From Halichondria panicea (Eukaryota > Porifera > Demospongiae > Suberitida > Halichondriidae): a DNA stretch of 64,000 bases. The position numbers were made by a program, and so were the translations under genes. The stretch is taken from NCBI RefSeq assembly GCF_963675165.1, contig NC_087380.1, forward strand, positions 884,303 through 948,302. Direction: 5' to 3'. The notes beneath the pieces were generated by a model. That model was not told the origin of the DNA. It did not search any database and saw only the letters and a program-made list of their open reading frames with translations. Within the stretch, counting starts at the first letter, position 1. The number at the start of each line of letters is the position of its first letter. This document shows positions 1 to 64,000 of the stretch, in pieces.

Positions 1-272
1 GGTTGTCCCTGGTTTGGAAGTGCTGGCTGCAAGATTATGAGGTTAGTTTCAACAGACAGCTTGTTGCTGAGATCGTGAACTCCCTCCAGGAATATCAGAG
101 TGATGTTGTTGTGGCCAGATAATAAACTCTGGTTTTGAGTAAACTGGTCCAGGGTGTAACAAGGTTGAGGACAGTCAGCTGGGGCAGGGAGGGTTGGGGT
201 GACATAGAAGGTCTCTGCCATGCAAGGAGAGAGGAGACCAACTGTCACTAGCAGGCCGAGTAGATGAAGCAT
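1..272 (-). CDS. 5' end of a third beta-helix/multi-TM surface protein gene (cut by window edge)
   Basis: The frame opens at ATG 272 and runs off the left edge. It encodes a hydrophobic signal peptide ending in SPCMAE, followed by the same N-terminal segment (FYVTPTLPAP, QPCYTLDQ, NNITLIFLEGVH) seen in the two complete paralogues at 4188-7529 and 10951-14286. It is therefore a third member of that tandem family. The upstream Met present in the 4188-7529 copy (MYKM) is replaced here by Thr, so the second Met is taken as the start. Only about 90 residues are visible and whether the gene is intact cannot be judged. The role of the family is unknown. The shared architecture suggests a cell-surface protein with a large N-glycosylated ectodomain. 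Confidence 0.8.
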   Translation of the reverse strand, partial: MLHLLGLLVTVGLLSPCMAETFYVTPTLPAPADCPQPCYTLDQFTQNQSLLSGHNNITLIFLEGVHDLSNKLSVETNLIILQPALPNQGQ

Positions 273-440
273 CTTGTATGTGGGGCCGGGGGTGAGGAGG
301 AAGGTCCTACCGCATATCCATGTGCGCACGAATCACTACAAGTTCAGTGCATTGATGTCATTTGTTATGCGTAGCCAGTCTGCTGTTGCACAGTTGAGTT
401 GTGAAACCACATAGCTGCACCGCTAGCTTTGACAAATCTA

Positions 441-1499
441 GCCTCGATCCCAGGCCGAGTTTTCGCTTTTACAACGGTTAGGCCAACAACTAGGCCTGGT
501 ACTAGTTGTTTGCGCATGCGTCAAATTTTCATTGTATTTGTGGTCGGCAAAAATATTTATAGTCGAAATTTGTACACAGAAAATGCACAGAGTGAGTACA
601 CAAAAGATTCACATAGAGAGCTGCTTCACAAGGGCCTGGGGAGTTGCCAGTTGTGCTGCAGCACGATTACAGTGACCCAGGGCAACTTCAGGCTGATTGA
701 ATGCCTTCAAATTACGTTTCAAAAAGATTTAGCAGGCTGCTGGACTTTTCTGATTCTAGGCCCCAACTCGTAACTCTTGAGAAAACATAGATTCTCTTGA
801 TGCCTCTGAGCTACCCAGCAACGCTCGAACGAGCAGGTCATACTTCAGTCCTGTAAGCATAGGACAATAATTATCAAAGACGGTTAAACCCTTACCTTAA
901 ACTGTCCAGTCTCGTCCGTTAGTATAGCCAAGAGGAGCACTGTTGGGATAGCTGGATATTAGCCATTGCTCCTGTACAGAGAAGTAGACATTCTAAACAC
1001 GTGTAGATCTATATTAAATTTCTCGTATTAAACAGGTTATAGTGTCATTGTCGACGAGCTGATGATGGCAGCACCAAGTTCTCTAGCTCACACTCTTCAC
1101 TTGATCCACCATATTAATGATGAAACTATAGTCTACCTAGCTTGATCTTGCCAAACATGAACAAGATTTGATAGCACAGGGCCCACACAAAAATGTCTGA
1201 CCTTAACAAGCTTGACAAAGCTTTATACCTCTTCCCTTGTTGTTCAGTCTTCAGAATAATGTTTTCTAAGCTTCAGAGAAGAGAGAAGCTTCAGCTAGCT
1301 AAGAGCCATTCCAATAATGATAAAACGGGAACTGACTTCTAGTACACGATAGTACACGAATATAAATGTCACGAAAGTGAACGAGAATATCCATTTGTCA
1401 GAATCTGACAAACGACTGACGCATGCGCAGACAACTAGTACCAGGCCTAGTTGTTTGCCTAACCGTTATAAAAGCGAAAACTCGGCCTGGGATCGAGGC
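441..1499. mobile_element. Foldback/MITE-type DNA element with about 80-bp terminal inverted repeats
   Basis: Left end 441-522 (gcctcgatcccaggccgag...) is matched in inverted orientation by 1418-1499 (...ctcggcctgggatcgaggc). The arms are nearly identical, including the core caactaggcctggtactagt. Both ends abut TA (439-440 and 1500-1501), as expected for a TA target-site duplication. A second, outer inverted pair (tgtgaaaccacata near 400, tatgtggtttcaca near 1514) flanks it, which suggests nested insertion or a longer ancestral element. No transposase frame is visible, so it is non-autonomous. The interior of about 0.9 kb holds no gene I recognise. Confidence 0.75.
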
Positions 1500-1914
1500 T
1501 ATGGCAAATCTAATATGTGGTTTCACACATCCCTCCTCTAACCACTAACCACTTATCAATGCAAACATAAGCTCATGCGGTAAATTAAAGGCTGGTGGCT
1601 TGCAAGACTATAGATCAACCGGAGTCGTGAATCAGCCGCCCTGGGACTTTTCTAGGCCGGCTGATTCATGAGACTAGATAACCGCATGTGCACGAATCAC
1701 TACTAGCATTGGTGCATAGATACAATATCTATGATTGATGTCACGATTTGATTTTATGTTGAAAATGAGTTCGAGACAAAAGTGAATTAAACTTAATGTG
1801 GAAAACTTAATGTGGAAAAACAAAGGCAGACATGTAAAACCGAATGTCCATTCGCAAAAGTTTAGTTCTGAGTTATGGAGCGCCATAGAGGACAAAATTC
1901 ATGTCTAAGAATTC

Positions 1915-2235
1915 ATTGTACATCATAATTTGATGACAACTCTTCACCATTTACAGGTTGTAGTTCTGGCTCTATGCAGACGTCACTACAGATTTCAGTG
2001 AGTAAGTTGGCTGTCAGGTCTCTTATTTCATTGTGCCTGGTGATAGTACAACCACCCTTAGGGCATGACAGAGCATGATCGACTGAGAATTGTTTACCGC
2101 ATGCACAAGATCCTGATGGTTGCCAACTGTAGCGAAGTGAGAGGGCATCTCCTTTGTGTAAGACAAATCCAAATTCTTGGATGGGGAGGGAGGTGAGCCA
2201 ATTAGAATTAAGTGTCTTTCTCTTGTGCTAGGTCC
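1915..2235 (-). pseudogene. Non-LTR-retrotransposon-like polyprotein C-terminal fragment
   Basis: On the minus strand, one frame reads WLTSLPIQEFGFVLHKG, then LRYSWQPSGSCACGKQFS, then VDHALSCPKGGCTITRHNE, then IRDLTANLLTEICSDV. The Cys-X-Cys...His...Cys cluster followed by RHNE.RDLTA is a block I recall from reverse-transcriptase-containing retroelement proteins of invertebrates (established knowledge from memory, not searched). The frame is open for about 95 codons but has no start of its own and is preceded by frame breaks, so it is a decayed fragment. No other retroelement domain was found nearby. Confidence 0.55.
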
Positions 2236-2720
2236 ATATAGATCTTTGTAAAGTGGTAGAAAGGGATTGCCAACGTGGTCACGGGATAACTTACAGCATG
2301 ACATTACAGAGATAGAGGTAAGATCTAGCAGGCATACATCATATATAGTGCTGACAGACTGACTCCTGTTTCAGAAACAGCTGCATGGAAAAAAAAAACA
2401 TCATTATGTGGCAGTTTCTGCATGGGCAAATTAGGTGGTAGGAGGACGTAATACGGTACACATAAAATTTCATAGATATTAAGTTAAGTATATTGCCCTA
2501 CTTTATGTTTTATACTGTTGATGATGTTGACAGGTCCAGCACGTAAGCCGGGAGGAAATTCCATATTCTGTTGAGAGATTAGAAGTGTAATTGGCTTTCC
2601 CCCTTGTCACGTAAAGTTTCTTTCCAGGCTTCCCTGCTCTTGTTTTCGTTATAACGCGAATGATATAAGTTGAGTGATGGAATTTGGAGCGATTTCAAAC
2701 ATTTGACGAGGATGTCTTGT

Positions 2721-2892
2721 AATTCCAGTGGCTTACAGTTTGTGTTCTCGGTTTACATCTGGCATGATGCATTGCTGGTCTCATCATTTTAGTTTCTCGG
2801 TATTCTATAAAAGCCACTCGATTCTTCGGTAGAAACTCTGTTGCTGTTTTGTCCACTCTGATCCTGCTATCTTACGGGAAGCTGTTCAGGAG
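2721..2892 (+). pseudogene. Orphan fragment of the multi-TM receptor family (opposite strand to the intact copies)
   Basis: Plus-strand translation gives SGLQFVFSVYIW, then after a one-frame slip near 2762 ALLVSS/GLIILVSRYSIKA and TRFFGRNSVAVLSTLILLSY followed by GKLFR. These match a central membrane segment (TM region 3-4) of the proteins encoded at 4188-7529 and 10951-14286. Homology stops abruptly at both ends and is interrupted by the frameshift. It lies in inverted orientation relative to the three family members, so it was probably copied or transposed separately. Confidence 0.8.
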
Positions 2893-3008
2893 TTTGACGT
2901 CATTGGGTAACAAGCAGGCGCCCTCGTGCAATATATGGCATGTTGCACTCATGCTGGGCATTAACTATAACTATAATACATGCATACTCTGTTATTATGT
3001 TTGCTTAG

Positions 3009-3793
3009 GCATGTGGTAAACTTTGACTTCCTCCGTCATATCAAAGACTATGTCCACCAGACACCGGAAATCTCTAAACTGGCTATAAAAATTATATACT
3101 AGACCACAAAACATAGCCCAACGAATCCTTAGTGAATATCACTGTATATATAAATGTGCTTATTTTGCATTGTAACTCCTAGCTAAGTTTATGACTGCCT
3201 CAAGTTTTATGTTTGTGTTCACCTCTTATAGTGGTGTAGTCTATTGCTCAGTCATCATGATGTACCCCCCTCCCCCCCCCCCCCCCCAACACACACACAC
3301 ACAAGCGTACGGGAAAGTCTCTCTCGTTCATCACTCGGGATAACTGGCAATGGGCTCGAGAGTTGACTGGGATATTGTCAGACGCTGGACAGGTGGGTGT
3401 GGTCTTGTACTATATAATTAAAAGTGTACAAGTTCATCAGTTACAGCATTCCCTTATTTTTTATGTTAGCATGCTACCAATTGTCCTTAAGTACAATAAC
3501 TAGTACTAACAGTGGTACCTCTTTATAACAGATACAAATCGCCATTATAATATTGCAGTTGGCATTTCCTCAGAGGTGGCCGTTGAGAGGGTCCACTGTG
3601 TACATGTCTTTCATCTCCCTCACCCTTTATGTAGGAGGTCCCTGATGAGCTCGTCTCAATGGCAGAACGGTACGAGTCTTGGAAGAAGAAGAGGGAACTA
3701 GAGAGGGACAATGTCCCTAGAGGCGGAGGGGGCAGAGGAGGCGGAAGGTCAAGAGGAGAGGGCGGGGGAAGATCTGGCCGAGGATGGAACTGA
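3009..3793 (+). pseudogene. Last exons of a DDX43-like DEAD-box RNA helicase (truncated copy)
   Basis: Three exon-like blocks are visible. 3009-3060 encodes HVVNFDFLRHIKDYVHQ. 3306-3392 encodes RTGKSLSFITRDNWQWAREL and continues. 3635-3793 encodes EVPDELVSMAERYESWKKKR, then an RGG-rich tail ending at TGA. Introns 3061-3305 and 3393-3634 end in AG; only the second starts with a clear GT. The blocks correspond to the helicase C-terminal motifs V-VI and the Gly/Arg-rich tail of DDX43-type helicases (family knowledge). The motif VI residues between VH and RTG are missing and no upstream helicase exons lie before 3009. I therefore read it as a truncated or decayed copy rather than a working ATP-dependent RNA helicase. 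Confidence 0.6.
3510..3599. mobile_element. Short degenerate MITE in the helicase-fragment intron
   Basis: Begins cagtggtacctctttataac and ends gagagggtccactg, an imperfect inverted pair. The termini resemble the TA-flanked elements at 32637-32811 and 43063-43346, so it is probably a decayed member of the same pogo/Tigger-like MITE group. A clean TA duplication is not visible here. Confidence 0.4.
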
Positions 3794-4187
3794 ACAATAA
3801 TTATCTCTTAATAAGAACAATTCATTTATTCAATTCTTGCACAATATTTTAATCATTAATTTGTGTATCTATTCATCTGTTGAAAATGCAACCTATAATA
3901 ATAATTATTATCAATCCCTTGTTTTTATGTAATTACTGAAGAGGGGGTGTGGTTGGTATATAGTGCAAGCAGCTGCCATCATTGAAGCAAACAATACACA
4001 ATTTAATACATTTTTTTTGTAATTAACATACGCACATTAATTATGATCAGCAAAATCAATCAAAAATTAACAATCAGCACAAACCATTACAAGAATTAAC
4101 ATAGTTTATTACGCACATCACAATCAAACTAATCACTAATTACATGTAATACATGCACACACTCGACATCAGTTTCTGTGTGCTTTG

Positions 4188-7100
4188 CTACACATCATCC
4201 AGAAGTGGCTCTCTATAACCAGTGGGATTATATTGTTGATGCTGCTGCTTTGCATTGCCCAACGTCACTTCTTGTGTTGTCACTTTGTACCTTCCACTTT
4301 GTATGAGCTCCTCTCCTTGTACGCTTGTGTTGTCCATTTCTTGTCTCTTCTTCTTGGCGAGCCTCTGAAGCTTGGGTCCGACTGTCTTGGCTATGTGGAA
4401 GATTATAATACAAGCAAACTGCAGGAGAGCAATACAAACTGAGGTAGCAGTCACTGGATTGATGGTGTCCTTTTGTCGGACATCTTCCGGTTGGGTTTGA
4501 TAAAACAAAAATGCTCCACCTAAGATGATGAGGTTAATTAGATACAATACTTCAAGCACAGATGCAAACCACTGCTTGTAGAGATAGCCAACAATGAGTG
4601 TGTACAATAGCAGGAGTGTGGCTATAATGGTCATTACCAGTATGTTAGCATTCGGATTGGATGTTGAGGTTGTTGAGAAAACAATCAATATCACTACACG
4701 GGAAATGAGTAGAATCCCCGTCCACACTTGATGCTGTTGCTTGTCTTTGAAAGGACCGTAATAAGTATCAAAAACTGGCTTGAATGTGTTAATCCAGCAA
4801 AGGGGTCGGTAATCTGACTTGGCTTTTAGGAAGGGTACTAGAAGGAGAGTCAAAGTGAATGGCAACCAAAACAATAGCATAAAGAGTAGTGCCACCACGA
4901 TTAAGACAATGTGTCCTGGTGTTACTCCATATTCAACATTTCCATCCAGGGACCAAACTCTGCGAATAGAACCATCAGAGCCACTAATGTCAGATGGAGT
5001 AAAAACATTAGTGATAATCCTGAACAGCTTCCCATAAGATAGAAGGATGAGAGTGGACAAAACAGCAACTGAGTTTCTACCAAAGAATCGAGTGGCTTTT
5101 ATGGAATACCGAGAAACTAAAATGATGAGACCAGCAATGCACCAGATGTAGACTGGGAACACGAACTGTAAACCACTTTTAGTTATTTGATCCAAATTTT
5201 GAATAAAACAAGTCTCAATACCAAAGTCCAGATTAATCCAAGCTATAGGCACAGTGATGATGTAGTAGCCAATGCTCCGCTGTGGGAACAATATAGCATT
5301 GTTAATCCACACAACATTTGCGTAAAATATCAGTCCATTTATGGTACCATTGGCAACTGTGAAGTCGAAGAGTGTAATCATAGCAACCAATAAAATCCCG
5401 AGGATGGCGAACAAAATCAACAGAGCAACATAACTATTGTCATGACATTGTATGCACCGATCACCTCCTAATTGCAGGCTGTAGTCGTCAGCACATCTCC
5501 CACACAGTATTCCAGCACGGTTGGAGCTGCACTGTGAATCAGGATATGTCAAGTTAACAGCTATTACAGACTTATTGCAGTATTCACTAGGACAGTACTG
5601 GTACCAGTAGTAAAGGTCTGTTCCCTTTTTAGTGTCAATTCCCACCCACACAGTTCCTTCTCTGGTGATGTAGCCGGTGTGATTTTGAATCTCACAGATT
5701 AACTTCAACTGCTTATTGCTTTCGTCGCATTTGCACATACCTGAAACATTATTAAGCTGAAACCCCAGTGGACAGTTATCAACAGTGATGTTAACGAAGA
5801 TGGCCGTAGTGAGAAGAGCTGCACACGGTATTGGGTTGTTTCGATCGGTGCATATAGGGGAGTATATGTTATTTACACTTTCTTTAATTATATCGTCTTG
5901 ATTTCCTTGAAGAACCAATGCTTCAACAGAGAGGCCTAGTATAAGGAGTCTGCTTGTTTGGTTGGACAATACTGTGTAGTTTAGTATCGTGCATTGATCG
6001 TAGTCAATGATAGATTTTATATGCTGATTATCATTGATACTTCCAGCCTGCCTATCCAGTACAGTAGCAAACACAGATCCTGTTACTCTACTAAAGTTAA
6101 ATCCCACGAGAGCTACGGAAATCTCAAAGCTCTCCCCTGGAAATCTCGTCTCGTTTAATACAAGGTATGTAGGGTTTTGACATTGTGGTGTATTGTTTAC
6201 ACAGAAACACACTCGAGAAGGATTTGATGCAAGTCGATAAGTACTCGATACTGAGTTGTCAAAATGAAAGATACTATTCTCTGAAACTGAACATCCAAGA
6301 ACATCGTAGTATGATGCTTCTCTTAGTCCGAAGATGTCCCTTCCACCAAAAGTAGCATTGTTTCCAAAGAACTTCACTTGAGGAGGGCTTGACCATAGCT
6401 GATTAGGATCATAATATTTCCCATAAAAGCAAGGTATGACAGAGTATAATATATTATACCCGCTGTTATCCAGAGCAACTCCTAGCTGTGGAGGGAGAGT
6501 TGAACCTGTAGTATAGATCCCCCCACCATACTCCAAAGCTGTATTGTTCTCAAAGTATGTAGTCGATCCTGAATCAAATATCACTTGTGATTGATACAAG
6601 GCCAGACCACCTCCTCTTACTGCAATGTTGTTAGAAAACACATTCTCTCCTGACAAATCGAAGGTACTTTGGTAGGCTAGGATTGGTGTTCCACTGTTGT
6701 TATCAAATGTACAGTTGTTGAAAGTTGCTTTTACTGGGTTTTTTTCACCCAGTAACAATGTTCCAAATCTGTTTTGTGTGAAAGAACAGTTATCCATGGT
6801 ATGAAGGCTATCCATGGCCATTATATTAAATTCAGCTAGAAAAACTCCAAAATCATTGCTATCAATCAAAGAGTTCCTGAGCGTTATGTTTGATTGATGT
6901 GACAAAATACCGATTCCATTATGGCTTATGACGGAATTGACAATCATAAGATTTGGGATGCCTTGAAAATATAATGCAATGTCAAAGTTACATATCGTAC
7001 TGTTCTCAATCAGACAATGTTTTACTGATTGAACCTCGACTCCTCCACGGGTCTGAGCAGAGCTAAATATAATGGAGTTTTTGATTGTTATTGAGCCGTT

Positions 7101-7529
7101 AACTGGAGTTATTTCATAACTTCCCAGCGTTAGTAAAAAATTCTCAAACGAAAGTCCTTCGATTAATGTATTTGAAGCTTTGCTGATTTTAAACAGAGGC
7201 CAACCATTATGACCAGTGTCATATCGACCAATAACATTCGGACGTTGTCCCTGGTTTGGAAGTGCTGGCTGCAAGGTCAGGAGGTTAGTATAAAGAGTAA
7301 AGGTGTAGCTGAGATTGTGAACTCCCTCCAGAAATATCAGAGTGATATTGTTGTAGTCAGCTAATAAACTCTGGTTGTGAGCATACTGGTCCAGTGTGTA
7401 ACAAGGTTGCAATTGAGGACAGCCAGCTGGGGCTGGGAGGGTTGGGGTGACATAGAAGGTCTCTGCCATGCAAGGAGAGAAGAGACTAGCTGTCACTAAC
7501 AGGCCGAGTAGTTGAAGCATCTTGTACAT
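4188..7529 (-). CDS. Large surface protein: signal peptide, beta-helix ectodomain, Cys-rich juxtamembrane motif, about 9 TM segments (copy 1)
   Basis: Single exon, 1113 aa. Residues 1-22 form a signal peptide ending SPCMA. Residues about 25-430 are Asn/Ser-rich with repeating hydrophobic-NS-hydrophobic periodicity (for example IENSTICNFDIALYFQG, NITLRNSLIDSNDFGVF), as in right-handed parallel beta-helix/polymorphic-membrane-protein-like folds. There are many N-X-S/T sequons. A cysteine block with the core NRAGILCGRC lies near residue 665-695, just before the first TM at about 697. Around nine hydrophobic segments follow to about 1046, including GHIVLIVVALLFMLLFWLPF, then a charged cytoplasmic tail with KKKRQE. 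It resembles uncharacterised multigene families annotated in sponge genomes (from memory). Ligand and function are unknown. The copy at 10951-14286 is a close paralogue with a near-identical TM half and a divergent ectodomain. Confidence 0.88.
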   Translation of the reverse strand: MYKMLQLLGLLVTASLFSPCMAETFYVTPTLPAPAGCPQLQPCYTLDQYAHNQSLLADYNNITLIFLEGVHNLSYTFTLYTNLLTLQPALPNQGQRPNVIGRYDTGHNGWPLFKISKASNTLIEGLSFENFLLTLGSYEITPVNGSITIKNSIIFSSAQTRGGVEVQSVKHCLIENSTICNFDIALYFQGIPNLMIVNSVISHNGIGILSHQSNITLRNSLIDSNDFGVFLAEFNIMAMDSLHTMDNCSFTQNRFGTLLLGEKNPVKATFNNCTFDNNSGTPILAYQSTFDLSGENVFSNNIAVRGGGLALYQSQVIFDSGSTTYFENNTALEYGGGIYTTGSTLPPQLGVALDNSGYNILYSVIPCFYGKYYDPNQLWSSPPQVKFFGNNATFGGRDIFGLREASYYDVLGCSVSENSIFHFDNSVSSTYRLASNPSRVCFCVNNTPQCQNPTYLVLNETRFPGESFEISVALVGFNFSRVTGSVFATVLDRQAGSINDNQHIKSIIDYDQCTILNYTVLSNQTSRLLILGLSVEALVLQGNQDDIIKESVNNIYSPICTDRNNPIPCAALLTTAIFVNITVDNCPLGFQLNNVSGMCKCDESNKQLKLICEIQNHTGYITREGTVWVGIDTKKGTDLYYWYQYCPSEYCNKSVIAVNLTYPDSQCSSNRAGILCGRCADDYSLQLGGDRCIQCHDNSYVALLILFAILGILLVAMITLFDFTVANGTINGLIFYANVVWINNAILFPQRSIGYYIITVPIAWINLDFGIETCFIQNLDQITKSGLQFVFPVYIWCIAGLIILVSRYSIKATRFFGRNSVAVLSTLILLSYGKLFRIITNVFTPSDISGSDGSIRRVWSLDGNVEYGVTPGHIVLIVVALLFMLLFWLPFTLTLLLVPFLKAKSDYRPLCWINTFKPVFDTYYGPFKDKQQHQVWTGILLISRVVILIVFSTTSTSNPNANILVMTIIATLLLLYTLIVGYLYKQWFASVLEVLYLINLIILGGAFLFYQTQPEDVRQKDTINPVTATSVCIALLQFACIIIFHIAKTVGPKLQRLAKKKRQEMDNTSVQGEELIQSGRYKVTTQEVTLGNAKQQHQQYNPTGYREPLLDDV

Positions 7530-7895
7530 TGCTGCTTGTTGAGCAACCTTAGCGACTAAGTCTAGCTTAATTAGCTTCTTGCAGAAAAGGCAGACTTATA
7601 AATTACCAGCACTTTTCGCCATGCAACAGTAACTCATAGATACTGTAATTTCATATGAGTGACTAGATCTACTTGCGAGTCTACACTATAATTATGTACT
7701 TACAGAAAAAAGTGTTAGCGGCGGTACCACGGAAATGACACGGCATGGAATCGGTCACATGCCGCCCTCAATTATAACCGTAAATACTCAACCATAATTA
7801 TACAGGAGTGCCTGAGACTCAACACAGAATGATAAAAGAGATACAAAAAATGGGCACATGATCATTGATAAAATCTACAATCCTAGAGACTGTTG

Positions 7896-9087
7896 TCATC
7901 GTTTATATTTTGATTTGGAGCGTTTCCCCAGCAACGCCATTAGTTCAGTGAATCCTGCCTCTTTAGCAATGTCCAGAGCTGTTAGGCCGTCCTGGAGGAG
8001 GAGACAGAAGGGTTAATAGTGTAGGGGAAAGAAGGGCTAATAGTGGAGGGGGACAGAAGGGTTAATAGTGGAGGGAGACAGAAGGGTTAATAGTGAAGAA
8101 GTAGGCAGTGGATAGAGACAGACACTAGCAGACATAATTATGCAATGCAACAATTATGTGGATGGTATCAAAAGCATGAGAATGCATCATGCAAATAGCA
8201 ACCCTTGACTTACATTGTCCCTGATCATGAGGCTGGTATCTGTGTGAGGGTGTGTGAGAAGTGACCCTACTATCTCCATATGACCACTCTGACTAGCAAA
8301 CATGAGTGCCGAGGAGCCGTCCTGCAGTCATGTGATTGTCATGTGACATGCAGATATAGATATTGCCACACCCACCTTGTCCAGGAGGTTAACGTCGGCA
8401 CCTTTCTCCAGGAACAGAGATACCATCTCCAGAGAACCACTGCAGGCATGGCAGCCAACATCAGAGCAGTCCATTGATCCTGACACATCAAACAGTTATT
8501 AGCATTGTTCGTATATGTACATGCTATGTAATTATAGACACTGTTTTGGAGGTGTCTATAATTATATGGAATTTAGAAGCTCAAAGGCCAATACTACTTT
8601 AGCGGTATCCCGAGCGTAGCCAGGGTACTATACAATGCCTGAGGGTTTCTAAATCATGGACACTGACAAAACAGTGTCTATAATTTATACTTGAGGCACT
8701 TTTCACTTATCAAATCTTATCCGCAACTAGTGTCTAAATATTATGTGATACATGTGATTGTGTGTGTTCAACAATGGATGTACCGAATTGAGCTAGTGCG
8801 AATTATAATGATTATTGTGTAATGGTTGTAGCCTCATGATCACACACTATCACCAACACCACCATCTCCCTATTTGAACTGTCTATAGTTACAATCATTA
8901 TTACTGTACACAATGCATGCTAATAATACATTGTACTGCTAACTCGTATAGTGTTGCTAGGAGACAGGCTCACCTTGTCAGCTGCCTTGTTTATGTCCCC
9001 CCTGTCCACCAGGTGTCCCATGATATCTCTGTGTTCACCCACCTCCACACAACAAGCAGCTGCCAGCATCAGTGGAGTGTAGCCAGC
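7896..9087 (-). pseudogene. KANK-like ankyrin exons, duplicate C (frameshifted)
   Basis: Four exon relics in minus order match exons 5-8 of the gene at 14699-21309: 8974-9087, 8376-8479, 8214-8321 and 7896-7991. The exon 8376-8479 is 104 bp against 99 bp in the intact copy. Five extra bases (GCTGCCATGCC instead of GCTGCC) shift the frame. The next exon has an in-frame 6-bp insertion, and the last exon (DGLTALDIAKEAGFTELMAL and onward, TGA) is intact. No 5' part of the gene is present, so it cannot make a full protein. Confidence 0.85.
8531..8685. mobile_element. 155-bp MITE, family M1 copy 1
   Basis: Perfect 17-bp terminal inverted repeats: attatagacactgtttt at 8531-8547 and aaaacagtgtctataat at 8669-8685. 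The interior is partly palindromic (tagaagc...gtttcta, atcccgagcgtagccagggta). It sits in the intron between ankyrin exons 5 and 6, at the same place as the copies at 9831 and 15341, so insertion predates the duplication. Confidence 0.85.
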
Positions 9088-9830
9088 CTGTGTGTATGTG
9101 GGGGGCTGTCAGTGAAATATAATATGGCGGCCCCCCCCCCCCAGAGACTGGAGCATGGAATCGAGGCAATACAAAAACTCGGTCACACCTCAATCCGTGA
9201 ATACACTTAAAATGGATGCACTCCACACAGAATGATAAAAGAGATACAAAAAATGGGCACATGATCATTGATAAAATCTACAATCCTAGAGACTGTTGTT
9301 ATCGTTTATATTTTGATTTGGAGTGTTTCCCCAGCAACGCCATTAAGTTCAGTGAACCCCGCCTCTTTAGCAATGTCCAGAGCTGTTAGGCCGTCCTAGG
9401 AGGAGACAGAAGGGTTAATAGTGGAGGGAGACAGAAGTAGGCAGTGGATAGAGACACTAGCACTAGACATATGCAACAATTATGGGGATGGTATTAGAAT
9501 GCATCATGCAAATAGCAACCCTTGACTTACATTATCCCTGAGGCTGGTATCTGTGTGAGGGTGTGTGAGAAGTGACCCCACTATCTCTGTATGACTACTC
9601 TGGACTAGCAAACATGAGTGCTGAGGAGCCGTCTTACAGTCATGTGATTGTCATGTGACATGCTGGTACAGATATTGCCACACCCACCTTATCCCGGAGG
9701 TTAACGTCGGCACCTTTCTCAAGGAACAGAGAGACCATCTCCAGAGAACCACTGCAGGCAGCCAACATCAGAGCAGTCCGTTGATCCTGACACATCAAAC
9801 AAGTTATTAGCATTGTTCGTACGCTATGTA

Positions 9831-9987
9831 ATTATAGACACTGTTTTGGAGGTGTCTATAATCAATATGGAATTTAGAAGCTCAAAGGCCAGTACTGCTT
9901 TAGTCAGTATCCCGAGCATAGCCAGGGTACTATACAAGTGCCTGAGGGCTTCTAAATCATGGACACTGACGAAACAGTGTCTATAAT
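9831..9987. mobile_element. MITE, family M1 copy 2
   Basis: Begins attatagacactgttttgga and ends gaaacagtgtctataat, with one substitution in the right arm relative to copy 1. It occupies the orthologous intron position in duplicate B. Confidence 0.85.
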
Positions 9988-10333
9988 TTATACTTGAGGC
10001 ACTTTTCACTTATCAAATCTTATCAACTAGTGTCTAAATATTACGTGGTACATGTGCTTGTGTGTGTTCAACAATGGATATACCGAACTGAATGCAAAGT
10101 ATAATCATTATTGTGTAATGGTTGTAGCCTCACTATCACATACTATCACCAACATCACCATCTCCCTATTTGAACTGTCTATAGTACAGTCATTAATTTA
10201 TTACTGTACACAATGCATGCTAATAATACATTGTACTGCTAACTGGTATAGTGTTGCTAGGAGACAGGTTCACCTTGTCAGCTGCCTTGTTGATGTCCGG
10301 GCCCCCCTGTCCACCAGATGTCCCATGATGTCT

Positions 10334-10480
10334 CTGGGCCCCCTCCCCACACAGGTGCTGATACAGCTGGGCTTTTAGCATAATTATACCCGTAAATTGT
10401 TAGGTGCTTTTCATCAATAAGAATAGAGTCATTCAGATGAATACATAATAACTAGCAGCAGTTGTATATATGCCGTGTAC
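10334..10480 (-). other. 147-bp intron-like insertion splitting an ankyrin exon in duplicate B
   Basis: Units A and C have an uninterrupted exon reading ...GAACACA(A/G)AGATATC... In unit B the minus strand reads GAACACAG, then GTACACGG...GGGCCCAG, then AGACATC. The inserted DNA therefore begins with GT, ends with AG, and its removal regenerates GAACACAGAGACATC exactly in frame. No inverted repeat is obvious inside. It looks like an insertion that supplies both splice sites, although the host copy is a pseudogene. Confidence 0.6.
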
Positions 10481-10950
10481 CTGTGTTCACCCACCTCCAC
10501 ACAACAAGCAGCTGCCAGCATCAGTGGAGTGTAGCCAGCCTGTGTGTGTGTGGTGTGTGTGTGTGGTGTGGGCGTGTGTGTGTGTGGGGGGAGGCTGTTA
10601 TACATGTACACCGGCTTTATGCAGTGAAATACCTGGCCTTAAAACACACAAAAGTAACCACCACAGTCAATGATCGATTAGGCCTTGCCCAAATTATGCT
10701 CAAAATTTTGCCTATTAATTTAGTCCCCAAGTCTCATGCATTGTACCTATTAGTTTTAATTAATTAATTAGCAATTATTACCCAAAAATCATCGACAAGA
10801 ATTATAAACTATAATTTATTATGTATTATTATACCTCATAAATCAGTTCTTAATTTCTCTACATTATGTTAAATTATGCAGCACAATCAAATTATAATTA
10901 ACATGCACACGTAAATCATTTCTTCTCTACATACAATGTTAAATGTTTTG

Positions 10951-13900
10951 CTACACATCATCCAGAAGTGGCTCTCTATAATCAGTGGCATTATAGCATT
11001 TACGCTGCTGCTTTGCATTGTCCAATGTCACTTCCTGTGTTGTCACTTTGTACCTTCCACTTTGTATGAGTTCCTCTTCTTGTACGCTTGTGTTGCCCAT
11101 TTCTTGTCTCTTCTTCATGGCGAGCCTCTGAAGCTTGGGTCCGACTGTCTTGGCTATGTGGAAGATTATAATGCAAGCAAACTGCAGGAGAGCAATACAA
11201 ACTGAGGTAGCAGTCACAGGATTGATGGTGTCCTTTTGTCGGACACCTTCCGGTTGGGTTTGATAAAACAAGAATGCTCCACCTAAGATGATAAGGTTAA
11301 TTAGATACAATACTTCCAGCACTGATGCAAACCATTGCTTGTAGGGATAGCCAAAAATGAGTGTGTACAATAGCAGGAGTGTAGCTATAATGGTCATTAC
11401 CAGTATGTTAGCATTCGGATTGGATGTCGAGGTTGATGCGGAAACAATCAATATCACTACACGGGAGATGAGCAGAATCCCCGTCCACACTTGATGCTGT
11501 CGCTTGTCTTTGAAAGGACCGTAATAAGTATCAAAAAACGGCATGAATGTGTTAATCCAGCGAAGGGGTCGGTAGTCTGACTTGGCTTTTAGGAAGGGTA
11601 CTAGAAGGAGAGTCAAAGTGAATGGCAACCAAAACAATAGCATAAAGAGTAGTGCAACCACCATTAAGACAATGTGTCCCGGTGTTACTCCATATTCAAC
11701 ATTTCCATCCAGGGACCAAACTCTGCGAATAGAACCATCAGAGCCACTAATGTCAGATGGAGTAAGCACATTTGTGATAATCCTGAACAGCTTCCCATAC
11801 GATAGCAGGATCAGAGTAGACAAAACAGACACAGAATTTCTACCAAAGAATCGAGTAGCTTTTATGGAATACCGAGAAACTAAAATGATGAGGCCAGCAA
11901 TGCACCAGATGTAGACTGGGAACACAAACTGTAAACCACTTTTAGTTAGTTGATCCAAATTTTGGCTGAAACAAGTCTCAATATCAAAGTCCAGATTAAT
12001 CCAAGCTATAGGCACAGTGATGATGTAGTAGCCAATGCTCCGCTGTGGGAACAATATAGCATTGTTAATCCACACAACATTTGCGTAGAATATGAGTCCA
12101 TTTATGGTACCATTGGCAACTGTGATGTCGAACAGTGTAATCATAACAACCAATAAAATCCCGAGGATGGCGAACACAATCAACAGAGCAACAGAACTAT
12201 TGTCATGACATTGTATGCATCGATCACCTCCTAATTGCAGGCTGTAGTTGCCTTTACATCTCCCACACAGTATTCCAGCACGGTTGGAGCTGCACTGTGA
12301 ATCAGGGGATGTCAAGTGAACAGGTATTTCAGACCTAGTGCAGTAGTCACTAGAACAGTATTGATGCCAGTAGTATAGGCCTGTTTCATGTTTGGCAGTG
12401 TCCACTCCCACCCACACAGTTCCTTCTCTGGTGATGTAGCCAGTGTGGTTTTGAATCTCACAGGTTAGCTTCAACTGCTTACTGCTTTCGTCGCATTCGC
12501 ACATATCTAAAGTCTTATTAAGCTGAAATCCCAGTGGACAGTTATCAACAGTGATGTTAATGAAGATGACCGTAGTGAGAAGAGCTGCACACGGTACTGA
12601 GGTATCGCTGCATTCATCAGAATGTATGTTTTTTATACTTTCTTTAATTATATCGTCAGGATTGCCTTGAACAAATGATTCTTCAACAGAGAGCCCTAGT
12701 TGAAGGGGCCTGCTTGTTTGATTAGACAATACTTTGTAGGTTAGCGTCGTGCATTGCTCGTAGTCATTGATAAATTTTATATGTTGACCATCACTGATAT
12801 TTCCAACTTTCTTATCCAGTACAGTAGCAAACACAGATCCTGTTACTCTGCTAAAGTTAAATCCCACGAGAGCTACAGAAATCTCAAAGCTTTCCCCTGG
12901 AAACCTCGTCTCGTTTAATACAAGGTATGCACGGTTTTGACACTGTGGTGTATTGTGTAGACAGAAACACACTCGAGAAGGGTTTGATGCAAGTCGAGAA
13001 GTACTCGGTACTGAGTTATCAAAATGAAAGATACTATCCTCTGAAACTGAACATTCATCATTGCCATATGACATTTCTGTTAGTCCGAAGATGTCCCTTC
13101 CACCAAAATCAGCATTGTTCCCAAAGAACACCACATTCGGAGTATCACCACTTGTGTGGTTATTGTTATAAAAGCAATGTTTACTTAAGGTAAATTTTAA
13201 ACCTACATTCTCCAGAGGAACTAGCAGCTGTGGAGAGACAATTAAATCTGTAGCAATGTAGATCCCTCCACCATACTCCAAAGCTGTATTGTTCTCAAAA
13301 CGTGTAGTCGATCCTGAATCAAATGACACTGCTGATTGATACAAGGCCAGACCACCTCCTCTTACTGCAATGTTGTTAGAAAACACATTCTCTCCTGACA
13401 ACTGGAAGATACTTCTGGAGGCTAGGATTGGTGTTCCGCTATTGTTATTGAATGTACAGTCCTTGAAAATTATTGTTGGGTTTTGTTGACAGACATTCAC
13501 TAACCACATGCATATTCTGTTTCGTGTGAAAGAACAGTTATCTATCATGATATTAAAGTGTTCTTCTATGTCTTCATTATAATATAGCACAACTCCAAAA
13601 TCATTGCTATCCATCTGAGAGTTTCGGACTGTTATGCCGGAGTCCCATGATAGAATGCCGATACCATTAATACGACTTATACTGGAATTGACAATCGTCA
13701 CATTTGGTATGTTTCGAAAAAATAATGCATATGTGTCAAACTTAAATATCATACTGTCCTCAATCAAACAATTTTGTACTGATTGAACACGGACTCCTGC
13801 ACTGGTCTGAGCAGAACTCGATATAATTGAGTTTTTGATTGTTATTGAGCTGTCAACATCCAGGTCTGGAGGTACGTCACTATATAGCTGTAGTGAAACA

Positions 13901-14286
13901 TTCTCAAACAAAAGTCCTTCGATCAATGCCTTTGCTGATGCTATGATTTTCCAACCAATATCCATGTCACATTGATGACCAGTGTCCGCACGACCAATAA
14001 CCTTCGGGCGTTGTCCCTGGCTTGGAAGTACTGGCTGCAAAATTATAAAACTAGTGTTAACAGTAAGGTAGTCGCTGAGAATGTGAACTCCCTCCAGGAA
14101 TATCAGAGTGATGTTGTTGTAGCCAGATAATAAACTCTGGTTTTGAGCATACTGGTCCAGGGTGTAACAAGGTTGAGGACAGTCAGCTGGGGCTGGGAGG
14201 ATTGGGGTGACATGGAAGGTCTCTGCCATGCAAGGAGAGAGGAGACCAGCTGTCACTAACAAACCGAGTAGTTGAAGCATCTGCAT
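10951..14286 (-). CDS. Large surface protein: signal peptide, beta-helix ectodomain, Cys-rich motif, about 9 TM segments (copy 2)
   Basis: Single exon, 1111 aa, the same architecture as 4188-7529. There is a signal peptide (MQMLQLLGLLVTAGLLSPCM), a beta-helix-like ectodomain to about residue 430 (VRVQSVQNCLIEDSMIFKFD, GENVFSNNIAVRGGGLALYQ), the Cys block around NRAGILCGRCKGNYSLQLGG, then TM segments from about residue 695 to 1045 and a charged tail ending REPLLDDV. The TM half is almost identical to copy 1, while the beta-helix region differs by many substitutions and short indels. That pattern could reflect selection on the exposed part or gene conversion of the membrane part (inference). 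The start is the first Met before the signal peptide. Function is unknown; adhesion or pattern recognition at the cell surface is a guess. Confidence 0.88.
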   Translation of the reverse strand: MQMLQLLGLLVTAGLLSPCMAETFHVTPILPAPADCPQPCYTLDQYAQNQSLLSGYNNITLIFLEGVHILSDYLTVNTSFIILQPVLPSQGQRPKVIGRADTGHQCDMDIGWKIIASAKALIEGLLFENVSLQLYSDVPPDLDVDSSITIKNSIISSSAQTSAGVRVQSVQNCLIEDSMIFKFDTYALFFRNIPNVTIVNSSISRINGIGILSWDSGITVRNSQMDSNDFGVVLYYNEDIEEHFNIMIDNCSFTRNRICMWLVNVCQQNPTIIFKDCTFNNNSGTPILASRSIFQLSGENVFSNNIAVRGGGLALYQSAVSFDSGSTTRFENNTALEYGGGIYIATDLIVSPQLLVPLENVGLKFTLSKHCFYNNNHTSGDTPNVVFFGNNADFGGRDIFGLTEMSYGNDECSVSEDSIFHFDNSVPSTSRLASNPSRVCFCLHNTPQCQNRAYLVLNETRFPGESFEISVALVGFNFSRVTGSVFATVLDKKVGNISDGQHIKFINDYEQCTTLTYKVLSNQTSRPLQLGLSVEESFVQGNPDDIIKESIKNIHSDECSDTSVPCAALLTTVIFINITVDNCPLGFQLNKTLDMCECDESSKQLKLTCEIQNHTGYITREGTVWVGVDTAKHETGLYYWHQYCSSDYCTRSEIPVHLTSPDSQCSSNRAGILCGRCKGNYSLQLGGDRCIQCHDNSSVALLIVFAILGILLVVMITLFDITVANGTINGLIFYANVVWINNAILFPQRSIGYYIITVPIAWINLDFDIETCFSQNLDQLTKSGLQFVFPVYIWCIAGLIILVSRYSIKATRFFGRNSVSVLSTLILLSYGKLFRIITNVLTPSDISGSDGSIRRVWSLDGNVEYGVTPGHIVLMVVALLFMLLFWLPFTLTLLLVPFLKAKSDYRPLRWINTFMPFFDTYYGPFKDKRQHQVWTGILLISRVVILIVSASTSTSNPNANILVMTIIATLLLLYTLIFGYPYKQWFASVLEVLYLINLIILGGAFLFYQTQPEGVRQKDTINPVTATSVCIALLQFACIIIFHIAKTVGPKLQRLAMKKRQEMGNTSVQEEELIQSGRYKVTTQEVTLDNAKQQRKCYNATDYREPLLDDV

Positions 14287-14523
14287 TGCTGCGAAACAAC
14301 CGCGCGCAAGCTTAATATAGCTCTTGGCTTCTTCTTGCAGAAAAACAGGCGTGGCTGGTACGCGCGCGCAGTCATGCAGTCATGCAGATGACCGCATCCG
14401 ATCATCGACTCTTTCTTTGTTACCTCCAACCAACCACAACAGTACTAACATTTTAGTGTTGGATACTAATCCTAAACAGAAACCTTTGACCTTGACTATA
14501 TCCTCTTCTGGCATATATACATG

Positions 14524-16098
14524 TATAATATAGCGGCCCCCCAGAGACTGGAGCATGGAATCAAGGCAATACAAAAACTCGGTCACACCTCAATCCGTGA
14601 ATACACTTAAAATGGATGCACTCAACACAGAATGATAAAAGAGATACAAAAAATGGGCACATGATCATTGATAAAATCTACAATCCTAGAGACTGTTGTC
14701 ATCGTTTATATTTTGATTTGGAGTGTTTCCCCAGCAACGCCATTAGTTCGGTGAACCCCGCCTCTTTAGCAATGTCCAGAGCTGTTAGGCCGTCCTGGAG
14801 GGAGGAGACAGAAGGGTTAATAATGGAAAGGACAGAAGGGTTAATAGTGGAGGGGGGCAGAAGGGTTAATAGTGGGAGGTTATAGTGGAATAAGCACATT
14901 GTAGGCAGTGGATAGGGACACTAGCAGACATAATTATGCACTGACATTTAAAAACAATTATGGGATAGTATTAAAAGTACAAACTTAAAATATTATAGGT
15001 ACATGAGAATGCATCATGCAAATAAACTCTGACTTACATTGTCCCTGAGGCTGGTATCTGTGTGAGGGTGTGTGAGAAGTGACCCCACTATCTCCGTATG
15101 ACCACTTTGACTAGCAAACATGAGTGCCGAGGAGCCGTCCTGCACAAGAGTCAGTCATGTGATTGTCATGTGACATGCAGGTACAGATATTGCCACACCC
15201 ACCTTGTCCCGGAGGTTAACGTCGGCACCTTTCTCCAGGAACAGAGAGACCATCTCCAGAGAACCACTGCAGGCAGCCAACATCAGAGCAGTCCGTTGAT
15301 CCTGACACATCAAACAGTTATTAGCATTGTTCATACATAATAATTTTAGACACTGTTTTGAAACTATATGGGATTTAGAAGCTCAAACACCAGTACTGCT
15401 TTAGCATCTCAAGCGTAGCCAGGGTACTATACAAGTGCCCGAGGGCTTCTAAATCAGGGACACTGACAAAACAGTGTCTATAATTTATACTTGAGGCACT
15501 TTTCACTTTTCAAATCTTATCAACTAGTGTCTAAATATTACGTGGTACATGTGATTGTGTGTGTTCAACAATGGATGTACCGAACTGAATGCAAAGTATA
15601 ATGATTATTGTGTAATGGTTGTAGCCACACTATCACCAACATCTCCATCTCCCCCTTTTGAACTGTCTAGAGACTTAGTGGAGTACAGTCATTATTGATA
15701 GGGCAATACATTGTACTGCTAACTCGTATAGTGTTGTTAGGAGACAGGCTCACCTTGTCAGCTGCTTTGTTGATGTCCCCCCTGTCCACCAGGTGTCCCA
15801 TGATATCTTTGTGTTCACCCACCTCCACACAACAAGCAGCTGCCAGCATCAGTGGAGTGTAGCCAGCCTGTGTGTGTGTGTGGTGTGGGCGTGTGTGGGG
15901 GGGGAGGCTGTTATACATGTACACTTTATGCAATGAAATACCCGGCCTTAAAAACTAACGACCACAGTCAATGATCGATTAGGCCTTGCCCAAATTATGC
16001 TCAAAATTTTGCCTATTAGTTTAGTCTCCAAGTCTCCTGCATTGTAGTCTCCAATTATTACCCATTAGTCTCAATAAAAATCATCAACGAGAATTATA
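14524..16098. repeat. Segmental duplication unit A (source copy within the intact KANK-like gene)
   Basis: This stretch contains exons 5-8 of the intact gene plus 3' flank and is the best-preserved version of the repeated block seen at 7815-9110 and 9121-10805. Confidence 0.8.
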
Positions 16099-19000
16099 CT
16101 GCAACATCACAGACGCTTCTATATAATCATCTAAGGAACTATATTGGTGAAAGAAATCTTAGGAGAAGAGTTAACTGATCTAGTAGTACAACTATAGCAC
16201 CTTCCATACGTATATACTCAGTATTAGCATTACTCATGCTATTGAGGCTATAGTGTTTCTACTTTCTACCAACATTTGGTAAAAATTGCCTAATAGGCTA
16301 ATATTTTTTGCCTATTAGACTGGCAAAATGCTCAATGCTCCACTGCACCTATTAGTCTCAACATTATGCTAACATAATCGGGCAAGGCCTAGCTATGATA
16401 TTATTATTACCTTGTTCATTAGCCCAGTTCTGCAGCAGCGCAGTCCAACAAACTGTCTAGCCACAGGGAAGTTGCCATTAGCAACGGCATAGTGCAGTGC
16501 AGTGTTGCCCTGTAACAGAGAGAGGACATTAACAGACAAATCTGGCAAAGCTAGGGCTGTGTAATGATCCATAACACTTACTAGCAACTGGAAAACAATC
16601 TATGAAATTATTACAGCTCATACTGTACACTAGGACAGTGTGTGTGTGTGTGGGTGTGTGTGTGGGTGGGTACCTTCTCGTCCTGTATATTGATGACAGT
16701 CTCCATTAGTCTGGCAGATAGTCTGGAGAGGGTCGAGATGTAGCACTGGGCGCAGGCTGGGGTCAAGGTTCGCTGTGCCATGCATGCAAACCACTCACTC
16801 CTGATGCTCTCCAACCAACTCTCCTATAGACACAGTGGAAACACCATCATCACAACACATCATCATCATCACAACAATCATCATCATCACAACACACCAC
16901 CATCACAACACACCATCATCACAACACATCGTAACAGAACAACCACATAGTTCAACACACTAGGCATAGCTATCTCATTACATATTACTATACACAATTG
17001 TGTGAATGCTAATGCCTTGAGTTATTACTGTGTAACAATCTTTATTTATAGATAAACTTGAATATTTTATGCCAATTGGCTGTCAGTAGGTAATATCTCA
17101 GGGAATCCCCCACCCACTCACTGCGGGATCTCCTTGTAAGGTGTTGAACTCGCTGATGTAGTCAGCCAATAGAGAGCACGGTAGCAGCAACTCAGGGGGC
17201 ACACTGCAGGGGGGGGGGAGGTAATCATATAAATTAGATATTACTGTACTGTAAAAAAAAATTACATCATAAATTTCAACTGCTACAATTATAAGCTTCT
17301 ACACACACACACACAAGTATAGTCACCTGACTTGTAGCTCTTCGTTGATTGGTCGAACAGGCACAGAGAACATTGCCCTGAGGCTAGAGCTCCTTCGTCT
17401 AAACTGCGACGAGACTCCCTGCAACTTCATCAATTCTTTCTCCATCGTTCCAATCCTCTCCTTCAAGATATAGTTCTCTTGCTCTAAATCACCGAGTGAT
17501 CGCTGACGCAGAACGTCCCCTCGCGGGATAGCCAGGGCCACGTCCGGCATGGGGGGTGGGGAAACAGGTTTATCCCGTTCTAAAGTGCCGCCTAAATCTT
17601 GTACATGTGATGTAAGGTCAACCACTTGTTTCTGCAGCGAGGTGTTGTGCTGGTTGAACACAGCTAGTAGCTGGGACTGTGTGTCCATTTTAACTTGCAG
17701 TTCTTCTTGCAGCTCTGAGCGAGCCTGTCTTCTCAGACTACCAACTTCCATTTCAACTTCTTTCAATTCTCTTTTAAGTTGAGAATTTTCTTGAGCGGAA
17801 TTTTCCTTAGTTTGAATATCGATGAGTAGTTGAACTTTATCATCTTCCAATTTCTCGATCGTCATTTCTAGAGTTTCAATTTCGTTGCGTTGCTTGTCGT
17901 TCCACTGACTCAGCACATTTACCTGTTCTTCTAAACGTAGGTTCTCATCTTGTAAAGAACGAGAAGCTTGACTCGAGTAACTAGGCAACTCTTTAAGTGT
18001 CTGTTGAAGAATGGCAAATAGTGCTTTATTGTCATGTGAGGAAGTGCCCAATGCTTTCTCCAACTGTTTGAAATTTTGTTTCAACCGTTCGTGTTCAACT
18101 TCCCGAGTTTCAGTCTCTTCAATGTGACGCTGTAAGCTCTTAATGGTGGCGTTGTATGCTTCCACTTCATCTCTGAGATTGGTCACTGTATGTTCCAGCT
18201 CTTTGATATCCTTGTTCTTGCTGCTGATGGCTTTCCGGTGATCACTGTCTCTCTGACTGGCAGTTGCTTCAAACTCCATTTTAAGAGAATGAGATCCGGT
18301 AGACGTTTTATTCAGTGTTTTTAGTTCCCCGTCAAGCCTTTGCTTCTCCTTTGCTGCCTCCTGAAGCTGGCCCGTTAGCCTTTGCTTCTCCTTTACTGCC
18401 TCCTGAAGCTGGCCTGTTAACCTTTGCTTCTCTTTTACTGCCTCCTGAAGCTGGCCTGTTACTTGAGACATCTTTGCCGTCATTTCTTCAGTAGTGGCAA
18501 TGTTAGATTGTCTGAGAGTACTCACTTCCACTAGAGTAGTCTTGTGTTGTGAGGACAAACCGGCCATTTCTTTGCTTAAAGAATCGACTTGAGAAGTTAA
18601 TTGAACAGTGTGGGCTTTAAGTCCTGTGGTATCACGTTCAAATTGTTGTTTCAAAACAGTTTCTTGTTCCAAACACTTTTCTTTGTCTGTGAGTGTTTTT
18701 TGCAGTTTTTCACAATTTCTTTGACTTGTCTCCAGCTCTTGAGTTAGTTTGATCATCTCAGCATCAGTGTTAGTTCGAACTTTCTGTTCTGACTCTCTCA
18801 AACCATTGACAATAACATCTAGTTCTTGCTTGGATTTAGTGAACTCTACAACATCAGACTTCATCTTATCAAGCTCTTCTTGCAACGTTTGTATTTGTTC
18901 CACTAATTTTTTATTGTCCAATACAAGGCTGGAATTTGCTGACTTGACAGTCTCTAGTTCACCTTTGAACCCAACAACGGCTATTTCCTCATTCGTTAGT

Positions 19001-21309
19001 TGTTCTTTAGAAACTTGAAGTTCTTTTGTGAGCTCTTCCAATTGTTTTGTCAATTCTTCTCTCTCAGATTTCAACTTCCACATCTGTTCTTGTTGCTCGG
19101 AAATAGTCTTACTGAGTGCATCGACAGTTTCTTGAAGACCATCCTTTTCTTTGCAAACTTTGCCATAAGCTTCTATCCCTGGACCGTCTTTTTCAACAAG
19201 TTCACTCTTCCCGTGAGAGGAATGCTCAACTTCTGCCATCTCTAGTTTAGTTCTGTACGAGGCAGACATTGTGCGAACACGTTGCATGTCCTGACCAGTA
19301 CGATCCAGCTGATCTTGTAGATGCATACACTGCGACTGATAGTTCTGAATCAGTTCCACCGCATTCGATAACTCTTTGGCTAGAGATCTCAGTCGAGTTT
19401 TTCCATCTTTGTAGCGTTTCTCCGCTTTTGATTTATCATCTTTGGCCTTCTGTAGTGAGCGCGCTAACAACTCGTGCTCTTCTCGATACTGTCTCGATTG
19501 GTTTTGATCGGCTACTAGTTCGTCGTAATTTGATTGGACTTCTCTCAATCGTTCCAGTTCTTTCATCATCTCCTTATTTCTAACCTCCATAGCGGACTGT
19601 TCTGAAACACTAGCCATAGCTAGCTCCTTCTCGAGCTTCGTGATGTTCTCTCTGGCCAGCTGCAATTTGTAATCTTTCTCTTCGACGGATTTTTCTAGAT
19701 CTCCGAGGGCCCTCTTGTCAATGAGAGTGTTTAGTTCCTCGACTTTACGCTCTAGTTGGTCTCTCTCGGCCATCAATGATTGTAGCATGCTTCGTGACTG
19801 TTCACTGTGCACTCGCAACTGTCGCAGTTTGAGCATCTGAACTTTGGACTCTGCAGGTAGGTCTGCCATTTCTTCTTCGATGCTATCTCGTCTCGTTAGG
19901 GAGGGGGTGTGGTTTGAACCGCTGATTCGCCGACTTTCAATCGGGCTAGGGGTGCCAGTTTCAATAAGTTTCTTTTCAAGTTCGTACTTTTGAGAGTTCA
20001 TACTTAGAGATTCAAGTTCAAATAGTTTAAGGACCAACTTCTCCTTCTCCTGTCTTGACTCCATCGTGACTGTCTCTAGTTTAGCCTGTAAGTGACTGTT
20101 TTTCTTCTTGAGTGTGGATACTTCGTTTAGCAAGTGAGCCGTATCTATATCGACAGTAGGTTGCTGCTGTTGATGATGAAACTTCACGTCAACATACTCT
20201 TGATAAATCTCATCTTTTTCTTTCTCCAATCGTTTGATTCGTTGTTGTAAAGGGACCACAATCGAACGTGTGCTCTCAAATTTATCCATTCGTTTCTTGA
20301 CACTTTCAAGGTTACCAGTTACAGTACCCAGCTGCTCCCGAGCGGTCCTAACCTCACCAGATATTTTCTGATTATTCTCCGTCAATCGAGTGTTGTCTTC
20401 AATCAGCGACTGATACGTTGCTCTTGTAACGCCCTCCGGAAGTTGGTCAGGAAATTTCCTACTCAGTTCAGCTTCTTTATCCTTGAGATGGGAATTCTCC
20501 TCAGTCATGGTTCTAACTTGAGACTTGAGCGTGGGTATGCTATCCACGCGTTCTTGAAGCTTCTTGATTTGGGCCAGACTGGCAACAAGTGCGTTTCGAT
20601 TTCGCAGCAACTCTGCAGATTGTCCACCAGATGAGTGGGCTAGCTTCACCAGCTGATTGTTTTGTTCGTGCAGTAGCGAGAGACGTTGTTTCATAGAATC
20701 CACAAACGCTTGACTGTCTAATAAATCGTTTGCTAATTTTCCTCTCTCTCTTTCAAGTTCATCAACTTTTACGGTGAGTAGTGGAATAGTTTCAACTTTT
20801 TTCTCGAGTTGCTGAATATGCAATGCACCATGTGCTATCTGTCTCTTTAGTTCATCTAGAATGCGATCTTCGGTTGAGGTCACAATGGTGAGGTTTGATA
20901 CGCTGGAGGAGGTGTCTAGTAGAGAGCTCACACTACTGTGAACGCTATCAGGCGGGGAGATCTGTGTGAGGGAGTCTGTGCTCTGTGTGTGCTCCATGGG
21001 GAGGAAGCTCGAGTGGGGGGACAGGATGGACCGGACGGGGGAATCAGAGGAACGGGAGTCTCTCTGGTGGTCGCTAATCGATGATCCTGTTGACTTCCGA
21101 TGTAGAGAGGACATGTGTACTTTGTCATGGCTGAGTGAGCCGGTGGATTTACGTGACGAGATGTCATCGTTTTTATCGGCCTTGACGGATACTAGGCTCT
21201 GTTCGACAATCACAGTTCCTCGATTTCGTTTCGAGTGTGGTGAGCGTGGTGACGAGGCTGGTGAGACTGTGTGGGGGGAATTCCTCGAGGGGGAGTGGCG
21301 TGATGTCAT
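14699..21309 (-). CDS. KANK-like protein: long coiled coil plus C-terminal ankyrin repeats
   Basis: Eight exons joined in frame give 1574 aa: 17327-21309, 17122-17203, 16674-16823, 16411-16509, 15754-15867, 15203-15301, 15038-15139 and 14699-14794 (TGA). All introns are GT-AG and the phases agree. Residues 1-150 are Ser/Pro-rich and disordered (RKSTGS twice). Residues about 155-1320 are heptad coiled coil, with three tandem 14-residue repeats (GQLQEAVKEKQRLT) near 946-990. Residues 1355-1405 form a linker (ESWLESIRSEWFACMAQ). Five ankyrin repeats follow (GNTALHYAVANGNFPVARQF; AGYTPLMLAAACC; TALMLAACSGSLEMVSLFLE; SSALMFASQSGHTEIVGSLL; GLTALDIAKEAG). Repeat order and sequence match the KANK C-terminal ankyrin domain, which in other animals links integrin adhesions to cortical microtubule capture complexes. 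I see no N-terminal KN motif, and the coiled coil is longer than in vertebrate KANKs. ATG 21309 follows an AG that could be a 5'UTR acceptor. Confidence 0.82.
15341..15485. mobile_element. MITE, family M1 copy 3
   Basis: Starts taattttagacactgttttg and ends aaaacagtgtctataat. It is slightly shorter than copies 1 and 2 and lies in the intron between exons 6 and 5 of the intact KANK-like gene. Confidence 0.8.
16840..16940. repeat. Imperfect (atcatcaca) microsatellite
   Basis: Runs of catcatcatcacaaca and caccatcacaacaca in the intron upstream of KANK exon 3. No coding potential. Confidence 0.8.
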
Positions 21310-22750
21310 GGTTACCTGTGACGTGTGTGTGTGTGTGGGAGGGGGGGAGAATTACACAGAAAATAAATTATATATATATTTTAGATTTTAGAGCAAGCAA
21401 ATATTATACAGAGCTTGAACAGTGCAGAAACAGCACTTGTCTAAACTGTGTACGTGTGGGGGGGGTTAAGAATGTAGAGCTAACACATGTCACTGTAGAC
21501 TCTACTCTGCGCTGTATATACATCCAGTACTTCAGACCATGTGTTTGGGCTCTATCATCAGCAAACACAGTCAGAATGTTAACAAAGTGTAAATCACACG
21601 TTTCTTTGAATTGTTGTACCCACAGAAGCTACACAAGACACGACTAAATAGGCTGAATGATTATCACACACACATACACACACACACTAGCTCACTGTTC
21701 AGCTATGCAGACAAGGCTTGATGCACAGTTCCGGACTCTGTTACAGTAATGTTTACAGCAACTGTTTGTTAGCTTCTATTTAAGCTAATGGGTTTGGCTG
21801 TGTTGTGTAGAGTTGGTTCTGATGTTGAAACATATAGTTACGCCCACGCACATACAAGAATCACCAGGCAAAGTTACTGGAAAGACTAACACTTCGTACA
21901 ATTACAATCAGACATTGACACAAAGACACACAACTACGGTAAAAGCTTGACCACTATACATTTTAAAAGTACATGCACATATGAATGTACTGTGTGTACA
22001 CAGGTTAGGGACTTTCCCCATGGTAACCAGTTTGGGTGTGGTGCTATGTAAACTACAAGCCAAATACGAGCTAGCTAGCTATGACCAAAGTGCATGTACC
22101 ACCATTATACTGATGAGCACAGTATGTATACTATATAATTACATGCAATACCACACCTCGTATATGCAACAATGTCTCAGAATGTGCTCAGCACTATAAC
22201 AACACTTTCTGATATACGCTCGTACAGCTACGATCTTCTCGAATGCGAGGTCCCTCCCAGTGTGCATGTACGAACATGTATACGCTCCAATAATAAGTTG
22301 ATGTACAGTACGATTCAGTGTAACAGATCATCGGGGATTTATATCAATCGAATCGAGGATTATAAGAACTCATGGAACTTACTTGTTTTATTTGTTTGCA
22401 CAGTAGTGACTTCTATATTTTATGATGGGTCCACAGTGATCCCTCCCCACCGCACAGAGCAGAACTCTAGCTAGTAATACACGCAGCTAGTACTTAATAG
22501 TTCTGGCTAGGTCGAGCAGATGCCATTACATAACCCCATGAAACCATTCAAGGTAAGCGTCAAATTACACAGCAATGAATGTCATTTATTATAAAGATCA
22601 CAATAAAAGTTCAGGTATAAAAATGAGTCGACAGTTCGAATGAAGTAAAAACAGTACAAATTGATTGTTTGATTGTTGAGTTGTTATCTCACAGTCTGAA
22701 ACTGAAAGTGCTGCAGAAAGGAACATTATGTAAATCACGAGTAACCATAG
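21310..22750. other. Intergenic region between the KANK-like gene start and the CIB gene end
   Basis: About 1.4 kb. It should contain the 5'UTR/promoter of the KANK-like gene and the 3'UTR of the CIB gene. A GT-rich tract lies at 21323-21347. I find no convincing conserved coding frame. The 100-codon plus-strand frame at 22172-22474 has unremarkable composition and no recognisable motif. Confidence 0.5.
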
Positions 22751-23919
22751 CTACCAGATGTACCTGATAAAGTCCGGGGATCTGCTCAGAGCGAAACTAA
22801 AATCCTCGCTACTAAGACCATCAGCTTTGACCTCTTTATTGACCTCTTTGAACACCTACCAAGTATACAAGCAATAAATCAAAATATTATACAATTAACT
22901 AGGACAATTAGACGATAATTAGACAGTCAACGAAGCATGCAAATGAGATTATACATAGCAACACTTCAAACAGTCAGCCAGGTTACACAATTATATGGAA
23001 ACACGTAAAACAACAACATCTATACATGTACATGTATGTACTGGTTTCCTCCAGGCCAGACAAGTGATACCAGAAATAATTAATATAGTAGCTTCTATCA
23101 TGCCTTAGTATTAATGAAGCGCTTATGCAATAACAACATTACATGACTTACACCATCGATTGTGACTTGCTTAGTTTGTGTCCACATCTCATCTTCTGGT
23201 CCGTCCTCCTCCTCCACGTTGCTGGTAGAGGTGAGGAGGTCCAGTAATGTATCCAAGTCACTGCGACTGATAATGCCATCACCGTCCAGATCTGTGTGTG
23301 TGTGTGGGGGGGGGTGGTGTAGCAGTACAACATGTGTGTGGGGGGTGGTCTAGGGGGCGTGGTAGTACAGTGTGGGTATAGAGGCTCACCATACACTCGG
23401 AAGGCGTACACGGTTCTCACTTGAATGGAAGTCTGTGAAGTGGAGGGATTGAAGCGACAGACGGTATTGCGTGTGCTCGCTCACCTTTGGGTTGAATACC
23501 GATATCATCTCAAGGAACTCTAGAAAGTTCATGAAACCTTCTTTCTCTGAACCAAACGTAAACACCTTCAAAATCCTCGCACTCAGGGGGTTCGTCTGTG
23601 TGGGTGTGGGTGTGGGTGTGTGGGTGTGTAGGGATCATCGAACAACACCATGATAGGCCTCGCTACGAGAGAGCTACTAAATGCATTTTGAAATTGTATG
23701 CAGGTACGTAGCTACGAAAAAAATCTAAGGCCCCAGGCAATTTAAGTACAGAGTATATACTTTGTATGCCTCACCTTCATTTGAGGTAGATTGTCAAGGA
23801 TGTGTTGTACGGGCAGAGTGACTTCAGGATTGATGTAGCCATTGTCGATGATTGAGCTCCTCTGTTCCCCTTCACTGGGTGTGTAGAGTTCGTACAGCGC
23901 TGAGAAGTGTTTGAAAGTG

Positions 23920-23952
<33 letters not shown>

Positions 23953-24203
23953 GGGGTTAGTTGATACTTCCCGCGATCCTGTTGCTGGTTGACGGTATTT
24001 ATAGTATCAGACTCACTGGTAAATCTCTGTTCTGTTGAGACAGGTACAAGCCTGTATGTAGGAACGTATGGATTTGAAGTTTCAACGGCCATTAGTGCAG
24101 TGGATATACACAGTACACACACACACACACACACACACAGAATTAAACTCACCAACATTCCAGACATGTCATCGTCTCTGAAGGTGGCTAACTTGGCACC
24201 CAT
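22751..24203 (-). CDS. CIB-family calcium- and integrin-binding EF-hand protein
   Basis: Seven exons: 24153-24203, 24017-24051, 23775-23919, 23485-23595, 23390-23432, 23152-23291 and 22751-22855 (TAG). They join in consistent phase to 209 aa, close to the usual 185-200. MGAKLATF at the N-terminus fits an N-myristoylation signal, as in CIB proteins. Helical segments follow (TFKHFSALYELYTPSEG; PVQHILDNLPQMK; FMNFLEFLEMISVFNPK). The EF-3 loop is DLDGDGIISRSD at residues about 129-140, with Asp at position 12, the atypical CIB choice. The expected EF-4 loop region (EVKADGLSSEDF) lacks the first acidic ligands, so this hand is probably degenerate. The C-terminal SRSPDFIRYIW matches the family ending. 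CIBs bind integrin alpha tails or mechanotransduction channel subunits; the partner here is unknown. Confidence 0.8.
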
Positions 24204-24526
24204 ATTGCACTAGCTCACACCGGATGGATTGAATAAGGCAAAGCTTGAATACTAAACACTATAGTACTCTATACAGTAGACAAGATCTGAGTACGTAAAA
24301 GTAGCTAGCTCGAAAAGTATAGAAGGTAAAAAAGCAATTTTGTATGAGGTTGAGGTATGGTATGGAATATGGCTTCACTACAATTCATAGGGTTTGCTTA
24401 TCGAGGTCAAGCCGCGGATTTGAAAATGGTGACACACGATAATGTTTTTATTATGTGACGATCATAACCAAATGAAATAAAATAGACAACTGACATAAAC
24501 ATACAGCATAATATGCACAATCCTAG
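24204..24526. other. Short intergenic spacer between the CIB start and the DNAI3 stop
   Basis: 323 bp, both neighbours on the minus strand. It must hold the DNAI3 3'UTR (aatgaaataaaatagac at 24470-24486 may supply polyadenylation signals on either strand) and the CIB promoter. Nothing else is recognised. Confidence 0.5.
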
Positions 24527-25584
24527 CTAGTCATCAGTACTAGAGTTCAGTTGTACTAGACCCAGTTCAACAAGCAGCTTTAACTCCATTGACAGATATT
24601 CGTCATATTCCTAAAATGGATGGATAGACAGTAACTAGCGTACAGTACTAGTACACACACACTCCCTCTCTCCCCCTCTATGATTAAGGTTGTGCAATGC
24701 GTTCAAGGCACTAAAATTCCAATGGAGAACAGTATTTCTTGTCTAATATACTCACTTTTTTTGCCAATTCCTCTGAGTTGTCTATCACGGCTTTCGTAGT
24801 GTCTCCTCCTTCCTCCTGGTGAAGGTAGATCATCAATCATATACAATCAATACAGATATTGGTGGTCTTACTGTCTTGGGCTCCACTTTGGATGAGTCCA
24901 GCTTCTTCTTTTCAATCTTCCTGGTTGACAATCGCTGAGTGGTAGAGTCGAGACGTTTCTCCTCACGCTCAAAGAATGACTTCATTATGGACACCTACAA
25001 AATAATTAAAACATGACTATAAAACTGTTTTGTTGGATTTCGATTATCCAGAAAATTTGTATTGAAATTAAGGCAATTCTGAGAGCAGAAGTTGGACAAT
25101 CTGAACACAATTACAGGCTCTCAAAGATAGCTACTAAAACGGTTGAAATTACAGTGTACGTTCAAAACGTACTTACAATATTTTATTCACCTCATTACTG
25201 GAGGGATGACTCAAGCTCCAGGGTACCTCAAGTATGTGCAGAGTACCACCACTGTCTCCCACTGCCAGCATCAACTGCTTACCTGTATATACAAACACAG
25301 CCATCAATAACTATACACACTAACTATTGTAGGCAGCTTTGACTTGGGCTACTCTATTAGAGCTGCACTAGTAACTCACTGGTGAGAGGCCATGGGTAGA
25401 CAGAGGTGATACACATGGGGGAAACATTCTGAGCCAACAGTGGTTCATGAGATCTGTCAACAATTGGACCATAATTTGAAAGTAAATACTTTAACAGTGC
25501 ATGTAAACAGTATCAAAATTCGCACACACACACCCACACACCCACACCCACACACATACCCACACACCCACACCCACACACCCA

Positions 25585-25625
<41 letters not shown>

Positions 25626-28600
25626 GTCCATGAGGTCCCAGACATCAACATTTCCATTGGCTTTAGTTACAAAGAACACTCCAGGACGTGTTGGACACCA
25701 GGCCCCACCAGTCAGCTGCACGGACGAGCTGTGAGACTTGAGCAGGGCATCACCCTACAAGGAGGAGGACACAGGAATCATTAATTATGATAATTATCAA
25801 AAAATAATGCTATGCAAAACTGATGAAACGCAAAACTGATGACTTATTGGACGCTCCCGTTTGGAATGGAGATGGAACGTTTAATGTTGCCCCCTTGTGC
25901 TAGAAAACACAAAGGTTGTGTGTACATTAACTGGTCAAGTCAACTATGAAACTGTAGAACACCAGGAGTGTATGAATACATTGTGTGCTGTAAAACTAGG
26001 AGAATAATAAACATTTCGTGTCATGTTAACACTGTTTGTTTTTTGTGTGTGTTCGGCTTCTTAGAATTCAGAGAAGCCAAAGACACATAAAAACACTGTT
26101 TATCTTAAAGCCAAAAATTATATGTATATGTAACACCTAAAATAATCATGAACATTCTGTTTTGAAATGAAGGTGATCTATAAAAGAAAGCCAGAAAAAT
26201 AATCTATAGTCAAAGCAAATTTCACAGAAATTCAGCAACTAAACGGTTGATTCTCAGATTCTCAAACAATGAAGGTGGCTATTCTCGTCCTGGCATTGGT
26301 TGCCCTCACAGCCAGTGTGGCTTACGCTACTCCTGTTGAAGAAACAAAGTTTGAGGCTATGCTTCAAGCTCTTATTGAATCTCAACAGACAGAAGACGAC
26401 TCTGCAGATGGAACAGCTTCAGAGCAAGACAAGCAGTCAATTGTCGCTCAAGATCAAGACGAGCAAATCGATGCTGCTGCACTGCAAAAGTTTTTCGCAG
26501 AGCAGCAAGTGCCGGCTGAATTGCAAAAATGGGGCCGTACGATCATCAAAAATTACAGAAACTATTTCTCAAGAATCAGGGCCAACATCATCAGGAGAGG
26601 TATCAGGGCAGGCATCAGGTGTGGACTCAAGAGCATATATTCCAAGAGTACATTTCGTGGCTAAGAAAGAACGAGAACTGACAAGAGACAGATGACTGAA
26701 GTTCAGTAGATTATATATAGAATGTTGCATAATTATATACATAATTGTGTAGTTGAACGATTAGAGTGTTGAGATAACACAGAATAGGACGTGAAGAGCT
26801 TCAGTGATTTTATTATACATATAAACTGTTTCAATAAAAGCAATCGAGTTTTGCATGCGTGGGGGGATGATTGCATGCTACATACATAAAAATTATACAT
26901 AACATACATGGAATGATAATAGTACAAACTGTTGAGAACAGGACAGGGATAGTAAAGCTACTAGACGCATATTTTTTAGCTTCGAAATCAGACGTTCCTA
27001 ACACAAGTCAGGGTTTCTTCAGGATTTTGCACAAGTGGGGGAAATGTGGTTCCAAATTTATGAATAGAAAATTGATAGGGTGGTATAGGAATCAAAGTTT
27101 GTGATCAATCAATTGGTACATGTATGTGTACTGTATGCTACACCCACTACTCTGACCTTTGACCCCTCTCTCCAGATGGCCCAGGTCCACCCGCCAACGG
27201 AGAGGACTATGTCTCTGAAGAAAGGTGACCTCTCGACACACGACACCGGGCCGTTGTGAGTATTGGAATGGAACTTTGGTGGAGAGGGAACCAGTTTACC
27301 GCTCTCAGAGTCTCTCATGGGCACCCAGTCATAGTAGGCTACCTCACCATCCTAACAGACAATAATAAGCAGCTTAATAGCTACATATTTATTACATGTA
27401 TGTATAGTCTATCTACTATATACCTGTGTATAACTTCAACTTTACATTGCAAATGTTTTTGTGGTCTATTCTATGTGTAAGTGTTTGTATTTGGGCTTGT
27501 AGTTCACTGGTACAAACGTAATTAGTATGACTTTGTATAGCTGTGGGATACATGCGAGTATCAGCAACCTCACAGTTACCTCAGAGCCAATGAAGAACAT
27601 GGTGGATGCTCCCTCGATTGGTTTGCCCTCTCCACTGGCCGTCACACTGGGCTCCTCCGCAAGGTCAGAGCTAGCTACTGACAACAATGCATACATCAGT
27701 AATACGTCTGTGGTACTAGCACTATATACACACATGAATGAGAAGTGGACGAGGGTATAATAAAATCAAACGCATACCAACATAAATACTGAAATACCTT
27801 TGGGCTTCTGCTTGTGTTTCTCGTGAATACTAACTCTAGTGACAGAAAACATTCCAGGAAAATCCACTCGAGCGAGGGGCAACTGAGGGATGCAATCACA
27901 AGTTAACACTGTCATAAATTTCCTACATATAATATGGTACTCCACATAATAAATTACTGCTATTTTTCCTCACTTTAAGGAATGGTTTCCAGGTGAGGTT
28001 GATGTGGGCATACGGTTGGTCGGGAGTCACTGTGGAGGACTTCTGCACACTCACTTTCCTCTGAACAGACGGTCGAATGTCCCAGAACAATACGTTACTG
28101 TGTGATGTGTGGGGGGGTGTGGGGGTGTGTGTGGGTGGGAGGTAGAATTGGTAATACCAACGTTTAGGATACAGGAATAATTAACATGTAGGTTTAGAAT
28201 AACTACTAAATACAATTGGATTGAATCTTAACACACACACACACTCACCCATCAATGCTAGCACTGATGATTTGATTGGTTTTTCCTCCAACTCCCTCCA
28301 GTACTTGAAAGTTCTTAGTAGACACCTCGATATGCTCCGGCACCCACTGCACATGACACACGGCCAAACTGTGACTGTCCTTGATAGAGCTGACAGCAGC
28401 GTACTGTACCATTGGAGCATGGTCCAACTTGGGGTCAGTGTCAAAGATAGCCTGCAAAAAAGATGGAATTAATGGACGTGTACATGTACGTGTATGAGAG
28501 TACTGGAGTTGGCTCAGTAACTAGAGTTCTGATTATCCAAATTAAAGGACTTTCTGATTTTCTGAAAGCTTAGAAGGAGCCCATTTAGATGGTATACTCA

Positions 28601-29240
28601 AATCTCAAATTTTGAACGGGCCATAATTCCCAGTTTTCGGGAAAATATCATGGGTTATAGCCCATGATATTTTGTCAAAAACAGGCTCAAATAGACTTTT
28701 GATTTTAACACATCATCTGAAAGGCCTCTCTCTAAGCTTTCAGAAAATCATAAAATTAACACTATCGGACCAACAAAACTAAAGTTATGGCTGTTCAAAG
28801 ATGATCTATTCAACGCTTTGGTAAGGTAGTAAAGTTAAAGTAAGACTAGCCTCACCATGTTAGCAGCAGCACTTCGAACATCAGAAGATTCCTGAGATTT
28901 GTTTACTTGCAGTCTGTCTTGATATTCCCCTAAGTCCCATAGCACCACCTGTATCGTGTGTGCGTGTGTGTATGTGCGTGTGTGTGTGTGTGTGTCTAGT
29001 GTCTAGTGTTTTTATAACGATGTTTACCTGACCATTAGCACATCCTCCGATGACTATGTTGGGGTCAGAAGGGTTAAATTTGAAACAGAGCACGTCATCA
29101 GGAGCTTCTAGAAACAGTTGGGGATGAATGGGGTCAGTGAAACTCCATATAAGGATGAGAGATTTTGAGAGGAGAAGACGATTGGAGAGTTGTATACGTT
29201 CGTCAAATGAGTAGTTCTGACCACAAGACACGGCAATGAT

Positions 29241-29274
<34 letters not shown>

Positions 29275-31691
29275 GGGTGTGTGGGTGTGTGAGGGTGTGG
29301 GTGTTGTGTGTGTGTGAGGGTGGGTGCCGTGTGTGTGTGTGGGTAGGTGTGTGAGGGGGTGGTGTGTGTGTGAGGGTGTGTGTGGATGGGGGGAGGGAAT
29401 AATTATAGCTGCATACTTGCATAAGCAATATCATGGCATTATAAGTACATTCATTGTAGACCAGTTAGCCTAGCTACGTATGCGTGCACATTCAGTAAAG
29501 AAGTTGGTGAAAGCCCTTACTTGTGTACAGTACTTCTAACTGACTACCATTTAGTATGGTACAGTACATACAACATTTAATGATATAAATAGGCCAGATA
29601 TGGTGACCCACTTGTGAGCATGCTAGCTACTGACCCTTGATGGTGGGGTGCCAGTCAACGCAAGTGATGAGTTTATCTTTAGAGAACTTGAGGTCAGTGA
29701 AGGATTGGTACTCTTTCAGATTAGTGTCAGACTTGTTCCCAGTGATGAAGTCAGTCTCTGACAGGTTTGTGTAGTCGTCTGCTAATATGTCCATGATCTG
29801 GTTTTGTTGGAGGCTTAGCTCCATTCTGATGGGAGAGGGGTTGTCAGTGGTGGTTGGGTTTGGACATTAGAAGCAATGTAGAGACACATGTGCAGCAACT
29901 ACATGTATGAAGACTGTACACTTGCAAGGAGGGTGTGATTGCAAAGTACAAAGTACACAGTATAAATTGTTATAATTATGGTAGCTCAGTATCAGAAAAA
30001 TAACAGCTTATGACAAACTAAAGATTTGGGCCCAAAATCAATAGCTAATTTAAACACATCAGTTGATAGGCCTTTCAAAGAGCTTTTAAACGCACACTTC
30101 AGTTTTGTTAAGTTGTGGGTCTTCAAAGGTAGCTACTGAAATACAGTACATGTAGTACTAACAGTGTATGTGTACCTGGGGTAGGCCTTGCTAAGGAAGT
30201 CACTCATGGCCTGACTCTCCCACTGGGTATGTGCTTCCTGTGGTGGCAGCTCACGAGGACTGTACTGCACTGCAGCATTGACTGGTGACCTCCACTCAGT
30301 CTGACAGGAGCCCTCACAAGTGTCAGGTACAGCCTGGGTAGCAAGAGAAGGGGTAGTAGACTAGGGTATGTGTGTACTGCAGGGGTTGCTGAAAGCCATT
30401 GCTACATAGTTTATTTCATTTTTTGCTTTTGTTTTCAATTGTTGAATTTACAATGTAAAGTACGCAATTAATGCCTAAATATTCATCCTATACACACCAC
30501 AAACACACACCACCCACCCACCCACCCACACACCTCACACCACACACACACCTGTACAGCAATGTCCATCTCAGATCTGCATAGCTGATAGTTGGGTTCA
30601 TCATGAGGAGAGATATCTAGGACGAGGTCAGAGTGCACTGAGGCAAGGTGGTCACTCAAGCTAACAGGAGAGTTGAAATACATTCTTTTACGAGACACTT
30701 TGAAACTGATCTGTAGGAAAGAAAATCCCAGAAATGTATTTATAAAGACTCTTATACACATTGTATAATCATAGCCTTACAGAGATGTGCCCACACTGGT
30801 CGGTGGTGGTGGCTTCTAATAACCACCTCTTATAGGCCTACTTTACCATTACCATAGGCTACACCACCCCCCCCCCCCCCCCCCACCGGATAAAAGAGGC
30901 AAATTTAATTGAAAGTGAGGATTAAAAATTACCCACCACTTTTCGGGGCATATCACTCTAAAATACATGACCATATTCTCGCACCAATGGTCTGCTGTCT
31001 GTGACAAGGCTCTCTCTGATCTCAGTGTCAGAGCCGAGACATTCCCACTCTCGAGGGACGGGGGTGGATGGGATCACATCATCCTCTTCCTCTTCTTTGC
31101 TGCCCCCTTCTTTAACCCCTTCTTCTCCGAGGTCTTCCTTAGGTGGCTGGTTAGGGGTTAAAAATTGCTCAGTAAACATACAGGTATAAGGCTGCCCCAA
31201 GTATTAGTTATTTGAGCACGAGTGCAATATGCCAGATATTGGCTCAGTAGTAAATTAGTGGTTGAGGGCCGTATACACAAAAATTACATTTAGGATTCTT
31301 TCTTTAGCTTCTTCGGTGATGCAAATGTAAAAATTTTCTCCGTACTGAAAGTCGTGGTCGTACACAATCAGTAGTTCCTCTCCTGGGTACGCCTGCCAAT
31401 GGGGTCAAAGGTCATTGTGGGTGTGCATTAAATGGGAAATACACACATACGTACCTGTACTTGTTTCTTTACAGGGTGGAAATCACACACGGCCGCTCGA
31501 GTTTTAAAATCGTCTAATATTTTTGCTTTCAGGATGAGCTTGTGCGGATTGTCACTTGTGAGGTGAGTGTCGACTACACATTCAAATATCTGTTGACTTG
31601 GCCCGGAGAAAAACAGTGGTTTAATGCCATCAGGGATAGAGATTGCAGGAGGGATCACTTCTTCTTGTTTGGTACCCTCAGGCGCAGGCAT
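24527..31691 (-). CDS. DNAI3: Axonemal dynein intermediate chain DNAI3 (WDR63)
   Basis: Nineteen exons give 882 aa (human about 890): 31455-31691, 31288-31392, 30967-31191, 30552-30710, 30176-30333, 29635-29825, 29028-29242, 28856-28948, 28249-28451, 27974-28097, 27798-27882, 27580-27674, 27157-27351, 25624-25754, 25380-25453, 25191-25282, 24872-24994, 24756-24815 and 24527-24610 (TAG). Phases agree throughout. Diagnostic segments are DFKTRAAVCDFHPVKKQVQ, TNLKEYQSFTDLKFS, CVDWHPTIKG, WSFTDPIHPQLFLEAPDD, FKFNPSDPNIVIGG, DIVLSVGGWTWAIW, TRPGVFFVTKANGNVDVWDL and GTLHILEVPWSL. Together these form the WD-repeat region and a charged coiled-coil tail. The protein belongs to inner-arm dynein I1/f and implies motile cilia or flagella. 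The start is uncertain: ATG 31691 (tacacaATGC) fits the family length, but the frame is open upstream to an AG near 31804. The large intron 25755-27156 contains the opposite-strand gene at 26269. Confidence 0.9.
25525..25623. repeat. (CA)n / (CCCACA)n microsatellite
   Basis: Almost pure cacaca and cccaca units directly beside the donor of the DNAI3 exon 25624-25754. Apparent frames through it are artefacts. Confidence 0.95.
26179..26185 (+). promoter_or_regulatory. TATA box of the nested secreted-peptide gene
   Basis: TATAAAA within gatctataaaagaaag, 84 bp before ATG 26269. That spacing allows a transcription start near 26210 and a short 5'UTR. Confidence 0.65.
26269..26664 (+). CDS. Secreted precursor: signal peptide, acidic propiece, cationic C-terminal peptide (antimicrobial-peptide-like)
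   Basis: Intronless, 131 aa, ending in TAA. Residues 1-20 (MKVAILVLALVALTASVAYA) are a textbook signal peptide. Residues 21-86 are strongly acidic (about 16 Asp/Glu against 3 Lys), with EDDSADGTASEQDK. Residues 87-131 contain 13 Lys/Arg and no acid, with segments KWGRTIIKNYRNYFSRIRAN and IIRRGIRAGIRCGLKS, and a single Cys. Charge separation between an anionic propiece and a cationic, probably amphipathic tail is typical of antimicrobial or membrane-active peptide precursors (family logic). I do not recognise the sequence. It has its own TATA box and an AATAAA signal, and it lies antisense inside a DNAI3 intron. Alternatives include a secreted neuropeptide-like or DNA-binding peptide. Activity is not shown by sequence. 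Confidence 0.78.
   Translation: MKVAILVLALVALTASVAYATPVEETKFEAMLQALIESQQTEDDSADGTASEQDKQSIVAQDQDEQIDAAALQKFFAEQQVPAELQKWGRTIIKNYRNYFSRIRANIIRRGIRAGIRCGLKSIYSKSTFRG
26833..26838 (+). terminator. Polyadenylation signal AATAAA of the nested gene
   Basis: AATAAA in ttcaataaaagcaa, about 170 bp after the TAA stop at 26664, followed by a GT-rich tract (tgcgtggggggatga). Confidence 0.65.
28520..28820. repeat. Interspersed inverted-repeat element, family R1, in a DNAI3 intron
   Basis: The left part has gattttctgaaagcttagaa and the right part has ctctaagctttcagaaaatc and aagttatggctgtt. The arms are inverted relative to each other over about 80 bp. A central palindrome (atatcatgggttatagcccatgatat) sits near 28646-28672. 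The same arms recur at 44790-45105. Confidence 0.7.
29241..29395. repeat. (GT)n-rich microsatellite in a DNAI3 intron
   Basis: Long tract of tgtgtg with gaggg interruptions immediately upstream of the acceptor of DNAI3 exon 29028-29242. Confidence 0.95.
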
Positions 31692-31947
31692 TGTGTACTC
31701 CTTTAGAGCCTTCTCTTGCTTGTTGCTATAGTGACTGTGAACTACCTCGAGGTTAGAAAAATCAACTTCCAAACAGAGCCGCAAGAATTTTTTAATCTTT
31801 ACCTATAGAGGTAGATGTCAACCGTTTATGGCCGCGGTTTATTACGAGGTACAATGTACATGTAATGTAAAATTACTGTAGGGGTAAAAATAACTCATAA
31901 ATACTTTCACAATGTTTCTAATCACAAATGGGAAAACCAAAAGAGTC

Positions 31948-32508
31948 CTACAGCTTAGACTTTGGTGGCTTTATTATAGTCTGCAACTTCATAGCCAGAG
32001 CAGTGTTTCCAGCAATCTTCAGCTTGCCTTCGAAAAAAGCCTGCATGTACAAAGAAAGAAAACAGTACTCTAAAATAGTCACCTTACCATAGGACAAGTA
32101 AACACACGCTACAAACATTCACACCTTGTAGTGTGAATTATCAACAAAATCGTTGAATATTTAGATCACCAGAACTCTAGTTACATGACCGACTGTAGTA
32201 AAATCAAATGAACTATGGTATAATGTATAATGGTTTGGAAACAACATAAGTACACAAAGACAAGCCCACTACAAATGTACATGTAACGGCATTTCTAAAC
32301 AGCCAATTATTTTCTCAGAACAACATTTGTTTGTGGTTTACAATACAATGAGAGCAAGACTGTTAGCATATATAATATAGCCAGTGTACAAGTGTTCACC
32401 TTCTGTCCACTCAGCTTTCCACTAGCCATGTCCATAAAGTCCTCATCCTTCATGGTGATAGTACAGTTTCCCTTCTGACCTGCAAATAGTGAAAAAAAAA
32501 AGATTCCA

Positions 32509-32553
<45 letters not shown>

Positions 32554-35500
32554 TGTGTGTGTGTGTGTGCGTGGTGTGTGTCGATCAGTAAAAGTAACTA
32601 AATAGGAACTCATAGAATGATACTTTATAGCTAGTACAGTGGAACCCCTCTATAACGGACACCTTTGGGGAACAATGTTTTGGCCTTTATACAGAGGTGA
32701 CCTTTGTTGAGAGGTTGTTTTATACACAAACTGTTCATTTGGGACCTGGGTGCCTGGCCGTTAAATAGCAACTGGCCTTTATTCGGAGGTGGTTGAACAG
32801 AGGTTCCACTGTATCATCAGTGAGACTTTATTATTAGCTCTAGCTACGTACACTCGTCTGGCCTGTTTGCTCATGCATATAAATAGTCACCTGGTCCCTT
32901 CGTGACTGACCCCGTGCCATTCTTGAGGTCTATCTTCCATTCTGTCACTGCACCATCGGAAGTTTTGATCTTGAATATATAGATGCCTTTCACTTTCTTC
33001 ACAAGATCGGCTCCATTCTGAGGAGGAGGGAGGATCATAACGTAACGAACCACCACTGGATAACTACGCTACAAACGCAGAGACTACACAAAACTGGTAG
33101 CCCAGCAGAAGTTGCTATAGGTACTAGGTGGGGACATCCTGTGTCTCTAATTACATACCTTCGATATCTCCTCTGCAATGAGGTCAATTAGTGGTGCACA
33201 CTGTGGTCCACTCATCACACTGTGTGTGTGTGGGCGTGTGTAGTGTGGGTGTGTGTGGGCGTGTGTAGTGTGGGTGTGTGTGGGAGGAGGACACGAGTAT
33301 ACTCTAGATCGAAACTGTCTGATACCTATAGACACTATGTAGCTTGTAATACAGACCACTTAGAGCTGTGACAACCACACATGGCAACCATTGGCTCCCT
33401 CCCTATACAAGTATGGTACACAAGTATTGTATATCTTAATTAGCAAACACAGCCAGCCGGGGGGGCCCCATATTAATTTAGTATTATATACTGATAGATA
33501 AAACTCATTATTAGAACACAAACAAGATGCCTGGCTGGGTACGGGTATAAAGAAACTGACCTCTCTTGGCTTGAAACAGATTTGGAAATTCAACACACAC
33601 AGAGTTATTAATCAATCTTAATGATATTCATGACCACATCCACCCACAAAACTAACACATGACCTTTATCTCTAAAAGTGTCAACTTTATCACAATACAA
33701 CGCCCACACACACTAATTACACACCTGGGCACACTTGATGGGAACCCGAGTTTATATAGTGACACCACGCAGGCCCCTCCCAGTCCGAGGTTGTGCTGTA
33801 GTCCCAATTTAGCGCCGGGCACCTGTCTCAGGTCGGCCTCTCCTCTGAGCTGCCAGCACAGCTCTGCACATTGGGCCAGACCAGTGGCCCCAAGGGGATG
33901 GCCCTTGGAGATGAGCCCACCACTCGGGTTGATGACGTACTTGCCTCCGTATGTGTTATCACCGCGATCAATCATCTCACCAGCTTTACCTGCGTATGCG
34001 TGAGTATGGATACAACCATACAACCACTTCAACTGTTTTGTATATAGTATAATATTAAAAGCTAGTAGCCTAATTGACCTCAAATGTGTAGGAGAGCTTA
34101 TAGTGTGGTCCCACTGTGTATACACTAAGTGAAAAAGGGTTAAAGCATAGATTGAATAGGGAGAGGGATTGGAAACGGAAGTTACCTCGAATTATATCCG
34201 CGTTACGCCGGGGTTTAATCGAGGCTGTGTATCTAACATTGGTAAAATCTTGTCTGCTAGATTATACTACAAAACTTGCACTTCCAACTGACACTTGAGA
34301 CCATATGGGACACAGTACACCGATGAGTTGCACAGTCTTAGCTATATTAGAAGCATTCTAGGTATATAAAGATCTCATAGCGTGTTTTGTACCTCTAGCT
34401 CTCTTCACAAAAGTCAAAAATGTATTTTTTCTTTTCCAACTGTTGCTCACCATTAGGGGGCATGAGAATGACGTTTTAGGGGGGCTCTGAATATCTTGTA
34501 GTGATCATAATTCATGAAACATTGTTTCCCGCGTGTTGAGCAACCGTAACACGGATTGACATCAAAGGCTCTCTGCTGCCATGCTGCAAATTCAATGTAA
34601 AATGTCACGTGACGCTACTTCCGTTTCCAATCCCTCTCCCTATCTATTCAATCTATGGTTAAACAAAGGTATCACTTATACATCCACATATCTATTATTA
34701 CAGCTGCCATTGCAAGCTTTGATCACAGCTGGCACAGTTTATAAGAGACATGTAAACTATTGGAACCCTTCAGGGGCTATGTACATGCGTAACCTTGCTA
34801 GCTACCAGTCATCTTTCTCTAATGTAACTAACTACAAAGGTTGCTTACCCGATATGTTAGATAACTAAACTTAGTTTGGCCGGGAGTGAGGCTACGCACG
34901 GACTACACTGTATATATATATGTGAGGAACTGCTTGTAATTGTATGGCCAGTACAGGTAGTAACACGTGCACTACCGATAGTAGTCTCGCAGGCCATACT
35001 ATACTTTGTTCTAGTGTGGCCCGCGAGACTAGCTCAAGTGCACTGATGTCTATAATTATCTATTATAGGGCGTCACCTTCGGGACAAAGCCCCAGTCCCT
35101 CGTACGTGATGAGCTCGTTGGCTGAGAAGCAATCGTGTAGTTCCACCACGTCCACTTCCTGTGGGGTGTGGCCAGACTTGGCATACACTGCCGCAGCAGC
35201 TTTCTTAGTCATGTCATAGCCAACCTGCAGTGTTGGAGAGTGGTAGGTAAAATCACACACACACACACAACTTGAAAATGGTCGCTTTGGGGACATAAGT
35301 ACGTACATGTTCATATAATTATTATAATAATTATTGTATGAGCAAAATGAGACTGAAAGCATTATAAAACAGTTTCCATATTATATGCTCCATAGTAGGG
35401 GCGTAGCCAGGATTTGAGAGAGGGGGGTGCTTGATGAATGGATTGTCAGAATTACTAGTGGGGGGTCTGGGGTCACTCCCCCAGAAATTTTTTGTTGTTA

Positions 35501-36345
35501 CATGCTCTGAGATTGATTCTAACGCAATCTGGCTAAAGAAATGAGAGTACTGCTGTTTTGAGGGTACTGGTGGTTAAGCCACATCTTCATCTGAAGATTG
35601 TTTTGAGTTGTGACAATTATTAACCAGGTTCTGTTTGTGAATTAGCAGGATCAAGGACAGGGTGGCAAGCCACTTGCAGTTTTGCAGTGCTGCTCTGTGA
35701 ACTGGGCTCAACTCAAAGAGTGACATGATGATGGTGATATGCTGAACAGTCTGCAACTCTGTGGGGGACCTTGGTCTGCTCAGCCACATGGCTTTGCGCA
35801 TGTGCACTGACTGGAATGAATATTTGGAGGTGGAGTTTTGAGTTGATCGTGCAATTATAGAGCTTAGTACTCTCGATCTCATATCAGCTCTTGTGGAGCA
35901 GAGTCTGAGGCCATAGGGGGGTGCTGGAGCACCCTCTGCACCCCTCTGGCTACGCCACTGCATAGTACACAGCTTGAAGCAAAGCCAGACAATTAAGTTC
36001 CCATTGTTTCACTCATGTAGGTATAGTACGTGTCAGTGAACTTAACACTAGAACAACTTCCTACCCTAGTGAAAGCACTTGTAAACTAGTGAACCCTGTG
36101 AACACTATGATTGAGTACATTGTTACTGTATGCATTAACACCAGTACATTTGTTGTTAACATAAACAACAAAGATTGTTTTCCCCAGGGACTCACCATTT
36201 TCATGCAGCTGCCTTCCTTGAAGGTACTGGGTAGGTCGGTGGCCATTTCCATAGCAACGATGAGGACAGCTTTCTTCTGTAGATTGTTTCTCTTGACAAA
36301 CTCTTCACTGCACAATACAGCAGCAGCACTGCCGTCAGAGGTGGG

Positions 36346-36395
<50 letters not shown>

Positions 36396-39300
36396 GGTGT
36401 GTGAGGTGAGACTCTGTGTGTGTGTGTGTGTGTGACGGCGTGATTAAGCAATGAGAGGCAGTGGGATAGTAGGGCCCGGAAAAAAGGGGAGAGAGAGTGA
36501 GGAAGTAGCTAGGCCGGGGGGGGGGGGGAAGATGGTTTTCGTTACTATTAAGCATAATTATAATTCTAGTCTAAGAACCCATACAAGGTAGTTAGTATCT
36601 AAATATTTCCTGACAAACAAGTTATAGTTAGACACTAGTAGATAATTAGATCTACATGGGAAGTACATGGGAAAAGTGCCTCAGAGCAGGTATACTATGG
36701 GACTTAGTATACCTACAACTTACTTAGTATACCTAGTATTCTGTTGCCAAGTAATTGTATTGTAGTCAAGCCTCGAGGGCAAGGTTTGGGCATGCACGCT
36801 AGTATCTAAATGAGTTAGACACTGTTTGTCGGTGTCCATGTGATTTAGAAGCCCTCAGCCACTTGTAGTACCCTCGCTACGCTCGGGATACTAAATCAGT
36901 GCCTTTGGGCTTCTAAATCCCATAGACACCTCCAAAACAGTGTCTAACTATTATTTAGAACATGGGCAAGAGGTATCTATGTGTTAGTGTCCCAAAGCTC
37001 GAGGGATGAGGGACACTATAACACATAGATACCGAATGCACATGTGCTAACTGATTTAGATCCCAAAACCTATTGGCTACTAGAAATGCACTAGCTTAGC
37101 AACAGTCAACCTATATAAACAGCCAACCTAGCAACTGCATCATTCATTATTCTCAGTTTTGAAAACTAATATCTGAAGTTGGCATCTCTGTGTCTCTACT
37201 AAATCTGTGGTCTCTATTCAAGTCAACCCTGTTCCTCCACCTCAGTTTGATTGACAAAATTATAGTCCTAGCTCCACCCACAAAACGGAAACATCCAGCT
37301 CCTCCCCCAGTTTTGCAGCAAACAAGCCCAGCACACTTCCCAAGAAACGAGCGGCTCGTATACTACTCTCACAAAGCGAAAGGAAGACACCTAAGTTAGA
37401 ATTTGCAGCAAACAAGCCCAGCAAACGAGCGGCTCCTATACTACTCTTGAACAAAGCGAAAGGAACTTTAGGAAGAAGCCAAAGCTAGAATCCCAGCACT
37501 TCCATACATCCAGCTCCTCCCCCATGCAGCCTTGCAGCAAAAAAGCACAGCACACTGCCCAAAAAACAAGCGTCTCTTACTACTCTTGAACAAAGCCAAA
37601 AAAAGAAACTGGAGCTTCTCTCTTTCATTCTAGTCCTGTTATTATATTACTAGACAAAGCATCTAGCAACAATAATTTTTATGTTATTACATGTGTATCT
37701 TCTTGTAAATCACAATACAATGTACAATGTTGTAGTTTGTAGCCCAGAGCAATCTATAGTACCGGTACTATAGCTCATAGTTCCCTGCTAAATACACTCA
37801 AACGGGATCTAATACGTATATAATGTGCTTGTGCCCTTTAACTAGCTTGTAACAATGGTGTAACCCACTCACCAGCACTGCAGCTTTGTGAGAGGCTCAT
37901 ACACCATCCTGGAGGACTTGATCTGGTCCAGTGTATAAACATCTCTGAACTGAGAGTTTGGGTTGTTGGCTGAGTGGCGGTGGTTCTTCTCAGCTATCTT
38001 AGCAAAGTGCTCAGCAGTAGTACCTACATAGAGAGATAAGTATAAACGTGGGACATGCTGGTTGGCAAAGAAACACATAGATCCAGCTAATAAGACTACA
38101 TGTACTGCATGCATGCATGGGAGATCGCTCGAAAGAAAGGTTCAAAATTGTAGCAAACTACACAAAAATGGAGCAGAGTATTAGACCTTTACTTTTGGGT
38201 GGCCATAACTACAGGAACACTTACATGTACTAAATCTACTGTCCAAGCCAAAAATCTCACTTTTACAGGACAATAGATACTAGAGAAAAGCCCCACCAAA
38301 TGGTAGTTTTGTGATGATCGTGCCCACCATATTTCTCCATGTGTTCTCTCCCTGCACTGCCGAACATCTGAGGAGTGATAGGTGCTCCGGAGATGCCATA
38401 GCGATCAGCCAACACACCCACATGGTCTTGTACCGGGTTTACTCGATCAGTGTACTACAGTACAGTACACACACACACACAATGGGGTTGTGGTCGAGAG
38501 GTAGCACACAAAAGATAGTCTTATTGGATAAGGGGCAGCTAACATAACACAAAACCATTGGGCCTGACACCTATACTAACTTAGGGGCTAGCTGGTACAA
38601 TCTACAACATCACTACTAATTAAGGATTTGACAAATTGATGGAAGACCCATCAGAATAGTTACCATATGAAAGGTCTTTTCAAGAGCTATACAATGCATC
38701 CTTTAGTTTTAAAATTGGACCTTCCAGAAAAAAAAAGTTATGGCCATCCAAAAGTATAGCCACTGAAATGCTTCAGGAAAACACGTAGCATAGCTATATA
38801 GGACTGCTAACCTTAGAGGAGAGAGAGCCTCTATCCATCTTCTCAAACCCTAGTGCCAGGACACAGTCTGCAGAGCCTCCCTCTATGAGCTGCTTGGCCA
38901 GGACCAGTGCAGTGGACCCAGTGGCACACGCGTTGTTCACCTGACGCACACACAGTGAGCACACATATATATATACCACTACTTCATTGCAGGCACACAC
39001 ATAACCTAGACACAAGTACGTAGGATTCCAACCATCGTATAATTAGAAGCTTTCCGTTTGATTGGGAACTGACAATCTTTGTCCATCCCTACCTTTTGCA
39101 TACCCTTCAATCAAGCACACACATATGCAGGCACACAGGCACAGGCACAGGCACAGGCACACAGAGGCACAGGCACACAGGCACACAGAGGCACAGGCAC
39201 AGGCATACAGGCACACAGAGGCACAGGCACAGGCACAGGCACACAGAGGCACAGGCACACAGGCACACAGAGGCACAGGCACAGGCACACACAGGCACAG

Positions 39301-39778
39301 GCACACAGGCACACACAGGCACAGGCACACAGGCACACACAGGCACAGTGGCACTTTGTATATAATCATACATGAATGGGAATGAATGGAAGGGTCAAAA
39401 GACAATGAACAGATAATCACATTGTAGATGGGTATTCCAGTCAATCCGATTGGGTAGAGGGATCGTTGACCACACCCAGAATCACCTACACGGGAGGAAA
39501 TTATTATCACATGTAGTTCACATGATAAATAGTACTGTATATGTATATTACCATAGCAATAGCCGACTGCTGCTTGCTGGATGACAGTATAGGGAAGTCC
39601 AGCATCAGTGAGAGCCTTGGTTACTATATACAAGGGATAGGGGATACAGTATAAGGTATATAGGGATGTTGTTACTGGAATGTATTTTGTTACTGGAATG
39701 TATTTTGATAGCTCTAAGATTACCAGCTTCTTTAGCCATATCAGGATAGTCAAAGTCCTCCCTCCGCCCTGGCTTCTC

Positions 39779-39841
<63 letters not shown>

Positions 39842-40082
39842 GTGTGTGTGTGTGTGTGTGTGGGGGGGGGGAGGGTAATGAGTTAATTAGGCTCAATATC
39901 TCCACGCATACCTATATATTAGGCTCAATCAACACACAGAGTAACACACACACACACGTACACGTGGAGCTAGGCGCTAGGCACAATCGTTGGTTGGTTG
40001 GTGACACACCATGCATGCAATATTAAATCACCTTGGTCATTCCAACTCCAACAACATACACCTTTCTCCTTGGAGCAGCCAT
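31948..40082 (-). CDS. SCP2: Peroxisomal sterol carrier protein SCPx (thiolase plus SCP2 domain)
   Basis: Fourteen exons give 525 aa (human about 547): 40032-40082, 39724-39781, 39552-39623, 39421-39485, 38812-38940, 38328-38454, 37873-38023, 36196-36346, 35077-35224, 33725-33989, 33159-33219, 32891-33017, 32400-32479 and 31948-32040 (TAG). Phases agree. The thiolase domain spans about 8-400, with the nucleophilic Cys in VNNACATGS (about C87), the HDCF motif (H298) and [14 protein letters not shown] (H348). The lipid-binding SCP2 domain spans about 405-525 ([40 protein letters not shown]). The C-terminus is SKL, a canonical PTS1 peroxisome import signal. The thiolase cleaves 3-oxoacyl-CoA of branched chains and sterol side chains, and SCP2 carries lipid. 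The fusion is standard for animals. Several introns carry transposons and microsatellites but no exon is interrupted. Confidence 0.93.
32637..32811. mobile_element. TA-flanked pogo/Tigger-like MITE
   Basis: Termini cagtggaacccctctataac and ...gaggttccactg, with TA at 32635-32636 and 32812-32813. The 175-bp element lies in the SCPx intron between the two SCP2-domain exons. Internal segments (ggcctttatacagaggtgac, ggcctttattcggaggtggt) are repeated. Confidence 0.7.
34138..34664. mobile_element. Non-autonomous element with 45-bp inverted ends
   Basis: 34138-34183 (ggttaaagcatagattgaat and on to gattggaaacggaagt) is repeated inverted at 34616-34664 (acttccgtttccaatccctc and on to attcaatctatggttaa). 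The interior has no coding frame of note. It lies in an SCPx intron. Confidence 0.7.
35398..35960. mobile_element. Non-autonomous DNA transposon with GGCGTAGCCAG ends and 7-bp target duplication
   Basis: The left end is ggggcgtagccagg and the right end is ctctggctacgccactg. Both are flanked by CATAGTA (35391-35397 and 35961-35967). CAGTGGCGTAGCCAG-type termini are common on animal DNA transposons (family knowledge). The minus-strand frame inside (35574-35963) shows no transposase motif I can identify. Confidence 0.7.
36814..36948. mobile_element. MITE, family M1 copy 4 (independent site, reverse orientation)
   Basis: gttagacactgtttg...aaaacagtgtctaac with internal tagaagccctcag and gggcttcta arms and the ctcgctacgctcgggatac core, reversed relative to copies 1-3. 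Its location in an SCPx intron away from the duplicated block shows the family is dispersed. Confidence 0.75.
37288..37610. repeat. Three imperfect copies of a minisatellite of about 100 bp
   Basis: Repeated elements: ccagctcctcccccagt..., gcagcaaacaagcccagca and aacgagcggctc.tatactac, with the third copy diverged. Intronic to SCPx. Confidence 0.7.
39118..39350. repeat. Minisatellite of aggcacacaggcacaggc-type units
   Basis: About 230 bp of alternating ggcaca and caggca motifs in an SCPx intron. Open frames exist in several phases on both strands purely because the repeat lacks stops. Confidence 0.95.
39781..39870. repeat. (TG)n microsatellite next to SCPx exon 2
   Basis: About 90 bp of tgtgtg ending in poly-G, immediately upstream (minus strand) of the exon 39724-39781 acceptor. 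Confidence 0.95.
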
Positions 40083-40416
40083 GCTTTACACAGTCAGTCA
40101 GTCAGATGGAAATGGAGGCTTGCTTCTAGTTCTAGCTTCTGTATATGGCTTTAAAATTGCTGACTTAGCAAACTAGCTATAGATCTAAAAGGTCAAACAT
40201 AATCATATTTAGCAAGAATGTTGCAAATACAAGGTTCATGAGTTGGGGCAAACAGGAGACAAAAATCAATGAATGAACATGATACACCAAAAACAGAATT
40301 ATGAAAATCAAAACATCCATTTATACTGACTCAATAGGCAGATGTATAAAGTGATTTTAAATGTTCACATTATTTATAAGTACGCAGCAGCAGTAAAGTT
40401 TAAATAATGCGATAAG
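40083..40416. other. Spacer between the SCPx start and the cryptochrome stop
   Basis: 334 bp, both neighbours on the minus strand. It holds the SCPx promoter (no TATA recognised near 40110-40140) and the cryptochrome 3'UTR. Confidence 0.5.
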
Positions 40417-41973
40417 TTACTCGCTACCGTAGACATCAGACAAAGCTTTCATGATACTTTGTACACGCTTGCAGCAGAGCTCCCCCTGAGAGCACACGTC
40501 CACGATAGGTTTGGGATAGTCCTCTCCAATAATACAGCCGGCCTGTTTCTGAATGTAGAGAGGGGCATTCCACGGATGATGTACATACTCAGACGGGAAA
40601 TTCCTCAACTCAGGCATGTAGTTCTTGATATAGACACCGTCAGGATCCACCTGTTTTCCAATCAAGCAAGGATCGTAGCTTTCAACCTGATTGCAGAAAA
40701 ACCCACTGCAAGAGCTTTGCATCCAGCACACGGTCGAAACGGGGAGCTCGAAATCGATCATAAACTCCTGAAAGAATTCCTTTCCTTGCACCCAAGAGAC
40801 CCAGAGGTAGCCTCGAGTTAGGAACACGGCGATGCTTTGCCTGGCCAGAAAATGGGCCCATCCTTCTTGACGACATTGTCGAACAATCGCATCAATCCAG
40901 GGGTAACCAGTACGGCCATTACGGAAACGCTCGAGGTAATCGGGATTTGTGTCCCAAGGTAGCTGAATGCACAGTGGGTTGCCCTCCATGATATCGAATT
41001 TGGGATAGGAAGATCCGACGAGATATGCAAATTCTCGGAGGAGGAGGTTTTTAGAGAGCAATTCAAACAACTCTTGTCCCTTGGCGGAGGTGGAAGCAAA
41101 CTGGAGAAGCTGACTGAAAAACTGGCGAGTTGAGAGGCATCCAAACTTGAGGTACATGCTCAGGGTGTCTTTGCTTGTGAGCCAATTGAGCGGCTCGTTT
41201 CCAGCGGCCGCACGACGGGCACAAAAACTCGACAATCGACTGAGAGCCTCGGTTTCCCCTCCCACCCATTCGTTTGTATAGAGGGCCACATCTTTTTCGA
41301 ATCCGAGATCTTGCAGCGAGGGAATCTTACAGTCCGGATCGGCTACAGCATCAGATGGTAGCGCCTTGAGACACACGGACATGGGGTGTGGTTCTGGGAT
41401 GGGTGAGGGGGGTTTCCCTAGCATTGGGATGAGGTGACGAAACTCCTTGTACGTGAGAGGCACTTTACCATGGTTCAGGCTTATCACAAATTGCGGATCG
41501 TAGAGAGTGTGTGAGTAATAGGAGACGGCTTCCACTTTGTGGTGTTGACTGATGACTTTAATAATTTCATCGTGCTTCATCGATTCACAGCTAATTTGCG
41601 AAGCTTGGAAGGTGATTTTCTTGACATTCCATTTCTCGTACAGCTGAGAAAGAACGATGTTTGGTTGTCCATATAGAACATTGAGACGAGTGTTATACGG
41701 TTTCTTCTGAAGCCTGCTGTCTAGATCGTGAAGAGCCTCGAGCAGAAATCGCCAAACATTAACCTGAGGCCCGCTGTTGTTGTAGTTTGAATTGAACCAC
41801 GGATCAATGATGAAAATGGGTTTGAAATTTCCCTGAGATTGGACAGCATCAACGAAAGCCGGGTTGTCGTGGAGACGGAGGGCATCGAGACGAAACCAAT
41901 GGACGACGGTGTTGGCAGTGCTTAGTTCAGTGCACTGCACACGTTGACATTCTGACGACTGACTGCAGTCCAT
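40417..41973 (-). CDS. cry: Cryptochrome (photolyase/cryptochrome superfamily, animal CRY/6-4 type)
   Basis: Single exon, 518 aa. The N-terminal photolyase alpha/beta domain begins VVHWFRLDALRLHDNPAF. The FAD-binding helical domain includes LKFGCLSTRQFF, LLLREFAYL, MEGNPLCIQLPWD, GRTGYPWIDAIVRQCRQEGW, LTRGYLWVSW and DPDGVYIKNYMPEL. It belongs to the branch that contains 6-4 photolyases and animal cryptochromes. By remembered alignment, the two repair histidines of 6-4 photolyase are F375 and Q379 here. The distal electron-transfer Trp (usual LLWREF) is L312. The middle (W394) and proximal (W417) Trp remain, and the residue facing flavin N5 is Ser413. This favours a blue-light signalling or light-independent role over DNA repair. 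Sponges lack opsins and cryptochrome has been proposed as a larval photoreceptor. The C-terminal tail is short. Start ATG 41973. Confidence 0.92.
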   Translation of the reverse strand: MDCSQSSECQRVQCTELSTANTVVHWFRLDALRLHDNPAFVDAVQSQGNFKPIFIIDPWFNSNYNNSGPQVNVWRFLLEALHDLDSRLQKKPYNTRLNVLYGQPNIVLSQLYEKWNVKKITFQASQISCESMKHDEIIKVISQHHKVEAVSYYSHTLYDPQFVISLNHGKVPLTYKEFRHLIPMLGKPPSPIPEPHPMSVCLKALPSDAVADPDCKIPSLQDLGFEKDVALYTNEWVGGETEALSRLSSFCARRAAAGNEPLNWLTSKDTLSMYLKFGCLSTRQFFSQLLQFASTSAKGQELFELLSKNLLLREFAYLVGSSYPKFDIMEGNPLCIQLPWDTNPDYLERFRNGRTGYPWIDAIVRQCRQEGWAHFLARQSIAVFLTRGYLWVSWVQGKEFFQEFMIDFELPVSTVCWMQSSCSGFFCNQVESYDPCLIGKQVDPDGVYIKNYMPELRNFPSEYVHHPWNAPLYIQKQAGCIIGEDYPKPIVDVCSQGELCCKRVQSIMKALSDVYGSE

Positions 41974-42499
41974 GATCCTGCATAATGAAAGAGGGGAATG
42001 ACATAGAACTCAACTCAAGCTTGTAGCTAGAGATAACGTTTAAATATATATTTAATAGTATATTTATAATTATAAAGCTTTTGCTTTGTTTGTAGCTAGC
42101 CACATGCACAAGACACTACGTATACGGCTGATACATGTCTCACGTACAGTTCAAAGTTTCCCTGAAAAATACGACTTGTCACAGCGTTTGAGGAGACTAT
42201 ATATACTAGGCCTAGGAGCGAAAGCTTTCTCACTATAGCTAGCTAGTACAATACTGAGTACAGTAGAGTCAGTCGCCGTGATGCACTTGCCTTAGCGCCT
42301 GTCACTAGCTAGGTATTGCATAACGTTATATAATCAACGCAAGGTGCCACACCCCACAATAATTATTCACATTCTTTCCAATATTATTATCAGTCAACAC
42401 AATCTAATATCACTGAAATCCTTATCACATCAAAAAGAGAGTTAAAAAATAAATAGCAGCAACAACTAGATATAAAGCAGCACCAGTCAATATCGGTTA
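41974..42499. other. Spacer between the cryptochrome start and the SLC1 stop
   Basis: About 525 bp, AT-rich. It contains the presumed cryptochrome promoter and the SLC1 3'UTR. Several tagctagcta and tata runs are present, but none sits clearly as a core promoter. Confidence 0.45.
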
Positions 42500-45400
42500 T
42501 CACACAGTAGTTTCATCTTTGCTCAAGTCCAATGGCTGATCTGGTATGACAGTTTCACTGAGGTACACTTGAGGGGATGTTTCATTGGAACTACCCAACC
42601 ACTGGGGACCGGGGAGGGAGGATGGTTGGTCTTGAAACAAGTCCTCTTGGGAATCAGAGCCATAGCCAGTAGTGCCATTAGGATCTGAGCAAAAAAAAAC
42701 AAACAACCACGAGTATTATTTTTGGCTCACATGCCACACACACACAACTCATTAAATTAATATCCATTAGTTGTTAAGTAACTTTCTGCTATAGTACATT
42801 CATTAAGCCAGAGTGCAGTTATACGTAGATTCATAGTCTCACTTTTGTGAGAGGGTGTAGTTGTAGTGCTGCTGTCAGTGAGAGGAGCGTCTTTGGCAAG
42901 CTGATTTCGGGAGTAGTGCTGAACAATACCCACTCCAAAAGAGTCACCCAAAACATTGACCGTGGTTCGGAAACGATCACTACAATTGTTGTAAAAATAC
43001 CGATCAAACAATGACACAGTGTGAACTGTATGTATACACACGTTGTAAATGGAAGTGTAATACAGTAGAACCTCGATTATCCGGAACCTCGATTATCCGG
43101 CTTGGCAGTTTTCTTGTTATCAGATCAGAAAATGGGCGTGTCCCTCAAACGCGCATGCGTGTTGCAGCTGTTACCATGGAGACATGCCTGCTTATCTTCT
43201 GCGCATGCGCAGACAACCATGTGGCACTGCTGTTTATCAATAAAGTGGGTGGATCAAGGCATGGTTTATCTATTCGATTATCCGGCATATTCACTTATCC
43301 GGCCTGCTTCTGGAACCAAGGTGTCCGGATAATCGAGGTTCTACTGTAGTATATATGTCACATGGCTTTGAAACTATTAGCTCATGCATACAGCCAAATA
43401 GTTAACCTCAAGCTAGTGTGTAGACTAGTCCAAAGAGCCTATTATGGTGAAGTCCCACTGCGTAGCTAGTGATTGACTTACGTCTTCTCTAATATATAGG
43501 CTTGCATATTAAGTGAAACCTGCATTATACAACTCACAGCATCCAATCGACTGCTAGGATGAGGGCCACATTCTCAGGGTCCAGACCCACTGCCACCAGT
43601 ACAATCACCAGAGTGAATAAGCCGGCCTGAGGCACTCCAGCTGCTCCCACACTAGCCAGGGTAGCCGTGATACTGTAGGGAAGAGGAGACTCGTAATTAC
43701 TGTATAATAGCGCGAAATTTTCGAGGGGTTTTATTTCCGCTGTTTTCGTGGATTAGCAATCCTCCATGAAAATTTGGTCCACAAAATGCTTAGAAAGACG
43801 GAATGTTTTTTATAGGCCATTCCAAAAAGTTTAAGTGCCTCGAAAATTTTGCAATACATATTGTACACAACAGCACATATCTTCTCACACAAAGAAGTCA
43901 TCGATCTGTGTATAGGGGAACAGATTAGAGGAGGTCGATATAATGTAGTATTACCTCTCAATAACAACCACTTAGCACTATACATTCTTACCACAGAGGT
44001 ATGTGTTGACAGAACAATATACACAGGTGTCTCAATTAGAGGGTTGTTATGCAATTAGCTCATCACCTGATAACAATGTATCTATCAAAGGTCAGGTTCA
44101 GTCCTTCCACTTGAGCTATGAACACGGCCGCCACTGCCTCGTACAGAGCTGTACCGTCCATATTAATGGTGGCTCCCACTGGCAGCATGAACCGTGTCAC
44201 TCGAGGATCAGCCCCAAAGTTGTCTTCAAGATTCTGAATGGTCACGGGCAGAGTGGCAGAGCTGAAGGGAACAGACAGAGAGAGGGAAGTGTGTCAAAGG
44301 AAGCTGTACTATAGATATGCTTGTAATAATACACCCTGAGACCCGTAACTTGAATTGAATTCCATGGATTCAATTTCAAATTAAGAGACCTTTCAAATGG
44401 CAGCTAGGATTCTATCCAGTGGAGGGGGAGCTTCTCCCTCCACTAGTATGCAATTAAAACTAGAGACTGAGGGATTAAATAGCATATATAAACTGCATTC
44501 TGTGAAGCTAAAAGAAATGGGGGATCCATCAGTTACTAATGCGTCTTCCCCTTACCCCCCAACATTAATCCTAGATAGCTAGAACCCTATGGTGCCATCA
44601 AAGTTCATATTGGAATGATAAAAGTATTTGCCAATTTGGTGATGACACCATGGTCCAAGGCCGAAAAATGACAAATTATGGCCAAATCATAAAATGTTTG
44701 ACATTGGATCAACGGGTACAAAGTTATGACTGTTGGAAGATGTTCAACTACAACTCCCCCCTCCACCTATATTTAATGGGACTCTTTTAGCTCCCATAAC
44801 TTGAATTCCGTGGATCCAATTTCAACAATTTTATGCTTTTCTGAAAGCTTAGAAGGAGACCTTTCAAACGGTGTCTTCGAAGTTCCTATTTGAGATATAA
44901 AAGTATTTGCTGATATGGTGATACCATGAATAATAAATAGCCCATGGTCCAAGGCCGGAAAATGACAAATTATGGCCCCGACAAAATTTTGGATTTGAAT
45001 TATATCATTTGAAAAGTCTCTTTCTAAGCTTTCAGAAAATCATGAAATTTTTGACATTGAATCGACGGTACTAAAGTTATGGCTGTTGAAAGATGTTCAA
45101 CTATTAATTATACACATGCAGTGCACCTGGAGGAGGTCCCGAATGCTGTGAGAAGAGCTTGCAATGTCGCCTTGATAACTTTCAGAGGGTTCTTCCGAGT
45201 CATGATGAGATAGATGAGGGGCAGTACGACACAGCCGTGTACCAGGAGTCCTAACATCACCGTGACAACGTATAGTCCCACCTCCGCCACTAGGACACCA
45301 AAATCATCGACTTCAGCCAATTTACCAGCGATTATAGACGCGATTCCAATGGGGGAATACCTATGTGTGTGTATGGGGGGGGGTTTAACAACAAGAAAAA

Positions 45401-48400
45401 TATTTTTCTTTATACAGCTTCAAAAAAGCTCTATCATTATTGTATACATGTACTCCAATATACCACACAAGTAAAGTATGTACAACTATACATGTATAAT
45501 TATAGTTAGAATCGCATATTGTCCTATTATTCACTGTGATTCGTACAGTGATTAATCACGTATCAGTAATTGCACGTCGTTAATGACGACGCGCAATTAC
45601 TGCCTTGACGACCGCACCTACAAATAACGGCCGGGGCAAATTTTTTTACTGAAACTGCAGCTAAAAATGTCCTTAAAACTGCATCACAAACGATTAACAA
45701 TCAATAGTATGGCTACTCGTGCAATAAGGGATTAATAGCACTCATAACAAGCACTGGCAAGGTTAATAGCACTCGGCGTAATTAGTATCCTTGCCATTGG
45801 TTGTTTCTCGTGCTATTAATCCCATATTGCACTCTTAGCCATACTATTATTTCCAAACGGCAAAAATTTGGGGGAAAATGCAATGTTTAGTTGTATAGCC
45901 TTTGCTTTTGTCGAAATTTCCAGCCATCACAGAACTTGTATCTAAACACACGTTTCCAAATTGGACAATCTGAACACAATTACGAGCTCTCAAAGGTATA
46001 GGTAAAGAATATTGTAGCTAAATTCCTATAAATAGAGAGATTGACTCACCACATAACGAGGGAGACCAGTTTCATTATAGCCTCGTTGAGCACTGAGATG
46101 GCTTCCACCACCCTCCTTCCACCAGGCTGCCGACTCAGCACTATTGCAAACGCCACAGTAAATACAATGATACCGAGAATGTTCATCCCATCTCTCTTTG
46201 TAACGACCGCATGACGAGCCGTTTGTGTAAAATTGGAGCAAGAAATATTGAAAAGAGTTACGTAGTCACGGATTGACGAGCACGAGTTGGTGTCGTTGAG
46301 GAAGGACATGTTAAAGCTTGACTCTAGACAGCGATAGTAGTTAGTGACAGTCTCGTGGGTATACGTGGTCTGGTCCTGTGGAGTGTGTATGTGTGGGCGG
46401 GGTATAGGTGTGTGTGTGTGTGGGCATACATAAAGTGGAGTATTGGTTTCGTTGGAGAAGTCTTTTAATACCTCTACTCTCTTATGTTGGAGGGCGCTGA
46501 CTACCACAACAAATGTCCCCCTATCTACTAGATCAGATTAAAAGGCTGTAACAATTAGTGTACAGTTCATTTAGTCTAGAGAGTAGATTACCACAAATGT
46601 GTGAGTAGTTGTACTTAAATGTAAATATCTTTTGATTGGAGCATTTCTAGAAATGGTGTTGATACCCGTGTGTAGATGAATGACTGAACTACAACATATC
46701 CAAAAATGTTTCCATGGAAACATAAGGTGGTGGGTTTGTGGTGATTAATAGAACAACAGCAAATTGTTATAGTGGGTAATTGGTTAGAGTAATAAAACAG
46801 TAATCTTGTACAGCTAAGGTTCTAGACTTCATCACATAATTGTTCAATGGTTTAAATATCCTGGCCATCCCTTTATGGGTGTTACAAATGTTCACAGTGT
46901 TTATAATTCATGATTTACTGGTTTTCAGGTACACTTTTGGTTAGAGTAATAACTTTTGAAAAATTAATAGCTTAGTAAGTTTACAGATAAATGGGCTACA
47001 TACCAAGAACATCCTATATGCTTATTCCATTGCTGAGATAACACTGAAAAGCTACATAATTTACTATTTTCTACTGTTCTGATGACATCGCAGCTGCAAA
47101 CCACAAACCAGTGATGCTTTAATCAACCACAAACGTAATTAAAAGTGGGCGTACAGTTATTGTACGCCCACTTATGTGGTTAATTAGAGTGTCATGGATT
47201 TGTGGTTAGCAGCTTGTGATGTCATCAAAACAGTAGAAAATAGTAGAATATGTAGTTTTTCAGTGATATCTCAACAATGGAATAAGCATAGAGGATGTTC
47301 TTGGTATCAAAATGTAGCCCATTTATTTGTAAACTTACCAGAGAACTTTTAAAGCTAAGCTATAAAATTTTCAGAAGATATTACTCTAACCAAAAGTGTA
47401 CCTAAAAATAGGTAAATCATGAATTATAGACACTGTGAGCATATGTAGGACCCATAAAGAGATGGTCAGGTTAGCTAAACCATTAAACTATTGTGTGAGA
47501 AACTTAGCTGTTTAAGGTTAGTGTTTTATTACTCTAACCGATTACCCACTATAACAATTTGCTGTTGTTCTATTAATCACCACAAACCCACCACCTTATG
47601 TTTCCATGGAAACATTTTTGGATATGTTGTAGTTCAGTCATTCATCTACACACGGGTATCAACACCATTTCTTAGAAATGCTCCAATCAAAAGATATTTA
47701 AATTTAAGTACAACTACTCACACATTTGTGGTAATCTACTCTCTAGACTAAATGAACTGTAGTGTGGGTTGAAGAGTATACTAATTACAGTGAGTGTGTA
47801 CTGAGTTCAGCCGGAAGTTATGTGGCTTTATGTAGTGGACAAGTATCCCTGGGATTTCTACATGGAAAATGCTAACTTTTAGCTGGTTGGAGCTTACCAG
47901 CTCTACAGCATATAGATAAAAGCGCTTTTTTAACAAGGAAAAATTAATCCAATAGTATATGAAACTTTGAATTTCAGCAAAGTATGACAAAGTTATGACA
48001 ACTTTACTCAACACAAATAGACTTTAGTTACCTGACTGAAGGTGGCAGCAAACAGATTATCCGGGAGCATGTTTCTATAACGATGAGAAGATTCAATAAT
48101 TAATTATATCACGCAAGTGGTTGTATCAGACTCTCCTCTTGGTGGTAAAAATACAAGGTCTGCTTGCGTGCAAACGTACACATGTTACAGGTATATACAA
48201 GAAGAAAAAAACCTGTTTTGAAATAATAACCTGCCCCAATACTCTACGGTAACCATACATGAACCAATACATGTAGGCCCACCCTCACCTAATGAGGTCG
48301 AGGATGGTGTCGGCCAGCTCCGTCTCCAGGCCCGAGCTATGGGTCGAGTTGTCGCATTCAAACACAACGACCCTTCCCCCGGGCCGTATAGTCACCACCA

Positions 48401-48881
48401 GTATCAGCCCCAGGCATATAGCCGACACTGTCGTGGAGAAATAGTACAGTACAGTCTTCCAGCCGAGAGAACCGGCCACTTTGCTTTCGAGCGAGCCTAG
48501 ACCTGCGATCAAACTAAAGACAATCAACGGTAGTATCAGCATCTTGAGCATGCGTAGAAACATCTCTCCGGGGAAGGAAAGTAGGGAAACCATCAGTGAA
48601 TACTGATCTGAGCCTTTCTCGATATCGACTTCTCTCATAGCTATACCAATGATAATACCCGCAACCACAGAGATGATTGTTAGAATAAGTAGAAGGTTCT
48701 TGAACATCCATCGACCGATTGCTTTGCTAATAGTGTAGCATTTTGATCTTGGTCTTGATTGAGATACCAGGGGATGAGTTTCTGAGTCAATCTCCTCGTG
48801 TGGTACAGTTGAGTCTTGGTCCCTGTTCATTGGAACAGCTTCAGCTACCAGAGGAACACTGTCTTCACTTGAGCTTGCCAT
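42500..48881 (-). CDS. Excitatory amino acid transporter (SLC1/EAAT family)
   Basis: Eight exons give 615 aa: 48289-48881, 48032-48074, 46050-46375, 45127-45360, 44067-44261, 43538-43672, 42843-42979 and 42500-42684 (TGA). Phases agree. The cytoplasmic N-terminus spans 1-60, then TM1 ([20 protein letters not shown]) onward. A glycosylated extracellular loop lies in 46050-46375 (NMSFLND, NISCSN). The HP1 serine motif [11 protein letters not shown] starts near 396, [10 protein letters not shown] is at 432-441, and HP2 GAAGVPQAG is at 473-481. [13 protein letters not shown] contains Arg513, the residue that selects acidic amino acids (Cys in neutral-amino-acid ASCTs). It should therefore import glutamate or aspartate with Na+/H+ and counter-transport K+. 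The tail ends ETTV, a class I PDZ ligand. The intron 46376-48031 contains a 1.2-kb foldback transposon. Confidence 0.93.
43063..43346. mobile_element. 284-bp pogo/Tigger-like MITE with TA duplication
   Basis: Ends cagtagaacctcgattatcc and ggataatcgaggttctactg form an inverted pair of about 22 bp, flanked by TA (43061-43062, 43347-43348). Additional internal copies of tcgattatccgg occur. It lies in an SLC1 intron. Confidence 0.85.
44330..45105. repeat. Interspersed inverted-repeat element, family R1 (one complete and one partial copy)
   Basis: 44790-45105 has inverted arms ataacttgaattccgtggat and on to tctgaaagcttagaaggaga, against ctaagctttcagaaaatcat and on to actaaagttatggctgtt. The preceding 44330-44770 repeats related segments (cttgaattgaattccatgga, ggtccaaggccgaaaaatga). 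The arms match those in the DNAI3 intron at 28520-28820. Confidence 0.7.
46563..47759. mobile_element. 1.2-kb foldback element: near-complete palindrome with TA target duplication
   Basis: The left arm, 46563 to about 47155 (cagttcatttagtctagaga...), is repeated inverted across about 47160-47759 (...tctctagactaaatgaactg). The centre is gtgggcgtacagttattgtacgcccac. TA flanks both ends (46561-46562, 47760-47761). The arms remain highly similar over about 590 bp, so insertion or arm homogenisation is recent. No coding frame is present. Confidence 0.88.
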
Positions 48882-49590
48882 TTTAAAAGTCAGCGCAGCA
48901 AGAGCACTCTCGATTTTGTAGTATAGTCCAGTCAGCTAGGCTAAATGCTGCTGACTGTGCATAGCATGTGCACAACACTGTGAAGCCCCTCCCCCTCTCC
49001 GTCCTGGTTTTACAACACTGTGAAGCCCCTCCCCCTTTACACAGACAGTTGTAAATGCTGCTGACTGTGCATAGCTAGAGGGGCGTGGCATGGATGAAGA
49101 CAGAGCCAATTCGCCCCAAATGAAATCCCACCGTGACGGTGACAGCATGGTCGGATTCATAAAAGATATAGCTAGATATTCATTATATTCCCTGTATATT
49201 CAATCTGCTTTGTGCAAAACAAACATTGTTGAAAACCTCATAAAAGCTTGTAAGTGGGCGTGACGGTCCTTTGGTATGGTCACGCCCATCATGGAATAAA
49301 GTGAACCCTTTGACTGCTTGCAGACTTGCTGTGTGTTGTAAATTGATCTGAGGTCACACTGAGTGAAACAACAGTACGTTGATCTGCCAGTTGTGTTCTA
49401 GCTAATTATGCTGCTTCTCACTATTTTTCCAACCACGCCCATCTTTGTCTTAATTGCATGCCTTTTGGCGAAATGGGCGTGGTCTCCAGTCTGGGCAAGT
49501 GCATGAATATAATTATTGCTTCTGTAAATGTTTGCATTTCCACATTAATGCACATAGCAATGGCTGCTTACCATATCATAATGTGTGACA
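48882..49590. other. Intergenic region upstream of the SLC1 gene with two direct repeats
   Basis: aaatgctgctgactgtgcat occurs near 48942 and 49052, and acaacactgtgaagcccctc near 48971 and 49012. Otherwise there is no gene. It is the presumed SLC1 promoter region. Confidence 0.6.
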
Positions 49591-51510
49591 GACGTGTGCT
49601 GTGTGCAACCAATACTACACCCTCATACCTCTGATTGTGTAGCTAGCTATGTGTGCTGTGTGCAACCAATACTACACCCCCATACCTCTGATTGTGTAGC
49701 TAGCTATGTGTGCTGTGTGCAACCAATACTACACCCCCATACCTCTGATTGTGTAGCTAGCTATGTGTGCTGTGTGCAACCAATACTACACCCCCATACC
49801 TCTGATTGTGTAGCTAGCTATGTGTGCTGTGTGCAACCAATACTACACCCCCATACCTCTGATTGTGTAGCTAGCTATGTGTGCTGTGTGCAACCAATAC
49901 TACACCCCCATACCTCTGATTGTGTAGCTAGCTATGTGTGCTGTGTGCAACCAATACTACACCCCCATACCTCTGATTGTGTAGCTAGCTATGTGTGCTG
50001 TGTGCAACCAATACTACACCCCCATACCTCTGATTGTGTAGCTAGCTATGTGTGCTGTGTGCAACCAATACTACACCCCCATACCTCTGATTGTGTAGCT
50101 AGCTATGTGTGCTGTGTGCAACCAATACTACACCCCCATACCTCTGATTGTGTAGCTAGCTATGTGTGCTGTGTGCAACCAATACTACACCCCCATACCT
50201 CTGATTGTGTAGCTAGCTATGTGTGCTGTGTGCAACCAATACTACACCCCCATACCTCTGATTGTGTAGCTAGCTATGTGTGCTGTGTGCAACCAATATA
50301 CTACACCCCCATACCTCTGATTGTGTAGCTATAGCTATGTGTGCTGTGTGCAACCAATACTGCACCCCCATACCTCTGATTGTGTAGCTAGCTATGTGTG
50401 CTGTGTGCAACCAATACTACACCCCCATACCTCTGATTGTGTAGCTAGCTATGTGTGCTGTGTGCAACCAATACTACACCCCCATACCTCTGATTGTGTA
50501 GCTAGCTATGTGTGCTGTGTGCAACCAATACTACACCCCCATACCTCTGATTGTGTAGCTAGCTATGTGTGCTGTGTGCAACCAATACTGCACCCCCCCC
50601 CCCCCCATACCTCTGATTGTGTAGCTAGCTATGTGTGCTGTGTGCAACCAATACTACACCCCCCCCCCCCATACCTCTGATTGTGTAGCTAGCTATGTGT
50701 GCTGTGTGCAACCAATACTGCACCCCCCCCATACCTCTGATTGTGTAGCTAGCTATGTGTGCTGTGTGCAACCAATACTACACCCCCATACCTCTGATTG
50801 TGTAGCTAGCTATGTGTGCTGTGTGCAACCAATACTACACCCCCATACCTCTGATTGTGTAGCTAGCTATGTGTGCTGTGTGCAACCAATACTACACCCC
50901 CATACCTCTGATTGTGTAGCTAGCTATGTGTGCTGTGTGCAACCAATACTACACCCCCATACCTCTGATTGTGTAGCTAGCTATGTGTGCTGTGTGCAAC
51001 CAATACTGCACCCCCCCCCCATACCTCTGATTGTGTAGCTAGCTATGTGTGCTGTGTGCAACCAATACTGCACCCCCCCCCCCATACCTCTGATTGTGTA
51101 GCTAGCTATGTGTGCTGTGTGCAACCAATACTGCACCCCCCCCCCCCATACCTCTGATTGTGTAGCTAGCTATGTGTGCTGTGTGCAACCAATACTACAC
51201 CCCCATACCTCTGATTGTGTAGCTAGCTATGTGTGCTGTGTGCAACCAATACTACACCCCCATACCTCTGATTGTGTAGCTAGCTATGTGTGCTGTGTGC
51301 AACCAATACTACACCCCCATACCTCTGATTGTGTAGCTAGCTATGTGTGCTGTGTGCAACCAATACTACACCCCCATACCTCTGATTGTGTAGCTAGCTA
51401 TGTGTGCTGTGTGCAACCAATACTACACCCCCATACCTCTGATTGTGTAGCTAGCTATGTGTGCTGTGTGCAACCAATACTACACCTTCATACCTCTGAT
51501 TGTGTGTGTG
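49590..51510. repeat. 57-bp minisatellite, about 33 tandem copies
   Basis: The unit begins tgtgctgtgtgcaaccaata and ends gattgtgtagctagcta. Most copies are identical. The C-run before ATACCTC varies from 4-5 to more than 10, and a few units have A-to-G (actgcac) or small indels. Because 57 is a multiple of three, plus-strand frames stay open with a 19-residue period (YVCCVQPILHPHTSDCVAS), but the run is broken by C-run indels and has no gene context. Confidence 0.95.
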
Positions 51511-52527
51511 CAATACTGTACTATAGCATTTCCATGCATGTGACAATTGATGAGTTCTGTTCACCTGTAGATTCAATGGAGGGTGTTCAACTTGCTCCAA
51601 TTGGGTAGAAATGCTAGGGTACAGAGAGGCTCATCTCGACCACCTGAGGGACACAGTGTGGAGGAACCTGGTATTCAATTGCTGGGAGCACATGATCCAC
51701 AACTTTAGGAAAGACAGCTAGGTAAGGGAGTGGAGATGCTTTGTGGCTGCGTATTCGTTATAATTATTATTAAGTCAACAATGTTGTAGTAACTTGTACT
51801 GATTGATGGTGGTTACATAAGCAGCTGCTCTGCCATGGTGCTTGTATCAGTGTGTGTGGGGGTGTGTGGGTGTGGGTGTGTGTGGGTGTGTGGGGGTGTG
51901 TGTGGGTGTGGGGGTGGGTTTTGGCTTGCATGTGTGCATTGCTATAATTATACTGTTGTTAGTGATGAGCTGCTAATGATGACTACCCTAATATGCACAT
52001 CCCTACTCTAGTAAGGAGACAGGTTGTTGAGTCCAGCTGCATTGTCTCAGCTACCACTGAACACATAATGACCTAGCCAGCTATCTGAACTGTGTATACT
52101 GACTTTGCATTATAACCATGACTATGACAGTGGGTGCTTTACTGTGGAGGTTGTAGTCCCTGATATATGAGTATATGCAGGAGGTGCGCTCTGATTGCAA
52201 ATGATATAATCATGGTTTAGGCCACCAACTCAGGATGAATTTTTCAAGTGTGCAGACATCTGGCAGAATTATCATACATGTATAGTCTAGAGGAGGTACT
52301 AATAAAGGGGAGGTGGGCCGGCGTGGGGGACGAGGCTACTTAAGAGGATCTATAGATAGCTGCATACAAACATACATGTGCAAGTGCTTTTTATATGGTA
52401 TGTTAGAGTTGTAAATGATAGTACAGCTTAATGTTTCTAAAGGTAGAACTACTCAAGATAAGTAAAACCTGTTTTCCAGGTTGCACTTGCAATATTCAAT
52501 GAATCTCATCTTGTGCTGTGCATTCTG
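51511..52527. other. Intergenic region with one possible exon
   Basis: Mostly AT-rich, with GT-rich tracts at 51852-51920. A possible exon-like segment lies at 51611-51721, described in the findings. Nothing else is recognised. Confidence 0.45.
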
Positions 52528-52553
52528 ATTGGTCCCTGGGGAAGGTATATATA
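52528..52553 (+). promoter_or_regulatory. Core promoter of the collagen-like gene (CCAAT-type box plus TATA box)
   Basis: ATTGG (inverse CCAAT) at 52528-52532 and TATATATA around 52546-52553, about 255 bp before ATG 52808. The 5'UTR has three copies of caagtttgttc(cgcaaggtttcat). Confidence 0.55.
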
Positions 52554-52807
52554 GGATATGCACTCTTTAGTTCATATCTCAAGATTGTTCTATATTGTCA
52601 AGTTTGTTCCGCAAGGTTTCATCTGTCATCCAAGTTTGTTCCGCAAGGTTTCATCCAAGTTTGTTCTTCAAAGTTCGACTACTCTCTCACTCAGTTCTCT
52701 GATTGAAGCTCTACCAGCTATATCTCATCTCAACTCAACCAGCTACATCGCTCATCTCAACCACTCACCACTCACCACTCACTCACCACTCAATCTACTG
52801 CGTCCTG

Positions 52808-55800
52808 ATGGCGGCTCGGCAACGGGCTGTTATGCCACCACCACTGTGTCTGCCCCGGCAGCAGTTAACATACGACCGGCGCAACAACCCGGTAAGATTT
52901 AAAACTACCATTAATTATATCACACATGCATGTACAATGTCGGCAATGCATATACATGTAATAATGCTGATGCCATGCAGGACACTCATTACTTGGTATA
53001 TTCATTTGGTGCAGACTCTCACCAAAAAGATGGTTGTAGCGGTGCTACAATGCTCTAAGCGCCGCCAACCTAACTCCAAGCTGTACTGCCTACAGTGCTA
53101 TATGCTGGCAACAGGACGAGTTAACGTAAGTATAATCATGCAGATACACCTAGTTATAACAATGTTGTATAATTTATATATACACAGTCAAATCCTAATT
53201 GCTGTCAGTACAATTATTGTGCCATTGCATGGCCGGGCGCATCGATTCATGTACTGGATGAATGGGACAGCGTGTTTGTCCGAGCATTACTTACTGTTGC
53301 AATACATGGGTTAGTTAATGGGCTTGTAATTGAACATTCATTTTTGTAGTTAACGTCTACGAAATCCGCGAAAATATTGAATTACCCGCTATCATAATAC
53401 CAGCAATAATCTACCACCCCTTTTAATGTTTCGTTAGATATTTATTTTTCTGCGCATGATTTCACGTTTATTATTACAAATTTAATTTTACATTGTACGT
53501 TAATTTCACCTATATAATCGTGGCTATAATATATACTTAATTATGTACAGGAAATAGGAAGGTAATGTTATGGCATTAATTTAGCTGTCACAACATCAAC
53601 ATTATTACCAAGGGCATATATATGTATAAGTCTTTGTTACTACCCTGAACCAAATTTTTTACTCTCGCTTGCTAATAAAGTGAATGTCCCCCGTCATATT
53701 TTGTTTCTGAAGTGACAAAACGAGTCTTGAAATATTCTTTTTCATAGCTACATGCAACTTCTTTCTGTACACAGATGGTGTTCTCTTGGAAGGGGGAGGA
53801 TGTCCCGGTATGGGACAACAAGGATCACTGCGCCCGAGAGGCTTCTCGGTACATGAAGCATATCCAAGACGACCATCGTAAGCATCATACTTTAAATAAT
53901 TGTACAAAAGCAAAGTTTTCTGCTGAAGAAACTTGAGCCAAATAACAAAAATGTGCGCCCATGCACTTTCTCACTATACAGTACTGTACAAAGGTATAGG
54001 ACACACATATATAGGATGATAAATCAGATGATTAAAGCTGTTAAATATTGATGCACATTCAAGGTTGCCCATTTTATTTCTGCAGGCCCACTTCGACCCA
54101 ATCCACTGAACGTGAAGTTCCTCGCCTGGCAACTGCGGGACTTAGGTTTCTGTCGGTGGAACAGGAATCGGGTATTCCCTCTTATTCCCCCCATTCCTCC
54201 CATCGGCCCAGTTATTGGTGCTGTAGGTCCACCAGGGGTACCAGGGGTACAGGGCATACAAGGCTTACCAGGGGCGCAAGGTTTACCTGGGGCGCAAGGC
54301 ATACCTGGGGCGCAAGGCTTACCAGGGGCGCAGGGCTTACCAGGGGCGCAGGGCTTACCAGGGGCGCAAGGCTTACAAGGCCCACCCGGGGCAAGGGGTC
54401 TCCAAGGTCCACCTGGAGCCGGAGGTGGAGGAGGTTCAGGAGGAGGAGGAGGACGGGGTCCACCGGGCCCCCCAGGTGATGACTGGGCACGTGGTCCCAG
54501 AGGCGCTCCAGGAATACCTGGAGTGGATGGTGGGACGGGACGTGCCTGCACTGTGTCAGGGCCACGAGGCCAAAAAGGGCCACGAGGGTACAACGGTCCA
54601 AGAGGTCTGCTAGGGCCTATGGGGTACAATGGTTTAACCGGGGATACTGGGGCAACAGGGCCAATAGGGGCAACAGGAGCAACAGGGCCCCCAGGGACAA
54701 GAGGACTCCAAGGGCGAAGAGGACCACCTGGTGCAGATGGCCCATATGAACCAACTGGAGCTACGGGACAAAAAGGCGACAGGGGGAAGCTCGGTGCCAA
54801 CGGTTAGAGAGGTCTAGATGGTCCAAGAGGGATGAGAGGGGAGAAAGGTGAAGATGGAGACGGCGAAGATTCCAAGCAAAAGATAGTAAGTTTCTAATGC
54901 ATTAGTCGATTATTTTTCACCGATTGTTTTCCTCTTCTTGCAGTATCTGTTGACTGTGGTGGTGAGGGAGTTAATGCAGACTCAACCGCTGCCTTTGTCA
55001 GATACCCTGACTAATGCCTTGGTCGCTCTAGGAGTTATGGACGACCAGGGAGATAGGCAGCAAAAACAAACTGCCCCTCTCCGTCGATCCGTGGTGTCGG
55101 GATCCTACCCACCTCGGTCGGCGGGTGGGGGTACAAGTCGGGATGCAGGTGGTGTTAGTGGGGGAGGTGGGACGAGTGGGAGTGGTGGTGGACTTAGTGG
55201 TATCGGGGGCGGTGGGACTAGTGGTGGTGGGACTAGTGGTGGTGGGACTAGTGGCGGTGGGACTAGTGGCGGTGGGACTAGTGGCAGTGGGACTAGTGGT
55301 GGTGGGACTGGTGGGACTAGTGGCGGTGGGACTAGTGGTGGTGGGACTAGTGGTGGGACTAGGGGGAGTGGGACTGGTGGGACTAGGGGCAGTGGGACTA
55401 GTGGCGGTGGGACTAGGGGCGGAACAAGTGGCGGCGGGACTAGGGGCGGAACAAGTGGCGGCGGAGGTGGTGTGACGGGTCGTGCGGATAGTGGTGGCTC
55501 AAGTGGAGAGGAGGAGGGTCTTCTCCCAGAATTGGATGGATCGATGGACATGTGAGTCAATGACTTCAGTTTTGTGTAATTATTATACATACCTTGCACG
55601 CATGCTGCCAACTTTAAGTTCATCTGTATAATTATCTGTTTCGCACACAGAATTTATAATCGGAAAAGAAAAGCATGCACTATGAGACGTAATAATAAAA
55701 AAAGGTGAGCAAATGCATTAATAACATTGTGTCTCATGGCCACAACAAAATATGTCGCCAAATTAGAATGTTAATCATGCATCTCTTTCTTTTCTTCCAC

Positions 55801-55821
55801 GTGCACAGAAGAACTATATGA
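52808..55821 (+). CDS. Collagen-like protein with Cys-containing N-domain, Gly-X-Y core, GGGTS-repeat tail; in-frame TAG
   Basis: Seven exons: 52808-52891, 53015-53125, 53775-53877, 54086-54885, 54944-55551, 55651-55704 and 55809-55821 (TGA). GT-AG phases agree, giving 590 codons if the TAG at 54805-54807 is read through. The N-terminal region of about 140 aa ([54 protein letters not shown]) has no signal peptide and several Cys/His. A Gly-X-Y region of about 220 aa follows (GLPGAQ repeated, [16 protein letters not shown]) with Gly-rich interruptions. Gly-X-Y periodicity continues after the TAG ([19 protein letters not shown]). Next come [19 protein letters not shown], about 130 residues of GGGTS repeats and a basic tail ([13 protein letters not shown]). 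Its location and role are unknown. The lack of a secretory signal is unlike structural collagens. Confidence 0.75.
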
Positions 55822-56360
55822 ATCCCCTGTTTTCGACCCATGAAGGGACACACAAGGCAGTGCTCGACATTGGTTGATCAGGTTTTGTTGATGGGTAGGG
55901 GAAGGTTTGGATCATAACGATAAGGGTAGTGGGTGGGTAGGGGGAAGATGGCTGTTGTGAGCATATGGGTCCCAGACAAATTAATTTCCTTTTCTTATAA
56001 TTATAATTATAATTTAATTTAAAACATAGGCATAGACCACACGCAAAATAATTACTCCGAACATATCGCTAGCGCCAATTATAATTCGAGTTGAGGCAGA
56101 CCATGTGCGAAAATAATGCATAAATTATACGTTGTTCTATCACTCAACGCTACTTATAACCACCATGGCATGTTTTGTGTTCATCCCTTGTGCTCCACGT
56201 ACATCAATTGTTCACTTTTGTGAGCATATCCTTTCAATTTCACCGTTTATTTCGTCTGTTGCATTCGCACTAACATCGATGTTCAGGTGAGATGAGCCCC
56301 AAGGGACTGGACTCCACCTACCATTCACCAAATCAAAGTTTTTTTTCTGTTTCTTTTTTG
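55822..56360. other. 3' flank of the collagen-like gene
   Basis: AT-rich, containing ttataattataattataattta near 55996 and no coding frame. Probable 3'UTR and intergenic DNA. Confidence 0.5.
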
Positions 56361-56365
56361 TATAA

Positions 56366-57130
56366 AGTATGCCATCATTAATCTCGATGCCAATGAAGTC
56401 TGCCCTCTATTCTGGTGGATAAAGTATGCCATCGCTAATCTCGATGCCAATGAAGTCTGCCCTCTATCTGGTGGATAAAGTATGCCATCGCTAATCTCGA
56501 TGCCAGTGAAGTCTGCCCTCTATTCTGGTGGATAAAGTATGCCATCGCTAATCTCGATGCCAATGAAGTCTGCCCTCTATCTGGTGGATAAAGTATGCCA
56601 TCGCTAATCTCGATGCCAATGAAGTCTGCCCTCTATCTGGTGGATAAAGTATGCCATCGCTAATCTCGATGCCAGTGAAGTCTGCCCTCTATTCTGGTGG
56701 ATAAAGTATGCCATCGCTAATCTCGATGCCAGTGAAGTCTGTCTCTATCTGGTAGATAAAGTATGCCATCGCTAATCTCGATGCCAATGAAGTCTGCCCT
56801 CTATCTGGTGGATAAAGTATTCCATCGCTAATCGATGCCAATGAACTCTGCAAAGTATGCCATCGCTAATCTCGATGCCGATGAAGTCTGCCCTCTATCT
56901 GGTGGATAAAGTATGCCATCGCTAATCGATGCCAATGAACTCTGCAAAGTATGCCATCACTAATCTCGATGCCAATGACGTCTGCCCTCTCTCTATCTGG
57001 TGGATAAAGTATGCCATCGCTAATCTCGATTCCAATGAAGTCTGCCCTCTATTCTGGTGGATAAAGTATGCCATCGCTAATCTCGAGCTCAATCCAATGA
57101 AGTTTGCCCTCTACCTGGTGGATAAAGCAT
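56366..57130. repeat. 56/57-bp minisatellite, about 12-13 copies
   Basis: Unit: ataaagtatgccatcgctaa, tctcgatgccaatgaagtct, gccctctatctggtgg. Copies vary by single bases and short deletions (aatcgatgccaatgaactctg variants). Confidence 0.92.
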
Positions 57131-57499
57131 GGTGTCGATTTTTTTTTTTTTTTTACTCACCTGAATGTCGTCCAATTTTTTTAACTAATCTGAAGCCACA
57201 CTTTCTCAATGAAGTATGCCCACCACCTGGTGGACACTGTATGATGTCTCAATAATATTACTCATTCTTGATCATCATATCATTTTCACTATTCTGCCAT
57301 CTACTATTTCAAAGCATAATGCATGTGGTCTGCCAAAATGCCATAAAAATGTGTGCAAGCCGCCAAGTAGCATGATTAAGATGTTTGTGATTTCTGCGAT
57401 TGTTGTAAGACTATTATGATGCCCTGTGTAATCTTTAGCTCTTGGTTAACTGTTACAGCTGGCTTGCGTCTTTCTTGAATGTCTTCAGAACTGGAGCCT

Positions 57500-57835
57500 T
57501 ATCCGACTGTGGATCGGGCGTTATCCAACTATAGAGGCCTTATCCGACTGTATGTGGTTTTATCCAAACTGCATGGCCCTGTAGACGGCCGTATCCGAAC
57601 TGCCCTATCTGAACTGTTGATGGCCGTATCCCAACTGCTCTATCCAAACTGTTGATGGCCGTATCCAAACTGTGGGCGGCTGTATCCGAATTGCTCTATC
57701 TGAACTGTGGATGGTCGTATCCGAACTGTTCTATATCCGAACACTGTGGACGGCTGTATCCGAACTGCTCTATCCAAACTGTTGATGGCCGTATCCCAAC
57801 TGCTCTATCTGAACTGTGGACGGCACTGTAAGACG
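57500..57835. repeat. Degenerate minisatellite of gtatccgaactg / ggatggccgtatcc units
   Basis: Repeated gccgtatcc(g/c)aactg, ctctatc(c/t)(a/g)aactgt and tgatggcc blocks of about 30-60 bp with irregular order. A short related sequence at 57380-57500 contains no gene. Confidence 0.8.
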
Positions 57836-58828
57836 GCCCCTGTAAGATGGCTAACAACCATTAGCCCCACAGCTGGAAGATGTCAACGTTGACCAGTCCC
57901 ATGCACTCATGGCTCTAGAAAAAATTGTGTTACTCTGCCGCCATCTTGTCAACCAAGTCTTCTCTCCACCTGGTCGATAAAGCGTGCTGTTTCTTTTTTG
58001 ATGATGGCTCATTTTTCATTTTTACCTTTCTGCCATCTAAAAAATAATTTCAAAGCATAATGCGTGCGTGTGGTCTGCCAAAACTATAAAATAAAATAAA
58101 ATTGTAAGCATGGAAACTTTGTTGCATGCCTATTTATGATGGCTTGCGTCTTTGCCTTGGACTGCTTCCTTCTCTGGATAACTGTTATAATGTCCTCTCT
58201 TTTTCCTTGGAGAATCAAACTGTTAAGATGTCCTTCTTCCTTGCCACCTTGGCTGGTCTACTTTGCTGCCCATGACCCAACAAATGACCCAAAAGAGTGT
58301 TTCCCTTATTTTTTCCCAAACAACTTTTTTCCCAACAAGCCCTAGGCTAAGCATAATTTTATAATGGATATATTATAGTGTAATTATAGTTTATAATTGT
58401 TGCCATGGGTTGCTAGGGGAGCTGGGTTGCTAGGGGGAGCTGGGTAGCGTGGAGTGGGGGTAGGGGTCAATCCTCACTGGTGTGTCGGTGTCGTAGAACG
58501 GGGGGCTGGACTGGCCTTAAATGTGGACTGTAGAAGCTGCAGGTGTGGCTAGTGGGTACTGACTAGTGGCCATAACCGGATGCTTAAAATGAAACTTAAA
58601 GCACCATTTTATGATTGTTGCTTTGCCTGTAACCAATGAACTATAAACTCATCATAACATGCATGTTGTATAAGTATCGTCTTCTAGTCTTAGGATCAGT
58701 TAGATTGAATCAGATACAGAACTAGTTGCATTTTGCATCGCTTATAGCTATATAGCTTGCATGCTCATACCTAGCTATAATTATATAGTTTGCATTCGCT
58801 TTAAAGCTATTAAAGTGGCTTAATTTAC

Positions 58829-59010
58829 ATGCTCATAGCTAGTGGCTTAGTTAGCATGCTTATAGCTAGTGGCTTAGTTAGCATGCTCATAGCTAGTGGC
58901 TTAGTTAGCATGCTCATAGCTAGTGGCTTAGTTAGCATGCTCATAGCTAGTGGCTTAGTTAGCATGCTCATAGCTAGTGGCTTAGTTAGCATGCTCATAG
59001 CTATAGCTAT
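58829..59010. repeat. 27-bp minisatellite, about 7 copies
   Basis: Unit tagctagtggcttagttagc atgctca. Flanking DNA on both sides holds decayed units (cttgtagctagtggctta at 59128). Confidence 0.93.
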
Positions 59011-59839
59011 TAGCTTGTAATTTGTATGCTCATAATAATATAGATCTAGTGGCATAGTAATAATAGCTAGACATATAGTATAATAGTAGCATAGTAATAT
59101 AGCTTCATGTAGTGGCTTAATTTGTATGCTTGTAGCTAGTGGCTTATACTCCGGGTTAGCTAGATATATATAGATCATAAATCTAGCTAGAGTTGAGTGG
59201 AATTACAAAACCCTTTGGTAGGTTTGGTTTTGTAGTTCCGTTCATTGGTTTGAGTGGTAGGCATATTTCATGCATGGTGTCAAATGGTTTCTGTGGCTGA
59301 AGGATGGCACTAGCTGCTACCTAGGCTGCATATGTGCCTGTAGCTTCACATGAGGTCGTACCAGGTAACCCTGTGACATGCATCGGTGGGGGGAGACCTG
59401 GGTGATGGGGGCTAGGGGGGCTAGGTGGGGGCAGGGGGGCAGGGGGTAGGCGGTTTTTTAATATAGTTGCATGTGGGGGTTACTGCGGGGGTAGGCAGTA
59501 ATATAGTTGCATATGGGAGTTACTGTGGGGGTAGGCAGTTTGAAGTTGCATACTTAACCGATCGAGAGCACTGCCGTGTCCCGGATTACAACCAACTTCC
59601 CCAAATATAATTGCAACACTGGAGTGACATGATGGCATGAAGTGAGTGATAATAATGCCTTGATCGATGGTGGCTGTAACATATTGTTACTTGATGATTG
59701 TTGTATGCATAAGATGCTTCCTCCATCGAAGTACTGGCAATTCTTGCAAATGTATATGGTCTTTGTACCATATTCGTAAGATGCCTCTTGTCAAGTGCCT
59801 TTAAACACTGCATTTCCCCAATTAAGTGACAATTCTTGC

Positions 59840-60545
59840 CAACTTATAGTCTAGGTACCATTGTCTTATTGACGGTGGTATAAGATGCCTCCACCAAGCA
59901 TCCAATTAAGTGGCAATTCATTCCAACTTATGGTCTAGGTACCATTGTCTTACGGTCTAAGATGCCTCCACCAAGCATCCAATTAAGTGGCAATTCATTC
60001 CAACTTATGGTCTAGGTACCATTGTCTTATTGACGGTCTAAGATGCCTCCACCAAGCATCCAATTAAGTGGCAATTCATTCCAACTTATGGTCTAGATAC
60101 CATTGTCTTATTGACGGTATAAGATGCCTCCACCAAGCATCCAATTCAGTGGCAATTCATTCCAACTTATGGTCTAGGTACCATTGTCTTATTGACGGTC
60201 TAAGATGCCTCCACCAAGCATCCAATTAAGTGGCAATTCATTCCAACTTATGGTCTAGGTACCATTGTCTTATTGACGGTATAAGATGCATCCACCAAGC
60301 ATCCAATTAAGTGGCAATTCATTCCAACTTATGGTCTAGGTACCCATTGGCGGGTATAAGATGCCTCCACCAAGCATCCAATTAAGTGGCAATTCATTCC
60401 AACTTATGGTCTAGGTACCATTGTCTTATTGACGGGTATAAGATGCCTCCACCAAGCATCCAAAAGGCAATTCATTCCAACTTATGGTCTAGGTACCATT
60501 GTCTTATTGACGGTATAAGATGCCTCCACCAAACATCCAAAATTA
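59840..60545. repeat. 80-bp minisatellite, about 8-9 copies
   Basis: Unit: aagatgcctccaccaagcat, ccaattaagtggcaattcat, tccaacttatggtctaggta, ccattgtcttattgacggt. Single-base and short deletion variants are present. Embedded GGTACC recurs once per unit. Confidence 0.93.
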
Positions 60546-60707
60546 AGTATTAATCGATTGATACCCCACCATTATCATTGGACGCTACTGACTGCCGGAA
60601 ATTATCCTTCTCTGCCAAGGCCACACTCTCACAGCTCCCAAGTTCTAAGTTCTGTCTGATCAGTAAGTGGTTTGGTTCTACTCCCGTTTGAGTACTCACA
60701 TTGATCT

Positions 60708-60995
60708 GTCAAGCTGAGTAAGGCTCCGGCCTATTGTGTGCTCTGTGGTGAGTAAGGCTCCGGCCTATTGTGTGCTCTGTGGTGAGTAAGGCTCTGGCCT
60801 ATGCATGGTGCTCTGTGGTGAGTAAGGCTCCGGCCTATGGTGCTCTGTGGTGAGTAAGGCTCTGGCCTATGCATATGGTGCTCTGTGGTGAGTAAGGCTC
60901 TGGCCTATGCATATGGTGCTCTGTGGTGAGTAAGGCTCTGGCCTATGCATAATTATGGTGCTCTGTGGTGAGTAAGGCTCTGGCTGAGTAAGGCT
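60708..60995. repeat. 34-40-bp minisatellite, about 8 copies
   Basis: Unit gctctgtggtgagtaaggct c(c/t)ggcctat followed by a variable gcat/atat spacer. Confidence 0.92.
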
Positions 60996-61036
60996 CCGGC
61001 CTAGGTATCTCTCGAAGTCACTGCATGGTACACTGT

Positions 61037-61728
61037 CAGGGGCGGATCCAGAGGTAGTTCGTTGGGTTCGTACGAACTACCCTTCCAGCTAGTATATATT
61101 AGCTAGCTAGCTATATTATAGCTGTACTGTCGTGACAAAGTACGTCCTCTCTGCCTAATAAAAGGGTGGGGCTGGTTCTCTTTGCATAATAAAAGGGTGG
61201 GGCTGGTTCTCTTTGCATAATAAAAGGGTGGGGCTGGTTCTCTCTACATAACAAGAGGGTGGGGCTGGCTACTGCAGCCACATTGATTTGCACCGTGGTC
61301 AAGCGATAATATTATTATATCTAGCCATGAATCCTTGACTCCTGGTGTAAGAAGAGGAAAGTTTCAGGTAAGGGAGAGTGCATGACACTGCATATTGAAT
61401 GACACTGCATACTTACATGTATAATTGCTATAATCATTAATAATATTGATGGTCAAGTTCTACAAGTCTATAGAAGTCTCCTCTTCACCAGCCACCACCG
61501 TCTGTCTTTCCACTGGGGACCACTACTATCTCTCCTCCAGTCACAACCATCTCCTGTGTTTATATATCATGAGGGAGAACATGAGGGTTAATTAGTGGGC
61601 GTGGTACTTTAAAAGGGGCGTGGTCACAAAAATTTCGGCGCTGCGCGCCGAGTGAACTTCTTGCCCGCGCTTTGCGGACAAGAAGTACTATAGGAACCCC
61701 CCTTCCTTAAATCCTGGATCCGCCCCTG
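61037..61728. mobile_element. Non-autonomous DNA transposon with CAGGGGCGGATCCAG ends
   Basis: The left end is caggggcggatccag and the right end is ctggatccgcccctg. Both are flanked by actgt (61032-61036, 61729-61733). The terminal motif is typical of hAT-like elements (family knowledge), although only 5 bp of duplication are visible. It contains a 31-bp tandem repeat (61150-61265) and no transposase. Confidence 0.75.
61150..61265. repeat. 31-bp tandem repeat inside the transposon, about 4 copies
   Basis: Unit aataaaagggtggggctggt tctctttgcat. The last copy is diverged (aacaagagggtgggg). Confidence 0.9.
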
Positions 61729-62039
61729 ACTGTCTGGTCTTAAGTGATCTGTGTGGTATCGATCGATGCAACCCTCAACTGACATCGACAACTGACCGCA
61801 ACCCTCTGGTTGTGGTGATATGAATGGTGTGGCCCTATTAACAACTAAGAGGTGGCCCTAACAAAGGTGGCCCTAACTAACAACAGAGGTGGCCCATTGA
61901 TTCTATCGATCCACGACAGAAACCTATGTTCCCAGTGCCTCAATGAGGAGCTGAGCAGGATGTGGAGCGGGGCAAGTGGCAGCAGCTGGATCCACCACCA
62001 TCTCCATCATCCCATCTCTCAACCAAGACACTCTGATCT

Positions 62040-63050
62040 TCTCCATCTCTGCTGGAGTCCCTATTCACTCGGGGGTGTTCATCCCAGCTGAAGAAGGCTT
62101 CGGCCTCGCAGCTGAGTCCCCTGTCCATGCACTCATGGCAGGGGCAGGCTCTGTTCACTCCCAAAAGCTTCGGCCCGGAGGCACTGTTCTCTCATGTTCA
62201 CCTGCCCTGAAGGGGTATGTGTTAATCTCATTGTGTACATTCACTCCCAAAGGCTTCGGCCTGAAGGCTCTGATCTCTGCTGGATTCCCTATCCACTCGG
62301 GGGTGTTCATCCCAGCTGAAGAAGGCTTCGGCCTCGCAGCTGAGTCCCCTGTCCATGCACTCATGGCAGGGGCAGGCTCTGTTCACTCCCAAAGGCTTCG
62401 GCCCGGAAGCACTGATTCTCTCATGTTCACCGGCCCTGAAGGGGTATGTTAATCTCATTGTGTACATTCACTCCCAAAAGCTTCAGCCTGAAGGCTCTCA
62501 TGTTCACCGGCCTCTCTGATCTCTGCTGGAGTCCCTATCCACTTGGGGGTGTTCATCCCAGCTGAAGAAGGCTTCGCCCTCGCAGCTGAGTCCCCTGTCC
62601 ATGCACTCATGGCAGGGGCAGGCTCTGTTCACCCCGATCTGAAGAAGGCGGCCAGCATGCAGACCATCGGCCCCACAGCAGAAGACGGACCACTGATCTG
62701 CCTCTAACTCTGCTGGAGTTCCTGTCCACTCGTGCTCGTGTTCACCCCAGCTGAAGAAGGCTTCGGCCTCGCAGCTGAGTCCCCTGTCCATGCACTCATG
62801 GCAGGGGCAGGCTCTGTTCACCCCGATCTGAAGAAGGCGGCCAGACCATCGGCCCCACAGCAGAAGACGGACCACTGATCTGCCTCTAACTATGCTGGAG
62901 TTCCTGTCCACTCGTGCTCGTGTTCATCCCAGCTGAAGAAGGCTTCGGCCTCGCAGCTGAGTCCCCTGTCCATGCACTCATGGCAGGGGCAGGCTCTGTT
63001 CACCCCGATCTGAAGGCGGCCAAACCATCGGCCCCACAGCAGAAGGTGGA
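62040..63050. repeat. 180-240-bp tandem repeat, about 5 copies, GC-richer
   Basis: Shared core ttcatcccagctgaagaagg, cttcggcctcgcagctgagt, cccctgtccatgcactcatg, gcaggggcaggctctgttca. Spacing varies from about 180 to 240 bp through additional segments (gaagaaggcggccagc, ggccccacagcagaag). Both strands carry open frames across units. No start, splice or domain evidence makes it a gene, though the minus frame has a repeated Cys pattern (ACPCHECMDRGLSC). Confidence 0.85.
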
Positions 63051-64000
63051 CTTAGCCATGGGTTCTACAGACGGGGAAAGGGAATTGTTCGTATGGTATA
63101 GCTGTTGGTGTACACAGCGATTATGTAATAACACAATGCTTAACCGTCTTCTTCTTCTGTCCCCAGGAAATTTTAATGCTAATGAGCGGGCTGATCATAT
63201 ATGGACTGGTATAAAGAGTTACTTCATTAACGCCTGGTACTATAATTATGTGCGCATATTATAATAATATGTGATTACCTTCCGATGGCTACAAGTCATT
63301 TCTGTTATCACTACAAGATCTCTTAATTTGTAGCTGTGTAATAGCCCCATTAATGATACGTTTGGCTTATTATTTCATGTGTAACCAAATGTTCATACAT
63401 TTAGGTCATGTGCAACATCCCACTCATGTTATATATAGCTTATAGGCCATATTAGATTATATATAGCTACACAGTGTGTATACTAGGAATGCTGCACAGG
63501 CTCTGACTCTATTTATGCAGACAGATCTGATCTGAAGCAGCTCTAAAGACGATCGAGACAACACAATCATGGTGGGTATATGGAGTCACTGGCACAACCT
63601 GTGCTGATCGACCAAAAACTAAATTGTGAGACAAAAAAAAAACGGTTCTATATGTTTAGGCCCGTACCGACACAAGGGCCGGGGTAAGATTCCATAAGTT
63701 GAACTCACCATAATTATATTTATCGTTGCAATCAATTATATACACTAGAATCTACATAGGATGTCCCCTTCATTTATCTGGTGCTTTGATCTTTATTTCT
63801 TTTTTCTAGAAGTTGAAGTATATAGACGAAACCATGACGTTATCATGCAGATCTCTATACGTATACGTTTATACCTTGTGGTAGAATACAAAAAGGTATT
63901 CGGTACAAAAAGATTGCCGATGTATGTAAGTGTATGTTGTATGTGGGGTATGGTTAAAACTAACTAATTAAGTGGTGTTGCATCGGAGTAAATCGAATAT
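63051..64000. other. AT-rich right end, no gene recognised
   Basis: About 950 bp. Splice-like sequences exist (ccccag at 63161-63166) but no conserved coding frame. The longest frames are short and featureless. Confidence 0.45.

Follow-up and report, generated by a model that had tools for sequence, protein, structure and literature searches.

The closest described precursors are those of the arminins and periculins of Hydra, which in the excerpted text of PMC10945409 carry a signal peptide and a two-part charge, are encoded by clustered paralogues with a few periculin genes on other chromosomes, and are lineage-restricted. In arminins the acidic N-terminal region is removed, the C-terminus is basic and its terminal glycine is thought to be amidated (excerpts of PMC12013895); the same excerpts describe the arminin-like AMP1–4 of Trichoplax as having a signal peptide, a highly acidic N-terminal part, a basic C-terminus and a C-terminal glycine. 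The Mytilus myticalins, in the parts of PMC5577615 consulted, are a multigene family with a conserved signal and anionic region, a hypervariable linear cationic peptide, frequent Gly/Arg ends for amidation, and pseudogenes. Spider toxin families pair a conserved signal with a variable mature part built on a cystine-knot framework, with a conserved Arg-Arg site (PMC4029134, in part). For sponges, the excerpt of PMC12466427 describes ASABF of Suberites, a 64-residue Cys-stabilised fold, and most of the other peptides it names are cyclic peptides and depsipeptides. No family of the kind reported below was found in sponges in the open literature searched.

The gene studied here lies in a 64,000-nucleotide stretch of contig C4 (positions 884303–948302; the window) of an assembly of 131.46 Mb in 39 contigs, of which C1, C6, C7 and C12 are also cited below. 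Like the Hydra peptides in the excerpts of PMC10945409, its family combines a two-part charge with clustered paralogues and a scattered copy, and is apparently restricted to its lineage. The window precursor and 31 open reading frames (ORFs) on C6 share with arminins a signal peptide, an acidic N-terminal half and a cationic C-terminal half, and the C-terminal glycine of the family would likewise suit amidation. Trichoplax AMP1–4 have the signal, acidic N-terminal part, basic C-terminus and glycine end in common with the family but are, in the excerpts of PMC12013895 and compared by description, a handful of named genes with DE cleavage motifs, for which these excerpts mention no antimicrobial activity. 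Arminins also have an acidic DE motif, whereas the group of relatives closest to the window gene (group A) lacks Asp or Glu directly before the putative junction and has a conserved Gln instead. The arminin likeness is one of description, with no Pfam match of arminin name among family members. For this reason, and because no acidic motif directly precedes the putative junction, the window precursor is not classed as an arminin, yet by analogy it may work like an arminin precursor. Unlike periculin-1, with its eight Cys in the excerpt of PMC12466427, the window peptide carries one Cys, and unlike the Hydra arminins and periculins the family includes members with very long Tyr/Arg- and Arg-rich ends.

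As in the myticalins, the family is multigene, its signal and anionic part are conserved, its cationic part is hypervariable, its ends are of the amidation type and pseudogenes occur among its copies. The myticalins differ, in the consulted parts of PMC5577615, in that the signal is followed by the cationic peptide and then by an anionic C-terminal extension, with a Lys-Arg cleavage site and introns; in the window family the order is reversed and no dibasic site precedes the junction. The spider toxins resemble the family in their conserved signal and variable mature part, but here the peptide is linear, with zero or one Cys and a Gln junction. With ASABF and other sponge peptides the family shares candidate host-defence status in a possibly related host; the multi-Cys framework of CS-alpha-beta defensins and ASABF is absent, all 26 members examined having at most one Cys beyond residue 20. 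Cathelicidins also place a cationic C-terminal peptide behind a propiece, and no cathelin-like Pfam domain was found in 18 members at E ≤ 0.01. With a cationic segment predicted to be helically amphipathic, the window peptide would fit the class of linear amphipathic helical antimicrobial peptides.

Gene Structure and Genomic Setting

The coordinates of the gene and its surroundings are given in Table 1. The frame is intact from ATG to TAA. An earlier note, made from the sequence of the window, had described a signal peptide, a propiece of charge −13 and a C-terminus of charge +13 free of acidic residues, and recomputation gave the same figures: net +1 for residues 1–20, −13 for the propiece (residues 21–86; 7 D, 9 E, 3 K) and +13 for residues 87–131 (4 K, 9 R, no D or E). 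The TATA box and AATAAA that it reported were both located, and its placement of the gene antisense within a dynein intron agrees with minus-strand DNAI3/WDR63 matches on both sides. These matches are neighbouring parts of one chain, with the ORF antisense between them; for the shorter piece (25626–25754), some other dynein intermediate chains outscore dynein axonemal intermediate chain 3. That the ORF is an intronic antisense frame left open by chance, a reading for which its small size and nothing more would speak, is refuted by the paralogues, coding constraint and filter controls described below, and we rate its probability as practically nil.

Table 1. Features of the window gene and its host intron, in window positions. 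Exon limits are those of the matches to dynein axonemal intermediate chain 3 (8j07_k1), not splice sites; the nearest C6 subfamily comprises C6:4092208, 4095176, 4096190 and 4097307.
Feature	Position	Strand	Basis or remark
Precursor ORF, intact, 131 aa plus stop	26269..26664	+	Relatives by DNA and protein search
Signal peptide, codons 1–20	26269..26328	+	Alignment and codon table; cut site predicted
Nucleotide-conserved block, codons 1–22	26269..26334	+	59–65 of 66 bases the same in each of 17/17 group A relatives
Acidic propiece, net −13, ending PAELQ	26329..26526	+	Charge count, alignment, dN/dS
Putative mature cationic segment, residues 87–131, net +13, hypervariable among paralogues	26527..26661	+	Charges, divergence, AlphaFold2 helix 83–127
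Terminal glycine codon, putative amide donor	26659..26661	+	Gly column 18/18; pattern 25/26 members, 30/32 ORFs
TATAAAAG box, 90 bases 5' of ATG	26179..26186	+	TATAAAA common among members
AATAAA, 169 bases 3' of stop	26833..26838	+	Sequence reading; sharing by paralogues unproven
DNA homology to nearest C6 subfamily, including promoter	26024..26809	+	Outer limits from different copies
DNAI3/WDR63 exon upstream of host intron	27166..27351	−	Protein match E 1.2e-15, residues 640–701
DNAI3/WDR63 exon downstream of host intron	25626..25754	−	Protein match E 5.8e-8, residues 708–747

Elsewhere in the window, a single-ORF protein of 1,113 aa (start 7529, minus strand) is repetitive towards its N-terminus and rich in membrane segments; large repetitive multi-membrane single-ORF proteins are common in sponge gene sets. 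A coiled-coil-like single ORF of 1,328 residues occupies 17323–21309 (minus strand), with weak Pfam matches, all below cut-off.

A Family of Paralogues on Contig C6

A DNA search of the genome with the window gene returned 19 places, namely itself and 18 on C6, and a protein search at E ≤ 1 returned 26 matches, 25 of them on C6 and the other being the gene itself; the weakest, near E 1, are doubtful. When 103,056 bases of C6 chosen around these matches were filtered for the precursor layout (signal-like start, propiece of −8 or below, end of +4 or above), 31 intact ORFs passed, lying between 3.890 and 4.378 Mb; as C6 was read around the matches, the family counts are lower bounds. With the same filter, other loci of this genome (62,926 bases, partly overlapping) and 30 shuffled versions of the window yielded no ORF at all. 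The window itself yielded two, the window ORF and, by accident, the unrelated 1,113-aa multi-membrane protein. All but one of the 31 C6 ORFs match another family ORF at E ≤ 2.1e-7. The exception, C6:3902848, was included by layout alone, its best family match having an E-value of 0.024. The window ORF is thus a member of a real, large gene family, of which it is the only copy found off C6. We group the 32 ORFs into 21 that comprise group A and its close kin, including the window gene, 10 that form a group B, and the one included by layout. Group B matches the window gene marginally (E 0.0064–0.74), so that common descent of groups A and B is likely on the basis of layout and location, the sequence link not being firm. 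Fragments on C6, among them one at 3906462–3906755 that is interrupted by internal stops and two tail pieces (3924726, 3926506), are a sign of gene birth and death within the family.

The earlier note could name no family for the protein, which holds for the libraries searched, while many relatives have come to light within its own genome. The window protein gave four weak Pfam matches, all below cut-offs, the best being to DUF533 (E 0.011). Searches with 18 aligned members at E ≤ 0.01 returned two families, each for one member: GET2 in C6:3910725 (E 2.6e-6; 27.8 bits, cut-off 25.5) and TssR_C (E 0.0088), and both matches are probably compositional. The mature part matched nothing in the PDB at E ≤ 10, and the family profile gave a single, non-significant match there, to a cathelicidin-like peptide (E 4.3). 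No relative was confirmed in viral contigs, nor in prokaryote genome contigs, which were searched for host contamination.

Several C6 members have unusual C-terminal ends. In group B, C6:3890082, 3908023, 3909449, 3919642 and 3927013 (+) and 4083341–4083910 (−) carry repeats of the YYxRYY/YYxKYY type and share a tail around KSYGNYGF...HVYRYMKSHYPNMYRKY. The precursor C6:3902848–3904338 (+; locus L070, 5848–7338) has 496 residues, of which 221 form a cationic end with a net charge of +69, rich in IRR/IRK-type motifs; it gave no Pfam match and has no clear sequence relative. The cationic end of C6:4085925–4086719 (−) consists of RS/GRRSSRS-type repeats, without a terminal glycine, and is reminiscent of silaffin- or protamine-like sequence. 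A further relative, C6:4079741–4080859 (+; L011), has 372 residues and the same signal peptide, is acidic throughout (net −104) and has neither a cationic end nor a terminal glycine, falling outside both the layout filter and the terminal glycine pattern described below; it is perhaps a separate neutralising propiece protein.

The long YYxR/YYxK repeats and poly-Arg of group B, the RS-type end of C6:4085925 and the long, highly charged end of C6:3902848 would accord with a family of cationic extracellular-matrix or mineralisation proteins, either silaffin-like or cross-linked and Tyr/Arg-rich, in which the acidic propiece serves only to maintain solubility until secretion. The ends of the window group are, however, short, mostly amphipathic, Gly-terminated and hypervariable, which is odd for a structural protein, and no clear silicatein was seen among the papain-family loci inspected in a non-exhaustive search. 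We consider this reading of the family distinctly unlikely, while those group B members with YYxR-type repeats may be structural proteins, and the members with long RS or poly-Arg ends may likewise have another role.

Coding Constraint and Silent-Site Conservation

The propiece of the window copy is under constraint. Against its four sisters, dN is 0.10–0.20 and dS 0.31–0.51 (dN/dS 0.25–0.46), in favour of the gene that the earlier note had proposed. Within the window subfamily (five members, 10 pairs), pN/pS rises from 0.43 in the propiece to 0.84 in the mature part, with similar values in a nine-member subfamily (36 pairs; 0.39 and 0.79), while in a two-member subfamily the mature part is also constrained (0.17 and 0.23). 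For the signal, pN and pS are both very low in the two larger subfamilies (pS 0.023 and 0.040), so that the ratios there (1.21 and 0.95) carry little information. Change in the mature part appears to be relaxed or diversifying; positive selection is unproven because dS there is often high or saturated. The divergence is also visible in DNA alignments. Relative to C6:4096190, the closest copy by DNA, identity is 77% over 26024–26532, is mostly lost in the mature coding part and returns at 26657–26697, while homology to C6:4095176 is continuous through the mature part, at 71%.

The start of the gene is conserved even at silent positions (codons 1–22, Table 1). Between subfamilies, mean ungapped identity is 0.80–1.00 at bases 0 to +65 and 0.21–0.63 in the blocks on either side. 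At fourfold sites of same-residue codons, comparison with 16 of the group A relatives gave 5 differences at 211 sites in codons 1–20 and 121 at 206 in the propiece, these comparisons all sharing one sequence, the window gene, and so not being independent. The contrast stems from the other subfamilies and not from the four nearest sisters, for which the counts are 0/53 in the signal and 12/75 in the propiece and Fisher tests of signal versus propiece are individually not significant (p 0.24–0.26). Synonyms are fixed by position in all 18 group A sequences: Val is GTG at codon 3 and GTT at 11, Leu is CTC at 13, and Ala is GCT at 4 and GCC at 12. Position-specific codon conservation in hypervariable families is reportedly the topic, judging by its title, of a study by Conticello from 2000 that PMC4029134 cites. 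Either conversion between copies or nucleic-acid-level selection would account for the pattern, simple tandem homogenisation less easily, since the window copy sits on another contig. The silent-site conservation of the signal block thus forms a separate puzzle, with conversion set against selection on RNA or DNA.

Promoter and Origin of the Dispersed Copy

Of 24 members, 19 have a TATAAAA motif in the 150 bases that precede the start, against 1.57 on average and 7 at most in 300 shuffles. Homology of the window copy to C6 copies begins at 26024, 155 bases before the TATA box, and because it includes the promoter the copy must have moved as DNA and not via mRNA. A retrogene origin was rejected, since the homology spans the TATA box and begins about 185 bases upstream of the point at which the transcript is expected to start. 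Besides its own location, the upstream intron piece matched two C6 copies and gave two short matches in a genome search, with no evident mobile element.

Some features of the dispersed copy suggest decay. It is the sole copy found off C6, lacks 10 propiece residues, has the longest end branch (0.22) of its five-member subfamily, and its junction reads LQKW in place of the LQGW of the family (K for G). These would be expected of an unexpressed relic of a real family, drifting in the dynein intron. Against this, the frame is open, where simulated neutral substitution (indels not counted) leaves 2–6% of copies open at d = 0.28 and 17–27% at d = 0.1; the propiece has a lower rate of replacement than of silent change relative to its four sisters (see above); and the TATA box, terminal glycine, lack of acidic residues and amphipathicity are all retained. 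A relic is therefore unlikely, but owing to the changed junction residue and the lost propiece residues the function of the window copy is less sure than that of the family, and the copy may be weakly functional.

Predicted Precursor Processing and Product

In group A, the boundary between propiece and mature part has the form (A/V)-x-(L/V/I/M)-Gln, followed in most members by Gly-Trp, and more distant members have similar boundaries (AHAQW, AKMQW, AKSQW, VKAQW). No dibasic site precedes the junction in the group A alignment. At the C-terminus, a glycine column is invariant in the 18 aligned proteins, which end in G, GG, GR, GRR or GKK. Glycine, alone or followed by Arg, Lys or Gly, ends 25 of 26 members and 30 of the 32 ORFs, the two others, C6:4085925 and 4093097, both being on the minus strand. 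The genome encodes a PAM-like amidating enzyme, and amidation would therefore be possible. Of 18 genome matches to PF01082 (Cu-monooxygenase family), those above the cut-off are at one place, C7:569857. Downstream of it on the same strand come lyase-like, membrane and tail segments, reached by about 574.3 kb and ordered by eye; one of these segments matches the lyase part of peptidyl-glycine alpha-amidating monooxygenase (E 3.6e-13). Further clusters of PF01082 matches, at C12:175501–183500 (L045) and C1:14.86–14.92 Mb, are DBH/MOXD-like as judged by eye.

The helical hydrophobic moment of the window mature segment was reached by 14 of 1,000 shuffles. Among the 17 mature segments of group A, no more than 39 of 1,000 shuffles did so for 15; the other two (85 and 66 of 1,000) are not clearly amphipathic. 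AlphaFold2 (single sequence) predicted a helix at residues 83–127, in a model that is weak overall (mean pLDDT 58.8; block means 73–76 to residue 120 and 59 at 121–130).

Signal peptide, acidic spacer and terminal glycine are also what a precursor of regulatory, neuropeptide-like amidated peptides would have. Each precursor here, however, holds one long hypervariable cationic peptide, group A is without repeated short copies, the junction has no preceding dibasic site, and hypervariability speaks against a fixed receptor, so that we regard such products as very improbable.

We consider it probable, judging from sequence, that the family encodes precursors of amidated linear host-defence peptides, of a build resembling that of the Hydra arminins, with expression, cleavage and activity presumed. 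The antimicrobial-precursor reading of the earlier note has been strengthened in its layout logic by the paralogues, amidation-type ends, amphipathic segments and PAM-like gene, while the transcription, processing and activity that it implies stay conjectural. A gene of one ORF under a TATA promoter of its own would give a secreted precursor, from which the signal peptide may be removed near A20|T21, and the acidic propiece (−13) would pair with the cationic part (+13) and silence it during secretion. A protease would then cut at the (A/V)-x-(L/V/I/M)-Gln boundary rather than at a dibasic site, most probably on the C-terminal side of the Gln or just N-terminal to it; Arg or Lys would be trimmed where present, and the C-terminal glycine would be converted to an amide by the peptidylglycine amidating enzyme of the genome. 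The product may be an amphipathic cationic helix acting on microbial membranes, in defence or symbiont control. Transcription, the cleavage site, amidation in vivo, membrane activity and the defence role are the steps of this scheme that we infer. The family would diversify by tandem duplication, with signal and propiece constant and the mature part fast-changing, and the window copy would have arisen by duplication at the DNA level, taking its promoter along into the dynein intron.

It is quite possible, if short of probable, that the family constitutes a new arsenal of some 30 genes for host-defence peptides, in which one chromosome region keeps the 66 signal bases (down to their silent positions), the acidic partner and the Gln junction while swapping the mature module, and from which promoter-bearing duplicates can escape to other chromosomes, the copy in the dynein intron being an example. 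Should the peptides prove to be produced and active, the family would be a large, gene-encoded set of linear defence peptides, with arminin-like architecture and a junction and sequence of its own. It would supply many natural variants on one scaffold, and with them a way to study how a host selects its microbes, and would be a candidate parallel to the Hydra and placozoan peptides.

Papain-type enzymes prefer a hydrophobic P2 residue; such genes are present in the genome, and an enzyme of this type would fit as a candidate junction protease. A genome search for the papain family gave 77 matches, of which a minority were read. The active-site stretches read have Cys in 14 cases and Thr in one (L058), and one stretch proved cathepsin L-like in a follow-up search. 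In L057, the Trp is preceded by a Ser, but this point lies ahead of the profile match and the stretch may be intron. L058 (Thr), and possibly L057 (Ser, exon start uncertain), are thus papain-family genes in which the active-site Cys is replaced.
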